In this document: one piece after another, positions 1 to 64,000 of the stretch
Layout: the number at the start of each line of letters is the position of its first letter
Numbering within the stretch: position 1 is the first letter of the stretch
Assembly (NCBI GenBank): GCA_015059905.1
Contig: SUZN01000005.1
Location: forward strand, 1-64,000
DNA: 64,000 nucleotides
Reading direction: 5' to 3'
Origin: Rikenellaceae bacterium
GTDB lineage: Bacteria > Bacteroidota > Bacteroidia > Bacteroidales > Rikenellaceae
Program-made: the position numbers and the translations under genes
The notes under the pieces: generated by a model
The model's input: only the letters and a program-made list of their open reading frames with translations
What the model was told of the DNA's origin: nothing
Database searches by the model: none

Positions 1-179
1 TTATCATTCCAAACCATCTTACCTCCGCTTGATTTGTAAGGCTTGCCCTCCTCATTCGGGAAGTCAAACTGCACAAACCAATAGTCGTAGAGCTTCTTTG
101 CCATCGCCTCTAAATTATCATTTATCGAAGAGTTATATGCGCCAATTCGTATATTCTTACTATCATAGTCTAAAAAACA
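1..179 (-). CDS. Type I restriction-modification specificity subunit (HsdS) fragment, 5'-truncated, runs off left edge
   Basis: Minus-strand translation reads ...DYDSKNIRIGAYNSSINDNLEAMAKKLYDYWFVQFDFPNEEGKPYKSSGGKMVWND, the HsdS central conserved region; an in-frame TAG at 182-180 lies immediately upstream with no start codon before the motif. Confidence 0.75.
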
Positions 180-181
180 CT

Positions 182-1174
182 ATGAAACAGAAGTTTATAC
201 ACTCGGTACTACAAGAACTTTCCAAAGTCTTAGACTCGCAACAACTTGATTTTGTTGAAAATACATTAGAACAAAAGTTGCTTGATTTAGATATTATTGA
301 GCAAGTGACAAATGAAGAGCTCGTCAGTCAAGAGAATGACGAGTTACTTACGGCTTTTCTCTCGGCAAAGAAAATTGAGGGTTGCTCAGCGAAGACAATC
401 AAATATTACAAATCAACCATCGATCATCTATTTGACGAGATAGGCAAAACTACCGCTGAGATTACGACCAATGATATTCGCTCGTATTTAGCATACTATC
501 AAGAGCAAAAACAATCGAGCAAGGTAACCATTGATAATATGAGGCGTATATTTTCCAGCTTTTTCTCTTGGTTGGAGGACGAGGACTACATTGTTAAAAG
601 TCCTGTAAGACGCATACATAAAGTACGCACAGACTCTCTTGTCAAGGAAGTAATAAATGATGAATGTATGGAGTTATTAAGGGATAATTGCACAGAGATT
701 AGAGATCTGGCAATGATTGATTTATTAGCCTCGACGGGAATGCGTGTTGGAGAGTTGGTGCAGATGAATATTGATGATGTGGATTTCCAAGAAAGACAGT
801 GCAAAGTCTTTGGCAAAGGAAATAAAGAGCGTGAGGTATATTTCAATGCGCGAGCTAAAATCCATTTACAACAATACATTTCACAACGAGAGGATAATAA
901 CCCTGCACTCTTTGTCTCATTCTCGTCACCACATAAGAGGTTGTCGATTAGCGGTGTTGAGGTAAGGCTGCGAACATTAGGAAGGCGTATTAATTTACCA
1001 AAGATTCATCCTCACAAATTTAGGAGAACACTTGCAACTATGGCGATTGACAAGGGTATGCCAATCGAGCAAGTCCAAAGGCTTCTTGGCCATGTAAAAA
1101 TTGATACAACACTCCACTACGCAATGGTAAATCAAAACAATGTTAAGATAGCACATAGACGGTATATAGGGTAG
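182..1174 (+). CDS. Tyrosine recombinase/integrase (XerC/D-like)
   Basis: ORF 29..1174, likely start ATG at 182 (MKQKFIHSVLQEL); catalytic motifs STGMRVGELVQM, HPHKFRRTLAT, LLGHVKIDTTLHYA. Confidence 0.9.
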   Translation: MKQKFIHSVLQELSKVLDSQQLDFVENTLEQKLLDLDIIEQVTNEELVSQENDELLTAFLSAKKIEGCSAKTIKYYKSTIDHLFDEIGKTTAEITTNDIRSYLAYYQEQKQSSKVTIDNMRRIFSSFFSWLEDEDYIVKSPVRRIHKVRTDSLVKEVINDECMELLRDNCTEIRDLAMIDLLASTGMRVGELVQMNIDDVDFQERQCKVFGKGNKEREVYFNARAKIHLQQYISQREDNNPALFVSFSSPHKRLSISGVEVRLRTLGRRINLPKIHPHKFRRTLATMAIDKGMPIEQVQRLLGHVKIDTTLHYAMVNQNNVKIAHRRYIG

Positions 1175-1221
1175 TATGATACTTTTTAACTGTTTCTATA
1201 TTTTCAAAGAATAATTGTTAC

Positions 1222-1229
1222 TATCTTTG
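1222..1229 (+). promoter_or_regulatory. Bacteroidetes-type -7 box (TATCTTTG) upstream of DUF3800-like gene
   Basis: Match to TAnnTTTG 27 bp before the ATG at 1257. Confidence 0.5.
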
Positions 1230-1256
1230 TGTGAAAGTCTTATCTTTCGCTATAAA

Positions 1257-2405
1257 ATGAAAAGTGTACATATTTTTATTGACGAGTTTGGAACACCAGC
1301 ATTGAATGTTGGGAAAGAGGGTGTTATTCCATATTTCGCATATGCAGCTATTGTGATTGAAGAGTCAGAATTGGAAAATGCTCGTGCCGTACACCAGCAG
1401 GTAGTCAAAAAATATTTTAATGGAACTCATATTAAGTCAAGCAATATTCATAATGATGAAAAAGGACATATAAAAAGACTTAATATAATCAATGATTTTA
1501 GTGCGATCAAGCATTATGTGGTAGCTCTACTAGTTGATAAAGCAAAAATTGAATCAGAAGGACTTGGTTATAAGAAGAGTTTCATAAAATTCTTTAATAG
1601 AATAATCAGTGAACATTTTAAGGGTTTATACGAAGAGATACATATTCATTTTGATAAAACAGGCAGAAAAGCATTTCAAGATGAACTTAAAGAATATATG
1701 GCCAGTCATTGTGGAATAGAAAAAACATTGTTTTCAAATAATACATTTGAGGTCCAGGACGATATAACCGAAGAACCATTAATTCAGATGGCGGATTTTT
1801 ATGCTGGTTGCATCGGTAAATACTATTGTGGTATCCCCAATAAAAAACATGCAGACGCTATTCATAATGCAATAAAATCTTTTTTGTTTATTGATTGGTT
1901 CCCTATAGAATTCTCAAATTATTTTGGTGCTCAATCTTTTAATAGTAATGCTTATAATAAGCAAATTGCAACGATAGCTATAGAAACTGCTAGGAGTTAT
2001 GTGGAAAATACCACGAATGATGAGGTTGGCGTGGAAATAGTTAAGCTTCTCCTTCATGAAGCTTATGTGAATCCATATAGACCAATCTCATCGAAAGAGA
2101 TTAAAAATAGGCTTGGTCGCCAAGGAATCGCTATTGGTGATCCAATTGTTGAAATTTCAAGACTACGCGATAATGGAGTATATATCATAAGCCCTATTGG
2201 TAAGAAGGGGTATAAGTTTCCCTGCAATGATAAGGAGATTGCCGAGTTCTTTGATAGAATATCATTAAATGTTGTACCTCAATTAAAGCGTGCTCATATA
2301 TTGCATAAAATACTTGTAGAACAATCTTGTGGAGAGTACAATATACTCAAGGATGGTAATTATGGAATATTAAGTTCCCTAATCGGAGTTATAGTTGATA
2401 GATAG
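1257..2405 (+). CDS. DUF3800-like protein with C-terminal extension
   Basis: N-terminus MKSVHIFIDEFGTPAL... resembles DUF3800 (IFIDESG-type acidic start) and EEPLIQMADFYAGCIGKYY resembles the conserved C-terminal D-x-x-A segment; start ATG 1257 in ORF 1215..2405. Confidence 0.6.
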   Translation: MKSVHIFIDEFGTPALNVGKEGVIPYFAYAAIVIEESELENARAVHQQVVKKYFNGTHIKSSNIHNDEKGHIKRLNIINDFSAIKHYVVALLVDKAKIESEGLGYKKSFIKFFNRIISEHFKGLYEEIHIHFDKTGRKAFQDELKEYMASHCGIEKTLFSNNTFEVQDDITEEPLIQMADFYAGCIGKYYCGIPNKKHADAIHNAIKSFLFIDWFPIEFSNYFGAQSFNSNAYNKQIATIAIETARSYVENTTNDEVGVEIVKLLLHEAYVNPYRPISSKEIKNRLGRQGIAIGDPIVEISRLRDNGVYIISPIGKKGYKFPCNDKEIAEFFDRISLNVVPQLKRAHILHKILVEQSCGEYNILKDGNYGILSSLIGVIVDR

Positions 2406-2501
2406 CTTGTAGAGAAGACAACCATTTGTCCAAAGCAATTAGAAAAAATCGAATGCCCTCGGATAAAAGGTCCGACAGTGTCGCTATGTAGGTTAAAAAC
2501 A

Positions 2502-2531
2502 CAAGGTGCTCGGCTATGACCGGGCACCTTG
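2502..2531. terminator. Hairpin between convergent genes
   Basis: CAAGGTGCTCGG...CCGGGCACCTTG, 12-bp stem. Confidence 0.6.
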
Positions 2532-2540
2532 TCGTTTCTG

Positions 2541-3818
2541 TTAGTTGGAGGTTTCTTTTGTTGAGGCAGCAGCTTCTCCTGCCTCGCTATCCCCGCCGTT
2601 GAGGCTAAAACTCGTGCCACTTAACGCAGCTGACAATTTGTCCATTTCTCTGCTGACCGTTTGGTCGACGATGCGAGCGTAGATTTGCGTCGTGGCGAGT
2701 TTTGTGTGTCCCAGCATTTTGCTGATTGATTCGATAGATACTCCATTGGCGTAGGTTACGGTTGTTGCAAAGGTATGGCGGGCAAGGTGCGAGGTTACTC
2801 GTTTCTGGATGCCCAATGTGGCGGCTATCTCTTTGAGGTAGAGGTTGTATTTGGCGTTGCTCAATACGGGCAGGAGATAGCCGTTAATGCGGGTCGGCTC
2901 GTACTTTTTTAGGATTGAAAGCGGTATATCGAGCAACTTTACTTTTGATGCAACTCCGGTCTTTACTCGGTGCGTCTCAATCCACATCGAGCCGTCATCA
3001 GCCAAAACAAGGTTTTGTTCGGTCAATGATGCAGTGGTCGAGTAGTCGAAACCCGTGAAACAGCAAAACACAAAGACATCGCGCGCCTTCTCCAATCGTT
3101 TCTTCGTTGGTTTATAGTTGAGGATTAGCTCCAATTCGTGGCGAGTCAGGTAGCCTCTGTCCTTCTTGACCTTCTTTAATCGCACATCGCAGAAAGGGTC
3201 TTTTGCTATTAGTCCGCTCTTAAAGCACATCGTGGTAATACGCTTGAAGATACGCATCAACTTCTCGGCAGAATTGGCTTGTAGATGGTAATCGACCTTC
3301 AAATAGGCCTCAAAGTCGAGCACAAAATCTCTATCGACCAGCGACACAGGGATATCTGGTCGATTGCGTTTCACTCGCAGGAACTCCTCCAAGCGACGAA
3401 ATGTCAAATCGAACTTGTTGAATGTCGATTGCGTGATATCCACGCCGATAAGATTCTCCTGCCTATCATTGAACTCAGCAAATACCGAAAGTAGCGTCTT
3501 GCTTGGTGCTTTCACGCCGAGAAACTCATCACGCACCATTTGAGCCGTCACGGCCTCGCTCTGCTCGCATAGGCGATAATATATGGTATTTATGCGTGTA
3601 ACGACGCTATCGAGGTAGCGATTGGCTTGCAGAGCCTCGTGGCTATGCCCGATGGCGCGACCACTTTTGGCGTCCCAAATTTTCTCTGACACTCGGATTT
3701 TAAGGCTGAAACGAGCCTTACTGCCATTGATTGTAATGCGAACATAGATTGGGAGCATCTTTGCCTCGTTGCTTGCCTCCCACTTGGCGTAGAATAGGAT
3801 TCTGAATGTACTTTTCAT
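2541..3818 (-). CDS. Tyrosine-type integrase, Bacteroidetes mobile-element type (arm-binding N-domain)
   Basis: 425 aa; TSHLARHTFATTVTYANGVSIESISKMLGHTKLATTQIYARI catalytic C-terminus; N-terminal FRILFYAKWEASNEAKMLPIYVRITINGSKARFSL. Confidence 0.9.
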   Translation of the reverse strand: MKSTFRILFYAKWEASNEAKMLPIYVRITINGSKARFSLKIRVSEKIWDAKSGRAIGHSHEALQANRYLDSVVTRINTIYYRLCEQSEAVTAQMVRDEFLGVKAPSKTLLSVFAEFNDRQENLIGVDITQSTFNKFDLTFRRLEEFLRVKRNRPDIPVSLVDRDFVLDFEAYLKVDYHLQANSAEKLMRIFKRITTMCFKSGLIAKDPFCDVRLKKVKKDRGYLTRHELELILNYKPTKKRLEKARDVFVFCCFTGFDYSTTASLTEQNLVLADDGSMWIETHRVKTGVASKVKLLDIPLSILKKYEPTRINGYLLPVLSNAKYNLYLKEIAATLGIQKRVTSHLARHTFATTVTYANGVSIESISKMLGHTKLATTQIYARIVDQTVSREMDKLSAALSGTSFSLNGGDSEAGEAAASTKETSN

Positions 3819-3887
3819 CTGACTGTTTTTATTAAAGCGTAGGCAACTGTCAGCCTGAAAAGTTTGTAGAAAACCGAAAAATTATCA

Positions 3888-3951
3888 AAGTGTCCCCTCA
3901 TTTCGGAGTAAGTGTCCCTTATTTTCACGGTGGATATTCGGAGGGACACTT
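3888..3951. repeat. AAGTGTCCC repeat cluster (two direct, one inverted)
   Basis: AAGTGTCCC at 3888-3896; AAGTGTCCCT at 3910-3919; AGGGACACTT at 3942-3951. Confidence 0.7.
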
Positions 3952-4017
3952 CGAGGTTCTGGCTATGTCGGGTAGGGGCTCCTCCGTGTCGGAACGATAC
4001 CTACCGACAACAAATGA

Positions 4018-4050
4018 AAAACCCTCTGAAACGATGTTTCAAAGGGTTTT
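4018..4050 (-). terminator. Intrinsic terminator downstream of tRNA-Gly
   Basis: AAACCCT-CTGAAAC...GTTTCAA-AGGGTTTT stem-loop just 3' of the minus-strand tRNA genes. Confidence 0.65.
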
Positions 4051-4080
4051 GCTTGATTTTGTCCTCAAAACTTTTGGACT

Positions 4081-4156
4081 TGGAGCGGAAAACGAGACTC
4101 GAACTCGCGACCCCAACCTTGGCAAGGTTGTGCTCTACCAACTGAGCTATTTCCGC
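4081..4156 (-). tRNA. tRNA-Gly(GCC), CCA encoded
   Basis: Minus strand GCGGAAATAGCTCAGTTGGTAGAGCACAACCTTGCCAAGGTTGGGGTCGCGAGTTCGAGTCTCGTTTTCCGCTCCA; anticodon loop TTGCCAA. Confidence 0.95.
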
Positions 4157-4192
4157 AAATATTTGCTTAAACAAATGCTTTTCAGCACTTTG

Positions 4193-4265
4193 AGCGGAAA
4201 ACGAGACTCGAACTCGCGACCCCAACCTTGGCAAGGTTGTGCTCTACCAACTGAGCTATTTCCGC
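4193..4265 (-). tRNA. tRNA-Gly(GCC), second copy, CCA not encoded
   Basis: Same tRNA body as 4081-4156; 3' flank reads TCA instead of CCA. Confidence 0.95.
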
Positions 4266-4445
4266 ATTTTTCTGAACGATGCAATCAAAAGTTACCCTCA
4301 ATTGCGAGTGCAAAGATATAGCAAAAAATTTCATCTCCAAAACTTTTTAACATTTTTTTGCAATTTTTTTGACCCGTCAGCTCCTCATTCGCGCAGAAAA
4401 ATCTCATTCATACCTTCACAACGCATTATAAAACAATCAATTGCC

Positions 4446-4820
4446 TTATTTCACCACCGCGCGACCCAGCCACACCATCGCAACGCCCAAAACAAGGCTC
4501 AGTCCCGCATAAAGGGTCAGCAACATCCAATTCCGATGTTGCATTAGCAGAAAAATATCATCAGCAAAGGACGAGAAAGTGGTAAATCCGCCACAAAAAC
4601 CCGTCACGAGCATCACATTCATCGTGGGCGAGAGTATATTTTCTCGTTCGGCAAGCCCCAGCAGTGCGCCAATCACAAAGCACCCGACCACATTCACTAC
4701 AAACGTACCCAGCGGGAAACCGCCCAAAGTCCACAGATGGCACAACCGCCCTGTCAAATATCGCAGGCAGGTGCCGACAAAGCCACCCACGCCCGCCAAA
4801 AGCATCATCTTCATCATAAA
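4446..4820 (-). CDS. crcB: CrcB-family fluoride exporter
   Basis: MMKMMLLAGVGGFVGTCLRYLTG...GTFVVNVVGCFVIGAL...TGFCGGFTTFSSFADD hallmark motifs; start chosen at the MMKMM segment of ORF 4446..4847. Confidence 0.9.
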   Translation of the reverse strand, partial: FMMKMMLLAGVGGFVGTCLRYLTGRLCHLWTLGGFPLGTFVVNVVGCFVIGALLGLAERENILSPTMNVMLVTGFCGGFTTFSSFADDIFLLMQHRNWMLLTLYAGLSLVLGVAMVWLGRAVVK

Positions 4821-4944
4821 CACAACTCTTATTCCCTTTTTGAACAAGCAAATTTAATGCCGACAGCACAAGCCATTAGCTCTCTATCTGTTCTGCTGTG
4901 GCACATAATTTGCCCCACGAGCAGTGAAACAAAATCAAAATATT

Positions 4945-5247
4945 ATGCATCTTACACCTAAAGAGATTGACAAACTTCAGTTGCTCACCCTCGGTATGAT
5001 TGCCGAGCGCCGACTGAAGCGGGGGCTTAAGCTCAACCACCCCGAGGCGGTAGCCTACATAACCTCTACGGCGCTGGAGGGCGCACGCGAGGGCAAGAGC
5101 GTTGAGCAGGTAATGAGTGAGGCCTCATCGGCACTGCGCCGCGAGGATGTTATGGAGGGCGTGAGCGATATGATTGCGCTGTTGCAGGTCGAGGCGGTCT
5201 TTACCGACGGCTCGCGTCTAATCAGTATTCACCACCCTATAAAATAA
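4945..5247 (+). CDS. ureA: Urease subunit gamma
   Basis: [39 protein letters not shown]; operon context. Confidence 0.97.
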
Positions 5248-5254
5248 GAGGAGT

Positions 5255-5803
5255 ATGAAAGAGACTATACAAAAGACAAAAGCCGTAACACAACCTGCCA
5301 CCGAGGCAGAACAGCACCATAGCAATATGCATCCGCTGTACCCCAACCACAAGGGCTACAAACCGTCGAAAAAGAGTGCCGTCGGAGCGATAATTCTCGC
5401 AAACGAAGCGATTGAATACAACCGCAACCGTGCCATCACGCGCCTGAAGGTACGTAACACAGGCGACAGACCTATTCAGGTGGGGTCGCACTTCCACTTC
5501 TTTGAAGTAAACCGTTACCTTGAGTTTGACCGCGACGCAGCCTTCGGCACACATCTGAACATCCCCGCCACGACAGCCATACGTTTCGAGCCTGGCGATG
5601 AGCGCGAGGTAGAGCTTGTCTGCTATGGCGGCAAGAGGCGAGTGATAGGCTTCAACGGTCTGGTGGAGGGCTATACAGGTAACGAGAATAAGCCTACGTA
5701 CTGCCCCGCCCACGCCCACGCTATGCGAAAGATGCGTCACGAGGGTTTTCGCTCAACAGATGCCGCGACACAGGAACACTTAACACGGAAAAACAAACAT
5801 TAA
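5255..5803 (+). CDS. ureB: Urease subunit beta
   Basis: [31 protein letters not shown]...[18 protein letters not shown]. Confidence 0.97.
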
Positions 5804-5807
5804 ACTT

Positions 5808-7526
5808 ATGGCAACAATATCAAGACAAGAAAACAACAACCTCTTCGGCGCTACGGTGGGCGACAAGATACGCCTTGCCGACACGGATTTGTATGTGGAG
5901 ATTGAACGCGACCTGCGCTATTATGGTGACGAGGCAGTATATGGCGGTGGAAAAACCCTGCGTGACGGTATGGGTCAGGCAAACACCATCACATCGAAGG
6001 CGGGAGCGCTCGATTTGGTCATTACAAACGTCACCATCATCGACCCTCTGATGGGTGTGGTGAAAGCTGATGTGGGCATCAAGGATGGACGCATAGCGGG
6101 CATAGGCAAGGCGGGCAACCCCAATACTATGGATGGCGTATGTCCCGAACTTGTGACAAGTGCCGCGACAGATGCCATCTCGGGTGAACATCTTATACTT
6201 ACGGCAGCAGCCATAGACGGACACGTTCACTTCATCTCGCCACAGCAGGCAGAGGCGGCATTGAGCAATGGTGTGACAACCCTCTTTGGCGGTGGCATAG
6301 GTCCAACCGATGGCTCAAACGGCACAACCATCACCTCGGGCGTGTGGAACATCGAGCAGATGCTCAAGGCGGCGGAGACGATGCCCGTAAACGTAGGATT
6401 CCTGGGCAAGGGTAACTGCTCGGCGGCGCAACCCATAGAGGAGCAGGTTGAGGCAGGTGCGTGCGGACTGAAGATACACGAGGACTGGGGCTCTACGCCG
6501 CAGGCGATACGTTGCGCGCTGGATGTGGCGGAGCGTTATGATGTGCAGGTGGCAATCCACACCGACACACTCAACGAGAGTGGATATGTGGAGGATACCA
6601 TCGCCGCCATTGACGGGCGCACCATCCACACCTACCACACCGAGGGTGCTGGCGGAGGTCACGCACCCGATTTGCTGAAGGTGGCGAGTATGCCTTTCGT
6701 TCTGCCCTCATCGACCAACCCTACGCTGCCATTTGGCATAAACTCGCAAGCTGAATTGTTCGATATGATTATGGTGTGCCACAACCTGAACCCTGGCATA
6801 CCCTCCGACGTAGCCTTTGCCGAGAGCCGTGTACGCCCAGGCACGCAGGCGGCGGAGAATGTGTTGCACGATTTGGGCGTGCTGTCGATGATTTCATCCG
6901 ACTCGCAGGCTATGGGACGCGTGGGAGAGTCATTTATGCGCGCGGTGCAGATGGCATCATATATGAAAAACGCCTGCGGCAGACTGCACGAGGATAGCGC
7001 AGAGAATGATAACTTCCGCGTATTGCGCTATCTGGCGAAGATAACCATCAACCCTGCCATCACGTTTGGCATCTCGGACACGCTCGGCTCGGTGAGCAAG
7101 GGCAAGATTGCCGACCTGGTGCTGTGGGAGCCTCAATTCTTCGGGGCAAAGCCGAAGATGGTACTCAAGGCGGGCATCATCAGCTGGGCGAATATGGGCG
7201 ACCCCAACGCCTCGCTTCCAACACCGCAACCCTGCTACTATCGTCCTATGTTCGGAGCGTATGGCAAGGTGTTGCGCGAGAGTTGTATCAGCTTCGTGTC
7301 GCAGGCCGCTTGCGAAAGCGATATAGCACGCCGACTGCATCTGCATCATCAGGTGGTGCCCGTGCGCCGCACACGCCAGATAAACAAGCAGGATATGGTG
7401 CTCAACGGAGCTATGCCGCAGATAGATGTAAACCCCGAGACATTCGAGGTGGCGGTGAACAAGACCAAAGTATATGTAGAGCCCGCCAAAAGTGTAGCGC
7501 TGGGGCAGCTCTATTGGTTTAGCTAA
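5808..7526 (+). CDS. ureC: Urease subunit alpha
   Basis: [20 protein letters not shown] (Lys ligand), [23 protein letters not shown] motifs. Confidence 0.98.
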
Positions 7527-7532
7527 ACAACT

Positions 7533-8099
7533 ATGATTAAGATAGATACCATTTTAGGAAACATCTCCTCGCCCAGATGGCAGCAATTAGCGGCTGGGGC
7601 GCAGCTGGAGCATATCTCGCTCGACCAATGGATGGCGCAGCGCTGTCGTTTTGTGGCGCTCTCCGACCAGGGCGAGGAGTACGCCTTTCGCCTTGAGCGC
7701 AATACCCGCCTGAGCGATGGCGATGTGGTGGCGTGGGATGAGGCGGCGAAGCGGATGACTATCATCAGGCTGCGGCTTAAGGACCTGCTCGTTGTCGATT
7801 TGGGAACGCTCGCGCGACAACCCATCGACACAGCACTACGTACGGCGGTGGAGCTTGGGCACGCCATAGGCAACCAACACTGGGCGGCAGTAATCAGAGG
7901 CACGAAGGTCTATGTGCCGATGGTGGTCGATAAGAAAGTGATGGAGAGCGTGATGCGGACACACCACCTGGAGCATATCTTCTACTCGTTCCGCCCCGCA
8001 CAGCAGATTATCCCCTACCTCTCACCACACGAAGTGCGGCGACTGCTGGGCTCAACAGCCGAGGTGGAACATCATCATCACATATGTAATGAGTGCTAA
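7533..8099 (+). CDS. ureE: Urease accessory protein UreE
   Basis: Between ureC and ureF; AVELGHAIGNQHWAAVIRGTKVYVPM; His-rich tail HHHHICNEC. Confidence 0.92.
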   Translation: MIKIDTILGNISSPRWQQLAAGAQLEHISLDQWMAQRCRFVALSDQGEEYAFRLERNTRLSDGDVVAWDEAAKRMTIIRLRLKDLLVVDLGTLARQPIDTALRTAVELGHAIGNQHWAAVIRGTKVYVPMVVDKKVMESVMRTHHLEHIFYSFRPAQQIIPYLSPHEVRRLLGSTAEVEHHHHICNEC

Positions 8100-8778
8100 A
8101 ACAATCTCATCGGCAATGCATTTGATGCAGCTCTGCGACTCGGCGCTGCCTGTGGGCGGCTTTGCCTTCTCGTGCGGGCTGGAGAGTGCTGTGGGGCAGG
8201 GTGTGGTGAGCGACAAGCACACGCTTGAGGAGTATGCGAAAACCACTGTGCGCCAGGCTCTTTTCACGGATGGTGTGGCGGCATTGTATGCCTTTCGCAA
8301 CGCCCATATCGCAAAGGAGTTGCAGCGTGCTGACAACGAACTATACCACCGCAAGCCCTCGCGCGAGTGGCGCACGATGAGTTGCCGTATGGGTCGCAAG
8401 ATAGCGGAATTGGGGGCGAAGATTTTGCCCTGCCCCGAATTGGAGGAGTGGAACTTTTCCATCAGCGAGGGGCATACAGCGGGGTGCTATGCGGTGGGGC
8501 AAGGGCTGATTTTTTCGCTCTGCGGAGCGAGTGAGGAGCAGCTTTTTGCCGCTGTGGGCTACGGTGCGGCATCAATGCTGATGGGCGCAGCGCTGCGCCT
8601 TATGCGTATCGAACACACCACAACACAGCAGATACTCTTCTCGATAGCCTACTTTACCGAGGAGCTGTATGGCGAGGCAGCAAGGCTTGAGCTGCACCAG
8701 ATGCACGGCTTTGCCCCTATGACAGATGTCTTCACGTCATTACACGAGCGCGGAAACGCACGAATGTTTATGTCTTAA
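8089..8778 (+). CDS. ureF: Urease accessory protein UreF
   Basis: LMQLCDSALPVGGFAFSCGLESAVGQG motif; overlaps ureE. Confidence 0.94.
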   Translation: MSAKTISSAMHLMQLCDSALPVGGFAFSCGLESAVGQGVVSDKHTLEEYAKTTVRQALFTDGVAALYAFRNAHIAKELQRADNELYHRKPSREWRTMSCRMGRKIAELGAKILPCPELEEWNFSISEGHTAGCYAVGQGLIFSLCGASEEQLFAAVGYGAASMLMGAALRLMRIEHTTTQQILFSIAYFTEELYGEAARLELHQMHGFAPMTDVFTSLHERGNARMFMS

Positions 8779-8790
8779 ACCACTTTTTCT

Positions 8791-9423
8791 ATGAATTATA
8801 CTTGCAGAATAGGCGTTGGCGGACCTGTCGGCTCAGGCAAGACTGCCATCATCGAGGCCATCACGCCCCGACTAATCGAATTGGGTCATAAACCTCTGAT
8901 TATCACCAACGACGTGGTCACTACCGAGGATGCGCAACACGTTCGCCGCATACTCAAGGGGGTGCTTGCCGAGGAGCGCATTGTAGGTGTGGAGACGGGC
9001 GCCTGTCCACACACCGCCGTGAGGGAGGACCCCTCGATGAATCTTGCGGCGGTGGAGGAGATGGAGGCTCGCTTCCCCGAGAGCGATGTGGTGCTGATTG
9101 AGTCGGGAGGCGACAACCTGACACTTACGTTCAGCCCCGCGCTGGTCGATTTCTTTATCTATGTGATTGACGTGGCGGCAGGCGACAAGATTCCGCGCAA
9201 GGATGGACCTGGCATATCGCACTCCGACATTCTGGTAATCAACAAGACCGACCTTGCGCCCTACGTCCGAGCCTCGCTGGAGGTGATGCGCGATGACTCG
9301 CTCAAGATGCGCGGCGAACACCGACCATTCATCTTCACAAACTGCTTTACGGGCGAGGGCATTGATGCGCTGGTGGAGCTTATCCGCCGAATGGCACTCA
9401 TTGACGATGAACACAGCAGATAA
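8791..9423 (+). CDS. ureG: Urease accessory GTPase UreG
   Basis: [22 protein letters not shown]-loop; [28 protein letters not shown]. Confidence 0.98.
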
Positions 9424-10261
9424 CACACCTCACGGCAAGCGGGGCGAGCTGCGGATGCACTTCGAGCGCGACAACGAGGGGCGGAGCATACTGCGTGAGC
9501 TCTATCGGCGTGCGCCAATCATCGTGCAGCAGGCTCTCTACTTCGATGAAAATATGCCCCTGCTGCCCTGCGTCTATATCCTCTCGGCAGGAGGTCCTGT
9601 GGTGGAGGGCGACAACTACTCGCACCACATCTCGCTCGGCAATGGCGCCTGCGCCCATATCTCTACGGGAGCAGCGACCAAAGTGGCGCAGATGAGGGGT
9701 GGATGGGCACAACTCAAGCAGCACATCTCGCTCGGCGAGGAAGCCTATCTTGAGTGGCTTCCCGAAGCAACAATACCCTGTGCGGGAGCGCAATACAAGA
9801 GTGTGTGCGAGGTTGAGGTTGCCCCCTCGGCAACGCTCTTTTATGCGGAGTGCTACACCAGCGGGCGCCGCTTCTTCGAGGAGCGTTACCGCTACCGCCG
9901 CCTTGACCTTTCGATGCGTATCACGCGCCCCAATGGAGAGTCTGTTTTTGCCGAAAGACAGCTCATTGAGCCTTCAGTCGAGATTGAGAGTGTGGGCGTG
10001 ATGGCGGGGATGGATATCTTCTCGTCGGTTGTCATCATCGCGCCTCCCCACATCACACTTTCGCTCTACTCTTCGATTGAGCCTCGGCTGGAAAAGAGTA
10101 TTGCCCTGGGGGTGCATCTGCTGCCGCACGATGAGGGCATCGTCTGCCGCATTGTGGGGCGAGCAACGACAGATGTAAAGAGCCTTACAAGAACGTTGTG
10201 CTCGATGTTAAGGCAGAGGGTGCAGGGTGTTGCGCTACCCGAGGAGTTTGTGTGGCGATAA
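9407..10261 (+). CDS. ureD: Urease accessory protein UreD/UreH
   Basis: [35 protein letters not shown]; operon context; start ATG 9407 overlaps ureG. Confidence 0.92.
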
Positions 10262-10279
10262 ATATTTAACTTCAACAAT

Positions 10280-11287
10280 ATGGACAAATTAGCACAAAAA
10301 CTATCCGACAGAGGCATTGTCGGATACCTGAAAATTCTGCTTCGCGGCGCGGGGCAGGTAATGTTTCAATGTAATGCCTGGACGGGCTTGTTTTTCATTG
10401 CGGGCATCTTCTGGGGTGCCTATCAAAGTGGCACACCTGCCGTTGCGTGGGGCGCAATGCTCGGCTTGATGGTCTCCACCGCCACAGGCTATATCCTCAA
10501 CCTTCCGAGCGATGAGGGACAGCAGGGGCTATGGGGCTTTAACGGTATTCTGGTCGGCTGCGCCTTCCCCACATTTTTGGGTAACACGCTCTGGATGTGG
10601 CTCTCACTGACGTTGTGCTCGGCGCTGACGGTATGGGTCAGAGAGGGGCTGAACAAAGTGATGAAGCATTGGAAGATAAACTCCTTCACATTCCCCTTCG
10701 TTGCCAGCACCTGGCTTTTCCTGCTTGCCGCAAGGGCGATGTATGGGTTGGACCCTACGCACCTGACTACTCCTACACTGCCCGACCACCTCTCGACAGG
10801 GGGCTATCTCTACGTTGAGCAGGCGACGGTGTATTGGTTGCGTGGGGTGTCGCAGGTCTTTTTGATTGATTCGTGGGTGACGGGTATGCTCTTTATCATC
10901 GGCTTGCTGCTCGCCTCACGCTGGGCGGCGCTGTGGGCTGCCATAGGCTCGGCTCTCGCCATCGTTGTAGCCTCGGCGTTGAGCACCTCGGGGTATGATA
11001 TAGCACACGGTCTTTATGGTTTCAGCGCTGTGCTGACCGCCATAGCATTGGCTACGGTATTCTATCGACCAGGGTGGCGCTCGGCGCTATGGGCAATGCT
11101 GGGCATAGTGATAACCGTAATCTCACAAGCGGCAATGAATGTGATGCTCGACCCGCTGGGACTTGCTACGCTCACAGCACCATTCTGCATAACGACATGG
11201 GCTTTTCTGCTGCCTATGTTCAAGTTCGACAGCTCAACGCCCGACCACTCACACTGGTCGCCCTCGCTCAAGCAGCATCTGCGTTAG
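10280..11287 (+). CDS. UT-family urea transporter
   Basis: LLRGAGQVMFQCNAWTGLFFIAGIFWG and second repeat; adjacent to urease operon. Confidence 0.93.
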   Translation: MDKLAQKLSDRGIVGYLKILLRGAGQVMFQCNAWTGLFFIAGIFWGAYQSGTPAVAWGAMLGLMVSTATGYILNLPSDEGQQGLWGFNGILVGCAFPTFLGNTLWMWLSLTLCSALTVWVREGLNKVMKHWKINSFTFPFVASTWLFLLAARAMYGLDPTHLTTPTLPDHLSTGGYLYVEQATVYWLRGVSQVFLIDSWVTGMLFIIGLLLASRWAALWAAIGSALAIVVASALSTSGYDIAHGLYGFSAVLTAIALATVFYRPGWRSALWAMLGIVITVISQAAMNVMLDPLGLATLTAPFCITTWAFLLPMFKFDSSTPDHSHWSPSLKQHLR

Positions 11288-13208
11288 GCTTGGAGTGTAA
11301 GAGTTCTCTACCAAGTGTGGCGGTTACCGCAGCTCCCAACAACTGGAGTGCAAGGGTGACCGCCATCACCATTTCCGCGCCTCCCCAGCCGAGCAGCAGC
11401 GGAATGGTAAAGACCCCCGCCACAGCACCTGCCTTGCCTGCCGCAGCCGCTACGCCAGCGCCCGCACCACGCTCCGCAATGGGGTAAACCTGCGATGGAA
11501 GGATGAAGGTCATAAGGTGAGGCCCCGCGTTGATAAATAGTTCAAACAGAGCAAGTCCCGCAATCATCGTCCAACGTGGCAGATGCAGCGCATAGCCCAC
11601 CATCAGCAGCACCAGCCCCAACGCCGCCACAACAAAACCCACGCTCTGCTGACGCAGGTTGAAGGAGCGACGAATCGCCATTAGCCCTGCGGCAAAACCA
11701 GCAGCAACAAAGAGATTCACATAAGCCGCAAGATGCACCGATGAGGTGGCGTGAGCTATCGTGCCCGCCTCGCCACGCCCCAGCCCGAGCGACATAATCA
11801 GCACAGGCAGAAAGACCCCGACACCATATACAGCATACCCCTCGCACGCCCAGGGCAGACCACACAATATCGTGCGGCGCAGGCTCTCTCTCCGAAAAAG
11901 GCTCCAGACCGACACCCCCTCCGTCGTAGCCGCCTCACCCAGCTCAACATCCTGCCCCAGAAAGTAACGCGCCGCGCGCTCCGCCTCCTCACGCCGTCCC
12001 TGCGAGAGCAACCACCCAGGGCTCTGCTCAAAGCGAATAGCCGACAACAGCATAACTACCGCCATCAACGCCACAAGCAGGAACATACCGTTCCAATGGT
12101 CGGCAGTGGTCCAATGCCCTAAAATATAGTAGCAGACAAACGCCATAACGACATTCCCCACCGCCGACGAAGCCTTCACAACGCCCACCATAAAGAGCCG
12201 CCAGCGGCGCGGCATAATCTCCGAGACGTAATCCGAATCGAGGCTGTAACCACCACCCACACCAAAGCCCATCACAAAGAGAGCCACCGCCAGCGTAATG
12301 AGGCTTGAGGAGCTGATGGCGATAATTGCCCCGAGCAGAATCAACGCGGGCGAGAGCCTCAAATAACGCAGATAGCCGCGCTTATCGCTCCTCGCGCCGA
12401 TAACCACCGAGCCAACCATAATACCTACCAGACTCATACTTGCCAGCACGCCCTGTTGCAAGGGCTTGAGGTCGGAGTGCGTAAGAATCTGCATCAGCGG
12501 CAGCACAACACCCACCAGCGTGGAGAGTGCCGCGCCCGTTATCTGCCCCAGCGAGGCGACAATCAGCACCCTGAAATGTCCCCAGCGCAGCGGCATCGTA
12601 TCCATATTGACCCTTTCGCCAGCCTCTCCCTCACCCATATGGAGCAGTCGCTGACGCAACGCCTGCCACTTTTCAATCGTCCACCGCAGTGCTACACCAA
12701 CACCCACACCCACCGCCGACTCGAAGAATCGCAGCGTGCAGTTGGTGGCGGGGTCGGCATCGGGCGAGAGTTGCGACACAAGCATAATAATGACCAGCGT
12801 AATGGTTGCTATGCGACCGTTATTATAGATGTTGAGTATCATACATAGAGCCTCCAGCATAAAGACAGTGAGCAACATACCCAGCACCGAAAAGGGCAGC
12901 AACTTCAGATAGACATAGGCAATGAGCGCCCCCAGAAAAGTACCCAGCACACGCATCCAAGCGGGACGTAACGCTTCACGATAGGAGGGCACCTGCAACA
13001 CCGTAATCACCGAGGTGCAGGAGAGCATTGCTCCCATCCAGCGCGAGGCGGCGTGTATCTGTCCTGTGGCATAGATGCCGACATAGTAGGCAAGAGCGAT
13101 ACCTACGCACGATACAAACAGCACAAAGGGGTGGATACGTGCAACGGCGGCATTTATGGTAGCGTGCAAGCGCGAAAAAGCATTTGTGATAATCTTTGGC
13201 TCAATCAT
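11268..13208 (-). CDS. Fusion membrane protein: N-terminal FUSC/aromatic-acid-exporter-like domain plus MFS transporter
   Basis: N-part RVLGTFLGALIAYVYLKLLP...NNGRIATITLVIIM...RFFESAVGVGVGVALRW (ArAE/FUSC-like); C-part GARSDKRGYLRYLRLSP, DSDYVSEIMPRRWR (sugar-porter-type MFS); likely start ATG 13208. Confidence 0.8.
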   Translation of the reverse strand: MIEPKIITNAFSRLHATINAAVARIHPFVLFVSCVGIALAYYVGIYATGQIHAASRWMGAMLSCTSVITVLQVPSYREALRPAWMRVLGTFLGALIAYVYLKLLPFSVLGMLLTVFMLEALCMILNIYNNGRIATITLVIIMLVSQLSPDADPATNCTLRFFESAVGVGVGVALRWTIEKWQALRQRLLHMGEGEAGERVNMDTMPLRWGHFRVLIVASLGQITGAALSTLVGVVLPLMQILTHSDLKPLQQGVLASMSLVGIMVGSVVIGARSDKRGYLRYLRLSPALILLGAIIAISSSSLITLAVALFVMGFGVGGGYSLDSDYVSEIMPRRWRLFMVGVVKASSAVGNVVMAFVCYYILGHWTTADHWNGMFLLVALMAVVMLLSAIRFEQSPGWLLSQGRREEAERAARYFLGQDVELGEAATTEGVSVWSLFRRESLRRTILCGLPWACEGYAVYGVGVFLPVLIMSLGLGRGEAGTIAHATSSVHLAAYVNLFVAAGFAAGLMAIRRSFNLRQQSVGFVVAALGLVLLMVGYALHLPRWTMIAGLALFELFINAGPHLMTFILPSQVYPIAERGAGAGVAAAAGKAGAVAGVFTIPLLLGWGGAEMVMAVTLALQLLGAAVTATLGRELLHSKPNADAA

Positions 13209-13274
13209 AGCAAAAAGAGTTTTTGCTGATGACGATGCAAAATCTGCTCCAAAGCATACCGCCCCTGCCAAAAG

Positions 13275-13314
13275 CAAACCACCCCTGCCTTCCATAGAAA
13301 GCAGGGGCGGTTTG
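13275..13314 (-). terminator. Terminator-like hairpin
   Basis: CAAACCACCCCTGC...GCAGGGGCGGTTTG. Confidence 0.7.
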
Positions 13315-13315
13315 T

Positions 13316-13349
13316 TAATTCAAAATTCAAAATTCAAAATTCAAAAATT
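13316..13349. repeat. AATTCAAA tandem repeat (intergenic)
   Basis: AATTCAAAATTCAAAATTCAAAATTCAAAAATTT; related strings at 54468-54483 and 56252-56281. Confidence 0.7.
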
Positions 13350-13353
13350 TCCT

Positions 13354-14784
13354 TTAGAATTTGCTGCGGTCGTCAGTTGAGCCAGAGAGCTTAATCAAAG
13401 CCTTGAAGTCAATCTCGGGAGCCTTGCCCGAACCCTCACGCTCGAAGCGTGTGCCGTACTCAACCTTATCGTCAATGTAACCGATGTTACGCAGGTAGAA
13501 GTTACCGCGCTCGCTCACACCACCCGAGTAGTCACAACGCAAGCCCTCGTGACCTGTGCCGTCGCAAGTGAGGCGACCCGACTTAAGCTCTGTCCAGTTA
13601 CCATCCTTGTCGCGCATCCACTGTGATGGGAACTCCACGCTGCGTGGAATCCAACCGCACTCTGGACGGAAGTTCTCGCAGAATGAGTATGCACCCTTGT
13701 AGTATGTCTCGATACCTGGGCGGCGAATCTCGGCGAGGAACACCCAACCCTCATCGCCTCGGAAGTAACCTGTGTAGAGTGAGTTGCCTGTTGCCTTGCC
13801 GTTCTTGTACTCTGGACGTACGCGCACCAATGTAGCGTATGTGCGACCAGCCTCCCAATCGTAGTTGTAGAAGTTCTGCACACCCGAGCCCTCGTGACTG
13901 TATGAGTTGGTCTTCACGCCCTCGCCATTGCGTACAAGCTCAGAGATAAGACCCTTCTCGGTGTTGGTGTCCCATACAGAAAAGAGCACCATACGGTTCT
14001 TGCCCTTCTCGTTTGGCTGGATACCCATATAGAAACCGTCACCACCTGTGAGCATATAGTATGCGCCAGAGATATCCTCGCCCTCGGGAACAAATACCTC
14101 GTTGTAGAAGTACTCGGTGTTCTCGGGTGTATCCCACTGGAAGTGGTTTGATGGACCACGACGCACGAAGTGAGGAACGTGCTTCTGGAGCTCCTCGGCT
14201 GTGACGAAGATAAGCTCGTCCTTAACCTTCTCTGTGAGGTTGTTTACCGCAGCACCCGTAGCCAGGAGTGTTGAGAATGTAGGATAGCTTGCAGCCGATG
14301 TCTTGACAGGCTCGATATCAACACGTACGTGACCCGCCTTCTCAACATTCACCTTGCCTACATAATAATCCTTGCTTGCATCAGCAGAAGCGACCTTGAG
14401 ATTGAAACTCTTGCCGCAGCACTTAACCTTGAGCTCTGCCACACCCTCGGGGACGTCAGCAGCACGCAGACCGATGTGAAGCTCGCCTGTGTAGGCTGTG
14501 TAGAAAAATACTGAAATCTGGTGAGGTGTCTGCTCCTGATACTCTGGGAGCCAAGCACCTGCCACCATCTCGGCATCGTTTGGCAACGAGTAACCGTTTG
14601 CAATAATGTCGTTTGCAAAGGCTGGGGTCTCCTTCGACGCAGGGTCGAGCGGAGTCACATAGGCGTTACACTTGAATGGGATTGCCAGCGTCAGCTCCTC
14701 CACCTTTGGAGCGCACTGTGAGAATGTTGCCACAGCGGTCAAGGCGCATACGGCAACGAGGAAAAATTTACGAATACTCTTCAT
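13354..14784 (-). CDS. DUF3472-like secreted (lipo)protein
   Basis: Signal/lipobox-like MKSIRKFFLVAVCALTAVATFSQC; YFYNEVFVPEGEDISGAYYMLTGGDGFYMGIQPNEKG resembles DUF3472. Confidence 0.75.
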   Translation of the reverse strand: MKSIRKFFLVAVCALTAVATFSQCAPKVEELTLAIPFKCNAYVTPLDPASKETPAFANDIIANGYSLPNDAEMVAGAWLPEYQEQTPHQISVFFYTAYTGELHIGLRAADVPEGVAELKVKCCGKSFNLKVASADASKDYYVGKVNVEKAGHVRVDIEPVKTSAASYPTFSTLLATGAAVNNLTEKVKDELIFVTAEELQKHVPHFVRRGPSNHFQWDTPENTEYFYNEVFVPEGEDISGAYYMLTGGDGFYMGIQPNEKGKNRMVLFSVWDTNTEKGLISELVRNGEGVKTNSYSHEGSGVQNFYNYDWEAGRTYATLVRVRPEYKNGKATGNSLYTGYFRGDEGWVFLAEIRRPGIETYYKGAYSFCENFRPECGWIPRSVEFPSQWMRDKDGNWTELKSGRLTCDGTGHEGLRCDYSGGVSERGNFYLRNIGYIDDKVEYGTRFEREGSGKAPEIDFKALIKLSGSTDDRSKF

Positions 14785-14837
14785 TTTATTGGTTGTTAAT
14801 TGTTTGCTTGCGACAAAGGTAGTGGTTATTACGTTAT

Positions 14838-16220
14838 CTACAAAATCTTTTTCACAATAGAGAACAATTTGTAGGGCATATACCTGAATGGAAGGTCAAT
14901 CCACACGGGTGTTGCCACCACAGCTCTGCGGTGTGAGAAGACATCAAACGAGAGGCGTCCGTGATAGGAGCCCAGGCCCGAGTTGCCCACTCCGCCGAAT
15001 GGCAGATTCTCGTTGGCAATGTGCATAATGGTGTCGTTAATACAAGCGCCACCCGACGAGGTACGGGCAACAACCTTCCAACCCTTATCCTCCTTGCCGA
15101 AGTAGTAGAGTGCCAGCGGCTTCTCACGCTCGGTGATGAATTTTACAACCTCCTCCCTGCGCTCAAAGGTGAGCATTGGCAATACGGGGCCAAAAATCTC
15201 CTCCTGCATAACCTTTGCGTCGGGGCTTACGCCATCGAGCAGAGTAGGCTCGATATAGCGCTCCGCAGCATCATATCCGCCACCCACAACCACCTCTCCG
15301 TCAGCGAGGTAGCCCACCACACGCTCAAAAGCGTTGTCGCTCACCATACGCACATAGTGGCTGCTCGATTTGGCATCCTTGCCGTGCAGGCTCTTAAGCG
15401 CAGACTTAAACTCCTCGACAAACTCCTCCTTCAGCGATTTGTGAATAAGCAGATAGTCGGGCGCGATACAGGTCTGACCCGCATTGAGTGTCTTGCCCCA
15501 CGCTATGCGGCGCGCGGCAACCTTCAGCTCGGCACCCTTATCCACGATACAGGGGCTCTTGCCACCAAGCTCCAACACTACGGGCGTAAGGTGCTTGGCT
15601 GCTGCCTCCATAACGGTGCGACCCAGAGCGGGGCTGCCCGTGAAGAATATGATATCGAAACGCTGCTCCAACAGAGCCTTGTTCACCTCGCGGTTGCCCT
15701 GCACCACAGCGATATACTTCTCGTCAAACGTCGCCTCAATCATCTGCTCCACCACGCTCGACACCGTAGGCACATAGGGCGAAGGCTTCAATATCGCCGT
15801 ACATCCCGCCGAGATAGCCCCCACCAGAGGGTTGAGCAGCAGCTGCACAGGGTAGTTCCAGGGCGCAATGATGAGCGCCGAGCCGAGGGGCTCGCTCACC
15901 ACATAACTGCGCGAAGGGGTCATCTTCAGCGGCGTGGAGTGCTTCTCGCGGCGCATCCAGCGTTTGAGGTGCTTCAGGTGGTTTTTAATCTCGCCCTCGA
16001 CGATGCTTAGCTCCGTCAGAAACGCCTCCTCGCGCGACTTGTGCAAATCTGCCCACAACGCCTCGTAGAGTGGTTTCTCCCACTCCTTCAGCGCCTTGAG
16101 CAGTCGCTTGAGCTGCTTGAGACGAAAATCATCATCGAGCGTTGAGCCCGAGCGGAAAAAGTCGCGCTGCGCCTGAACGATTGAACATATACTCTCTTTT
16201 GAAGTGTTTTCCATTGCCAT
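14838..16220 (-). CDS. Aldehyde dehydrogenase (class 3-like)
   Basis: VVLELGGKSPCIVD, AGQTCIAPDYLLIHK, QEEIFGPVLPM motifs. Confidence 0.95.
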   Translation of the reverse strand: MAMENTSKESICSIVQAQRDFFRSGSTLDDDFRLKQLKRLLKALKEWEKPLYEALWADLHKSREEAFLTELSIVEGEIKNHLKHLKRWMRREKHSTPLKMTPSRSYVVSEPLGSALIIAPWNYPVQLLLNPLVGAISAGCTAILKPSPYVPTVSSVVEQMIEATFDEKYIAVVQGNREVNKALLEQRFDIIFFTGSPALGRTVMEAAAKHLTPVVLELGGKSPCIVDKGAELKVAARRIAWGKTLNAGQTCIAPDYLLIHKSLKEEFVEEFKSALKSLHGKDAKSSSHYVRMVSDNAFERVVGYLADGEVVVGGGYDAAERYIEPTLLDGVSPDAKVMQEEIFGPVLPMLTFERREEVVKFITEREKPLALYYFGKEDKGWKVVARTSSGGACINDTIMHIANENLPFGGVGNSGLGSYHGRLSFDVFSHRRAVVATPVWIDLPFRYMPYKLFSIVKKIL

Positions 16221-16229
16221 AAATGTTTG

Positions 16230-17036
16230 TTATTTTCTACCTGTAAAATGGTCGAGTGCGTTGTATATTCCGAGCACTTTGCACAGCATATCGAGCACTC
16301 TCAAGGGCAGCAACGCCTGCAAAGTGCGGATAAGGTGATAACCCAGAGGCCAGCTGCTTATTTTCTTGTTCTTCTCAATGGCGTTGAGAATCTTCTTTGC
16401 CACCCACTCGGGCTTCAGAATAGGGATGATGCGCGAGCGCACACCGTCGAACATACCTGTGCTGATGTAGTATGGAGCGATGGTGGTAATGTGCACATTG
16501 CTCCGCGCCTCCTGCATCTCGACACGCAACGAGTCCGACCAGCCAATCACAGCCCACTTGCTCGCCGCATATACCGACATCCTGGGGTTGGCGATAAAGC
16601 CCGCAGCCGAAGCGATATTGCAGATATGACCGAAATCACGCTCCATCATTCCAGGCAGGGCGTGCTTTGCGATTGCCATCGGCGCAAGGGCGTTTATTGC
16701 CATCGTGCGGTCGATTTCAACCTGCGAGAGCTCGGCAAAAGAGTTGTTGCTCGTGATAATGCCCGCGCAATTTATCAGGATATCTATTTCGCCGCACTCC
16801 TCCACCGTTTGGCGGAAGGTCTGCGCGACAGCCTCATTGTCGGATATATCAAGTCGGTAACTTCTGATAGCTCCCAAAACCGACAGCTCCGCCTCGGTTG
16901 CTGCAATATTCTTCTCGCTGATATCCCAAACGACAACCTCTCGCGCACCCTTCTCAAGAGCCATACGCCCCATTATGCGTCCAATACCCGACGCTCCGCC
17001 CGTAATCAATAGGCGGCATCCTTTAATCTTTGTCAT
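16230..17036 (-). CDS. SDR-family oxidoreductase
   Basis: GGASGIGRIMGRM, NCAG, YAASKWAVIG motifs. Confidence 0.93.
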   Translation of the reverse strand: MTKIKGCRLLITGGASGIGRIMGRMALEKGAREVVVWDISEKNIAATEAELSVLGAIRSYRLDISDNEAVAQTFRQTVEECGEIDILINCAGIITSNNSFAELSQVEIDRTMAINALAPMAIAKHALPGMMERDFGHICNIASAAGFIANPRMSVYAASKWAVIGWSDSLRVEMQEARSNVHITTIAPYYISTGMFDGVRSRIIPILKPEWVAKKILNAIEKNKKISSWPLGYHLIRTLQALLPLRVLDMLCKVLGIYNALDHFTGRK

Positions 17037-17171
17037 AGCATATTTATTTAACCTAACAAGGCAAAGGTATCGTTTTCGTTTTTACCGTAAAAACGTAAGT
17101 GGCAGATAACCTTTCCTGGTGCCGAAATATGCTATTATTGGGACAAAATGGTATAATGAGTGACGAAAAAT

Positions 17172-18347
17172 CTACTCCTTAAAGAGGCTGTAGGCAATTC
17201 CCATCTCCAGACCGCGCAACTCTGCCAGACCGCGCATACGTCCGTAGCACGAATAACCTGGGTTGGACTTGCGCTCCAGGTCGTCACACATCTGATGACC
17301 GTGATCGGGGCGCATAGGTATGCTGCGCTGCTGGCGCTGCTGAATCTCTAGAAATGCCTTCATCACATCCCACATCGGAACATCACCCTCAAGGTGGTTA
17401 TCCTCCTGAAAATTGCCCTCTGCGTCGCGTCGTGTAGAGCGCAGGTGAACGAAGCCCACTCTATCGCCAAACTCACGCATCATCGCAGGCAGGTCATTGT
17501 CGCCCCTCACGCCGAACGAGCCTGTGCAGAGGCAAAGTCCATTTGACTTGTTTGGCACAGCTGCAATAATCTTGCGAAAATCATCTGCGGTGGACATTAT
17601 GCGTGGCAGACCCAGTATGGGGTAGGGTGGGTCATCGGGGTGGATAACCATCTCCGAGCCGCACTCATCAGCCACAGGGCATACCTCCTTGAGGAAGTAG
17701 ATAAGGTTTTCGCGCAGACGAGAGGCGTCAATATCCTTGTAGCGGTCAAGAGCCTGCTGGAACTGCTCAACAGTGAAGCTCTCCTCGGAACCAGGCAAGC
17801 CAGCTATCATATTGCGTGTAAGTCGATTGCGCTCCTCGTCACTCATAGCATCGTAGCGCGCCTTCGCCTTCGCCTGCTCCTCTGGGGAGTACTCCTTCGC
17901 GGCGGCAGGGCGCTTCAAGATAAAGAGGTCAAACGCCACAAAAGCGGCACGCTCGAAACGTAACGCACGCGAGCCATCCTCAACCTCATAGGCAAGGTCA
18001 GTGCGGGTCCAGTCCAGCACAGGCATAAAGTTATAGGTTATGCAGTGTATGCCACACTCGGCAAGATTTTTTATAGAGAGTTTGTAGTTCTCTATGTATT
18101 GCTGGAAGTTGCCTGTCTGCGTCTTGATGTGTTCGTGTACGGGAACGCTCTCCACAACGCTCCACGTTAAGCCCGCATCAGCTATCATCTGCTGACGCTT
18201 GCGGATCTCCTCCACTGTCCACACCTCGCCATTGGGTATGTGGTGCAGGGCGTGTACGATGTCGGTTGCTCCTGCCTGACGTATGTTCGATAGTGTGACG
18301 GGGTCGTTAGGGCCATACCAACGCCACGACTGCTTGCATAGATACAT
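17172..18347 (-). CDS. uxuA: Mannonate dehydratase
   Basis: [72 protein letters not shown]; start ATG 18347. Confidence 0.97.
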
Positions 18348-18360
18348 AACTTGCTGATTT

Positions 18361-19173
18361 TTAGATTGAGAATGCATCAAAACCGCCATCCACTACAGTG
18401 AGTGTGCCAGTCACGAACTTCGAGGCGTCGGATGCCAGCCACTGCATTGTGCCGAGCAGCTCCTCTGGCTCGCCGAAACGCTTGAATGGGGTGTGGGCAA
18501 TGATGGTCTCGGCACGTGGTGTGAGTGAGCCATCGGGATTGGTCAGCAGGTCGCGATTCTGGTTTGTCAGCAGGAAGCCTGGAGCAACAGCATTCACACG
18601 AAATCCCTCGCCGAACTTTGTCGCCAGCTCGCCACACATATACTTTGTCCAGTTTATCACCGCAGCCTTCGCTACGCCGTAGCCCGCCACGCGTGTGAGT
18701 GGTCGCAGAGCAGCCTCCGAAGCGATGTTGATAATTGAGCCACCACCCTGCTCAACCATCGCCTTCACAAAGACCATCGTAGGCAGAATTGTACCAAACA
18801 GGTTAAGCTCAACCACCTGACGCACGGCCTCAATATCGAGGTCAAAGATAGTCTTGTCGGGAGCAACGGTGGCAGCCGCCTGATTACCGCCCGCACCATT
18901 TATCAGCACGTCGATACGACCGTATGCCGCCATTATATCGGCATAGTTCTGTTCGAGCTTCGATTTATCCAACACGTTGCACTCCAAGAACATTGCTTCG
19001 CCACCCGCAGCCTTCACCTCCGCGACGAGCTTCTCGCCCACCTCGACGGCACGACCCAGCACAACGACCTTTGCTCGCTGCTCGGCAAAATGTTTCACCA
19101 ACTCACGTCCAATAATACCTGTAGCACCTGTGATTACAATCACCTTTCCCTCTACGCTGAACAAATCCTTCAT
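18361..19173 (-). CDS. SDR-family oxidoreductase, probable fructuronate reductase / D-mannonate oxidoreductase
   Basis: [44 protein letters not shown]; immediately upstream of uxuA. Confidence 0.85.
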
Positions 19174-19403
19174 AGTATTGATTTTTTAATATTATTTTAG
19201 GACAAAGATACCAAAATAGCGACAAAAATCAACCCGCAACAGCGGTTTAATCTAAAAAAAATGGCGCAAACGATTAAAAGATTCTTAAAATATGATTATC
19301 AGTCAAGTTTTATTTGGCAGTGCAGAAAAAAAATCGTAATTTTATCACGAAATTACAACCAAAAGTGTAAGGTCTAACAATTTTACTTAAATAATTAAAC
19401 ATT

Positions 19404-20684
19404 ATGGCAATTAACAGAAAAGATTTTCTCAAGACTATGGGAGGTTTGGCGGCTTTGACCATCCTGCCTCGTAAAGTTCTTGGAGGACCAGGTCACGTTG
19501 CTCCAAACGATCAGCTGACCAAGGGTATTATCGGTATGGGTGGTATCGGTTACAGCGCCAACCACTTCTCAACAAGCGAGGCTTGCCGTTTGGTTGCAGT
19601 CAGCGATTGCGACGACAACCATTTGGAGCGTGCCGTGAAGCTTACAAAGGAGCGTTTGGGTGAGGACGTGAAGGGCTATCACCTCTATCGCGACCTTATC
19701 AACGACCCTAACGTTGATGTTGTTCACATCGCTACTCCTCCACACTGGCACGGTATTATGTCAGTTGAGGCTGCAAAGGCTGGTAAGGATATCTGGTGTG
19801 AGAAGCCTATGACCCGTACAATCGGCGAGGGTAAGAAGGTTATGGAGGCAGTTCGTCAGAACAACCGTATCTTCCGCTTGAACACCTGGTTCCGTTTTAA
19901 GGACACATTCTACGGCTTGGGTACAACAGTAGCTCCTTTGAAGAAGTTGGTTGACAGCGGTATGCTCGGCTGGCCTTTGAAGGTAACAATCTCTGGTCAC
20001 ACAGGTTTCGGCTGGAAGTTCTTCTGGGTAGGTAAGGAGAATCTGGTTGAGCAGCCTATCCCAAAGCACTTCGACTATGATTTGTGGTTGGGTCCTGCAC
20101 CTTACAAGCCTTACAACGAGCACCGTACTCACCAGACATTCCGAGGTTACTGGGATTATGATGGTGGTGGTCTTGGTGATATGGGTCAGCACTACATCGA
20201 CCCTGTTCAGTACTTGCTGGGCAAGGATAACACATCACCTGTAAAGGTTGAGGTTGATGCTCCACAGCAGCACTGGGATGCTATCGGTACTTGGCGCAAG
20301 ATTACTTACACTTATGCAGACGGTTGCCAGATCGTTCTTCAGGGTGAGGGCTACGAGGATCCAAACGCAGCTTACATCGAGGGTCCATTGGGCGCAGTAT
20401 ATAACGGTTTCCGTTGTACTATTCCTAACGTAATGGACAAGCTCAACGAGTTGCCAGATCCAGAGCCACAGAACACCGACTTCATCGACTGTATCCACTC
20501 TCGCAAGAAGTTTGCGCTCAACGAGATCAACGGTTTCCGTTCAGCTACCATCGTAAATATGGGTCTTTGCGCTCTGCGCTTGAACCGTACGTTGGAGTTC
20601 GATCCAGTAAACTTGAAGTTCATCAACGACGACGCTGCAAATGCGCTGATCGATCAGCCAATGCGCGGTCCTTGGTCAATGTAG
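19404..20684 (+). CDS. Gfo/Idh/MocA-family oxidoreductase with N-terminal export-like signal
   Basis: MAINRKDFLKTMGGLAALTILPRKVLGG; GMGGIGY; CEKPMTRTIGEGKKVMEA. Confidence 0.92.
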   Translation: MAINRKDFLKTMGGLAALTILPRKVLGGPGHVAPNDQLTKGIIGMGGIGYSANHFSTSEACRLVAVSDCDDNHLERAVKLTKERLGEDVKGYHLYRDLINDPNVDVVHIATPPHWHGIMSVEAAKAGKDIWCEKPMTRTIGEGKKVMEAVRQNNRIFRLNTWFRFKDTFYGLGTTVAPLKKLVDSGMLGWPLKVTISGHTGFGWKFFWVGKENLVEQPIPKHFDYDLWLGPAPYKPYNEHRTHQTFRGYWDYDGGGLGDMGQHYIDPVQYLLGKDNTSPVKVEVDAPQQHWDAIGTWRKITYTYADGCQIVLQGEGYEDPNAAYIEGPLGAVYNGFRCTIPNVMDKLNELPDPEPQNTDFIDCIHSRKKFALNEINGFRSATIVNMGLCALRLNRTLEFDPVNLKFINDDAANALIDQPMRGPWSM

Positions 20685-20704
20685 TACAAACCCCAAATAA
20701 GAAA

Positions 20705-23494
20705 ATGACAATGAAAAGACTATTTATATTGGTTATCTTGTTGGCAATGATGCCATTTGCTGGCACAAATGCACAGGATGCTCGCAACCGCGTCACATCT
20801 ACTATCATCGCTGACGCATTGGCTACATTGCCTGCCGAGACTCCAGAGGCTTACAACAAGACTATGGATGAGTTGGCTCGCACAGGTGCCGAGGGCATGG
20901 AGACCATCTGCGCTATGTTGAAGCCAGCAGCCGAGGGTGTAAACAACTCGGCTATCGAGTACGCTATTCACGGCGTAGCATCTTACGTTTCAAAGAACCA
21001 CCTTACACTCCAGAACGGCGTTCGCGCTGGTTTGAAGAGTGCTATCAACAAGGCTACAAACAAGCCTATCCAGGCATTCTTGATGACTGCTTTGGAGGTT
21101 TGCGCCACAGCAGAGGATGCAGAGTTCTACGCAGAGAAGCTCTCTGACGAGTATTTGGCTAACTTCGCAGCTCGCTCTTTGGCTACTTTGAAGGGCACAG
21201 AGCCTGTGGTTAAGTCACTCATCGAGAATCAGGGCGAGAACGGCTTGAGCAAGAAGCTCCTGGCGCAGATCGCATCTTACAAGCATATCCCAGCTGTAGA
21301 GCCTACATTGCTCGAGTGGTTGGAGGGTGCAACAGAGGAGGAGACTGCACAGATTAACCTCGCTCTGGCATCTTGCGGCTCGGCTGACGCTGTTAAGACA
21401 TTGGCTGCAGCTGCGGCTGATGCTAACTACGCATTCGAGACAACTGATGCTTACGGTGCTTACACTCGCATCTTGAACCGTATGGTAGAGGAGAACCCTG
21501 CCGTAGCGGAGAAGGCTGCAAAGAAACTTATGAAGCAGGATGCTGCCAACGTACGCTTGGAGGGCTTGGATATCCTCGTTCAGCTTCACGGCAAGGAGAC
21601 TACTCCTCTCGTATTGAAGGCGTTGAAGGATGACTGCCGCCAGTATCGTTACGGTGCGTTGCGCGCTGCCGAGGCTTACGCTTGCGGTTGCACTCACGCA
21701 GCTGTTGCCGAGCAGTTGGCAAAGGCTTCTGACGCTGCCGAGGTTGATATCTTGAACTGGTTGGGTGCTAACCACGCCGCTTCACAGGTAGAGGCTGTTT
21801 GCGCAGAGCTTAACGATGAGAATATCGAGGTTGTTTGCGCCGCTATCGAGGCTGCAAGCCGTATCGGTGGCGACTCTGCTGCCGAGGCTATCTTCGCAAA
21901 GGTTGAGTCAGTTGACCCAGCTTCAGAGGAGGGCAAGACAGTTATTGATGCTGCTATCCCTGCACTTTTGGCATTCAACGGCTCTGTAAACAATGGTGTT
22001 GTTAAGGCTCTCGCAGGTAACGATGCAAGCAAGGCTGTTGCTTATGCAGTTTTGGGCAAGCGCCGTATCCCAGAGGCTGCTGACGCTGTTATCGCTTCTG
22101 CAAAGGGCGGCAACGCTGCTGCACAGAAGGTTTTGGCTAACGTAGCAACAGCGAAGGACTTCGATGCTTTGTGCGAGATTTACGAGGCAGGCAAGGGCTC
22201 TGCTACCGCTATCAACAAGGCTATCCAGGATAAGCCAGCTGCCGAGCAGGTTGCTGCCGTTCAGGCTCGTATGGCGAAGGCTGCTGACAAGAAGCACCTC
22301 TACTACCCAGTATTGGCAAGCACAGGCTCGGAGGATGTAATTCCAGTATTGGTTGCAGGTTACAAGGAGGGCAACAAGGATGGTCAGGCATTTGCTTCAA
22401 TGCTTTCAGTAAACTCTGACAAGATGATTGATCCACTCTACGAGGTTGCAACATCTAACGCCGAGTTGAAGGATCAGGCTTTGGCTCGCTACATCCGCCT
22501 TACACAGTCATCTCGCTTGAACAACGACCGTAAGTATATGAACTACCGCAAGGCGTTGGAGACAAAGCCATCAGTAGGTGTTCAGAACGCAGCTTTGACA
22601 GCTATCGCTGCTACACAGAACTATCAGGGTATGATGCTTGCTGCTGAGTATATGGATAACGAGGCTACTGCACAGGCTGCTGCTAACACAGTTATGCAGA
22701 TTGCTACAAAGCACCCAGAGTACTACAGCGCAGAGGTTAAGGCATTGCTCGAGAAGGTATCTGCTACATTGAACGACGGCGACGCTGTTTACAAGCGTAA
22801 GGATATCGAGAAGTTCATCTCGGAGAACAAGGAGGGCGCACAGCACTCTATCATCACAGAGCTTTCAGAGGAGGAGAAGGCAGAGGGCTTCGAGCTTCTG
22901 TTCAACGGTCAGGATATGTCAGCATGGACAGGCAACGTGGAGGCTTACCAGCCAGTGAACGGTGCTATGTACGTTACTGCATCTTACGGCTCAACAGGTA
23001 ACCTCTACACAAAGAAGGAGTATGCTGACTTCGTATTCCGCTTTGAGTTCTGCTTCGACCGCGAGGGCGTAAACAATGGTGTAGGTATCCGCACACCTAT
23101 GGGTGTTGATGCAGCTTATCACGGTATGGAGATTCAGGTATTGCACCACGATGCTCCTATCTACGCAGGCTTGCGCGAGTACCAGGTACACGGCTCTGTA
23201 TATGGTATCATCCCAGCGAAGCGTATCAAGTGGGGTCCTCTCGGCGAGTGGCACACAGAGGAGATTCGCATCAAGGGTGACAACATCAAGGTTACAGTTG
23301 ATGGCGTAGTTATCGTTGATGGCAACATCCGCAAGGCTTGCCAGGGTCACAACGTAGCTCCAGATGGTGGTTACAACAAGTACACTGTTGACCATTTGAA
23401 CCACCCAGGCTTGTTCAACAAGAAGGGTCACATCGGTTTCCTTGGTCACGGTCAGGGTATCAAGTACCGCCACGTACGCGTGAAGGAGTTGTAA
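20705..23494 (+). CDS. Secreted HEAT-repeat protein with C-terminal DUF1080 (3-keto-disaccharide hydrolase-like) domain
   Basis: Signal MKRLFILVILLAMMPFAGTNA; alanine-rich alpha repeats; C-terminus GFELLFNGQDMSAWTGN...NNGVGIRTPMG...GHIGFLGHGQGIKYRHVRVKEL. Confidence 0.9.
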   Translation: MTMKRLFILVILLAMMPFAGTNAQDARNRVTSTIIADALATLPAETPEAYNKTMDELARTGAEGMETICAMLKPAAEGVNNSAIEYAIHGVASYVSKNHLTLQNGVRAGLKSAINKATNKPIQAFLMTALEVCATAEDAEFYAEKLSDEYLANFAARSLATLKGTEPVVKSLIENQGENGLSKKLLAQIASYKHIPAVEPTLLEWLEGATEEETAQINLALASCGSADAVKTLAAAAADANYAFETTDAYGAYTRILNRMVEENPAVAEKAAKKLMKQDAANVRLEGLDILVQLHGKETTPLVLKALKDDCRQYRYGALRAAEAYACGCTHAAVAEQLAKASDAAEVDILNWLGANHAASQVEAVCAELNDENIEVVCAAIEAASRIGGDSAAEAIFAKVESVDPASEEGKTVIDAAIPALLAFNGSVNNGVVKALAGNDASKAVAYAVLGKRRIPEAADAVIASAKGGNAAAQKVLANVATAKDFDALCEIYEAGKGSATAINKAIQDKPAAEQVAAVQARMAKAADKKHLYYPVLASTGSEDVIPVLVAGYKEGNKDGQAFASMLSVNSDKMIDPLYEVATSNAELKDQALARYIRLTQSSRLNNDRKYMNYRKALETKPSVGVQNAALTAIAATQNYQGMMLAAEYMDNEATAQAAANTVMQIATKHPEYYSAEVKALLEKVSATLNDGDAVYKRKDIEKFISENKEGAQHSIITELSEEEKAEGFELLFNGQDMSAWTGNVEAYQPVNGAMYVTASYGSTGNLYTKKEYADFVFRFEFCFDREGVNNGVGIRTPMGVDAAYHGMEIQVLHHDAPIYAGLREYQVHGSVYGIIPAKRIKWGPLGEWHTEEIRIKGDNIKVTVDGVVIVDGNIRKACQGHNVAPDGGYNKYTVDHLNHPGLFNKKGHIGFLGHGQGIKYRHVRVKEL

Positions 23495-23669
23495 TCTGAT
23501 ACAATTTAAGGGTGGCGGGCATAGCTCGCCATACCTTTATATATAATAAAGGAGCTGCAAAATAGAGAATGTTTGCAGTTCCTTTATTTATAAAATCACA
23601 TCAAAAGATAAGATGTAGAGCATAAAAGAGGTGAAAAATTCGTTTTTTTGCATTTTTTTTGCTAAAAAA

Positions 23670-23700
23670 TTTGCAGAGTCAGATTTTTGCTCTATATTTG
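23670..23700 (+). promoter_or_regulatory. Bacteroidetes promoter for tRNA-Glu
   Basis: TTTG-N19-TATATTTG, 20 bp before the tRNA. Confidence 0.75.
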
Positions 23701-23720
23701 CACCACGAAACGAGAACAAT

Positions 23721-23792
23721 GGTGGATTCATCTAAGGGCTAGGATACATGCCTCTCACGCATGACATAGGGGTTCGAATCCCCTATCCACTA
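23721..23792 (+). tRNA. tRNA-Glu(CTC)
   Basis: GGTGGATTCATCTAAGGGCTAGGATACATGCCTCTCACGCATGACATAGGGGTTCGAATCCCCTATCCACTA; anticodon stem CATGC/GCATG, loop CTCTCAC. Confidence 0.88.
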
Positions 23793-23800
23793 CAAAAAAG

Positions 23801-23826
23801 AAAAGCAGTCAGAGATGACTGCTTTT
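23801..23826 (+). terminator. Terminator after tRNA-Glu
   Basis: AAAAGCAGTCA-GAGA-TGACTGCTTTT followed by T-run. Confidence 0.85.
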
Positions 23827-24145
23827 TTCTTTTTGTAGTCATATTGACATTCCCTTCCCTCTGTCCCCTCCCTTTGACAAAGGGAGGGGCTTGTTTTGCA
23901 TCTGCTGGCGTATTGGGGCGGGGGATGTTGATTTATCAACTTCTTGCGAGTGAAATCTTTTGTTAAAGCCTCCGCGGCGAGCGGAGGGGAAAGGCGTTAA
24001 GCGGAGCGACATTTGTCGCGGAGTAGCCAATCCCAAACAAACAAAAAACAAAGCAGTCAGATTATTGACTGCTTTTTGTTTTTTTGTAGTTATATCTACA
24101 TTTCCTCCCCTCTGTCCCCTCCCTTTGGCAAAGGGAGGGGCTGGG
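23803..24145. repeat. Duplicated terminator plus CCCTCCCTTTGnCAAAGGGAGGG element (two diverged direct copies)
   Basis: GCAGTCA..TGACTGC + TTTTTGTAGT + CTCTGTCCCCTCCCTTTG[A/G]CAAAGGGAGGGGCT seen at ~23803-23891 and ~24051-24143. Confidence 0.75.
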
Positions 24146-24161
24146 GTTACCTCACGACTCA

Positions 24162-24974
24162 CTATCTCTTCTCCGCTTTATATGCCTCGACGGCTTTGCG
24201 GACCTTGCCGTGCTGGAGCAGCAGCTGGCGGGCGAGGGAGTAATCATCAATGCCTGTTTCCTCCATAATCATACGCGCACCACGGTCAACAAGTTTGCTA
24301 TTGGTAAGCTCCATATCGACCATACGGTTACCGCGAACGTGCCCCAGGCGTATCATCGTAGCCGTTGAAATCATATTCAGGATGAGCTTCTGCGCTGTGG
24401 CAGCCTTCATTCGGGTGCTGCCCGTAACGAACTCGGGTCCCACGACAGCCTCGATAGGCAGCTCCGACTCCGCAGCAAGTGTGGAGTTCTCATTATTGGT
24501 TATGCATGCCGTCAGCAATCCTCGCGTACGCGCCTGCTTGATAGCCCCCACAACATATGGGGTTACGCCCGACGCAGCAATGCCGATGAGCGTATCATCC
24601 TCGGTAGGGTTAAACTGCTCTATATCAAGCCACCCCTGCGCGCTGTCGTCCTCGGCGCCTTCGACCGAATTACGCACAGCGCCATCGCCACCAGCAATCA
24701 GACCGATAAACTTATCGCGCACGCCATAGGTCGGAGGTATCTCCGAGGCATCCACAACGCCCAGACGACCACTCGTGCCTGCGCCAATATAAAATACTCG
24801 CCCACCTCGTTTCATCCTCTCCACAACGCCCTCTACAACACGTTCTATCTGGGGTATCGCACGCCCCACCGCCGCAGGTACAGTCATATCCTCGGTATTC
24901 ATCGCCTGCAGGAGCTGCATTGTGGTCATCGTATCAAGGTGCTGATAGTTAGATGATTGTTCTGTTGTTCTCAT
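24162..24974 (-). CDS. murQ: N-acetylmuramic acid 6-phosphate etherase
   Basis: FYIGAGTSGRLGVVDASEIPPTYG; GIAASGVTPYVVGAIKQAR; TGSTRMKAATAQKLILNMISTATMIRLGHVRGNRMVDM. Confidence 0.97.
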   Translation of the reverse strand: MRTTEQSSNYQHLDTMTTMQLLQAMNTEDMTVPAAVGRAIPQIERVVEGVVERMKRGGRVFYIGAGTSGRLGVVDASEIPPTYGVRDKFIGLIAGGDGAVRNSVEGAEDDSAQGWLDIEQFNPTEDDTLIGIAASGVTPYVVGAIKQARTRGLLTACITNNENSTLAAESELPIEAVVGPEFVTGSTRMKAATAQKLILNMISTATMIRLGHVRGNRMVDMELTNSKLVDRGARMIMEETGIDDYSLARQLLLQHGKVRKAVEAYKAEKR

Positions 24975-25813
24975 ATGGTGTGATATTTTATAAGTTCTTC
25001 AATAGGTGCGCCGACAAACCGCGAAATCCTCACTCCCTCCTGCTCAGCAACGCGGGTAAATATATCCTTCAACGCATTGCCAAAGCCTCCGACAACCCCT
25101 ATCGGGAAACTAGCCACGTCATACTGCTTGAGCGCGCGGCGTATGAATGACCTAAAGTTTTCATCGACAAGCGTTCGGATATAGTCATCATCATAATACT
25201 CAAGGATAAAGGGCGCCAGCGAGCCCAGAAACGCCGCAGGAGAGGTGGAGTGATATACACGCTCTACAATAGCGGCATAATCATAGCCGTAACGGGCTGT
25301 GAAATCATCGGCTATATATTTGGGTATCAACCCCTTCAATAAATCTGCAACAAACATCCTTCCGAGTGCGGCGGCGCTGCCTTCATCACCCAGGATGAAG
25401 CCTCCCGAATAGACCTTTTTGACGATTTTTTCGCCATCATACAGGCACGAATTGGAGCCTGTGCCAACTATCGCAACAATACCCGCACTATGACCACACG
25501 TAGCACGTACGGCAGCCGTCATATCATCAAGAATCTCCACCTCGGCACCGCAGAAATGCCCCCGAAATGTCTGCGTGAGTGAGGTACGTATAGACTCTGT
25601 CACCACGCCTGCAGTGTACATATAGAGTGCCTCAACGGCGATATTCTGCCCCTTCAGCCGCCTGCACGCATCCGCAATCGTAGCCTCAATAGCGCTAAAT
25701 GGCATAGAGGAAATATTCATCCCCGACGCCGAGAGGCGAGCCACCTGCTGCCCTGCATCAGAGACTACCACCCAATCGCTCTTGGTCGCACCACTCTCGA
25801 TAATCAGCTTCAT
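24971..25813 (-). CDS. BadF/BadG-type sugar kinase (N-acetylglucosamine/MurNAc kinase-like)
   Basis: IESGATKSDWVVV; VGTGSNSCLYDGEKIVKKVYSGGFILGDEGSAAALGR; overlaps murQ. Confidence 0.88.
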   Translation of the reverse strand: MKLIIESGATKSDWVVVSDAGQQVARLSASGMNISSMPFSAIEATIADACRRLKGQNIAVEALYMYTAGVVTESIRTSLTQTFRGHFCGAEVEILDDMTAAVRATCGHSAGIVAIVGTGSNSCLYDGEKIVKKVYSGGFILGDEGSAAALGRMFVADLLKGLIPKYIADDFTARYGYDYAAIVERVYHSTSPAAFLGSLAPFILEYYDDDYIRTLVDENFRSFIRRALKQYDVASFPIGVVGGFGNALKDIFTRVAEQEGVRISRFVGAPIEELIKYHTI

Positions 25814-27111
25814 ACCTGCTCCTGTTTTCTCAATTTCGCAGCATCCTTATCGAAGAAAAATATCTTTGCCACAAGCATCACAATGCCAGCAACAACCCAT
25901 ATAGCGCCCAATGTGGCGATACCGCCCGAAAGACCCAGTTTGGGGCTCATAAGACCGAGAATCAGCGGTGCCAGCGAGCCCATACCGAAACCGAACATCT
26001 GCAACACTGCCGATGATGAGGAGTGGTATCTCTCGGAGATTACGTCATAGAGGATTGCATAAGTGTTTGCATCGAAGAACGCCCTGAAGAATCCGAAACC
26101 TGCCAAGGCGGCATAGACCACAACAATCTCCTTTGACAGACCCATCAACACGATACAAGGCGCCGCGAGCAACAATCCGCACGCCTGCAACACAAGACGA
26201 TTCTTACCGCCGCCCTTGCTTGCCGCCAGCCTATCGGACAAACTGCCCGCAACCAAAACTCCCACGAATGCCGCCGCGTGAGTCCAGAACATAGAGTTAA
26301 ATCCCGCCGAGGCGGAACTTAAATCAAAGGTCTCCATCAGGCACTTGGGCATCCACGTAAGGTAACCCGTAAGCACAAAGATAAGCGATGTGAAACCGAA
26401 TATCATACACACGGCAGTAGGCACTTTGAAGATTGCTGCCATAGCCTCAAAGAATGATGGTTTAGCCGAGGGCTGACCCACAGCCTGCTGGGGTTGTGAG
26501 TTCGGCTGGGGCTGCGGAGCTTGCTGGGCGGAGTTTTTATCCCTCAAGCGAAGGAGCAACACAAAGGCAAACAACACTCCTGCTGCACCGAAGATAAGGA
26601 ACGAGTATTGCCACCCCATCTTGTCGGCAACCAAGCCCGCCAGAAATCCACTCGCAATGACACCCACATAATAGGCAGTTTGGTGAATGGACATCGCTCG
26701 GGCGCGTGTGCTGCTGTCGTGATACTCGGCAATGATTGCTGGATAGGTAGGACCAAAGATAGCCTCGCCCACGCCCGTAGCCACGCTACGCATAAGAATC
26801 ATAAGCACCACCGTACTGGCATAACCTGTGAACATCGTCGCCACACTGAAGAGCGCCACACTGAAGATGATAATCCTGGAGCGACTCAATCGGTCAGCAA
26901 AATACCCCGCAAAGGGTACCGTACAAGCAAAGAAGAGATTAAAACAGGTTGATATCAGACCCATCGTGGCATCCGTCGCACCGAGAAACTCCTGGATATG
27001 GGGCAAGACGGTGTTGAACACCTGACGGTCGGCCTGATTAAGAAAATAGGCTACCCACAACAAAAATATAATCTCCCACTTGTAGGACTTCGAATTTACA
27101 TTCACTCTCAT
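25810..27111 (-). CDS. MFS transporter, putative MurNAc/amino-sugar permease by context
   Basis: MFS motifs GYFADRLSRSRIIIFS, AGSLSDRLA; PQ-rich central loop; overlaps kinase gene; start ATG 27111. Confidence 0.8.
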   Translation of the reverse strand: MRVNVNSKSYKWEIIFLLWVAYFLNQADRQVFNTVLPHIQEFLGATDATMGLISTCFNLFFACTVPFAGYFADRLSRSRIIIFSVALFSVATMFTGYASTVVLMILMRSVATGVGEAIFGPTYPAIIAEYHDSSTRARAMSIHQTAYYVGVIASGFLAGLVADKMGWQYSFLIFGAAGVLFAFVLLLRLRDKNSAQQAPQPQPNSQPQQAVGQPSAKPSFFEAMAAIFKVPTAVCMIFGFTSLIFVLTGYLTWMPKCLMETFDLSSASAGFNSMFWTHAAAFVGVLVAGSLSDRLAASKGGGKNRLVLQACGLLLAAPCIVLMGLSKEIVVVYAALAGFGFFRAFFDANTYAILYDVISERYHSSSSAVLQMFGFGMGSLAPLILGLMSPKLGLSGGIATLGAIWVVAGIVMLVAKIFFFDKDAAKLRKQEQV

Positions 27112-27205
27112 AACAACTGCTATTATATATAGACAAATATACGAAAAAAATCGGGAATGTATATCTGCTTTCCGAATAGAATATAATTCACGAAATAGCA
27201 GAAAC

Positions 27206-27502
27206 ACCACCCCTCCCTGCTACTCGGCGGTGGTGATGACGAGTTCGTTGCCCGATTTCAGTTGGTCGTGGGTGATTAAGGCGGTGCGCCGATTGGATGC
27301 TGTGGAGATTTTCTACTCGTTCGACGACAAGACATACACGATGATGCGCAACTGCCACCTGGCGGATAACTCGCCCGTGATGGTAGGTATGATGGCTGCC
27401 TGCCCCGACGGCAACGGCTTCAAGGCTACATTCGAGGGTTTCAAGATTAAGCACCTGCCCGATCAGCGTCGTCTGGAGTGGCTGGAGAGAAACAAGGAGT
27501 AG
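27206..27502 (+). pseudogene. 5'-truncated remnant of a DUF1349-like protein
   Basis: SAVVMTSSLPDFSWSWVIKAVRRLDAVEIFYSFDDKTYTMMRNCHLADNSPVMVGMMAACPDGNGFKATFEGFKIKHLPDQRRLEWLERNKE looks like an intact DUF1349 C-terminus with no N-terminal part upstream. Confidence 0.65.
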
Positions 27503-27555
27503 GTCACAGCCCCAGCAGTACGACTGCAAAAAAAAATGAGCCCGAAGGCTCACAA

Positions 27556-28401
27556 TCACTTAACAAACTCGACCTTTGCGGCGCAGGCATAGCCCTCGTT
27601 GTAGAGGTCGAGTAGTTTTTGTGTGTTGCGCTCCATACGGTCCACCACGATGGGTCGTTCGGGACGGATGACCGTCATACGCTGCTCCGCCTCCTGCTGC
27701 TCAACAAACTCTATCTGGCGGTTATACAGTGCATTACGCCCACGAATAGCCTCCTTCAGTGCGGGATATTTGCGATAGAAAAGTGGTGGCACCACGCTAG
27801 GCTTCGAGGGCTTGCGGTAGCCCTTGTTGCGGGTCAGCACGACCAGACAGTTATCATAACCAAGACTCGCGGCACGCTCAACGGGGATTGAGTCGGCAAT
27901 GCCGCCATCGAGCATAGGCTCGCCATCGACATAGCTTATGGGCGAGACAAAGGGCAGGCTACTCGAAGCCTTCACGATGTCAATCACGCGCCCAGGGTCG
28001 TGCTTCTCCTCATAGTAGCACGCCTTGCCCGTGAGGCACGAGGTGGTGACCATCTCAAAGTGCTCCTTGCACTGCGCCAGCACATCGTAGTGGTATGGCA
28101 CAATCTCCTCGGGGAACTTGTGAAAGAGCAGGTCGAAATCCATAATATTACCCTTGAGCAGCAACTGCTTAAAGCCTATATAGCGGTACTTTTCCAGCAA
28201 ATCGATATTGCTGAACTTACCTCTGCCACGCTGACCCGAGATATAAGACAGACCATTGCACGCGCCCGCGCTCACGCCTATCGTGTATGGGAAGCGTATG
28301 CCCCTATCCATCAGATTATCAAGCACTCCGCAAGTAAATACACCTCGCATACCTCCGCCCTCGAGCACAAGAGCTGACCTATCATTTAGTTTATACTCCA
28401 T
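27556..28401 (-). CDS. Patatin-like phospholipase
   Basis: ALVLEGGGMRGVFTCGVLD (oxyanion), GVSAGACNG (GxSxG), DGGIADSIPVE (catalytic Asp). Confidence 0.95.
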   Translation of the reverse strand: MEYKLNDRSALVLEGGGMRGVFTCGVLDNLMDRGIRFPYTIGVSAGACNGLSYISGQRGRGKFSNIDLLEKYRYIGFKQLLLKGNIMDFDLLFHKFPEEIVPYHYDVLAQCKEHFEMVTTSCLTGKACYYEEKHDPGRVIDIVKASSSLPFVSPISYVDGEPMLDGGIADSIPVERAASLGYDNCLVVLTRNKGYRKPSKPSVVPPLFYRKYPALKEAIRGRNALYNRQIEFVEQQEAEQRMTVIRPERPIVVDRMERNTQKLLDLYNEGYACAAKVEFVK

Positions 28402-28482
28402 CTTTCACCATTTATTCGGCAAAGTTAAGGAAAAGAGTGCAAAGATGAAAGTGCAAAGATGAAAGAGCAACCGACGCTGCGG

Positions 28483-28574
28483 AGCGAGGAAAAGCCGACT
28501 TTGGAGGCTTAACCGCTTTTTAAGAGCGAGGAAAAGCCGACTTTGGAGGCTTAACCGCTTTATAAGAGCGAGGC
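28483..28574. repeat. 42-bp tandem repeat, 2.2 copies
   Basis: gagcgaggaaaagccgactttggaggcttaaccgcttttnaa at 28483-28524 and 28525-28566, partial third unit. Confidence 0.9.
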
Positions 28575-28785
28575 AGAGAGCAAGTTTACTTGTATTCTGC
28601 CGAGCCGCGAGGAGGAAACACCACCCTTGTGGTGGGGTAAAGAGGAAAGAGGAAAGATTTTTCTTTGCTCTTTTTTACTCTCATTTAGCCATTATGCGTT
28701 TCTTTTCTCTGGAGAATTACCTTCGCCACCTTCGGTGTCGGGTAATGACGTGTTATTTTCAATCCTTACTCTTGTTTTTCGTAAA

Positions 28786-29241
28786 CTACAATACCCTTAC
28801 CGCGAGCGATGTGTGATGCAGAAAATGAAGCAAGGTTGATAACTGACTTTCGGGGCGAAAAGGGGCAAAGACAATCTCAACAGCGAGGTCGGTGGTTGCC
28901 CAATTGCGTAATTGCGAGGATGACAGATTGGCGCGACAAAGATTGCTAAATGAGATAAATAGAATATTACCATTGGCAAAGGATGTGCGAAGATGTGGAG
29001 GAATTCGTTTGTAGTGCGCCCTGCCCAGCGTCACCACTATGGGGCGATTATTTGCAAGTAGGATATCGCAAACAACGCGCTCTATGGGGGAGTGAAAGCC
29101 GCTAATCACAACCTTATCGCTACGGCTTATGGTTTGCGCCCACTCAATCGCCTTATCTAGCGCTTCGGGCGGAGAGTTGCGAGAGGCAAAAAAGGCTACA
29201 AGCTGACGAGAAAGCAAATCCTTATTTCCGTATAAGTCCAT
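28786..29241 (-). CDS. SLOG/DprA-like Rossmann protein
   Basis: KVVISGFHSPIERVVCDILLANNRPIVVTLGRA resembles the DprA/SLOG nucleotide-binding core; 151 aa. Confidence 0.5.
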   Translation of the reverse strand: MDLYGNKDLLSRQLVAFFASRNSPPEALDKAIEWAQTISRSDKVVISGFHSPIERVVCDILLANNRPIVVTLGRAHYKRIPPHLRTSFANGNILFISFSNLCRANLSSSQLRNWATTDLAVEIVFAPFRPESQLSTLLHFLHHTSLAVRVL

Positions 29242-29269
29242 AAAAAAGCGCAGGAAGTTTGTTTACTTA

Positions 29270-29444
29270 CCCGCACTCAAGGTCTTCGCTACCCACTAAC
29301 TCGAATAAGCAACAAGCGACCCACGCTGGATGTATATACAAACATACATCACGCCAAAAAGCGCAATGTAGCGATATAACATCGCAAGTGGATGCCCATT
29401 ACCGATCTCCGAGTTAGTCAAAATTGCGAAGTTTTGAGTACGAA
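29270..29444 (-). ncRNA. Candidate structured RNA, rod-like, ~175 nt
   Basis: Three coaxial helices on the minus strand: TTCGTACTCAA/TTGAGTGCGGG (11 bp with G.U), CTTCGC/GCGAAG, ACTAACTCG/CGAGTTAGT (9 bp), plus apical hairpin TACATTGCGC-TTTTTG-GCGTGATGTA. Confidence 0.55.
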
Positions 29445-29597
29445 GTTCGTCAATAAAACATCAAAAATATGTCCCTCGCACCATATCGGGGCGAGTTATT
29501 ACAAAGATAGAGAAAATTTATTTTTTGCACGCATCTTTTGCGACAAATTATACTTCCGCAAACTTTTTAAGGCATAATTTGTGCAGAAAGTGAGGGT

Positions 29598-30257
29598 ATG
29601 GATAATTTTAAGAGAGTATTTTTATTAGCCGTGCTGCTCTGCATGAGTGCCCTCGCGCTATCGTTTGCCGTTACGCGCCGACTGCATAGGGAGCGCCCCA
29701 CAAGCGAGGTGATGTGGCACGAGAGTCTGGAACAACTAAAGCAGATTTGTCGCCACAAATATCGTCAAAGCCTGCACCACACAGCCTATGCCCACCACGC
29801 CGAGCGCGACTCGCTACACGCCGAGGCGGCACTCCTTCACGCCATAGCGCACGCCGAGGCGGTGCAGTGCGACAACTGCCGACAAGCCATCGGGGCGCTG
29901 GGTGGGACATTTTCGCTACCGACCATTAGACCAACCGAGTTCTCGGAGGCTATGACCCACATTCATAACACATTGCAGGATAAACAGCTAATTCGCAGGG
30001 AGTTCATCCCGACAGCCATCGAGCAGGCGATAAAGGATAACAACCGCTATGTCGCCCGTATGCTCACCTGGTGCGATGCGAGCGATGCGAAGCAGATTCT
30101 GCTGCTGCAACGACTGCTGCTGGGCGAAGAGAAGCCACATCACGTCCGCTACCGCGTTTGTCCCACCTGTGGCGATATCATCTGGCTGGAGGAGAGCACC
30201 CGCTACTGCCCCCACTGTATGACCGACAGCGTAAAGTTTTTTGTAGTTGAAAGATAA
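29598..30257 (+). CDS. Membrane-anchored rubrerythrin-like protein with zinc-ribbon/rubredoxin-like tail
   Basis: N-terminal TM; His/Ala/Glu-rich helices; two ferritin-like halves; YRVCPTCGDIIWLEESTRYCPHC C-terminus. Confidence 0.5.
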   Translation: MDNFKRVFLLAVLLCMSALALSFAVTRRLHRERPTSEVMWHESLEQLKQICRHKYRQSLHHTAYAHHAERDSLHAEAALLHAIAHAEAVQCDNCRQAIGALGGTFSLPTIRPTEFSEAMTHIHNTLQDKQLIRREFIPTAIEQAIKDNNRYVARMLTWCDASDAKQILLLQRLLLGEEKPHHVRYRVCPTCGDIIWLEESTRYCPHCMTDSVKFFVVER

Positions 30258-30258
30258 A

Positions 30259-30458
30259 AGAGGAAAGAGGAAAGAGATTGCCACGTCGGGCTGTACCCTC
30301 CTCGCAATGACGTTATTACGGTCGCACATCCCCCTGGAGCGTAGCGACCAAAGTCCCCCTTTACAGAAAGGGGGATTTAGGGGGATAGGTAACATTTGCT
30401 TGAATGGCGCAAGCCATAGGTTGTGACTACGCCAATAAAATCCGTAACAGTCACACAC
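30259..30458 (+). repeat. Interspersed repeat copy A
   Basis: gattgccacgtcgggctg...cctcctcgcaatgacg + cccctggagcgtagcgaccaaagtccccctttacagaaagggggatttagggggataggtaacatttgc. Confidence 0.9.
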
Positions 30459-30472
30459 CTTCAACCGTATTA

Positions 30473-30536
30473 AGCGTTACAGCGTTACAAACGTTACAAG
30501 CGTTACAGGGGTGTAACGGGTGTAACGGTGTAACGC
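30473..30536. repeat. Iterated CGTTACA / TGTAACG inverted repeat array
   Basis: gcgttacagcgttacaaacgttacaagcgttacaggggtgtaacgggtgtaacggtgtaacgc. Confidence 0.85.
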
Positions 30537-30550
30537 GAGAGCAAAGAGCA

Positions 30551-30751
30551 AAGAGGAAAGAGGAAAGAGATTGCCACGTCGGGCTGTGCCCTCCTCGCAA
30601 TGACGTTATTACGGTCGCACATCCCCCTGGAGCGTAGCGACCAAAGTCCCCCTTTACAGAAAGGGGGATTTAGGGGGATAGGTAACATTTGCTTTAATGG
30701 CGAATGCCATAGGCTGTGACTACGCTCTTAAAATCCGTAACGGTCACACAC
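30551..30751 (+). repeat. Interspersed repeat copy B (near-identical to copy A)
   Basis: Same ~200-bp unit as 30259-30458. Confidence 0.9.
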
Positions 30752-30835
30752 TTACACCATCTAAACAAATGAAACTAACAAAAGATAAGAGATTGCCACG
30801 TCGCTAACGCTCCTCGCAATGACAGACTTATTTTT

Positions 30836-30903
30836 CAGGCTTTAGCCTGTATCTTCGGGGGTATAGCGCATAAAATGCGCTCCCGCCCCTACCCCCGAAG
30901 ATA
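30836..30903. repeat. Compact cluster of three perfect hairpins
   Basis: CAGGC-TTTA-GCCTG; 14-bp TATCTTCGGGGGTA/TACCCCCGAAGATA enclosing AGCGCAT-AAA-ATGCGCT. Confidence 0.8.
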
Positions 30904-30971
30904 TATTTATCTTTCCTCTTTGCTCTTTGAACTTTCCTCTCCCAAACTTTTTCATTAAAGGAAAAAATCAT

Positions 30972-30979
30972 TATCTTTG
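30972..30979 (+). promoter_or_regulatory. -7 box (TATCTTTG) upstream of GH36 gene
   Basis: TAnnTTTG match 70 bp before the start codon. Confidence 0.45.
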
Positions 30980-31048
30980 TTATATACTTTTGTGTGGTAC
31001 GCCCTGCCCACAAAACAACCCACAAAAAACAACCAAACTTACAAAAAT

Positions 31049-33226
31049 ATGAAACGATTTATTCTATCTCTTGTCGCATTAGTATGCGCTGCCTCTGCTG
31101 TGGCGGAGAATTATGAGATTACGACCAAGAACACCACCCTGCTGCTGCGTGCCAGCGAGGGCAGGCGTGTGGAGTTTGTCTATTATGGTCCAAAGGTGAA
31201 CAAGGTGGATGAGATTTTCAACACCTCATCGCAGATTGGCTGGAACGCCTACCCCTGCTTCGGCATCAACTGCACCTGCGAGCACGCGCTGGCTGTAACG
31301 CACGCTAATGGCGATGTGTCGCTGGAGCTTGCAACCTACGAGGTTAAGCAGTACACCGACCCAGATGGTGGTCGCGTGTGGGAGTTCCTCTTAAAGGACA
31401 AGGTATTCCCATTCTATGTCAAGCAGTTCTTCAAGGCGTACGACGACTGCGACATCATCAAGACATGGACAGAGCTATCGCACACCGAGAAGAAGGATGT
31501 GGTGCTCAACAAGTTTGCATCGGCTTACATTCCCGTGAAATCGGGCGACCTCTACTTAAGCTATCTGGCAGGTGGCTGGGGTGCCGAGGCGCAGCTCTTC
31601 GAGGAGCGTTTGCAGCGCGGTCGCAAGACCATAGGCAACCACGACGGCGCACGAACATCTTTCAACGGCAACCCATCGTTTATGGTGTCGATGGATGGTC
31701 CTGCGCGCGAGGACAGTGGCAACGTATTGGGCGGAACACTCGCCTACACAGGCAATTACGACCTCTCATTCGTAAAGAACGGCAACGCCAACCACCTCGA
31801 AATCGTGGCTGGAATCAACCCAGAGCTCTCACAGTATTGGCTTGAGCCCAAAGAGGTATTCACCACACCAGAGTTTATCTTCACCTACTCAACCGAGGGT
31901 AAGGGTGGCGTGAGCCGTAACCTCCACCGCTGGGGTCGCAAGTACCAGATTATCGGTGGCGAGCAGGAGCGCGACATTCTGCTCAACAGCTGGGAGGGTG
32001 TCTATTTCCGTGTAAACCAGGAGGGTATGAACTCTATGATGCAGGGCTTTGCGGAGATTGGCGGCGAGCTGTTCGTGATGGACGATGGCTGGTTTGGCGA
32101 CAAGTATCCCCGCAACAATGGCGAGTCATCGCTCGGCGACTGGGTCGTTTGCAAGGAGAAGCTGCCCGAGGGTATTGGCGCGCTTATCGACGAGGCGGAG
32201 CGCAACAACCTCAAGTTCGGTATATGGATTGAGCCCGAGATGACCAACTCGAAGAGTGAGCTTTATGAGAAACATCCCGACTGGGTATTGCGTCAGCCTG
32301 ACCGCGAGCCAGCAAAGGGTCGTGGTGGCACACAGTTGGTGCTTGATATGTGTAACCCTGCGGTGCAGGAGCACGTCTTTAACGTGGTGGACAACCTGAT
32401 GCAGGAGAACCCTCGCATCTATTATATGAAGTGGGACGCAAATATGTCAATCAACAACGCATCATCACTCTACCTGCCAAAAGACCGTCAGTCACACCTC
32501 TACATAGAGTATCATCGCGGCTTGATGGATGTCTGCAAGCGCATCCGCGAGAAGTATCCAAAGCTCGTCATCCAGCTCTGCGCGAGTGGTGGCGGTCGTC
32601 TTAACTATGGTTACTTCCCATACTTCAACGAGTGCTGGTCGAGCGACAACACCGACGCCGTACAGCGTCTTTACATCCAGCACGGTATGTCGCACTTCTA
32701 CCCTGCAAATATTATGGCGGCTCACGTGAGCGCATCGCCTAACCACCAGACAGGTCGTGTTGTGCCTCTGAAGTTCCGCTTCGATGTGGCTATGACAGGT
32801 CGTCTGGGAATGGAGATGAAGCCATCGGCACTCTCGCAGAAGGAGAAGGAGTTTGCAAAGCGCGCCATCGAGACCTATAAGAGCATACGTCCCGTAATTC
32901 AGCAGGGCGACCTCTATCGTCTGGTATCGCCATACGAGAAGAAGCCTTACGTTTCGCTTATGTATAACACTCCAGAGAAGGACCGTGCCGTATTCTTCCT
33001 CTTCCGCCGCCACTACATCAACGACGAGTGGGAGGAGCCACGCAAGATGGCTGGTCTTGACCCCGAGCGCAACTACCTCATTCGTGAGCTGAATGCCGAG
33101 AATCCCGACAAGAAGCTCGCAATCGAGGGTAAGGTTGTCAGCGGTCGTTTCCTGATGGAGAATGGTATCCGTCTGAACCTGGGTCGTGACCTATCGAGCG
33201 TTGTGCTGGAGCTTGTAGCGCAGTAG
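31049..33226 (+). CDS. Secreted GH36-family alpha-galactosidase
   Basis: Signal MKRFILSLVALVCAASAVA; YYMKWDANMSI (nucleophile region), LCASGGGRLNYGYFPYFNECWSSDNTDAVQRL. Confidence 0.93.
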   Translation: MKRFILSLVALVCAASAVAENYEITTKNTTLLLRASEGRRVEFVYYGPKVNKVDEIFNTSSQIGWNAYPCFGINCTCEHALAVTHANGDVSLELATYEVKQYTDPDGGRVWEFLLKDKVFPFYVKQFFKAYDDCDIIKTWTELSHTEKKDVVLNKFASAYIPVKSGDLYLSYLAGGWGAEAQLFEERLQRGRKTIGNHDGARTSFNGNPSFMVSMDGPAREDSGNVLGGTLAYTGNYDLSFVKNGNANHLEIVAGINPELSQYWLEPKEVFTTPEFIFTYSTEGKGGVSRNLHRWGRKYQIIGGEQERDILLNSWEGVYFRVNQEGMNSMMQGFAEIGGELFVMDDGWFGDKYPRNNGESSLGDWVVCKEKLPEGIGALIDEAERNNLKFGIWIEPEMTNSKSELYEKHPDWVLRQPDREPAKGRGGTQLVLDMCNPAVQEHVFNVVDNLMQENPRIYYMKWDANMSINNASSLYLPKDRQSHLYIEYHRGLMDVCKRIREKYPKLVIQLCASGGGRLNYGYFPYFNECWSSDNTDAVQRLYIQHGMSHFYPANIMAAHVSASPNHQTGRVVPLKFRFDVAMTGRLGMEMKPSALSQKEKEFAKRAIETYKSIRPVIQQGDLYRLVSPYEKKPYVSLMYNTPEKDRAVFFLFRRHYINDEWEEPRKMAGLDPERNYLIRELNAENPDKKLAIEGKVVSGRFLMENGIRLNLGRDLSSVVLELVAQ

Positions 33227-33245
33227 TGTCTGCTTAAACAAACAA

Positions 33246-33281
33246 AATAGGGTTGTCCACAAATTGATGGACAACCCTATT
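33246..33281. terminator. Bidirectional terminator
   Basis: AATAGGGTTGTCCA...TGGACAACCCTATT + T-tract. Confidence 0.9.
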
Positions 33282-33299
33282 CTTTTTCTGACCACTTTA

Positions 33300-33683
33300 T
33301 TAGAATGGCAGGTCATCAACCTCTGCCGCAGGCGATGGCGACGCATAGGCTGGCTCCTCGCCAAAAGGTGGCATATCGGGCATTGGGGCAGCAGCAGCTG
33401 GTGCGGCTGGTGCCTCCACCTGCTTGGGCTGCACACGCCAAGCGCGCACATCGGTGTACCAACGACCGTTATACTCGCGTGACTCGATATTAACCGACAC
33501 GATATATGTCTCACCCTCCTTCAGGCGAGCCACGTCACTCTCCTTGTTGAAAAATACGACGCACACCTTGCGTGAAAACTCCTGTGGCAACTCGAAGATA
33601 ACCTCCTGCTTCTTCCACTCGCCACGCGCTGACGTACCGCCCGTTGCGGGCAATATCTTATAAACTACGCCTTCAAACTCCAT
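33300..33683 (-). CDS. DUF3127-like protein
   Basis: MEFEGVVYKILPATGGTSARGEWKKQEVIFELPQEFSRKVCVVFFNK. Confidence 0.8.
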   Translation of the reverse strand: MEFEGVVYKILPATGGTSARGEWKKQEVIFELPQEFSRKVCVVFFNKESDVARLKEGETYIVSVNIESREYNGRWYTDVRAWRVQPKQVEAPAAPAAAAPMPDMPPFGEEPAYASPSPAAEVDDLPF

Positions 33684-33736
33684 AACTAAATTCTATTTTA
33701 ATTTATTTTGAGTGTAAAGATACGAATTTTTCGCAA

Positions 33737-35209
33737 TTACTTCTCAATAAAGATATATTTTCCTTTGGTTTCGCCAAATATGCGCTCCATCACAGCAGGG
33801 AACGCCTCATCGTAGCGGTACAGAGTGCGCTCCTGACCCAGATGACCACCATCGGCGTTAAGGTATTGGATGTAGGTATTACGCTCCATTCGTGGTGCAG
33901 AGTAGCTGTCGCGATAGCCTATATTGAGCAGGTCGAAGGTGCTGCGGTCGAAGATGTTTCGGCGGATGTGATAATTAAAAGCTCGGTTGTTGTGATGCGA
34001 CCACGACTTGATAATGGCAGGAGTAATCTTGTCGGGACGCTGACTGCCCCAGCCCATACCCGCACGGCGCAGGATGTTATTCTCAAACAAAATATTCAGC
34101 ATATAGTGCTCCTTGATGGTATCCTCGCGCCCCAGAAAATACTCGATAGCATAGACACAATCCTCGACCAGACAGTGGGTGTAACTCACATTCTTCATCG
34201 TCAGCAGTTGCTGCGTGTCGCCCTGATGCTGATGCGTAAGGGCGGCATCATATACCTGATAGATGTAGCAGTTATCAATCGTAAAATCCTCGCAACCGCC
34301 ATATATCTCAATAGCATTACCGAAGCGGCAGGGGCGACCCTCGGGCAGCTCGAACTGGATTGAACCACCTATCCACCCTATCTCGCAGTTAGTGACCTTC
34401 AGCCCCTTGTTCGTGCCACTACCGATAGCGTGCGAGCCGCAATATTTCAGGCATAGGTTATCAATATGCACCCCATTGGTGGCATAGATGATATGACCGT
34501 GAGTAAGCAGCTCAATCGAGTTAAAACGCTCCGACGGATTACCTTCGGTAGAGCATAGATAGATACGTTTTGCACCTCGGTAGTCGTGGTAGAGGTCGAG
34601 GTCGCGCTTCAGGTCGCGGTAGCTCTCGAACACCTCGCCTGTGTCGATATGCAACGCTGGCAGACCGTTGCGTAACACCTTCATAACCTTGAAAGCACAA
34701 CCCTTTTCGCCACCATTAAAGACCAGCGTGCCGACATCGTTTGACAGCTCTTTGGAGTACATATAGACATTGGGCACATCGGTGGCTATCCACTCGCCCT
34801 CCACCGCAGCATCGCAGGGCGAGCCGTAGATGCGAGGCTTCGCGCCACGACCATAAGCAGAATAGGTCACGCCCTCACGTGTCGAAATGCTTCCTCGCCA
34901 CACGTCGCCTCGGCGAAACATCACACCATCCGAGGGCTTTAGCTCCAATTCATTGACCTTCGCAAGTGTACGCAGTGGTGTTTGTGGTGACAAGCCATCG
35001 TTGGCATCGTCGCCCTCTGCCGAAACATAATAGATAATCCCCGCAGGCTCTACCTTTGTGGGTGAGGATAAAATTCTGCGCTTCATTCGCTCGGCAGCCC
35101 TATCCACCTTGGACAGAGTGCGTGAGCTACCCTCCTGCTCGGTGCGCTGCGCAAAAGCAGCGGTTGCAAGCAACAAAAAGATTGCTAAAATAAGTGTTCG
35201 CTTTACCAT
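33737..35209 (-). CDS. Secreted right-handed beta-helix (pectate-lyase-like) protein
   Basis: Signal MVKRTLILAIFLLLATAAFA; IYYVSAEGDDANDGLSPQTPLRTLAKVNELELKPSDGVMFRRGDVWRG. Confidence 0.82.
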   Translation of the reverse strand: MVKRTLILAIFLLLATAAFAQRTEQEGSSRTLSKVDRAAERMKRRILSSPTKVEPAGIIYYVSAEGDDANDGLSPQTPLRTLAKVNELELKPSDGVMFRRGDVWRGSISTREGVTYSAYGRGAKPRIYGSPCDAAVEGEWIATDVPNVYMYSKELSNDVGTLVFNGGEKGCAFKVMKVLRNGLPALHIDTGEVFESYRDLKRDLDLYHDYRGAKRIYLCSTEGNPSERFNSIELLTHGHIIYATNGVHIDNLCLKYCGSHAIGSGTNKGLKVTNCEIGWIGGSIQFELPEGRPCRFGNAIEIYGGCEDFTIDNCYIYQVYDAALTHQHQGDTQQLLTMKNVSYTHCLVEDCVYAIEYFLGREDTIKEHYMLNILFENNILRRAGMGWGSQRPDKITPAIIKSWSHHNNRAFNYHIRRNIFDRSTFDLLNIGYRDSYSAPRMERNTYIQYLNADGGHLGQERTLYRYDEAFPAVMERIFGETKGKYIFIEK

Positions 35210-35211
35210 AA

Positions 35212-36693
35212 CTATCTGGTTATAAATATATATTTTCCATCCTTTTCGCCCAACGCCTGCTCCACCGCTGCGGGGAACTGCTCGTCGAACTTATAATCTG
35301 CCCAGGGCTGACCTATACGACCTCCATCGGCGCCGAGGCTCTGCACATAGGTGTTGCGCTCCATCGTAGGCAGGTGCTCGGCATCCGCCGCCACGATATT
35401 TATCACATTGGCATCGCTACGGTCGAATATATTTCGACGAATTGTGAAGTTATACGCCTCATTCTGGTGCATCCACCACGACTTGATATGCGCCGCCCAC
35501 GCAGGCTCGGGGTGCTGACAACCCCAACCGTAGCCCGCCTGACGAAGGATGTTGCCCTCGATAAGGAAGTTTTCAATTATGCTCTCCGTAGGCTTGAGCT
35601 GCGCACCGAGATAGTATTCGATTGACATCTCGCACAGCTCCACCAGGTTACGCGTGAACGACACATTTCGCATCGTGCGCGAGGAGTCGCCCACATCCTC
35701 CTGATTTTGGTTTGTTATGCCTGTATCATAACACTGATAGATGTAGCAGTTATCCACCACAAACTCATCGCAACCACCATAAATCTCTATGCCGTTGCCA
35801 TAACGAGCGTCACGCCCACCCTCGGGCGGTGCGGGCAGCAGCATAGAGCCGCCTATCCAGCCTATCTCGCAGTTTGTCACGCGCAGGCTCTTGGTCGTAG
35901 CAGAGCCTATGCCATGCGAGCCACCATACATTATGCAGAGGTTGTCGATATGGACACTATCCACCGCCGAGATAATATTCCCCTTGGTCAGCAGCTCGAT
36001 AGAGCGAAAACGTGACGATGGGTTGCCCTTGGTGGAGCAGAGGTACAACCGTTTCTTGTCGCGGTAGTCGTGAAAGAAATCCAAATCTCGTTTCAGGTCA
36101 CAACCGCCAGCGAATGGCTCGCCCGTATAGACATTGGTCGTTGTGCCGTCGGCATGATATACCTTCAATATCTTGATTGCGTTCTGCTCGCCACCGTCAA
36201 AGACCAATGTGCCGACATCGTCAGCAAGCTCGCGGTCATACATATAGACGTTGGGCGTATCGGTCGCCAGCCACTCTCCCTCAACAGCAGCATCGCAGGG
36301 CGAGCCATAGATGCGGGGCTTCGCTCCACGACCATAGGCTGAATAGGTCACACCCTTGCGTGTAAAGATTTTACCTCGCCACATATCACCACGACGAAAC
36401 ATAACGCCATCCGATGGTTTCAGCTCCAATGCGTTGAGCCGCGCAATGGTACGCAGAGGAGTTTGTGGCGAGAGACCATCATTCTGGTCATCGCCATCAG
36501 CGGCAAAGTAGTATATCGTGCCCGAGGGCTTAACCTCGGTTGCCGAGTTCAAAATCTTTCGCTTTAGTCGCTCCGTCTGCCTGTCTATTTGCTTCAGCGT
36601 GCGTGACGACGACACCTGCTCGATGCGTGACTCGGAGTGACAGCCCACACCCAACAGTAACATAGAGACAAAAAGATAGAGTATTTTTCTCAT
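35212..36693 (-). CDS. Secreted right-handed beta-helix (pectate-lyase-like) protein, paralog of neighbour
   Basis: MRKILYLFVSMLLLGVGC lipobox-like; IYYFAADGDDQNDGLSPQTPLRTIARLNALELKPSDGVMFRRGDMWRG. Confidence 0.82.
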   Translation of the reverse strand: MRKILYLFVSMLLLGVGCHSESRIEQVSSSRTLKQIDRQTERLKRKILNSATEVKPSGTIYYFAADGDDQNDGLSPQTPLRTIARLNALELKPSDGVMFRRGDMWRGKIFTRKGVTYSAYGRGAKPRIYGSPCDAAVEGEWLATDTPNVYMYDRELADDVGTLVFDGGEQNAIKILKVYHADGTTTNVYTGEPFAGGCDLKRDLDFFHDYRDKKRLYLCSTKGNPSSRFRSIELLTKGNIISAVDSVHIDNLCIMYGGSHGIGSATTKSLRVTNCEIGWIGGSMLLPAPPEGGRDARYGNGIEIYGGCDEFVVDNCYIYQCYDTGITNQNQEDVGDSSRTMRNVSFTRNLVELCEMSIEYYLGAQLKPTESIIENFLIEGNILRQAGYGWGCQHPEPAWAAHIKSWWMHQNEAYNFTIRRNIFDRSDANVINIVAADAEHLPTMERNTYVQSLGADGGRIGQPWADYKFDEQFPAAVEQALGEKDGKYIFITR

Positions 36694-36768
36694 ATTAAAA
36701 GATGTGTTTATTTATAGCAAATTTACAAAAAATTACTACTGCGGCAATGATGTTGCTTGAGAAATTCG

Positions 36769-36776
36769 TATATTTG
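36769..36776 (+). promoter_or_regulatory. -7 box (TATATTTG) upstream of uxaC
   Basis: TAnnTTTG match. Confidence 0.45.
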
Positions 36777-36792
36777 TAACAAACCTATAAAA

Positions 36793-38205
36793 ATGAGCAG
36801 TATGAAAAACTTTAACGATGAAAACTTCCTATTGCAAACTGCTACGGCGGAGCGTCTCTACCACGACCACGCCGCCAAGATGCCTATCATAGATTATCAC
36901 TGCCACCTAAATCCCGAGCTTGTTGCCAACGACCACCGCTTTCGCTCGCTTGCCGAGATATGGCTCGACGGTGACCACTACAAATGGCGCGCAATGCGTA
37001 CAAACGGCGTGGCAGAGCGTTACTGTACGGGCGATGCAAGCGACTGGGAGAAGTTCGAGAAGTGGGCAGAGACGGTGCCCTACACGATGCGCAACCCACT
37101 CTACCATTGGACTCATCTGGAGTTAAAGACTGCCTTCGGGGTGGAGAAGCTGCTCAAGCCCTCTACGGCGCGCGAGATATACGACAGCTGCAACGCCCTG
37201 CTGCAAACACCCGAGTACTCGGCACGCGGACTGATGCGCCGCTACAATGTGGAGGTTGTCTGCACAACGGATGACCCTATCGACTCCCTCGAGCACCATA
37301 TCAAGTGCCGCGACGATAAGTTTGAGTGCAAGGTGCTGCCTACGTGGCGACCCGACAAGGCAATGGCGGTGGAAAACCCCGCCACGTTCAAGGCATATAT
37401 CGACCGCCTGGCAGAGGTGTCGGGCGTGGAGATACGCTCCTTCACTACGCTTGTTGATGCGCTCTTGGCGCGCCATCGTTACTTCGAGAGCGTCGGCTGC
37501 CGCTTGAGCGACCACGGTATAGAGGAGTTCTACGCCGAGGATTACTCGCAGCAGGAGATTGAGCAGATATTTGCAAAGGTGTATGGCGGAGCGCAACTCT
37601 CTGACGAGGAGATTCGCAAGTATAAGAGCGCAATGCTCGTCGAGTTCGGCATTATGGACCACGCCACAGGCTGGACACAGCAGTTCCACTTCGGCGTGAT
37701 ACGCAACAACAACTCGCGCAAGATGGCTTCGATTGGTGTGGATACGGGCTTTGACTCGATAGGCGACTTCACGCTGGCGAAAAATATGGCGAAATACCTC
37801 GATAGGTTGGATCAGCATAACGCCCTCACAAAGACTATTCTCTACAACCTCAACCCTCGTGATAATGAGATGGTTGCCACGATGATAGGCAACTTCCAGG
37901 ATGGCGAGATTGCGGGTAAGATACAGTTTGGCTCGGGCTGGTGGTTCCTCGACCAGAAGGATGGAATGGAGCGCCAGATGAATGCGCTCTCGCTGCTGGG
38001 CTTGCTGAGCCGCTTTGTGGGTATGCTCACCGACTCGCGCAGCTTCCTGAGCTACCCTCGCCACGAGTATTTCCGCCGCACGCTCTGCAACCTCATCGGT
38101 AACGATGTCGAGGCAGGTCTGCTGCCCGCCAGCGAGCTTGACTTCCTCGGTCAGATGGTCGAAAACATCTCCTACAACAACGCCAAGGAGTATTTCAAGT
38201 TTTAA
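36793..38205 (+). CDS. uxaC: Glucuronate isomerase
   Basis: PIIDYHCHLNPELVANDHRF; WTHLELKTAFG; CTTDDPIDSLEHH; FGSGWWFLDQKDGMERQMNALSLLGLLSRFVGMLTDSRSFLSYPRHEYFRR. Confidence 0.97.
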   Translation: MSSMKNFNDENFLLQTATAERLYHDHAAKMPIIDYHCHLNPELVANDHRFRSLAEIWLDGDHYKWRAMRTNGVAERYCTGDASDWEKFEKWAETVPYTMRNPLYHWTHLELKTAFGVEKLLKPSTAREIYDSCNALLQTPEYSARGLMRRYNVEVVCTTDDPIDSLEHHIKCRDDKFECKVLPTWRPDKAMAVENPATFKAYIDRLAEVSGVEIRSFTTLVDALLARHRYFESVGCRLSDHGIEEFYAEDYSQQEIEQIFAKVYGGAQLSDEEIRKYKSAMLVEFGIMDHATGWTQQFHFGVIRNNNSRKMASIGVDTGFDSIGDFTLAKNMAKYLDRLDQHNALTKTILYNLNPRDNEMVATMIGNFQDGEIAGKIQFGSGWWFLDQKDGMERQMNALSLLGLLSRFVGMLTDSRSFLSYPRHEYFRRTLCNLIGNDVEAGLLPASELDFLGQMVENISYNNAKEYFKF

Positions 38206-38223
38206 CAATAGATTTTGAACTAC

Positions 38224-38260
38224 AAAAAAAGTGCAGACTTTCGGGTCTGCACTTTTTTTA
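38224..38260. terminator. Bidirectional terminator
   Basis: AAAAAAAGTGCAGAC-TTTCGG-GTCTGCACTTTTTTT. Confidence 0.92.
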
Positions 38261-38389
38261 TCCTACTTAAACACTTTTATAAAAAGAGGAATTTCAAGGC
38301 TTGCGATGCACAAGAAAGCGGAGTTTACTTGACGTAAATGAGCATTTCGAGTGCGAGCGTAACGCAGAAATTACCTTTTTAGGAAAGTG

Positions 38390-39838
38390 TTACAGTTCGA
38401 TAGGTTTGTATTTCGGCACAAACACCTTCATCGCAAGCCAACTCGCAAGATAGGCTACGGCACAGAAGGAGAAGGCAATCATATAGCCTGCCTCGATGCC
38501 TGTGTAGCCCATAAAGGTCATATTGGTTTGCTCGGCGTGGTCGAACAGCACGCCCGCGCCTGTCTGGATACCAAACGAGCCGATACCGCCCGCCATACCG
38601 CCGATACCCGTGATGGTGGCAATCATCGACTTGGGGAACATATCACCCACCGTAGAAAAGATATTTGCCGACCACGACTGGTGTGCCGCCGCGGCGATAC
38701 CCACAATAACCACAGGGAACCAATATGAGTATTGCGACAGAGGCTGTGCCAACAACGCAAGCAATGGGAAGAAGGCGAAGATAAGCATTGCGCGCATACG
38801 TCCCGCATAGGGGTTCATACCGAACTTCTCGATAAAGATTGTTGGCAGGTAGCCACCCACAAGCGACACCATAACAATCAGATACAACACACCGAGGGCA
38901 AGCTGGAACTCGAAGCTCGTAGATGACATCCCACAAGCATTCTTCAGATAAGATGGCATCCAGAAGAGGTAGAACCACCACACACCATCAGCAATAGCCT
39001 TACCAGAGATAAATGCCCACGTCTGACGATAGCCGAAGCACTGCCAGAGCGATGGTTTCTTGGCTGCGCCCTCCTGCTCCGAAGGTTGCTCTACTGCCGC
39101 ATCTGCATCGTTATCGGAGTTGATATATGCCAACTCGGCAGCATTGACCATTGGATTTTGGTCGGGTTTCTTATAGAGGAACTGCCAGAAGCCCATCCAC
39201 ACAAAACCCAGCGCACCGATGATGATAAACGATGCCTCCCAGCCGAACTTCGCCGCCAGCGTAGGGATGGTAAATGGTGCGAGCAGTGCTCCGATGGTTG
39301 AGCCAGCGTTGAAGATACTCGTTGCGTAGGCACGATCCTTCTTTGGAAAATACTCCGCCGTAGCCTTGATGGCGGCAGGGAAGTTACCCGCCTCACCCAC
39401 AGCCAGCACACAACGGGCGATGATAAAGAAGGTGAGCGACACGTTGGCTATCTTGGCAACCAAATCGACATTATCGACCACCGCGCGCATAGCCTCGGCG
39501 TTGGGCAGTCCGACAACCCACTCGGTAGCCACACCGCACAGCGCGTGAACGCATGCACCCACCGACCATATGCCGATGCTCCACATATATCCGCGCTTGG
39601 TGTCGAGCCAATCAACAGTGCGACCAGCAAACAACATCGCCACAGCATAGACCAACGAGAACAATCCACCGACCAAACCGTAATGAGAGTTTGTCCAATG
39701 AAATTCGGGGCGAATGAAATCCTCCCACGTCAGCGACAGCACCTGACGGTCGAGGTAGTTAATCGTCGTCGCGAAGAACAAAAGCGCACATATTACCCAG
39801 CGATACGATGTTGCCTTTTGGTTGTTTTGTGTAGTCAT
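38390..39838 (-). CDS. MFS hexuronate transporter (ExuT-like)
   Basis: YRWVICALLFFATTINYLDRQVLSLTWEDFIRPEFHWTNSHYGLV; clustered with uxaC/eda/kdgK. Confidence 0.92.
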   Translation of the reverse strand: MTTQNNQKATSYRWVICALLFFATTINYLDRQVLSLTWEDFIRPEFHWTNSHYGLVGGLFSLVYAVAMLFAGRTVDWLDTKRGYMWSIGIWSVGACVHALCGVATEWVVGLPNAEAMRAVVDNVDLVAKIANVSLTFFIIARCVLAVGEAGNFPAAIKATAEYFPKKDRAYATSIFNAGSTIGALLAPFTIPTLAAKFGWEASFIIIGALGFVWMGFWQFLYKKPDQNPMVNAAELAYINSDNDADAAVEQPSEQEGAAKKPSLWQCFGYRQTWAFISGKAIADGVWWFYLFWMPSYLKNACGMSSTSFEFQLALGVLYLIVMVSLVGGYLPTIFIEKFGMNPYAGRMRAMLIFAFFPLLALLAQPLSQYSYWFPVVIVGIAAAAHQSWSANIFSTVGDMFPKSMIATITGIGGMAGGIGSFGIQTGAGVLFDHAEQTNMTFMGYTGIEAGYMIAFSFCAVAYLASWLAMKVFVPKYKPIEL

Positions 39839-39855
39839 AGGTTATGTTTTAAGTT

Positions 39856-40527
39856 TTACTTTCTCACTTTAGCGATAATATCCAGCGCCGCGCGGCAACG
39901 CTTGCTGATGGCAGCCCAATCGCCCGAGGCTATATCCTGCTTGGGGAAGAGTTTTGAGCCCATACCCACCACCGTAACGCCTGCCTTGAACCACTCGGTG
40001 AGGTTCTTCTCCTCGGGCTCCACAGCACCCGTAGCCATAATCATCGACCAGGGCATAGGTGCAAGTACATTCCTGACGAACGATGCTCCACCAACCTCAC
40101 CCGCAGGGAATATCTTCACCAAATCGCAACCCGCCTCCTGCGCGAAGCCAATCTCGCTGACCGAGCCACAGCCAGGTGTATATGCCACAGCACGGCGATT
40201 GCAGAGCTTCGCCACATCGGGGTTGAACAATGGACCCACAACAAAGTTTGCACCGAGCTGAATATAGAGTGCTGCCGTAGCTGCATCCACCACGCTGCCT
40301 ACGCCCAGCACCATCTCGGGACACTCCTGCGCCACCCAGCGGCTCAACTCGCCAAAGACCTCGTGGGCAAAATCACCTCGGTTGGTGAACTCGAAGGCAC
40401 GCACACCGCCCTCATAGCAAGCCTTGACGACCTGCTTTGCCACCTCTACATCTGCATTGTAAAATACGGGAACGATACCCGCCTGCTTGAAGTTCTGCAA
40501 GACTTCCAATTTTGTAAATCGCGCCAT
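39856..40527 (-). CDS. eda: KDPG/KHG aldolase
   Basis: [76 protein letters not shown]. Confidence 0.93.
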
Positions 40528-40560
40528 AGTATTGGGAATTCAAAATTTTCATTCTTTATT

Positions 40561-40600
40561 TCGTCATTGCGAGGAGGACTTTAGTCCGACGTGGCAATCT
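40561..40600 (-). repeat. Short palindromic interspersed repeat (GTCATTGCGAG...GGCAATC)
   Basis: cgtcattgcgaggaggactttagtccgacgtggcaatctc. Confidence 0.75.
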
Positions 40601-40643
40601 CTTTGCTCTTTCATCTTCCATCTTTGCTCTTTCATCTTTTCTC

Positions 40644-41681
40644 TTATCTCGCTACTCGCCCCGAGCCGTCGCCGCCCATAAGGGTCTCGACCTCGCTGAC
40701 GCTCACAAGATTGAAATCGCCATAGATGGTATGCTTCAAAGCCGATGCCGCCACAGCGAACTCCAACGCCTGCTGCAACCCCTCGTAGTGACGCAAGCCG
40801 TAAATCAGACCGCCCATAAATGAGTCGCCGCCACCCACACGGTCAACAATATGTGTTATGTCGTAACGCTTCGACAAGTAGAGCTGCTCGCCATCGTAGA
40901 GCACACCTCCCCATGTGTTGTGGTTGGCATTGATTGAGCCTCGCAACGTGATAATCACACGCTTTGCTCTGGGGAAACGCTCCATAAGCTGCTGGCAGAC
41001 ACTCTTGAATGACTCCTGATCCACTGCGCCCTCGGTAGCAGTCACATCAAAACCCTCGGGCTTGATACCAAAGACCTTCTCGGCATCCTCCTCGTTGCCG
41101 AGTATCACATCGCAGCACTCCACCAGCTTGGGCATAACCTCTGCCGCCGTCTTGCCCCACTTCCAGAGGTTTTTGCGGTAGTTCAAGTCGCACGACACGG
41201 TAAGACCCATCTTATTAGCCATCTGGCACGCCTTGAGGCACACCTGGGCAGCCTCGGCGCTGATGGCTGGCGTGATACCCGTAAAGTGAAACCACTCGGC
41301 ACCAGCAAAAACCGCAGTCCAATCAATATCGTCAGCGCCTATGGTTGAGATAGAAGAGTGCGCGCGGTCGTAGATTACCTTGCTTGGGCGTGCTACAGCT
41401 CCCGTCTCGAGGAAGTAGATACCCATACGCTCGCCGCCATAGACAATGTTTGAGACTCCAACACCGTAGCCTCGCAACTCACGCACGCAAGCTGCCGCGA
41501 TATCGTTTTTAGGCAGGCGTGTCACAAACTCGACATCCTCGCCATAGTTAGCCAGCGACACCGCCACGTTAGCCTCGCCGCCTCCAAATGTAGCCATCAG
41601 ACTCTCACCCTGACCAAAACGCATATTGTCGGGCGTAGCCAGGCGCAACATAATCTCACCAAATGTAACAATCTTTGCCAT
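40644..41681 (-). CDS. kdgK: PfkB-family 2-keto-3-deoxygluconate kinase
   Basis: GEIMLRLATPDNMRFGQGESLMATFGGGEANVAVSLANYG; DRVGGGDSFMGGLIYGL. Confidence 0.92.
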   Translation of the reverse strand: MAKIVTFGEIMLRLATPDNMRFGQGESLMATFGGGEANVAVSLANYGEDVEFVTRLPKNDIAAACVRELRGYGVGVSNIVYGGERMGIYFLETGAVARPSKVIYDRAHSSISTIGADDIDWTAVFAGAEWFHFTGITPAISAEAAQVCLKACQMANKMGLTVSCDLNYRKNLWKWGKTAAEVMPKLVECCDVILGNEEDAEKVFGIKPEGFDVTATEGAVDQESFKSVCQQLMERFPRAKRVIITLRGSINANHNTWGGVLYDGEQLYLSKRYDITHIVDRVGGGDSFMGGLIYGLRHYEGLQQALEFAVAASALKHTIYGDFNLVSVSEVETLMGGDGSGRVAR

Positions 41682-41774
41682 ATAGTTTTAGTGCATTATT
41701 ATACAAAACTAATAAAAATAATTTACATTTCTGCACATTGCCGCCACATAACAGAGATAAACACAAAAAAAATA

Positions 41775-41799
41775 GTGCCTGACCTCGTGGGTCAGACAC
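41775..41799 (-). terminator. Terminator for protease genes
   Basis: GTGCCTGACC-TCGTG-GGTCAGACAC; T-tract on minus strand. Confidence 0.75.
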
Positions 41800-41823
41800 C
41801 ATCTTCATCTATTTACTCGCCGA

Positions 41824-44040
41824 TTATTTCAGGCGGTTGATTGTTTGAGTTATCTCCTTTGCAAGTGCCTCGTCTGATGCGCTCACGCCCTGCAAGCCCT
41901 CCAGAATCTCCGACTTGCGGCAAGAGAGGTTGAACCAACCAAGTGCCTCGGCAGCAGCCACACGCACCTCCAAAGGCTCATTCTCGTCAGCTACAAGTGC
42001 CACCATCTGTGGCACGGTGTCGTGATACTGAAGGTTGCGGAAGCCACGAATTGCACTCACGCGAGCAGCAGGTTTTGATTCCTTATCCAGCGCACCCTCA
42101 ACATCCTGCGCGCGCAGATACTGCATACGACCAATACGCTTGCGGAAAGCATCGAAATACTCCTTCACAGGATAGCCCGACTTCGCAATCTCCGCCTCCA
42201 GAGCCTTCTCCACAGCCGCCTCGGGCATAACCTGCCACAAAGAGTTGAGCGTAAAGACTACGCGCTGGCTCTCGGGACGGTGGATAACCGCATCGGCGCA
42301 CTCATCCAACAGCTCCTCGCTACCAATCATCGCGGCATAGCGCGCTGCATTACGGCGCACAACCTCATAGCTGTCGAACATAGCCTCACCAACGGCTGTT
42401 ACGAACTCCTGACACTCGCCACCAAAGCGAGAGAGCAGCTTCAGGCACTCCATACGCGTTGTAGCGTAAGAGCAAGAGCGATACTTCGCAAGCAACTCCT
42501 CTGCCGTGAGCTTGCCGCCATCAGCCAGCTGACGCAACGCAAGGCTCTGAACATCAGCATTTGGAGCATCCATCAGCTCCTGCCAATACTGCGCGTTCTT
42601 GGCATCCAGCTTGCCGCCCTTAAGGCGCATAGTGACCATCTCCTGACGAAGATTGTTGGCATCATTTGGCACAAAGTGGAAGGCTGGGTCGCCAATGATG
42701 TGACCCTCAAGCGTAGCAATCATACGGTTGTACTGACCCACACGCACGCCATTTGACAGCAGACCGAGCATCTCGTAGGTCCATCTATCCTGCAACACAT
42801 TAACGGTGTTACCCTGCGCCACAACGGTGCGACCACGACCGAAGATGTAGCTACCTGCCACATATCCCTTCTGGTGGAATGAGCCGTTATAGCAAGCGTT
42901 GAAGATAACAAAGCGAGGCATTGGGCGCAGCTCGTTAATCTCCTCCAGCACAAGGTCGTCGATATTCTTCTCCTGCTTCTTTGTTGGGTTGTCGAACTCC
43001 TCGAAGAACTTATCTGTCAGGCGGTACTTCTCCTTGAAATACTCCTTCGTACCTGCTACGTCGCCACCCTCCTTGCGCTGCTCACGTCGAAGGTAGTAAT
43101 ATACCTCATCGCGCAGTGCCTCGGCACGTCGGTCGAAGCCTTCGATTGGCTCCTCGCCATCGAGGTGCTGCTTGTCGGGCGAGCCGTGCTCATTGAAAAT
43201 CATCACATCCACCTCACGACGCTCAATCTGGTCGAATAACTGCTCCTTGGCATCACGCATACGGAAGTTGAGCTGTGTGAGGGCTGCAACATCGTTGCGA
43301 GCGGTGAGCTGTGGGAACATCTCGTCGATGGCGATGCGCTCGTCCATCCACGCAACCAAACAGTCGGAGTTATAGGCTGCACCAGCATAGGTCACTACGT
43401 GGTCAATCTTCTCCAGACGACGGCGCTCCTGCACCACCTTGCGCAGATAACGGCTAATCTCCTTATATTTGTCGCCACCCATCTGCTCGGGGTAGTGGAT
43501 ACGACCCGAATAGAATGTAGGATTGAGGTTCTGTGCAGACTCCTCCGAAAGACGATAGTAGAAACGCAAAGGGTTGATAGAGTCGCGCTTGATAAACTCA
43601 AACTCAAGGTTCAGGTCATCGTAGAAACGGTCCGATGTAACGGCTGTCTCCTCGATAGGGAAGCGCTCCTCGTTCATCTTGAAGGCGGTGGTCATATGCT
43701 GCGCATTCTGCACGCTCACATAAGGCACGTCGCCAATGAATACAACACCCTCCAAAGGCATCTTCTTGAGGTTTTTCTTATGCAGCTTCTTCAGCTCGGC
43801 ACGCACCTCGTCGGGTGATGACCAAGCGTTAGAGATGATATATACAGCGAGCTGGTCACGCTCCAGCGCTGCACGGTAGGCATTAACCTCCAGACGGCAC
43901 TTTGAATAGGTCTCGCTGTCGATGACAATAGCAAACGAGGTTGGCTGCTTGTGCGTAGGTTGCTCGATGACAACCTTCGCTGCTGCCGAAGCAAAGAGAG
44001 TCGCAACAGAGAGAGCGACAGTAAACAATATCTTTCTCAT
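41824..44040 (-). CDS. Secreted caspase-like (clan CD / C25-like) protein with C-terminal HEAT-like repeats
   Basis: Signal MRKILFTVALSVATLFASAAA; His motif VDVMIFNEHGSPD; Cys motif PRFVIFNACYNGSFHQKGYVAGSYIF; alpha-repeat C-terminus. Confidence 0.75.
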   Translation of the reverse strand: MRKILFTVALSVATLFASAAAKVVIEQPTHKQPTSFAIVIDSETYSKCRLEVNAYRAALERDQLAVYIISNAWSSPDEVRAELKKLHKKNLKKMPLEGVVFIGDVPYVSVQNAQHMTTAFKMNEERFPIEETAVTSDRFYDDLNLEFEFIKRDSINPLRFYYRLSEESAQNLNPTFYSGRIHYPEQMGGDKYKEISRYLRKVVQERRRLEKIDHVVTYAGAAYNSDCLVAWMDERIAIDEMFPQLTARNDVAALTQLNFRMRDAKEQLFDQIERREVDVMIFNEHGSPDKQHLDGEEPIEGFDRRAEALRDEVYYYLRREQRKEGGDVAGTKEYFKEKYRLTDKFFEEFDNPTKKQEKNIDDLVLEEINELRPMPRFVIFNACYNGSFHQKGYVAGSYIFGRGRTVVAQGNTVNVLQDRWTYEMLGLLSNGVRVGQYNRMIATLEGHIIGDPAFHFVPNDANNLRQEMVTMRLKGGKLDAKNAQYWQELMDAPNADVQSLALRQLADGGKLTAEELLAKYRSCSYATTRMECLKLLSRFGGECQEFVTAVGEAMFDSYEVVRRNAARYAAMIGSEELLDECADAVIHRPESQRVVFTLNSLWQVMPEAAVEKALEAEIAKSGYPVKEYFDAFRKRIGRMQYLRAQDVEGALDKESKPAARVSAIRGFRNLQYHDTVPQMVALVADENEPLEVRVAAAEALGWFNLSCRKSEILEGLQGVSASDEALAKEITQTINRLK

Positions 44041-44046
44041 AGCCTC

Positions 44047-46236
44047 TTACTTTTTAGATGTTAAGCGCGAATAAGCGCGTGTTACTTCACGGGTAAGCTC
44101 CTCCGACATACCCCCCTTATCCAATAGCTGCTTGCAGGTGGCTGCAATCTGCTCCTTATTGACCGAGATGTTGAACCACGCCAACGCCTCCGCCATCAAT
44201 ACGCGAATCTTCTCCTCCTCCGTTTCATCGGCGAGAATCTTGCAGAAGGTGTCGGTGAATTGGTGGTAAGGGTGGTTCTTCAAGGCTGCGATGTAGAATG
44301 GTCGCCAGCGTTTATCCTCACGGTCGGTGAAGTTACGCAACGCCGATGGCTCGCCGTTGTCGGCTGTGCGGGTATCTACATAACGCATAATCTCGGTCTT
44401 ATATCGCTCGGCATTGTGGAACGTAGCCTTCTCGAAGCGCTTGTCGATAGCAGCAATAACCTTGTCGCGGTCGAACGAAGCTAGAGCGAACGTAGTCTGG
44501 AACATCACACGAATAGAGTTGTTATCCTTGATGTAAGACTCTATCAGGAGTGGAATGAAATCCTCGTCACCCACCTGACCCATACGGGTCACAGCGATAC
44601 GGCGGATGAACTCATACTCATCGCTCCACGCCTTCATCAATATCTGCTTGTAATTCGCATCATCCAGGCGCTCCGACAGACGCATCGCTGTGCCACGCAC
44701 AACGGCATAAGGCGACTGCATATACTTCTGCAACAGGACATCCGACACGCCCTCATAGTCAAGTTCCAGCAGACGAGTCATCGCCAGGCACTGTATGTCG
44801 GGAATCTCGCTTGAGAGCTGCTCAACCCAATATTTTGGGTCGTTGTTCAGAACGTTGCGGTTGATGTCATACTTGGCAGCGTCCTTATAGTAGAACGCCA
44901 GCGTAGGGTCACCGTGAATATGCGACTCAAGGATATTGACGTGCTTTGCCCACACACCTACGCGTGCGCCATAGCCCAACAGACCCATCAAATCGTAAGA
45001 GGTCTTATCCTGCAACACATTCACACTGTTTGCCCAGCCGATAACGGTCTTGCCCTCCGCGAAGATGAACTTACCAGCGATATAGTCGCTGTTGCGGAAG
45101 TCGCCGTTGAAGCAGGCATCGAAGAATATCATTCGGGCATTAGGGCGAATATCGTTAATCTCCTCAAGGATGATACCTGTCTTGAGGTCAAGCACCGAGT
45201 CAAGCTCAATCATCGCCTGCTCGTTGGCGTTGGTGTGCCACTTCGTTGAGTCCAGACCCCACTTATCCGCCATCTTGTTTGCCGAGGCGGGGCTGCGGCG
45301 GTACTGACCACGCAAACGGAACTCCATCTGCTCGATATGCTCCTCAACAGAGCTTGTCTGTGGGTCGCCCGACACATACATACGGAAGTAGTCACCGTGC
45401 TGGTGCCAAATCATAAAGTCGAGGTCGTCACGACGCAACTCGCGGATGCAGTCATACTTCATATATGGGTCCATCGTGTAGCGTGTGAAGCGGGCGTTGT
45501 TATTGTGCTTGAAGCGGTCACCAAACTGCTCATTAACCACCTGCTGCTCACTGCGCCATGCTACCAGAGAGTTTGAGTGCGAGCCGTGACCTGTATAAGA
45601 GAGGAACTTGTCAAACTCATTCTTTGACTTATGCTCCGCAACAGCCTTCTTCAAGTATGCCGATACCTGCTTATATGGGTCGCCATTGCTTGCCTGTGGC
45701 TTGATACGAGCCGAGTAGATGTCGCACTCGATATACTGTGGCGATGTGGGACTCATAGCGAAGAAGTGCATCAAACCCTGCGCGGGGTGCTCCTCCAAAC
45801 GCTCAAAGACCAAATCGAAATCATCGTAGTAGCGGTCAGATGGTACGGTACACTCCTCGATAGGGTGCTTGCGCTCGTCCATCTTGAAGGCTGTGGTGAG
45901 GTGCTGCGCGCGCAACACCATAGGGATTGGAATCTCGCCAACAAAGACACATCCCTCAATCTTGTACTCCTTGTGCAACGAGAGAATCTCCTCGCGCACC
46001 TGCTCAGGCGTAGCCCATTTATCAGCCACAATAAGGGTAGGCAAGCCCTCACTCTCCAGCGTCTGCTTGTAAAGCATCAGCTCTGCTCGGCAGGCAGAGA
46101 AGGTGGCCTCATCGACAATAACGGCAAATGACGAGTAGCTCTCCACAGAGGGCTTCTCAACCTGCTTTGCCTGCGTCGCAGAGAGTGCAGTGAAGCAAAG
46201 TATTGCCGCCAGACTAAAAATTTTATTCAGTTTCAT
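44047..46236 (-). CDS. Secreted caspase-like (clan CD / C25-like) protein with HEAT-like repeats, paralog
   Basis: Signal MKLNKIFSLAAILCFTALSATQA; His motif LDFMIWHQHGDYF; Cys motif RMIFFDACFNGDFRNSDYIAGKFIFAEGKTV. Confidence 0.75.
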   Translation of the reverse strand: MKLNKIFSLAAILCFTALSATQAKQVEKPSVESYSSFAVIVDEATFSACRAELMLYKQTLESEGLPTLIVADKWATPEQVREEILSLHKEYKIEGCVFVGEIPIPMVLRAQHLTTAFKMDERKHPIEECTVPSDRYYDDFDLVFERLEEHPAQGLMHFFAMSPTSPQYIECDIYSARIKPQASNGDPYKQVSAYLKKAVAEHKSKNEFDKFLSYTGHGSHSNSLVAWRSEQQVVNEQFGDRFKHNNNARFTRYTMDPYMKYDCIRELRRDDLDFMIWHQHGDYFRMYVSGDPQTSSVEEHIEQMEFRLRGQYRRSPASANKMADKWGLDSTKWHTNANEQAMIELDSVLDLKTGIILEEINDIRPNARMIFFDACFNGDFRNSDYIAGKFIFAEGKTVIGWANSVNVLQDKTSYDLMGLLGYGARVGVWAKHVNILESHIHGDPTLAFYYKDAAKYDINRNVLNNDPKYWVEQLSSEIPDIQCLAMTRLLELDYEGVSDVLLQKYMQSPYAVVRGTAMRLSERLDDANYKQILMKAWSDEYEFIRRIAVTRMGQVGDEDFIPLLIESYIKDNNSIRVMFQTTFALASFDRDKVIAAIDKRFEKATFHNAERYKTEIMRYVDTRTADNGEPSALRNFTDREDKRWRPFYIAALKNHPYHQFTDTFCKILADETEEEKIRVLMAEALAWFNISVNKEQIAATCKQLLDKGGMSEELTREVTRAYSRLTSKK

Positions 46237-46259
46237 TGTTAAAATATTTTACGCTCAAA

Positions 46260-46287
46260 AGCAACCCTTCCTGCTCGAAGGGTTGCT
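46260..46287 (-). terminator. Hairpin between barrel-protein gene and protease genes (attenuator-like)
   Basis: AGCAACCCTTC-CTGCTC-GAAGGGTTGCT followed on the minus strand by TTTT. Confidence 0.6.
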
Positions 46288-46308
46288 CTTAAATCTTACA
46301 TCGTATGC

Positions 46309-47889
46309 TTAAAACGTCAGACCAGCCTTAACCATCAGCCAAGTGCGAGAGCCAAAAGGATAAGCCGCAGGGCAAGAGGTCGCCTTCGAGTGGTCGAGCG
46401 TAGCCTTCACAAAGAGTGAAGAGTTCTCGCCCACAACACCCTGACGCGTATAGCTCAACTCGCCACCCAGCGTGTAAGCGTCGTTGATAAGGTAGTTGAA
46501 GTCACGAAGAACCATATCGGTGTAAATCTTCGAATCGGCGTTGATACCTGTGTAGGTGTGTGAGCCGTCGAGGTTGCTCTTCAAACCACCGTTCACGCCC
46601 ACCAGAATCATATTCTCGCCAAACGTAAAGTTCTTCTTCAGCGAGAGCTTGAAGCTCAGGTTCTCAACCGTCTGCTCGCTCAATGGCAAGTAGTAGATAT
46701 CCTCCAGCTTCTCGTAATTGACATCTGCGCCAGCCAACCAGCTGTAAGCGTTGCTGCCGCCGATATTCATATAGTCCAGGTCGAGGTTAATCTGCTCGGT
46801 AGAGAAGTTCGAGCGCACGCTCTTTGACATAACAATCCACTCCGACACCTCGTGCGAAGAGTCCCACACCTGCACATACTCGATACCGTCAATGCTGCGG
46901 TTGAAGTACTGCAGCTTGGCAAAGAGTGAGTTGTCGTCATTCATTGCCCACTTCAGATTAGCCGAAGCATCCCACACATTCTCCTTCGTTGTGCCGATGA
47001 TTTTAGGCTGCGTGTAGTTGTTGTTCACATCCTCAACCGTAAAGGCATAGTTCGCCTCAACGAGCAGAGTCAGAGCGTCGCCGCTGAACGAATACTGCAA
47101 GCCGCCACCCAGCGAGTTGGCGTTATAGTCGCGCAAGCCAGAGAGTGTGCCGCTACCAATCTCGCCCGCCTTGAAGAAGCCAGGAGCAACAACCTCCCAC
47201 ACAGGCTGTGAGGTGAGTGAGATAGAGTTTGATGCGGTACCATCCTCACGACGTGAGAAGTACTCGAAGTTGGCACCCACAGCGTGTTTGCCCGCCTTGA
47301 ACACAACAGAAGGAGTCACCACGAACTTCGACATCTGCACATTTGGACGTGGGTCCATCTGCTTTGCGCCCTGCGCGTTCTCGTAATCAAGACCCAGACC
47401 TACAATCCAATGGTCGCCCATCACGGGTGTAGCGCCCTTCATACCGAGCTTATAGCTCTGGTGAATCCAGTTGCTCAGGTTCTGGTCGGCGATGTAGAAT
47501 GGTGTACCACGCAGAGGGTCGATAAGCGATGCGTTGAACGCCGCATCACGCACCTTCTCGCGCGAGTAGTCGAAATAACCCCACAAGAACATACCCTTCA
47601 GGTTATCCATCACGCCACCACCATCGGTCGAGAAGCCGTAGCCGTTGTTATTCTCGCCAAGCTGTGTGCGCTTGAAGTCACCCTCGGTAGAGTTGTAGTT
47701 GATGCCGAGCTGGCTGTAACGACCCATCTGGTCGAGCTGCACACCAGCGGCATTGTTGCTATTTGAGAACCAGAGGCTCTCCATCTTTTTACGCTCGATG
47801 CTCTGCAATGAGCTTGCCTGCTGTGCTACGGCTGAAGTGACGGTAGCAGCAAGAACAAGAGCGGTCAATGTATATTTAATATTTCTCAT
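46309..47889 (-). CDS. Outer-membrane beta-barrel protein (DUF6850-like)
   Basis: Signal MRNIKYTLTALVLAATVTSAVAQQ; alternating beta pattern; C-terminal ...SRTWLMVKAGLTF (terminal Phe). Confidence 0.7.
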   Translation of the reverse strand: MRNIKYTLTALVLAATVTSAVAQQASSLQSIERKKMESLWFSNSNNAAGVQLDQMGRYSQLGINYNSTEGDFKRTQLGENNNGYGFSTDGGGVMDNLKGMFLWGYFDYSREKVRDAAFNASLIDPLRGTPFYIADQNLSNWIHQSYKLGMKGATPVMGDHWIVGLGLDYENAQGAKQMDPRPNVQMSKFVVTPSVVFKAGKHAVGANFEYFSRREDGTASNSISLTSQPVWEVVAPGFFKAGEIGSGTLSGLRDYNANSLGGGLQYSFSGDALTLLVEANYAFTVEDVNNNYTQPKIIGTTKENVWDASANLKWAMNDDNSLFAKLQYFNRSIDGIEYVQVWDSSHEVSEWIVMSKSVRSNFSTEQINLDLDYMNIGGSNAYSWLAGADVNYEKLEDIYYLPLSEQTVENLSFKLSLKKNFTFGENMILVGVNGGLKSNLDGSHTYTGINADSKIYTDMVLRDFNYLINDAYTLGGELSYTRQGVVGENSSLFVKATLDHSKATSCPAAYPFGSRTWLMVKAGLTF

Positions 47890-47914
47890 TTTGCAATTCA
47901 GTTTTCAGGTTAAA

Positions 47915-49219
47915 CTACTCTGTTCTTGGACCGCCCCACGCAGGTTGCTTCACATTATGGCGGCGAATCATAGGAGCATCACACACCTCGAAATCGACTG
48001 AAGAGTTGTTGGTATCCTGGAAGATTGGAGTGCCATCCTCGCGGTAGCTGTCAATCTTACGCGATACGCTCTTGCCGTTGTAATATCCATCAACTGTTGT
48101 TGCACCAGAGTCCAGAATACCTGGCACACGCTTCATATTCATATCAGCCGATGTTGGGATACACTCCACAGCGTCGTAGATGTCGGCAAGTGGAATACGA
48201 ACATACTGCTGACCGCTTGAGCCTACCTGTGCCGATGTGGTAACACCCTCCTGCCAATACTCCGAGCCGAACTCGAGGTTCTGGCGTGGCTGATAGAGAG
48301 CCATCGCCGAGCCATCAACCGATGTAAGCCACTGCATAGTCATAATCCATCCTGACCAGAATACATAAGGAAGGTCGGGCACCTCGGGATTTACACGGTC
48401 GTGGTTACCTGCCCAGCACTCCCAATCGGCGTGAGAGGTATCTACCAGACCGAAGCCCGCCCAAGTCTCAATCTTGGTGTGGTCGGCAGCCTCCTGCGCC
48501 AACACTACTGACTCGCCAGGAGCCAAAGGATAGTCGTCACCATCGCCCTGAATCTGCCACAAGGTAACGGCGTGAGCATACTTCAGCTCGCCCGTCTTGG
48601 GGTCATAATCCTCGGCTGGCCACTCTGGCAGCGACGTTGTCGCATACTCTGGTACAAGGTGAGCCAGACAGAAGTGGTCGAGATAAACCACCTCGTCACC
48701 GTTGTTGTAAATCTCATAGAACTGGTCACGGAAGTAACCGCCCTCCGAGCCCGCGTAGTACATCTCGCGGATACAGAGTGGAGAGTCCATCACAGGGTTA
48801 ATCGAGATGGTGTTCTCTTTGGTGATTGCGGTCACATCCTTTGTAAGAGCTACGTTCTGCGCCAAACCGTTTACGATATACTTACGGTGGCTGTGCTCCT
48901 GCTTCTTATCCGTTGAAGCCATAACGTTGTAGATACCAGGGATAAGTTCTGCCTTGGCTACGCCCTCGGCATCAACCGACACAACGGTCTCAAGACCCTC
49001 GGCGAAGTTGTTGAACGTAACCTTGATATTCTTATACCAATCTGCTGGCGCCTCTGCCACGTTACCGTCGGCTGCGGTAAAATCCTTGATATCAACCTTG
49101 TATGCTACCTCGATAAGCTCAACCTTCTCGGTATCGCGTGCATCGTTCATCATCTCGGCGCACGAGAATGAGCTGATGGCTACAAGGAGCATTACGATGT
49201 TAAAAATATATCTTTTCAT
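47915..49219 (-). CDS. DUF4876-like surface lipoprotein
   Basis: MKRYIFNIVMLLVAISSFSCAEM lipobox; CIREMYYAGSEGGYFRDQFYEIYNNGDEVVYLDHFCLAHL. Confidence 0.78.
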   Translation of the reverse strand: MKRYIFNIVMLLVAISSFSCAEMMNDARDTEKVELIEVAYKVDIKDFTAADGNVAEAPADWYKNIKVTFNNFAEGLETVVSVDAEGVAKAELIPGIYNVMASTDKKQEHSHRKYIVNGLAQNVALTKDVTAITKENTISINPVMDSPLCIREMYYAGSEGGYFRDQFYEIYNNGDEVVYLDHFCLAHLVPEYATTSLPEWPAEDYDPKTGELKYAHAVTLWQIQGDGDDYPLAPGESVVLAQEAADHTKIETWAGFGLVDTSHADWECWAGNHDRVNPEVPDLPYVFWSGWIMTMQWLTSVDGSAMALYQPRQNLEFGSEYWQEGVTTSAQVGSSGQQYVRIPLADIYDAVECIPTSADMNMKRVPGILDSGATTVDGYYNGKSVSRKIDSYREDGTPIFQDTNNSSVDFEVCDAPMIRRHNVKQPAWGGPRTE

Positions 49220-49235
49220 ATCTCGAAAGTTTTAA

Positions 49236-52049
49236 CTATTTAATTGTTGCATTGAGCGACAGACCAAAGAAGAAGGCGCGGTCGTTACGACGACGGAACG
49301 AGCCTGGAGTCTTGGTGCTCTCCCACAATGGAGTGCTACGGAATGCGTTGTTGGCGTAGAACGAGATACGCAGGAAGTCCTTAATCTCCTTCGTCACGTT
49401 CACATTCATACACAACACAGGCGACATATAGCTATCCTTGATGTTACGACGTACATCGAGGTCTGGTCTTACGTCGAGCTTCTTGAACTCGTCCTGCGAG
49501 AGCATACTCTCGTTGAAGTCGTAGAGCTTGCCATCGTTTACAGATATATAGTGTGTAGGAATCTCGTCGTTCTCATAGAGCATCCACGAGCCCTCGCGCC
49601 AGATGACGTTGGCAGTAGCCGAGATTACGAAACCGATGCTTGGGATGTTATGCACAGCCTTGAGGTTGGTAGAGAGGTTTTCGTAGAATGAGCTCTTGCG
49701 CGCATTGAACACACCCATATGGTTGTAGTAGTTACCCGAGTTGGCGCGGTCGAATGAAAGACCGTTGTTCCAGCTCTCGGTGCGTGACCATACACCATCG
49801 AGGATGAAACGAGTGCGGATAGCGTCGATACGACCGAAGTCGATAGATGCCTCGATACCACGTGTCTCGTAAGATGAGTTGTTGGTTGGTGTAGCGTAAG
49901 AAAGCAGCACCTTGCGGCGTGAAGCCTCCTTCAAAGCTGGCATTGAGCCATCCTCGGGATAGAGAGCCTCGTAAGTGACCATATCAACGCTCTGGAAGCT
50001 GTTTACCGTTGTGCTGAACATATAGCCGTTGTCGCTGCTATCCTTGAAAGCGGTGATAGCACCTGTAACCTGACCAATCTTGAAATCAACGCCCACCTCA
50101 TACTTCTGGGTTGTCGCCATCTCAAGCTCATCGTTTGTGGTGTCGAAGGCGTGAGTTGTCACAACCTGGAACTTCTGCTTCTCTGATGCAACCGTAGATT
50201 GTGAGTTGTTGAAGTTCAGAAGGTCGAAATATGCCTCCTGTGGATTGAGCATCTCAAGCGTTGGGGTTTTGGCTGTGATACCGTAACCACCACGAATAGA
50301 GAGGTGCTCGGGGATGATGTCAAACGAGAGGTTTACACGAGGTGCAACCACATCGTCGAAGCCGAAGATGTTGTCATAACGCACACCCGCAACAATATTG
50401 AGGTTGCGGCGACCCATTGCCCAATTGAATGACTCCTCGGCGAACAAGCCCAGAGTGTTCATAAATGGGATGTCGTCGTAAGAACGCTCACGCTGTGTAG
50501 AGAGGTTGTCAGAGGCAGTACGCAGAGGTGTGCCACCGAAAATCTTACCCTCGCCCACGTTACCCTCGTTACGGAAATCGGCACCCACCTTGATAAAGTG
50601 AGATGTTCTGCCCGCCGTACCAGCGAAGTTAGCGATTACCTGCGCGTAGGTGTTGAGCTCCTTACCGCGCACGCTGTAATTATACATATAGGCATTTGGT
50701 GTACGCAGTGCATACTCGCCATCGGGGTTGGTGATAACCGAGCCGTTCTCCAAAGTGAACTTGCCACCTGGGGCGCTGGTTGTGATGGCGCCGTTGGTCT
50801 TTGATGTTGAGAACGAAGCCTCGGCATTGACAGCCTGGTCCTCGAAGTAGCTGTCCTTATCGGTGTAGGTGAACGAAGCTGCATACTTCAGGTTGTTGAA
50901 CCAGCCCTTGTTGAACGAGAGCGTACCCTTGGTGTTGAAACGCAAACGCTCCTCCTTCTGCAACGCATAACGGAAGTCATTCTCGTCGCCTGGTGTTGGC
51001 TTCGCCTTATCGCGATATACACCCACCGAAAGTGTAGAGTTGGTGTACCACTTGCCGATACTGTTGGTGTAACCCACCTGACCATTCACACGCTCATAGT
51101 GAGAGTAGCCCTCGGTAGGTCTGTACTGCGAGTAAGAGTAGTCGGCGCTATAGTTCAACGCACCTGCCTTGCTACCTGCTGCACCGAGCTGCACACCGTG
51201 AGTGGCAGAGAGCTGATAGAGGTTGGGGTTCATCGTCAGCTTCACGTTCAGTGGCGCACGCCCCGCCTTTGAGTTTACGATAACAGCACCCGAGGTGATG
51301 TCACCATACTCAACCGATGCGATACCACGAATTACCTCCACTGACTCGATGTTATCGGTAGAGATCTGACGCATATCAACGCCTGATGTTGGGGTAGCCA
51401 TAGCTGCCGAGCCTGGAGCGTCAGAGGCGGCAAAAGGCATCTTGCCTGCACCGAGTGACTGCAAGTTGGCGTTGTTCGACATTGGCGTACCATCCATAAT
51501 GATGGCTGTACCAAGACTCGCACCACCACGAATTGAGAAGCTCGACGCCTGGCTCAATGTAAGGGTACGGGTGTCGGGAGTAGATGCACCTGGCAACAGG
51601 CTCATCACATCGGCAAGCGACGATGACTGGATGTGGTCCATCGCCGTACGCGAGATTGTAGATGAGGTGGCAGCACCCGCCTTCGATGCGGTAGCCGTCA
51701 CAACGACATCCTCAACCTTGAAGTTGGCAGGCACAAGCTCAAACTTGAGCGAGTTATCACCCGCCTTCACTGTGATTGTCTGCTCCAGATTCTCATAACC
51801 GAGGAACGAAATCTGCATCTTGTGATTGCCTGCTGCAATCTGCTTGATTGTGAAATCTCCCTCCGAATTGGTTACCGCCTGCAACCCTGTCTCTGGGAAG
51901 TGGACAAGAGCGTAGGCTACCGCCTGCTTGGTGTCGGCAGATACTACTCTACCCACCAGCGAGGCCTTCTGCTGCGCGAATGATGGCATAGCGAACGACA
52001 GTGCCATAATCACCACAACGCAGAGCTTTGTAAAGATTTTCATACGCAA
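49236..52049 (-). CDS. TonB-dependent receptor with CarboxypepD_reg-like domain
   Basis: Signal peptide; LVGRVVSADTKQAVAYALVHFPETGLQAVTNSEGDF; plug motif SFSIRGGASLGTAIIMDGTPM...VEVIRGIASVEYGDITSGAVIVNSKAG; C-terminal FFFGLSLNATIK. Confidence 0.95.
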   Translation of the reverse strand: MRMKIFTKLCVVVIMALSFAMPSFAQQKASLVGRVVSADTKQAVAYALVHFPETGLQAVTNSEGDFTIKQIAAGNHKMQISFLGYENLEQTITVKAGDNSLKFELVPANFKVEDVVVTATASKAGAATSSTISRTAMDHIQSSSLADVMSLLPGASTPDTRTLTLSQASSFSIRGGASLGTAIIMDGTPMSNNANLQSLGAGKMPFAASDAPGSAAMATPTSGVDMRQISTDNIESVEVIRGIASVEYGDITSGAVIVNSKAGRAPLNVKLTMNPNLYQLSATHGVQLGAAGSKAGALNYSADYSYSQYRPTEGYSHYERVNGQVGYTNSIGKWYTNSTLSVGVYRDKAKPTPGDENDFRYALQKEERLRFNTKGTLSFNKGWFNNLKYAASFTYTDKDSYFEDQAVNAEASFSTSKTNGAITTSAPGGKFTLENGSVITNPDGEYALRTPNAYMYNYSVRGKELNTYAQVIANFAGTAGRTSHFIKVGADFRNEGNVGEGKIFGGTPLRTASDNLSTQRERSYDDIPFMNTLGLFAEESFNWAMGRRNLNIVAGVRYDNIFGFDDVVAPRVNLSFDIIPEHLSIRGGYGITAKTPTLEMLNPQEAYFDLLNFNNSQSTVASEKQKFQVVTTHAFDTTNDELEMATTQKYEVGVDFKIGQVTGAITAFKDSSDNGYMFSTTVNSFQSVDMVTYEALYPEDGSMPALKEASRRKVLLSYATPTNNSSYETRGIEASIDFGRIDAIRTRFILDGVWSRTESWNNGLSFDRANSGNYYNHMGVFNARKSSFYENLSTNLKAVHNIPSIGFVISATANVIWREGSWMLYENDEIPTHYISVNDGKLYDFNESMLSQDEFKKLDVRPDLDVRRNIKDSYMSPVLCMNVNVTKEIKDFLRISFYANNAFRSTPLWESTKTPGSFRRRNDRAFFFGLSLNATIK

Positions 52050-52082
52050 TTTTATTTAAGTTATATTTAATCTATTTTGAGG

Positions 52083-52113
52083 CAAAGATATGGGTTCAGA
52101 CAAAACGCCACAA
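52083..52113 (-). promoter_or_regulatory. Bacteroidetes promoter of the TonB receptor operon
   Basis: Minus strand TTG-N20-TATCTTTG. Confidence 0.65.
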
Positions 52114-52129
52114 TCCCCAAAATTGGGGA
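52114..52129. promoter_or_regulatory. Palindromic candidate operator TCCCCAA-AA-TTGGGGA
   Basis: Perfect 7-bp arms abutting the -33 element of the TonB receptor promoter. Confidence 0.5.
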
Positions 52130-52400
52130 ATCGGCAGCCTTGCATATACCTTTTGCGCTAAAAATAACTAACCTATCAAGGGTAAAGATGCTGAAAATTC
52201 TCAAGTTATGCAAATTTTAGGGCATAATTTTGCACTTTCGGACAGCAGTAAGCGGCAAAACCGCATAATAAACGCAGATTTTTATATAAATAAATTTCTG
52301 ACGGGAAGCTGAAATGGGCGACAAACACGATGTGCATAATTATTCTATGCGAAATGCAACACCTCCGCTAAATACCAATTTTAGACCTTTTCGGGGAGGG

Positions 52401-52582
52401 GAGATTGCCACGTCGCTAACGCTCCTCGCAATGACGCTACTGCGGAAAGCATATCCCCTGGAGCGCAGCGACCAAAGTCCCCCTTTACAGAAAGGGGGAT
52501 TTAGGGGGATAGGTAACATTTGCCCCAATGGCGAATGCCATAGGCTGTGACTACGCCAATAAAAGCCGTAACAGTCACACAC
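52401..52582 (+). repeat. Interspersed repeat copy C
   Basis: gagattgccacgtcgctaacgctcctcgcaatgac...cccctggagcgcagcgaccaaagtccccctttacagaaagggggatttagggggataggtaacatttgcc. Confidence 0.88.
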
Positions 52583-52703
52583 TTACATCCACTAAACAAA
52601 TGCAACTTACAAAAACGCAAGATTGCCACGAGCCTACGGCTCTCGCAATGACGTGTTTTTTGTGCTTTATTTGAATATGTAGCCCTAATCTTGAATTTCA
52701 GAT

Positions 52704-53264
52704 TTACTCCTCGTTGCTGCGGATAAGATTGCACATAAGCTCGCGGGCACGGTGGATTTGAGTCTTTACGGTGCCCATCGGCAAATGGAGTTTTTCGACT
52801 ATCTCCTCGTAGGAGTAATCTTCCAGAAAACGCATCACAAAGATACTGCGATACTTTTCAGGCAGTGAGTTGATATATTGCTCTATTTGAGAGTGTTGCT
52901 GTATCGAAATAAGGCTCTCCTCGGGCGAGGGCGTAGAGGCTGCAGGGGCGGAAAATTTCTCGTCAATCGAAAGCTCCTCCTGGCGGCGGCGTTCGAAGTC
53001 GATATGGGTGTTGCGGGCGATGGTGTAAATCCACTGCCCGAAGGTATATTCAGCCGAGTAGCGTTGCAGATTGACATATACTTTGATGAAGGTCTCCTGC
53101 AACAAATCCTCGGTATCCTCGACCGAGGCGGAGCGTTGCAGCAGCAGACGACGTATGGCATCGCTGTAACGGTTGAACAGATACTCAAAGGCGATGTCGT
53201 CGCCCGCAAGCGACAACTCCACCAATCGTTTGTCGTCGGCAATTATGTAATCAACTATTTCCAC
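52704..53264 (-). CDS. ECF RNA polymerase sigma factor (sigma-70 family)
   Basis: FEYLFNRYSDAIRRLLL; DTEDLLQETFIKVYVNLQRY; YRSIFVMRFLEDYSYEEIVEKLHLPMGTVKTQIHRAREL. Confidence 0.95.
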   Translation of the reverse strand: MEIVDYIIADDKRLVELSLAGDDIAFEYLFNRYSDAIRRLLLQRSASVEDTEDLLQETFIKVYVNLQRYSAEYTFGQWIYTIARNTHIDFERRRQEELSIDEKFSAPAASTPSPEESLISIQQHSQIEQYINSLPEKYRSIFVMRFLEDYSYEEIVEKLHLPMGTVKTQIHRARELMCNLIRSNEE

Positions 53265-54415
53265 GCAGAGTAATCCTTACGCAACATTATCACACCCAGA
53301 CAGAGCATCAGCAGAGGGTTGAAGAGGTCGAAGAGGAAGTAACGCAATGCGACACCCTTCTCTCCCACACGCTTACCCACGCTACGCATACGCACAACCA
53401 CAATAATGTAGCGCAACAACAGCAGCACAAGAGCTGCCAGCTTGAACTCCAGCGGCATAAAAATCAGCGCTGTGAGCACCGCAAGGAAGAACAACGTCTG
53501 ACTGCCTATATCCCACTTTGCGGCGTTCAATGCCCAATCGGGATAGTAACGCCACGCCTGACCGTAGTGGCGCAATGAGGCGAGCCACCAGCGCAGACCG
53601 CCCCAGGGCTGCTCTATCACGCGACCCTTGGGTATCATCACCACGCTCACATTGTTACGCTTGGCGATGCGCTGTATGAAGAGGTCATCCTCGCCGATAT
53701 TGAGGCTCAAATGAGTAAAGCCCTTCACGCCAAAATAGAGCTCCTTGGTAAAGCCAATATTGTGGCGTATGCCTCGGTAGGTGGCGTGATTGACCGCCTG
53801 CGCCAGCCAATAGAGCGAGAAGTGCAAATTCGACATTCGCACGATGTAGTTTGCCAACCCCTTCGCGGGCTTTATGGCGGAGTAGCCCAGCACGATGTCA
53901 CCGCGCATAAACGCCTTGCCCATCATCGCCAGCCACTGCGCCGAGGCGGGTGCGGCAGAGGTTGTGGTGAGGATGACGTGCTCGTTGTGTGACGACTTGA
54001 TACCCAGATTGATAGCCTGCTTCACCGAGATAGGGAAGCGAGGGTTGAAATCGAACTTCGTAACCACCAGATTGGGGTGCGCCAGGCGCAGTCGCTGGAG
54101 CTCCTCGTAGAAGTCGCCATCGCAACCCACATAGACCAGCACCACCTCGTAGGTAGCCTCATACTCCTGCTGGAAAAGCAGCGGCAGACGCTCGTCGAGG
54201 TAGTTGTAATCCTCCGAAAAGAGGGTCACCACGATAGAGATTGGAGGCTCCTGCTCCAGATGCTTCTTGCGGCGACCGTTAAGGTAGCGGCTTACGCGGC
54301 GGTAGGCTATGGCGTAGTAGTAGAACTGCACGGCAAAGAGCACCAAAATCACCCCCGCCAATGCTACACCCTGCCAGCCGTAGTGAGCAATTACATCCTC
54401 AAAAAATATTGACAT
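53255..54415 (-). CDS. Family 2 glycosyltransferase, membrane-associated
   Basis: PISIVVTLFSEDYNYLDERLPLLFQQEYEATYEVVLVYVGCDGD; TM at both ends; start ATG 54415. Confidence 0.88.
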   Translation of the reverse strand: MSIFFEDVIAHYGWQGVALAGVILVLFAVQFYYYAIAYRRVSRYLNGRRKKHLEQEPPISIVVTLFSEDYNYLDERLPLLFQQEYEATYEVVLVYVGCDGDFYEELQRLRLAHPNLVVTKFDFNPRFPISVKQAINLGIKSSHNEHVILTTTSAAPASAQWLAMMGKAFMRGDIVLGYSAIKPAKGLANYIVRMSNLHFSLYWLAQAVNHATYRGIRHNIGFTKELYFGVKGFTHLSLNIGEDDLFIQRIAKRNNVSVVMIPKGRVIEQPWGGLRWWLASLRHYGQAWRYYPDWALNAAKWDIGSQTLFFLAVLTALIFMPLEFKLAALVLLLLRYIIVVVRMRSVGKRVGEKGVALRYFLFDLFNPLLMLCLGVIMLRKDYSAWK

Positions 54416-54540
54416 ATCGAATTTTGCTTTTTTTCGTGAAATAATCGACAAAGATACGATATATAAATTCAAAATTCAAAAATTATGTAACACATTTATT
54501 TTTGTTTCTGCTGTGTTACCGTTATTTCGTACTTCATCGT

Positions 54541-54733
54541 CGGCGCAACCTATGGCATTCGCCATTAAAGCAAATCTTACCCAACGCCGCCGATAAGGCG
54601 AGAGCAGAGAATGCTTGCATACTATGCCGAGCCGAGGCGGTGAAAAGCCACCCTTGCGGTGGATTACCCCCTAAATCCCCCGCCTCAGGCAGGGGACTTT
54701 GGTCGCTACGCTCCAGGGGATATGTTTCCGCAG
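54541..54733 (-). repeat. Interspersed repeat copy D (diverged, inverted orientation)
   Basis: Reverse complement contains cccctggagcgtagcgaccaaagtcccctgcctgaggcgggggatttaggggg and aatggcgaatgccataggttg. Confidence 0.75.
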
Positions 54734-54806
54734 GTGGGTTAATCTCCTTGCTATTGATGAATAAGATTCCTACGCCCGCTATGTTCGCTCGGAATAACGG
54801 AAAAAC

Positions 54807-54842
54807 AAATGGTTGCCACCCTTCGTGAAGTGACAACCATTT
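54807..54842 (-). terminator. Terminator of small-peptide operon
   Basis: AAATGGTTG...CAACCATTT hairpin. Confidence 0.7.
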
Positions 54843-54862
54843 ATTTAGAGAATTACAAAATT

Positions 54863-55585
54863 TTACTCTTTGTAATTAAGATAAACCATCATAGGACTTT
54901 CGCCCTGACCGCCCCAGCTTGAGACCTTCACGCTCTGCACATCCTCGGCGGCAATGGAGCGCAACATATTTGCGAGCATCTGCGGCTGTGCTCTGTTCAT
55001 CCTTGAGTTAAAGTGCATTGTAACATTATCGCTTCCCGCAACCTTCAACCCACCATCAGAGAAATCAAACAACGGCAAATTTACCAGCACATCATAGAGC
55101 GACTTACCCTCATAGGCAGGATGCTTGCCGTTGATATTAAAGAGAATACTATTTCCGCTTGCCAAAGACTTATTGCCTGACGCCATCATCTTCTCCGCCC
55201 CTTTAACAATGGGTTTGAGAACAATATTTTTGTTCAATGGGCGTTTATTTGACGCATAAATCTCCTCAACATATTTTTCGAAACCAGGAGCGGAAACTTC
55301 TATAGTATAATTTCCAGTTAGTACTCTAGCTTTATATTCCCCTTTCTTATTACTTGATGCATCAAAAAAATACCAGCCATTATTCAATACAATAGTAGCA
55401 TTAGAAATAACCTTTCCATTCTCACTCTTTACGCAACCATTTACCGTACCCAAATCTTCATCTTGGAATCTCAAATTTGGCATCTGCATTTCACGCAAAG
55501 ACCCTATAATTCTATACTCGCCCTCTTGCGAATAAGAAATTATAGGCATTAGTAAAAATAGAACTACAAATAAATTAAATTTCAT
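54863..55585 (-). CDS. Secreted CarboxypepD_reg-like domain plus TonB-plug-like domain protein lacking a barrel
   Basis: Signal MKFNLFVVLFLLMPIISYS; TVNGCVKSENGKVISNATIVLNNGWYFFDASSNKKGEYKARVLTGNYTIEVSAPGFEK; then plug-like YEGKSLYDVLVNLPLFDFSDGG...MLRSIAAEDVQSVKVSS; ends at 240 aa. Confidence 0.65.
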   Translation of the reverse strand: MKFNLFVVLFLLMPIISYSQEGEYRIIGSLREMQMPNLRFQDEDLGTVNGCVKSENGKVISNATIVLNNGWYFFDASSNKKGEYKARVLTGNYTIEVSAPGFEKYVEEIYASNKRPLNKNIVLKPIVKGAEKMMASGNKSLASGNSILFNINGKHPAYEGKSLYDVLVNLPLFDFSDGGLKVAGSDNVTMHFNSRMNRAQPQMLANMLRSIAAEDVQSVKVSSWGGQGESPMMVYLNYKE

Positions 55586-55588
55586 AAA

Positions 55589-55828
55589 TTAATTATAACC
55601 AAAAATAATTTTACAATCCCAGCACATATATACAATTTCACCCGTATCAGCGATTGTAGACTTTACCGCTGCTTCTGACCCACAATTTGGACAAGGAGGC
55701 ACTTTTGAGACAATTGTCTGTGAACCAGGTCCACCCTCTACACCACTTGCATTTGCATCCATTGAAATTGCACACATTACAGCAGTTGCGAACATCGCAA
55801 CAAAAGCACATTTTAATAACTTTTTCAT
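55589..55828 (-). CDS. Small secreted peptide, NVEALA-like leader with zinc-ribbon-like C-terminus (copy 2)
   Basis: MKKLLKCAFVAMFATAVMCAISMDANASGVEGGPGSQTIVSKVPPCPNCGSEAAVKSTIADTGEIVYMCWDCKIIFGYN. Confidence 0.7.
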   Translation of the reverse strand: MKKLLKCAFVAMFATAVMCAISMDANASGVEGGPGSQTIVSKVPPCPNCGSEAAVKSTIADTGEIVYMCWDCKIIFGYN

Positions 55829-55853
55829 CTTAACAAATTTTTAGGTTATACTT

Positions 55854-56093
55854 TTAATCTATAAATCCAAAAATAATTTTACAATTCCAACAAAGATAGC
55901 AAATTTCTCCATTTTCATCTTTACACTGAATAACACCTGTATTTCCGCAAATCGGACAAGGTGGCAATTTAGAAACAATCGTCTGTGAACCAGGTCCACC
56001 CTCTACACCACTTGCATTTGCATCTACATTCAACGCACACAAAGCTGCCACAGCGAATGCTGCAACAAAAGCTACTTTCAAAAATCTTTTCAT
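55854..56093 (-). CDS. Small secreted peptide, NVEALA-like leader with zinc-ribbon-like C-terminus (copy 1)
   Basis: MKRFLKVAFVAAFAVAALCALNVDANASGVEGGPGSQTIVSKLPPCPICGNTGVIQCKDENGEICYLCWNCKIIFGFID. Confidence 0.7.
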   Translation of the reverse strand: MKRFLKVAFVAAFAVAALCALNVDANASGVEGGPGSQTIVSKLPPCPICGNTGVIQCKDENGEICYLCWNCKIIFGFID

Positions 56094-56330
56094 AATTACA
56101 AACTCTAATTTGATAATTTTCCCGTTTATTGACTTTAATCAGCAATACAAAATTAAACAAATATTTTCAAATTTTCCATATATTTCAAATATTTTTCTTT
56201 TTTTTCATTAACCCAACTTTATTTTACGTCTGCATCTTTGTAACACTAAAAATTTTGAATTTTGAATTCTTAATTTTGAATTACATTGTAACTTTCCGCC
56301 GAAAAGCCTCTTTTTTCGTAGAAAAAATAG

Positions 56331-56338
56331 TAACTTTG
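56331..56338 (+). promoter_or_regulatory. -7 box (TAACTTTG) upstream of tgt
   Basis: TAnnTTTG match. Confidence 0.5.
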
Positions 56339-56389
56339 TCCGAATTATGCACCGACGCATAGTGCGTCAGTAAAAACCAAAGCGTGAAA

Positions 56390-57520
56390 ATGAAATTTAC
56401 ATTACAACATAAAGCCCCCAATTCAAAGGCGCGAGCAGGAGAAATCACCACCGACCATGGCGTGATTCAGACCCCCATTTTTATGCCTGTGGGTACAGCC
56501 GCAGCGATGAAGGGAATATTCCACCGCGACCTGAAGCAGGAGGCTAAAGCACAGATAATTCTGGCAAACACCTACCACCTCTACCTCCGCCCAGGTATGG
56601 ATATCATCGAGCAGGCGGGCGGCGTGCATCGCTTCTCGACGTGGGATGGCCCGATGCTCACCGACAGCGGCGGCTTTCAGGTATTCTCACTCTCGGAGTG
56701 CCGCAAGCTCAAGGAGGAGGGTTGCCACTTCCGCTCTCACATCGACGGCTCGAAGCATCTCTTCACGCCCGAGAGTGTCATCGACACCGAGCGCACCATC
56801 GGCGCAGATATTATGATGGCATTTGACGAGTGCCCCCCAGGCGATGCGCCACGCGACTACGCAGCCAAATCGCTGGCTCTGACAGAGCGCTGGCTGGAGC
56901 GTTGCTTCAACCGCTACGCGCAGACTCAACCCAAGTATGGTCACTACCAATCGTTGTTCCCCATCGTGCAGGGCTGCGCCTACCCCGACCTCAGAGCAAA
57001 GGCGGCAGAGAATGTGCAGCAGTATTACGCTGACGGCTACGCCATCGGAGGCTTGGCTGTGGGAGAGCCTACGGATGTGATGTATTCGATGATTGAGGTT
57101 GTAAACGCCGTACTGCCCGAGCATAAGCCCCGCTACCTGATGGGTGTCGGCACGCCGATAAACATTTTGGAGGGCATAGACCGAGGTGTTGATATGTTCG
57201 ATTGTGTGATGCCTACGCGCAACGGTCGCAACGGTCAGATATTTACCTCGGAGGGTACTATCAACCTGCGCAACAAGAAGTGGGAGAACGACTTTTCGCC
57301 ACTCGACCCCAACGGCGTGGCGTTTGTGGACAAGCTCTACACCAAGGCGTATGTTCACCATCTGGTTGTCTGCAAGGAGATGATGGCGGCGCAGATTGCA
57401 TCGCTGCACAACGTGGCGTTCTACCTATGGCTGGTGGGCGAGGCACGCAAGCACATCATCGCGGGCGACTACGCAGAGTGGAAGCGAGTGATGGTAGAGA
57501 AACTCGGCAGACGACTCTAA
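56390..57520 (+). CDS. tgt: tRNA-guanine(34) transglycosylase
   Basis: DGPMLTDSGGFQVFSLS; VQGCAYPDLRAKAAE; GGLAVGEP; FDCVMPTRNGRNGQIFTSEG; start chosen at second Met of ORF 56384. Confidence 0.97.
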   Translation: MKFTLQHKAPNSKARAGEITTDHGVIQTPIFMPVGTAAAMKGIFHRDLKQEAKAQIILANTYHLYLRPGMDIIEQAGGVHRFSTWDGPMLTDSGGFQVFSLSECRKLKEEGCHFRSHIDGSKHLFTPESVIDTERTIGADIMMAFDECPPGDAPRDYAAKSLALTERWLERCFNRYAQTQPKYGHYQSLFPIVQGCAYPDLRAKAAENVQQYYADGYAIGGLAVGEPTDVMYSMIEVVNAVLPEHKPRYLMGVGTPINILEGIDRGVDMFDCVMPTRNGRNGQIFTSEGTINLRNKKWENDFSPLDPNGVAFVDKLYTKAYVHHLVVCKEMMAAQIASLHNVAFYLWLVGEARKHIIAGDYAEWKRVMVEKLGRRL

Positions 57521-57557
57521 CCTGCCCAAAACAAGAAAACCCTCTCAAGCATAGAGT

Positions 57558-58670
57558 ATGAAAGGAAAACTGAAAATATCATTCCCTGGCTACAAGATTA
57601 TCGACGGATATATCTTGCGTAAGTTCTTGGGAACATATCTCTTCTCGATAGCGCTGATTACCGTCATTCTGGTGGTCTTTGACTATGCCGAGCGTGTGGA
57701 TAACTTCACCGAGTCGCACGCCCCCTGGTCGGCTATCATCTTCGACTACTACCTGAACTACGTGCCCGAGTTCATCACGCAGTTCAGTGGTTTGTTCACC
57801 TTCATCTCGGTAATCTTCTTCACTTCGAAGATGGCGTATCAGACCGAGATTATCGCCATCCTGTCGGGTGGTGTGAGCTTCCGCAGATTGATGTGGCCCT
57901 ACTTTCTGGGAGCATTTGCCATTATGGCGTTGTCGCTCTCGCTCAATCTGTGGGTCATCCCGCCCTCGCAGGTGAACTGCGTGAACTTCAAGCGCACCTA
58001 CTTCAAGAAGTACAAGAACGAGCAGTATGACCGCCACATATATCGTCAGGTGGCACCAGGCGAGTTTGTCTATGTGCGTGGCTTCGACAACGACTACACT
58101 GCCGAGTACCTCACGCTTGAACGATATGAGGGCACCGAGATACGACAGATGCTGGAGGCAGAGAATGTATCCATCGACCCCGAGACAAAGCGCTGGACAG
58201 CACAGCGATACATCACGCGCACCATAGCCGAGGATGGCAGCGAAACATTTGAACAGCTGCGCGACCTTGACACCCTCATCAGCCTCGACGTGACGGAGCT
58301 GGGACGTATCGACCAGACGGTCAAGACGATGAAGATTGGCGAATTGAACGAGTTTCTTGAGCAGCAGCGACGAAAGGGCAGCGACTCGATAAACATCATC
58401 GAGGTGGCTCGTCACACGCGCTACTCCTACCCTATGGCGACCTTCATCCTGACACTCATCGGCGTGTCACTCTCCTCGCGCAAGGTGCGAGGCGGTACGG
58501 GTCTGCACATCGGAATAGGTATCACGCTCTGCTTCTCTTACATTATGTTCAACCGTGTCTTTGAGGAGTTTGCCAAGAGTGGCGCACTGCCTGCGTGGCT
58601 GGCGGTGTGGATGCCGAATATGATATTTGCCGTCATTGCCGTTTATCTATATCGTAAAGCACCGAAATAA
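57558..58670 (+). CDS. LptF/LptG-family permease
   Basis: IIDGYILRKFLGTYLFSIALITVILVVFDYAERVDNF; C-terminal TM bundle. Confidence 0.92.
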   Translation: MKGKLKISFPGYKIIDGYILRKFLGTYLFSIALITVILVVFDYAERVDNFTESHAPWSAIIFDYYLNYVPEFITQFSGLFTFISVIFFTSKMAYQTEIIAILSGGVSFRRLMWPYFLGAFAIMALSLSLNLWVIPPSQVNCVNFKRTYFKKYKNEQYDRHIYRQVAPGEFVYVRGFDNDYTAEYLTLERYEGTEIRQMLEAENVSIDPETKRWTAQRYITRTIAEDGSETFEQLRDLDTLISLDVTELGRIDQTVKTMKIGELNEFLEQQRRKGSDSINIIEVARHTRYSYPMATFILTLIGVSLSSRKVRGGTGLHIGIGITLCFSYIMFNRVFEEFAKSGALPAWLAVWMPNMIFAVIAVYLYRKAPK

Positions 58671-59746
58671 TGAGAACGTGGGAAGAAATAGCAGCCCGTA
58701 CAGCTTCGGGCGAGAGACTCTCGGCAGAGGATGCCTTGACACTGTGGCGTGAGGCGCCGTTGTGGCGTCTGGGTGAGCTGGCGGTGCAGAAGAAGAGAGC
58801 CATAAGTGCCGACAAGGTATTTTACAATAAAAACTTCCACCTTGAACCGACAAACGTATGTCTGTTCAACTGTAAGTTCTGCTCATTCCGCCGTCCTCGC
58901 GGCAGCGCCGATGCGTGGGAGTGGAGCGTGGAGCAGATGGAGCAGATTGTGCGTAGCTACAAGGATAAAGGCGTGACGGAGGTGCATATCGTGGGTGGCG
59001 TACACCCCGACCATTCGCTCGACTACTACTGCAAGCTGATACGTCGCGTGAAGGCTATCCTGCCTCGTGTGGCGGTGAAGGCATACACGGCAATCGAACT
59101 TTCGTATATGATTCGCAAGGCGGGGCTTACCATCCGTGAGGGTCTTGAGCGACTCATCGAGGCGGGTATGGAGGCTATACCTGGCGGCGGAGCAGAGATT
59201 TTCGATGAGCATATAAGACAGCAGATATGCCCCGAGAAAGGCTCTACGGCAGAGTGGTTTGAGGTGCATCACACGGCGCACGAGCTGGGGTTAAAGACCA
59301 ACGCCACGATGCTCTATGGTCACATCGAGAGCGTGGAGCACCGTATCGACCACCTGATGCGTCTGCGTGAGGAGCAGGATGCGACAGGGGGCTTCAACGC
59401 CTTCATCCCGCTGAAGTACCGCAACCTCAATAACTCAATGTCGGAGATAGGCGAGGTGCCAATCATCGACGACCTGCGTACGCTGGCTATGAGCCGTCTG
59501 ATACTCGACAATGTGCCTCACATCAAGGCTTATTGGGTGATGTATGGCAAGCAGACGACGGAGATGGCATTGAAGTTCGGTGCTGACGATATTGACGGCA
59601 CGATAGATGACTCAACGAAGATTTACTCGATGGCAGGAGCCGAGGAGCAGCGCCCGACGATGAGCGTTGGCGATATGCAGCAGATGACGCAACGCGCAGG
59701 CTTCCGCGCTGTGGAGCGAGATACACACTACAACGAGATTAAATAA
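58670..59746 (+). CDS. mqnE: Aminofutalosine synthase (radical SAM, menaquinone via futalosine)
   Basis: NVCLFNCKFCSFRR cluster motif; GGGAEIFDEHIRQQICPEKGSTAEWFEVHHTAHELGLKTNATMLYGH. Confidence 0.9.
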   Translation: MRTWEEIAARTASGERLSAEDALTLWREAPLWRLGELAVQKKRAISADKVFYNKNFHLEPTNVCLFNCKFCSFRRPRGSADAWEWSVEQMEQIVRSYKDKGVTEVHIVGGVHPDHSLDYYCKLIRRVKAILPRVAVKAYTAIELSYMIRKAGLTIREGLERLIEAGMEAIPGGGAEIFDEHIRQQICPEKGSTAEWFEVHHTAHELGLKTNATMLYGHIESVEHRIDHLMRLREEQDATGGFNAFIPLKYRNLNNSMSEIGEVPIIDDLRTLAMSRLILDNVPHIKAYWVMYGKQTTEMALKFGADDIDGTIDDSTKIYSMAGAEEQRPTMSVGDMQQMTQRAGFRAVERDTHYNEIK

Positions 59747-59764
59747 CGAAAAAACTTATATTAA

Positions 59765-60787
59765 ATGGAAAATACCCCTATTCGTCCTCGCCGCAGACCA
59801 CGAAAGGCTGCAAAGCAGAGTCTGTGGGCAGGGATAAAGCAGCGCCCGTTGATTTATCACGCGATACTTATCTGCGGCGTATTGGCAGCGATAATCATCT
59901 TCTCGAGCATTCTGATGAATGTCATCACTCGTCACGGCACACATCGTACCGTGCCCGACTTTATGGGTGTGAAGATAGCCGAGGCGGAGCAGATGGCGAA
60001 GAAGTCCAAGCTTGAGATTATCATCAACGACTCACTCTTTGTGCCAGCCTATGAGGGCGGCATCGTGCTCGACCAGCTGCCCAAGGGCGGCGTGCAGGTT
60101 AAGGCGGGTCGCAAGATTTATGTTACGATAAACTCTTTCCGACAGAAGATGGTGGCGGTGCCATATGTGGCGGGTCGCTCGCTGCGTCAGGCGAAGAATA
60201 TGCTGGAGGTGGCAGGTCTGGAGATTGAGAAGCTCATCTACGAGGAGGACATCGCAACAAACTACGTTTTGGGCGAGTATGTGGGTCACGAGCAGGTAAC
60301 AGACGAGAGCAAGGTAGAGATTGAGATGGGCTCGGGTGTGATACTCAAGGTGGGTGTGCAACCCGAGAAGAACTCCACCATCGTACCAAAGGCTATCGGT
60401 CAGAGCCTGCAAGGGGCAAAGAGCCGCTTGTGGGAGCAGGGTCTTAACATCGGCAAGATAAACTTCGACGAGGGTATCAACCTGCTGAATCAGAAGGATG
60501 CAAGGGTATATCGTCAGAGTCTGGCGCATAACTCTACCTCTACACTCGGTGCGGCAGTGGATTTGTGGCTCACGCTCGATGAAAAGGCTGTGGAGAAGAG
60601 CAGCAACGCTTCGGACAAGGCAGCCCGTGAGTTGGAGGAGGAGCGTCTGAAGGCGGAGGAGGCTCTGCGCGACTCGCTGGAGCAGGCCGACAGGGCAGCA
60701 CGCGAGGAGCTGCTCAACGCATTGGAGCAGACACAGCAGCAGAGCACCGAAATCGTTGAGAGCGAGGAGGATGAATTTTTCCAATAA
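59765..60787 (+). CDS. Membrane-anchored PASTA-domain protein
   Basis: Single N-terminal TM; repeats VPDFMGVKIAEAEQMAKK, VPYVAGRSLRQAKNMLE, VPKAIGQSLQGAKSRLWEQGL. Confidence 0.9.
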   Translation: MENTPIRPRRRPRKAAKQSLWAGIKQRPLIYHAILICGVLAAIIIFSSILMNVITRHGTHRTVPDFMGVKIAEAEQMAKKSKLEIIINDSLFVPAYEGGIVLDQLPKGGVQVKAGRKIYVTINSFRQKMVAVPYVAGRSLRQAKNMLEVAGLEIEKLIYEEDIATNYVLGEYVGHEQVTDESKVEIEMGSGVILKVGVQPEKNSTIVPKAIGQSLQGAKSRLWEQGLNIGKINFDEGINLLNQKDARVYRQSLAHNSTSTLGAAVDLWLTLDEKAVEKSSNASDKAARELEEERLKAEEALRDSLEQADRAAREELLNALEQTQQQSTEIVESEEDEFFQ

Positions 60788-60796
60788 GCGAGAATT

Positions 60797-61891
60797 ATGC
60801 AGGATATAGCAGAAAAAGATATAGAGTTGCAGGATGAGTTGCAGGATGAGTTGCAGGAGGTAGAGGGCTCGGACGAGATGTATGAGCACTTCGCCATCAC
60901 GGTGGATAAGGGGCAGAAGATGTTGCGTCTTGACAAGTTCCTTGTCGATAGGATGGAGCACTGCTCACGCAACCGCATACAGACTGCCGCCGACAGCGGA
61001 AACATATTGGTCAATGGCGTGGCAGCGAAGTCGAGCTACAAGGTCAAACCTCTCGACCACATCACGCTCGTTATGCCCTACCCCAAGCGCGAGCTGGAGA
61101 TTATACCAGAGGATATTCCGCTTGATATCGTCTATGAGGATGACGACCTGCTGATTGTGGATAAGGCGGCGGGTATGGTTGTCCACCCTGGCTGCGGCAA
61201 TTACAGCGGCACGCTGGTAAATGCGCTGACCCACCACTTGAAGGACTTGCCCCTGTTTCAGGATGGCGATATGCGCGCGGGATTGGTACACCGCATCGAC
61301 AAAGATACATCGGGACTGCTCGTGGTGGCAAAGAATGAGCGTACCCATGCACGTCTGGCAAAGCAGTTCTTCGACCACACCATCCACCGCCGTTATGTGG
61401 CGCTGGTGTGGGGCAACCTGCCCGATGACGAGGGCACAATCATCGGCAACATCGGTCGCAGCCCGAAGGATAGGTTGCAGATGTATGTCTTTGCCGATGG
61501 CTCGGATGGCAAGCACGCCGTGACGCACTACCGAGTGCTGAAGCGTTATGGCTATGTGACGCTGGTGGAGTGCCGCCTGGAGACAGGTCGCACACACCAA
61601 ATCAGAGTACATATGTCGTGGCAGGGACACCCTCTGTTCAACGACCCACGCTACGGTGGCGACAGGATACTGAAGGGCACGACCTTCTCGAAATACAAGC
61701 AATTTATCGAAAACTGCTTCTCGCTGCTGCCCCGACAGGCTCTGCACGCACGTTCGCTCGGCTTCGTACACCCCACAACGGGCAAGGATGTCTATTTCGA
61801 GAGCGAGCTGCCCGAGGATTTCAAGTCGGTGATTGCCAAGTGGGATACCTATGTGGCTTCGAGAAATGTTGAAGAGGCGGCAGAGTACTAA
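60797..61891 (+). CDS. RluA/RluD-family pseudouridine synthase
   Basis: S4 domain RLDKFLVDRM...; AGLVHRIDKDTSGLLVVAKN; GRTHQIRVHMSWQGHPLFNDPRYGG. Confidence 0.96.
   Translation: MQDIAEKDIELQDELQDELQEVEGSDEMYEHFAITVDKGQKMLRLDKFLVDRMEHCSRNRIQTAADSGNILVNGVAAKSSYKVKPLDHITLVMPYPKRELEIIPEDIPLDIVYEDDDLLIVDKAAGMVVHPGCGNYSGTLVNALTHHLKDLPLFQDGDMRAGLVHRIDKDTSGLLVVAKNERTHARLAKQFFDHTIHRRYVALVWGNLPDDEGTIIGNIGRSPKDRLQMYVFADGSDGKHAVTHYRVLKRYGYVTLVECRLETGRTHQIRVHMSWQGHPLFNDPRYGGDRILKGTTFSKYKQFIENCFSLLPRQALHARSLGFVHPTTGKDVYFESELPEDFKSVIAKWDTYVASRNVEEAAEY
60824..60859 (+). repeat. 12-bp in-frame microsatellite (ELQD x3) in the rluD-like gene
   Basis: gagttgcaggat gagttgcaggat gagttgcaggag. Confidence 0.9.
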
Positions 61892-61902
61892 TTTAGAAAG
61901 AG

Positions 61903-63741
61903 ATGTTTCTACCAACAACCATAAAGGAGGTGCGCGCGCTGGGGTGGGATTATATTGATGTAATCCTCTTCACGGGCGATGCCTATATCGACCACCCCGC
62001 CTTTGGTGCTGCCGTCATCGGACGACTGCTGGAGGCAGAGGGGTATCGTGTAGCCATCGTGCCGCAGCCCAACTGGCGTGACGACCTGCGCGACTTCACC
62101 AAGCTGGGTGCGCCGAGGCTGTTCTTCGGCGTCTCGGCAGGCGCTATGGACTCTATGGTGAACCACTACACGGCAAACATACGTCTGCGAAGCAACGACG
62201 CATATACAGCAGGGGGCAAGGCTGGCTTCCGCCCCGACTACGCCGCAACGGTCTATTGTCAGATACTCAAGCGACTCTACCCCCACGTTCCTGTGGTGGT
62301 GGGAGGTATTGAGGCTTCGTTGCGTCGCCTCACCCACTACGACTACTGGAGCGATTGTTTGAAGCCCTCGATGCTTATAGAGAGTGGCGCCGACCTTTTG
62401 ATTTATGGTATGGGCGAGCGCGTAGTGCAGCAGGTGGCACGCGCTATGCGTAACGGATACAACGCCAAGCTGTTGCGAAAAATAAATCAGGTGGCATTCG
62501 TCGCCGACCGCAGCTATGTCGAGCGACTTGACCCCGCAACAACCAAGATACTGCACTCCTTCGAGGAGTGTCAGCAGAGCAAGCGCGCCTTTGGCGAGAA
62601 CTTCGTGGAGGAGGAGCTGTTGAGTAATGTGATGGAGCCAACGACAACGCTTGTCGAGCAGGTGGGCGAGAAATATGTGGTTGTCACACCGCCAAACACT
62701 ACCCTTACGACCGAGGAGCTTGACCACTCGTTTGACCTGCCCTATGAGCGTGCGCCTCACCCCCGCTATCGCGGCAAGGGCGACATACCCGCGTGGGAGA
62801 TGATTAAGCACTCGATAAACATCCACCGAGGCTGCTTCGGCGGCTGTGCATTCTGCACCATCTCGGCACATCAGGGCAAGTTTATCAACTCGCGTAGCGA
62901 GCGCTCCATCCTCGCCGAGGTGGAGAAGGTTACAAAGATGCCCGACTTCAAGGGTTACCTGTCGGATGTGGGAGCACCATCGGCAAATATGTACCTTATG
63001 GGAGGCAAGAACAAGGATGCCTGCCGCAAGTGTCGCCGCCCATCGTGTCTGCACCCCAAGCTATGTCCAAACCTTGATAACAATCACCGCCCACTGCTGG
63101 CTCTGTATGAGAAAATCAGGAGCGTGAAGGGAATCAAGAAGGCATTTATCGGCAGCGGTATACGCTACGACCTGTTCGACGACTCTCCATACCTCGCGAC
63201 GGTGGTGAAGCACCACACTTCGGGACGTCTGAAGGTTGCGCCCGAGCATACCGAGGATCACGTGCTGAACCTTATGCGTAAGCCTTCGTTCTCAATGTTC
63301 GAGCAGCTCAACCGCGACTTTAAGTCAATATGCGAGCGCGAGGGGCTGCGCTATCAGCTCATTCCATACTTTATCTCGTCACACCCTGGCTGCCGCGAGT
63401 GCGATATGAAGGCTCTCTCGGAGCGTGTGCTGGGGCGTCTGCACTTCGATTTGGAGCAGGTGCAGGACCTTACGCCAACGCCTATGACCCTGTCGTCGGT
63501 GATGTTCTACACGGGCGAAAATCCATATACTGGCGAAAAGGTCTTTGTGGCACGCTCGCAGGAGGATAAGCGCCGACAGAAATCATACTTCTTCCGCGAC
63601 AACCGCACCGCCAACGCCCCTCAACGTGGCGGCAACAGAGGCAACAAGGGCGCAGAGAGGAGTACAAAATCGGGAGCAAAGGCAGGGGCAGGAACAAAAT
63701 CGGGAACAAGAAAATTTCAATATAAACCCATAAAAAAATAA
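61903..63741 (+). CDS. YgiQ-family radical SAM protein
   Basis: VVVGGIEASLRRLTHYDYWSD; HRGCFGGCAFCTISAHQGKFINSRSERSI; KVAPEHTEDHVL. Confidence 0.95.
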   Translation: MFLPTTIKEVRALGWDYIDVILFTGDAYIDHPAFGAAVIGRLLEAEGYRVAIVPQPNWRDDLRDFTKLGAPRLFFGVSAGAMDSMVNHYTANIRLRSNDAYTAGGKAGFRPDYAATVYCQILKRLYPHVPVVVGGIEASLRRLTHYDYWSDCLKPSMLIESGADLLIYGMGERVVQQVARAMRNGYNAKLLRKINQVAFVADRSYVERLDPATTKILHSFEECQQSKRAFGENFVEEELLSNVMEPTTTLVEQVGEKYVVVTPPNTTLTTEELDHSFDLPYERAPHPRYRGKGDIPAWEMIKHSINIHRGCFGGCAFCTISAHQGKFINSRSERSILAEVEKVTKMPDFKGYLSDVGAPSANMYLMGGKNKDACRKCRRPSCLHPKLCPNLDNNHRPLLALYEKIRSVKGIKKAFIGSGIRYDLFDDSPYLATVVKHHTSGRLKVAPEHTEDHVLNLMRKPSFSMFEQLNRDFKSICEREGLRYQLIPYFISSHPGCRECDMKALSERVLGRLHFDLEQVQDLTPTPMTLSSVMFYTGENPYTGEKVFVARSQEDKRRQKSYFFRDNRTANAPQRGGNRGNKGAERSTKSGAKAGAGTKSGTRKFQYKPIKK

Positions 63742-63748
63742 AAACGCT

Positions 63749-64000
63749 ATGAAGAGATTGATTGTGACTTTAGCCGCATTGTTGTGCGTGGGAGCGTTAG
63801 CAGCAGCCATCACCCCTATCGCGGCACAGACAAAGAAAGAGGTAAAGGTTAAGCCGCTGAATACCAAGAAGTGGCGCAAGTATGATGTGGGAGAAATCCG
63901 CTTCCACGACAAGGCGACCCACACCGAAGGCTCGAAGATTTACAACCGCCTCATACCAAACCCTGCGGAGTATATCTCGGAGTGCGCGCGCGAGGTGCTG
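63749..64000 (+). CDS. Secreted protein, truncated by window edge
   Basis: Signal MKRLIVTLAALLCVGALAAAITPIAAQ; open to window end (not in ORF track because no stop). Confidence 0.75.
   Translation, partial: MKRLIVTLAALLCVGALAAAITPIAAQTKKEVKVKPLNTKKWRKYDVGEIRFHDKATHTEGSKIYNRLIPNPAEYISECAREVL

Follow-up and report, generated by a model that had tools for sequence, protein, structure and literature searches.

Five genes on the minus strand of the window, by which we mean the whole 64,000-nucleotide stretch of Rikenellaceae DNA that was analysed, constitute a real module that is conserved across Bacteroidales. They encode, in order, a TonB-dependent receptor (TBDR), a DUF4876 lipoprotein, a DUF6850 protein and two proteases, C1 and C2. 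We give about even odds to the reading that this operon is the counterpart of Fus in Bacteroidota, a protease-associated system for TonB-driven import.

A conserved receptor and protease module

An open reading frame (ORF) check placed the five genes on the same strand and in the tight order that had been described in an earlier note on this DNA. The features used in the analysis are as follows.

49236–52049, minus strand: TonB-dependent receptor with a CarboxypepD_reg-like domain, plug and barrel (Pfam PF13715, PF07715)
47915–49219, minus strand: DUF4876 lipoprotein with lipobox Cys20 (Pfam PF16215, E 2.7e-37)
46309–47889, minus strand: DUF6850 protein, predicted outer-membrane beta-barrel (Pfam PF21012, E 3.2e-96)
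44047–46236, minus strand: protease C1, ortholog set p1 (HG/C dyad, AlphaFold2 model, C25 profile alignment, tree)
41824–44040, minus strand: protease C2, ortholog set p2, with the architecture of C1 (HEAT_2 E 9.4e-12, tree)
45397–45399, minus strand: predicted catalytic His280 codon of C1 (invariant in a 96-sequence alignment)
45112–45114, minus strand: predicted catalytic Cys375 codon of C1 (invariant in the same alignment)
43186–43188, minus strand: predicted catalytic His285 codon of C2
42892–42894, minus strand: predicted catalytic Cys383 codon of C2
41768–41806, minus strand: terminator-like hairpin with a 17 bp stem and a T-rich tail, 3' of the C2 stop codon
52112–52130, minus strand: inverted repeat TTCCCCAATTTTGGGGATT upstream of the receptor gene, possible operator

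The likely start codon of the receptor gene is the ATG at 52043, and the receptor holds the same position in complete relative loci. Its plug domain was recognized by Pfam (E 7.5e-14), and a sequence search of the PDB returned no solved TBDR at E<=0.001. Like SusC/SusD nutrient uptake pairs, the module combines a Bacteroidota TBDR with a lipoprotein partner; it differs from them in that the five-gene set contains no SusD-like gene, as the earlier note had stated, and in that the receptor was not matched by SusC models. The receptor of Bacteroides xylanisolvens XB1A (L063:3787–7100) is split into two ORFs by a frameshift or an assembly error.

The Pfam matches listed above bore out the proposed DUF4876-like lipoprotein and DUF6850-like barrel, and the adjacent TBDR, DUF4876 and DUF6850 genes identify the set as a DUF4876/DUF6850 uptake module. 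The DUF4876 protein is a homologue of the solved chain 4q1z_A (E 1.3e-62), and its lipobox is kept in 67 of 72 relatives. The C-terminal residue of the DUF6850 protein is Phe in 73/73 relatives, so the protein fits a predicted outer-membrane barrel. Neither an inner-membrane transporter nor a TonB-like gene was found within the operon.

A family-level search identified relatives of C1 in 7 of 120 genomes, the window's own genome included. Five of these seven genomes, which represent several genera, show the gene order TBDR-DUF4876-DUF6850-C1-C2-C3, complete or as far as the ORF caller could resolve it, and the DNA on either side is unrelated; C2 and C3 of one relative locus (L022) were recovered separately. 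A collection of bacterial and archaeal species yielded 442 stretches that encode relatives, and analyses of related loci were carried out with the best 80 of these. The best 80 of 442 belong to Alistipes, Bacteroides, Phocaeicola, Prevotella, Muribaculaceae, Odoribacter, Proteiniphilum and others; their genes repeatedly stand in the order TBDR-DUF4876-DUF6850-protease(s), in most cases with two to four protease paralogs. The block is followed by three proteases in 29 of these loci and by two in 21, and in 16 loci one protease precedes the TBDR and two follow the block. Loci without the full block are mostly short contigs.

In a 396-genome sample of the phylum, a full-length protease was present in six other genomes. 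All six had a DUF4876 gene within about 10 kb of the protease, against a base rate of 36/396 genomes with any DUF4876 gene (hypergeometric P about 3e-7). The reverse is untrue, as DUF4876/DUF6850 modules in the phylum are mostly without the protease. The co-occurrence check proposed in the earlier note was therefore passed both in the six genomes and in the best 80 loci: the module is conserved, and the proteases occur in company with the receptor block.

Putative C25-like proteases

C1 consists of a Sec signal, a C25-like core at about residues 30–462 and HEAT repeats at about residues 467–729; HEAT_2 was detected in the C-terminal part of both C1 (Pfam, E 2.8e-9) and C2. The two had been described as paralogs of about 730 residues, 6 bp apart, each with a His-Gly...Cys dyad and HEAT repeats, and every element of that description was correct. 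The predicted dyad is QHG/FFDACFNGDF (His280, Cys375) in C1 and EHG/FNACYNGSF (His285, Cys383) in C2. Of 208 proteins, 196 match a strict HG...C-x-NG pattern, and in the majority of the others both residues are kept in variant form. In a divergent last copy found in four relative loci, L037 (14587–16707), L038, L043 and L044, only about 38 residues separate HG from SCFNG, a distance closer to ordinary clan CD spacing.

Neither C1 nor C2 matched PF01364 (C25) at E<=1, and other clan CD Pfam models did not match them either. PF01364 fires in 86/119 other genomes of the phylum, and it had no match anywhere in the window's own genome, which is 92% complete. We performed a global hhalign comparison of the core, with the helical insertion taken out, to C25 domains that were mostly PorU-type as judged by length. 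This alignment scored 28.7 (P 2e-5), compared to maxima of 14.1 in 100 column shuffles and 7.3 in 24 unrelated families. It placed HG on HG, Cys on Cys, SDR-Y on SDDY, S-RI on GRiP and GDPT on GDPA. Local hhalign of the core to C25 was misaligned and not significant. As the global alignment with the dyad in register exceeded both the shuffles and the unrelated families, we read the protease core as C25-like and outside the Pfam C25 family, which is in keeping with the gingipain-like catalytic core suggested earlier. C1 and C2 share with peptidase family C25 (gingipains, PorU) the order of HG and Cys, their register and a terminal GDP motif. They differ from that family in having neither a Pfam C25 match nor a type IX tail, and in adding HEAT repeats and, between His and Cys, some 70 helical residues as an insertion.

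AlphaFold2 modelled C1 with a pLDDT of 93.9 and the core alone with a pLDDT of 93.4. In the C1 model one strand leads into the His, and a later core strand, beyond the helical insertion, leads into the Cys, as would be expected for a clan CD protein. A Foldseek search with the C1 core returned no gingipain or caspase in the top 50, where TM-scores were below 0.3, and in a search with the full C1 model HEAT proteins dominated the hits, with no gingipain or caspase listed. The only significant matches of the proteases in phmmer and hmmsearch comparisons to the PDB were to HEAT/alphaRep sequences. The C25/caspase assignment for which the earlier note had suggested a fold check was thus recovered by global profile alignment, and not by the Foldseek fold search or by Pfam C25.

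A FastTree tree of 83 proteins separated the protease copies by position into p1, p2, p3 and copies upstream of the TBDR ('pre'). Judged from this tree, these groups are old ortholog sets and not recent duplicates. Three of the sets follow DUF6850; the window keeps C1 (p1) and C2 (p2), and p3 is missing in the window and its closest relatives. As relatives carry from one to four copies, the pair of diverged proteases emphasized in the earlier note is not the general state of the module. Two relative loci (L098:2433, L104:7823) encode two proteases fused in one ORF of 1419–1445 residues.

C1 and C2 had been called secreted. Both have a Sec-type signal, which agrees with export from the cytoplasm, and neither has a type IX sorting tail that would take it further. 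Most relatives of the proteases also have plain Sec signals and no lipobox. Several proteases encoded upstream of the TBDR in relatives do carry a lipobox, and these may be anchored at the surface or at the inner leaflet. In a distant module a type IX tail is present on a neighbouring protein of the YCF48 type and absent from the scanned protease. Because C1 and C2 combine Sec signals with the absence of a lipobox and of a type IX tail, and because a C25/PorU gene was not detected in the 92% complete genome, a periplasmic location of the proteases appears more likely than surface exposure. The same observations speak against the surface proteolysis envisaged in the earlier note.

Probable iron link and comparison with Fus-type import

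Expression of related operons responds to iron. In the iron-stimulon table of PMC10434189, genes PG1019-22 of Porphyromonas gingivalis (DUF4876, TBDR) were up 21–214 fold in low iron, BT3625-33 of Bacteroides thetaiotaomicron were up 38–128 fold, and BT1933-39, whose listing has HEAT-repeat, DUF4876 and TBDR genes, were up a modest 3.5–7.4 fold. A P. gingivalis DUF4876 gene is also among the genes strongly reduced by hemin (PMC10470040). As homologous operons are thus turned up by iron shortage or turned down by hemin, the iron or haem role raised in the earlier note is a good guess. Gene order, annotation and the B. xylanisolvens locus suggest that BT1933-39 is probably the same module as that of the window. 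All three iron-starvation operons contain the same core families; in the tabulated data of PMC10434189 they are known from expression, and the proteases and their linkage are not analysed there. The module had been presented as undescribed, which holds for its function but not for the expression of its core operon, which that table already includes if BT1933-39 is the same module.

Modules without the protease often have other genes in its place. In eight of them (L169, L170, L171, L176, L177, L179, L181 and L183) DUF6850 is followed by a di-haem cytochrome c peroxidase, recognized as CCP_MauG with E 1e-47 to 1e-53 in the four that were scanned; these modules form a separate group that seems to be uncharacterised. 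Other protease-free modules contain a PepSY-TM protein, or an ABC transporter with DUF4857. A further group of genes in such modules encodes YCF48-type proteins that bear type IX tails, together with a NapH-like ferredoxin and M16 proteases; this group co-occurs with the protease in distant lineages as well, and M16 (FusC-type) proteases adjoin some distant modules only. No relatives of the tested accessory examples, CCP_MauG included, were found in the 80 protease loci (best of 442). Mutual exclusion of MauG and the protease gave p 0.17 in the phylum sample alone and p 3e-5 once related loci, which are phylogenetically non-independent, were added.

Proteobacterial Fus-type clusters without FusC carry cytochrome c peroxidases, which have been proposed to free iron cofactors by reduction (Grinter 2019; PMC6793856). 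It is mainly because the alternation of peroxidase and protease parallels that of the Fus clusters that a Fus-like mechanism was chosen. The module has in common with Fus ferredoxin import (FusA/FusC; YddB/PqqL; PMC6793856, PMC6071955) a TBDR gene encoded together with a dedicated exported protease, an iron link, and a cytochrome c peroxidase in protease-free modules. It differs from Fus, which was described in Proteobacteria, in that its protease is a C25-like cysteine type with HEAT repeats rather than a homologue of the M16 zinc type (FusC), and in that DUF4876 and DUF6850 are additional. Kinship of the receptor with FusA was not found by PDB sequence search at E<=0.001.

According to the Fus-like mechanism, the DUF4876 lipoprotein and the TBDR would bind a protein, a fragment or a peptide that carries iron or haem, and the TBDR, powered by TonB and helped by the DUF6850 barrel, would move this ligand across the outer membrane. 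After export through Sec, C1 and C2 would stay in the periplasm, bind the substrate through their HEAT repeats and cleave it, and the iron or haem freed in this way would then be taken up by other systems. A more specific version, which we advance tentatively and think rather doubtful, is that in gut and rumen Bacteroidales the TonB channel imports a whole iron- or haem-bearing protein of host, dietary or microbial origin, which two to four C25-like/HEAT proteases dismantle in the periplasm. If the Fus-like reading is right, Fus-type protein piracy would extend beyond Proteobacteria, would be widespread in gut and rumen Bacteroidales and would use an unrelated protease. DUF4876 and DUF6850 would gain a function, part of the Bacteroidota iron stimulon would be accounted for, and commensals would have a testable route of iron acquisition under host iron limitation.

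Gingipains are C25 proteases tied to haem acquisition, and C1 and C2 might likewise act extracellularly, with the TBDR importing the haem, iron or peptide that they free. Such surface processing would suit both the lipoprotein nature of DUF4876 and the lipoprotein-like protease copies that precede the TBDR in several relatives; however, the signals of C1, C2 and most relatives, the lack of a detectable PorU/C25 gene in the same genome and the distribution of type IX tails in the distant module all make it unlikely. Since small ligands are usual for TBDRs, the substrate might also be a peptide metallophore or another peptide natural product that is imported and then cut in the periplasm by specialised peptidases. 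The separate conservation of several peptidases (p1, p2, p3 and 'pre') is consistent with such a ligand, and the partner genes would provide the metal link, but the conserved part of the loci contains no biosynthetic or siderophore genes and Rfam found neither a riboswitch nor any further RNA element in the window's module. We consider a peptide ligand of this kind improbable.

Alternatively, the proteases could leave the ligand undigested and work on the uptake complex itself, maturing its components or anchoring them in the way that PorU, a C25 enzyme, treats type IX cargo. The mostly PorU-type C25 profile, HEAT domains that would suit scaffolding and the nearly constant company of the module around the protease are all compatible with this role. 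Most DUF4876/DUF6850/TBDR modules of the phylum are nevertheless without a protease, indicating that maturation by a protease is not generally needed, and we give this explanation little credence. The Fus-like mechanism is the one that we prefer, at the strength given at the outset.

Transcription unit and repeats around the operon

Between the inverted repeat TTCCCCAATTTTGGGGATT and the receptor start is a −7 box of the Bacteroides type, TATCTTTG. This box before the receptor and the hairpin after C2 make it probable that the five genes form a single transcription unit. The TTCCCCAATTTTGGGGATT site is unique in the genome when up to two mismatches are allowed. A related site was found in 5 of 70 other loci (L026, L043, L056, L059 and L068, at −85 to −98); these sites are loosely similar to TTCCCCAATTTTGGGGATT and weak relative to shuffles. 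A conserved upstream operator motif was not established, as it was present in 6 of 71 loci compared to 1.9 expected and the largest shuffle gave 8.

Elsewhere in the window, positions 5958–6252 matched the Rfam family 5_ureB_sRNA with 46.6 bits, slightly over the gathering score of 40 bits, which is unexpected in Bacteroidota. A palindromic repeat, CATTGCGAG..GTGGCAATC, has 55 copies in the genome and six in the window (30276–30309, 30569–30602, 30791–30821, 40565–40599, 52403–52433 and 52621–52650), where none is expected by chance. Two of these copies are situated just upstream of the operon.

Follow-up and report, generated by a model that had tools for sequence, protein, structure and literature searches.

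A low-GC operon of two putatively exported Cys4 peptides and a barrel-less plug protein in a Rikenellaceae genome

Operon layout and transcription signals

The window, which is the whole stretch of DNA that was analyzed (64,000 nucleotides; positions 1 to 64,000 of contig SUZN01000005.1, assembly GCA_015059905.1), carries three tightly packed minus-strand genes at 54863-56093. These encode peptide 1 (55854-56093, 79 aa), its tandem paralogue peptide 2 (55589-55828, 79 aa) and a 240-aa barrel-less plug protein (54863-55585), with gaps of 25 nt between the peptide genes and 3 nt between peptide 2 and the 240-aa gene. The first-pass annotation, made from the letters of the sequence, had described a three-gene mini-operon, and the reading frames, their strand and the tandem peptides were all found exactly where it had placed them. 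The sister genome G032 also has a homologue of peptide 1, adjoining its copy of the partner gene.

On the 3' side of the operon, an inverted repeat at 54803-54846 (minus strand) forms a 19-bp hairpin, with a T run after it. Folding of 92 nt gave -30.1 kcal/mol (z -4.9) and none of 200 shuffles was equally stable, and hairpin and T run together make a convincing intrinsic terminator. On the 5' side of peptide 1, the exact Bacteroides promoter consensus was not matched. A weak candidate promoter of the Bacteroidetes type was read from the sequence at 56148-56180 (minus strand), consisting of TAATTTTG (56148-56155), a 21-nt spacer and TATG (56177-56180), one mismatch from TTTG. The sister genome G032 has TAGTTTTG at the corresponding place 5' of its peptide gene, and TAATTTTG is a plausible -7 box.

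Insertion, recombination and flanking repeats

The operon is located between tgt and a glycosyltransferase gene, and its three genes have a GC content of 37-40%, versus 55-56% in the flanking genes. In 18 of the 21 congeners in which tgt was found, the glycosyltransferase gene stands directly head-to-head with tgt and no operon lies between them; the operon is therefore an insertion, which took place in the ancestor of the window genome and G032 or independently in each. The acquisition that had been proposed from low GC alone is thus borne out by the empty junction as well. Alignment of the window to G032 (locus L035) gave 96-100% identity over 600 bp (55101-55700) and ~70-95% in the flanks, a sign of recent between-species recombination within the operon.

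An inverted pair of dispersed (AATTCAA)n repeats flanks the operon, with the left arm at 54466-54484 (plus strand) and the right arm at 56250-56268 (minus strand). The sequence AATTCAAAATTCAAAA occurs in 114 copies in the genome, versus 0 for a reversed-pattern control, and (AATTCAA)n may belong to a mobile element or serve in recombination. The heptamer repeat is also present at 13317-13342 of the window, and several of its copies form inverted pairs ~130-240 bp apart. Separately, imperfect inverted copies of an intergenic repeat were observed at 52447-52555 and 54538-54727 (36 nt at 94% and 51 nt at 78% complementarity); the intergenic repeat copy at 54501-54700 is absent from the same site in G032.

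The two peptides

Each peptide begins with a Sec-type leader that ends in DANA before SG; a Gly-rich core comes next, and then a tail of the form CPxCG...CWxC. In peptide 1 the predicted signal covers approximately residues 1-27 (56013-56093), followed by the core SGVEGGPGSQTIVSK (55968-56012) and a zinc-ribbon-like Cys4 tail (55857-55967) with two extra cysteines (57 and 65); in peptide 2 the signal, core and tail lie at 55748-55828, 55703-55747 and 55592-55702, respectively, all on the minus strand. The CPxCG motif occupies residues 46-49 and CWxC lies near residues 68-72. The first-pass description of exported peptides with a Cys4 tail agrees with the ordinary Sec-type signals predicted on both peptides and with the presence of both cysteine motifs in each. 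The predicted mature peptide is 52 aa long, acidic (charge about -2) and ~5.4-5.5 kDa.

The peptide genes are a tandem duplication, visible as a 176-nt direct repeat (74% identical, spacing 265), and the two proteins are 64% identical. The core had been called absolutely conserved, a claim that holds in part. Over a 44-nt stretch the two window paralogues are identical at every position, a pattern suggestive of recent gene conversion, and the absolute identity of the core is partly an artefact of comparing them. Between the window and the sister species in G032, the core shows 9 synonymous changes and 1 amino-acid change and is thus constrained at the protein level. The window copies of the core look recently homogenised, yet its conservation as protein sequence is real. 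In the distant homologue of genome G172, only SG..GP of the core is retained.

Searches of Pfam and NCBIfam placed the peptides outside every curated family at cut-off. The best matches were weak, sub-cut-off zinc-ribbon models (Lar, E 0.0023; NF048018, E 0.0012), and the Lar restriction alleviation protein family (PF14354) was rejected as an assignment, since its cut-off is 28.6 bits and the two peptides scored 18.6 and 15.7. An AlphaFold2 (AF2) model of the peptide showed a three-strand tail with local pLDDT 67-74, within a low-confidence model of mean pLDDT 58. The best Foldseek matches of this tail were zinc ribbons of the eIF2-beta/RPB9 type (probability ~0.9, with no E below 0.1). General disulfide machinery is reported to be absent from Bacteroides (PMC6671954), which would make metal binding likelier than disulfides in the tail, and we infer that the tail binds zinc. 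Searches of plasmids, phages and viral contigs with the peptides returned nothing or weak zinc-finger matches (e.g. primases), PHROGs gave weak zinc-finger matches at most, and PADLOC-DB (anti-phage defence) gave 0 families for any protein of the operon.

The leader had been likened to those of NVEALA-type peptides, with the NVEALA motif itself replaced. The hydrophobic leaders are indeed alike; the likeness goes no further, as PF14055 matched neither peptide and a search of the same genome to E 10 listed places in C11 and C10 and not C3 at 55.6-56.1 kb. The replacement of the motif stands: one peptide has NVDANA-SGVEGG and the other SMDANA-SGVEGG, and genuine NVEALA members in the same genome have ANLEALSQNE or ANIEALSQNE. 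NVEALA membership was rejected on the missing PF14055 match, the absence of an NVEALA/NLEAL segment after the leader and the absence of a propeller neighbor. A genuine locus in the same genome (L088, G000:C11:452500-471500) carries at least three peptides of the NVEALA type, whose tails are Cys-rich, adjoining TolB_like or 6-blade propeller genes; propellers were seen at the NVEALA loci only, and the tails of these peptides are far more variable than the leader. This arrangement, a leader peptide with a Cys tail and an envelope protein encoded alongside, parallels that of the window operon and raises the reading that the window peptides have a comparable role, as lineage-specific exported Cys-rich peptides for envelope metal handling or signalling, with the plug protein in the place of the propeller lipoprotein. 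The lack of profile match and motif, together with the different fold of the partner, makes this improbable; we place it next after the toxin/immunity reading given below.

The barrel-less partner protein

The product of the 54863-55585 gene begins with a signal sequence predicted to be cleaved between SYS and QEG, continues with a CarboxypepD_reg domain (~55211-55453, minus strand; Pfam PF13620, 1.3e-12) and ends with a plug domain (54866-55198, minus strand) that is followed directly by the stop codon. The C-terminal domain has no Pfam name and was recognized by profile-profile comparison to the plug region of 12 congeneric receptors (95 columns aligned, E 5.2e-13), of which 3 were checked and all 3 carry an OMP_b-brl_3 barrel. 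The barrel-bearing relatives are CarboxypepD_reg plus OMP_b-brl_3 proteins of ~800 aa. AF2 returned a two-domain model of good quality (pLDDT 83), and Foldseek recognized the N-terminal domain as transthyretin-like. By the profile comparison, the protein corresponds to an OMP_b-brl_3-type receptor's N-terminal extension together with its plug. It had been annotated as a CarboxypepD_reg-like domain followed by a TonB-plug/secretin-like domain and a stop, and all of this was recovered except the secretin-like (STN) part, which was not detected.

The reading frame of the partner stops at residue 240, no barrel reading frame follows downstream, and the protein has equal length in the sister genome G032. 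At the expected site of the TonB box, where the receptors have a VVVxA segment, all six barrel-less rows of the alignment have MMASG, MKGKG or VAAAS instead. The partner has no lipobox. A glutamine directly follows the predicted signal in all distinct barrel-less proteins, and the Bacteroidetes Q-rule marks exported proteins (PMC10653852).

These absences, and the four of seven such genes that have no peptide nearby (see below), tell against the dedicated outer-membrane adaptor that the first-pass annotation had proposed. A more specific form of that idea is that the plug protein docks in the barrel of an endogenous receptor and helps to drive the peptide through the outer membrane, by analogy with the receptor Oar and its cargo PopC. 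Oar likewise has a CarboxypepD_reg extension and a plug and is needed for PopC secretion (PMC6434023), and the genes of the window operon are translationally packed. Oar-dependent secretion requires a barrel and a TonB box (PMC6434023), neither of which the partner possesses, and the four plug genes without peptide cargo nearby also count against docking and export, which we regard as very improbable.

Occurrence of the peptides and the partner in Alistipes

Most of the genomes searched are draft assemblies, and the family is very small, which leaves few cases behind any general rule. Among 180 Alistipes genomes, 3 carry peptide genes (four in total) and 6 carry barrel-less partner genes (seven in total), with two short plug proteins that run off contig ends (G036 and G162) left out of the counts. 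The four cysteines are present in 4 of 4 peptides, and one of the peptide matches is named, being from an Alistipes MAG from water buffalo rectum. Across 250 genomes of the family the peptide model found no credible further member. Family-wide matches at E up to 0.05 were weak stretches and were not counted; none of the 6 inspected showed an exported Cys4 peptide, and 2 of the 6 (L094 and L096) read by eye like DNA-glycosylase-type proteins. For the partner, a search model built from six of its seven members separated the seven from the next matches, which were receptors, by >200 bits, and an earlier four-row model ranked the same seven at the top. An order-wide sample of 344 genomes yielded no further barrel-less member at E 1e-18. 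In a tree the barrel-less proteins grouped apart from the receptors with support of 100/100, on long branches.

At all 3 peptide loci the barrel-less gene lies immediately downstream, at a gap of 3-6 nt, so that the linkage is kept in every peptide-bearing genome. In G172 the pair is found at another locus, adjoining pgk, and both of its proteins are only ~26-32% identical to those of the window; the separate locus and the low identity indicate that the association is old and not a recent copy.

Both the plug protein and the peptide are under purifying selection: by a simple Nei-Gojobori calculation on these short sequences, dN/dS between the window and the sister genome G032 was 0.086 for the plug protein and 0.21 for peptide 2. 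The C-terminus of the partner coincides with the exact start point of the receptors' barrel linker, as would be expected if the 240-aa gene were a truncated receptor remnant and the peptides chance neighbors. This reading is disfavored and stands as the least probable of those considered, given a dN/dS of this order over 240 codons, seven full-length monophyletic members with no internal stops and far from the receptors, a downstream region with only the terminator and no barrel remnant, and the recurrence of the peptide link at the unrelated G172 locus.

Four of the seven barrel-less genes stand without a peptide gene (a second copy in G032, and those of G166, G126 and G093). The second G032 gene (L036 7154-7903, G032:C56) is 31-33% identical to the first. 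No open CxxC...CxxC frame was found as a peptide remnant 5' of the peptide-less plug genes. The G166 gene lies at the same site as that of G172, and the peptide gene is absent from the syntenic stretch. The G172 peptide has an in-frame TAA within its signal (a nonsense mutation or an assembly error) beside an intact partner. The orphan plug genes, the G166 absence and the G172 stop indicate that the peptide relies more heavily on the partner than vice versa, and the plug gene has either its own use or outlives the peptide. The peptide-less gene of G126 (L073 2199-3749) adjoins a gene that reads by eye like a queuosine-precursor transporter; tgt, beside the window operon, is also of the queuosine pathway, and this is probably coincidence.

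The same pattern is what favors the main rival as to purpose, a toxin/immunity pair, in which a bacteriocin-like zinc-ribbon peptide would enter competitors through an OMP_b-brl_3 receptor and the plug protein would confer immunity as a soluble decoy. The partner is always beside the peptide yet alone in 4 of 7 cases, like orphan immunity genes; in G172 it is the peptide that is broken; and the operon is a low-GC insertion with a recent between-species recombination tract. Set against this, the mature peptides are acidic, unlike typical membrane-active bacteriocins, and neither an export gene nor a double-glycine leader nor a modification enzyme lies nearby, which leaves the exit of the peptide from the cell unexplained. 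We consider this rival live, though on balance unlikely.

Proposed function

Gene structure, domain identity, the export signals of the partner, linkage, selection and insertion can all be read from the sequence; that the two proteins bind each other, and where they are located, is what we infer. We see about an even chance that the operon encodes a two-part exported module, in which the peptide is bound by the free plug in the periplasm. In this module, the peptides would pass through Sec and be cut after DANA, and the Cys4 tails of the released acidic peptides would fold as small metal-binding (zinc) ribbons. The partner would also be exported by Sec and remain soluble in the periplasm. With neither barrel nor TonB box, the plug could not act as a transporter gate; most likely it would instead have become a binding partner that holds, protects or neutralises the co-translated peptide within the envelope. 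The peptide itself could serve communication, metal handling or competition. A further and more speculative proposal, which we advance tentatively and rate as rather improbable, is that the plug, freed from its receptor, serves in soluble form in the periplasm as the receptor or immunity protein of the co-encoded exported zinc-ribbon peptides, and that this hitherto undescribed pair of peptide and decoy plug is passed among Alistipes species through insertion and recombination.

Plug domains are almost always studied within the barrel. A small family of free-standing plugs, kept under selection and linked to exported peptides, would mean that the plug is reusable as a soluble binding domain, and would offer a pair open to testing in a gut genus from which few peptide systems are known. 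Should the peptide act on other cells, it would constitute a means of competition by a short peptide that has no exporter of its own; should it not, it would be a second, unrelated design alongside the unexplained NVEALA peptides.

Comparison with known systems

OMP_b-brl_3 (PF14905) receptors have a CarboxypepD_reg domain and a plug homologous to the partner along its full length; the partner differs in lacking the barrel and the VVVxA segment, in its size (240 versus ~800 aa) and in forming a separate clade. Oar and PopC resemble the window operon in that a protein with CarboxypepD_reg and plug domains is functionally tied to an exported protein; Oar of Myxococcus xanthus has a full barrel and a required TonB box, and its cargo PopC is a protease (PMC6434023).

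Small zinc-ribbon families (Lar PF14354, the N-terminal ribbons of IS1/IS1595, TFIIS/RPB9) share the CPxCG...CxxC tail with the peptides, with weak profile and fold matches. Those families are cytoplasmic nucleic-acid or polymerase proteins; the window peptides instead carry signal peptides.

Bacteroidetocins are likewise small peptides of Bacteroidetes that have four cysteines and are encoded on acquired DNA. Their loci encode a double-glycine leader of ~15 aa, an ABC peptidase-transporter, a TM protein and usually a thiol oxidoreductase (PMC6671954). The window operon differs from these loci: its leader is a 27-aa Sec signal, and the flanks hold tgt and the glycosyltransferase gene and none of these three proteins.

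The NVEALA (PF14055) peptides with their TolB_like/DUF5128 propeller lipoproteins are alike in being short exported peptides with a hydrophobic leader, a Cys-rich tail and an envelope-protein gene next to them. The window peptides differ in having a conserved Gly-rich core and a plain Sec cleavage site, and a receptor plug takes the place of the propeller lipoprotein as their partner.
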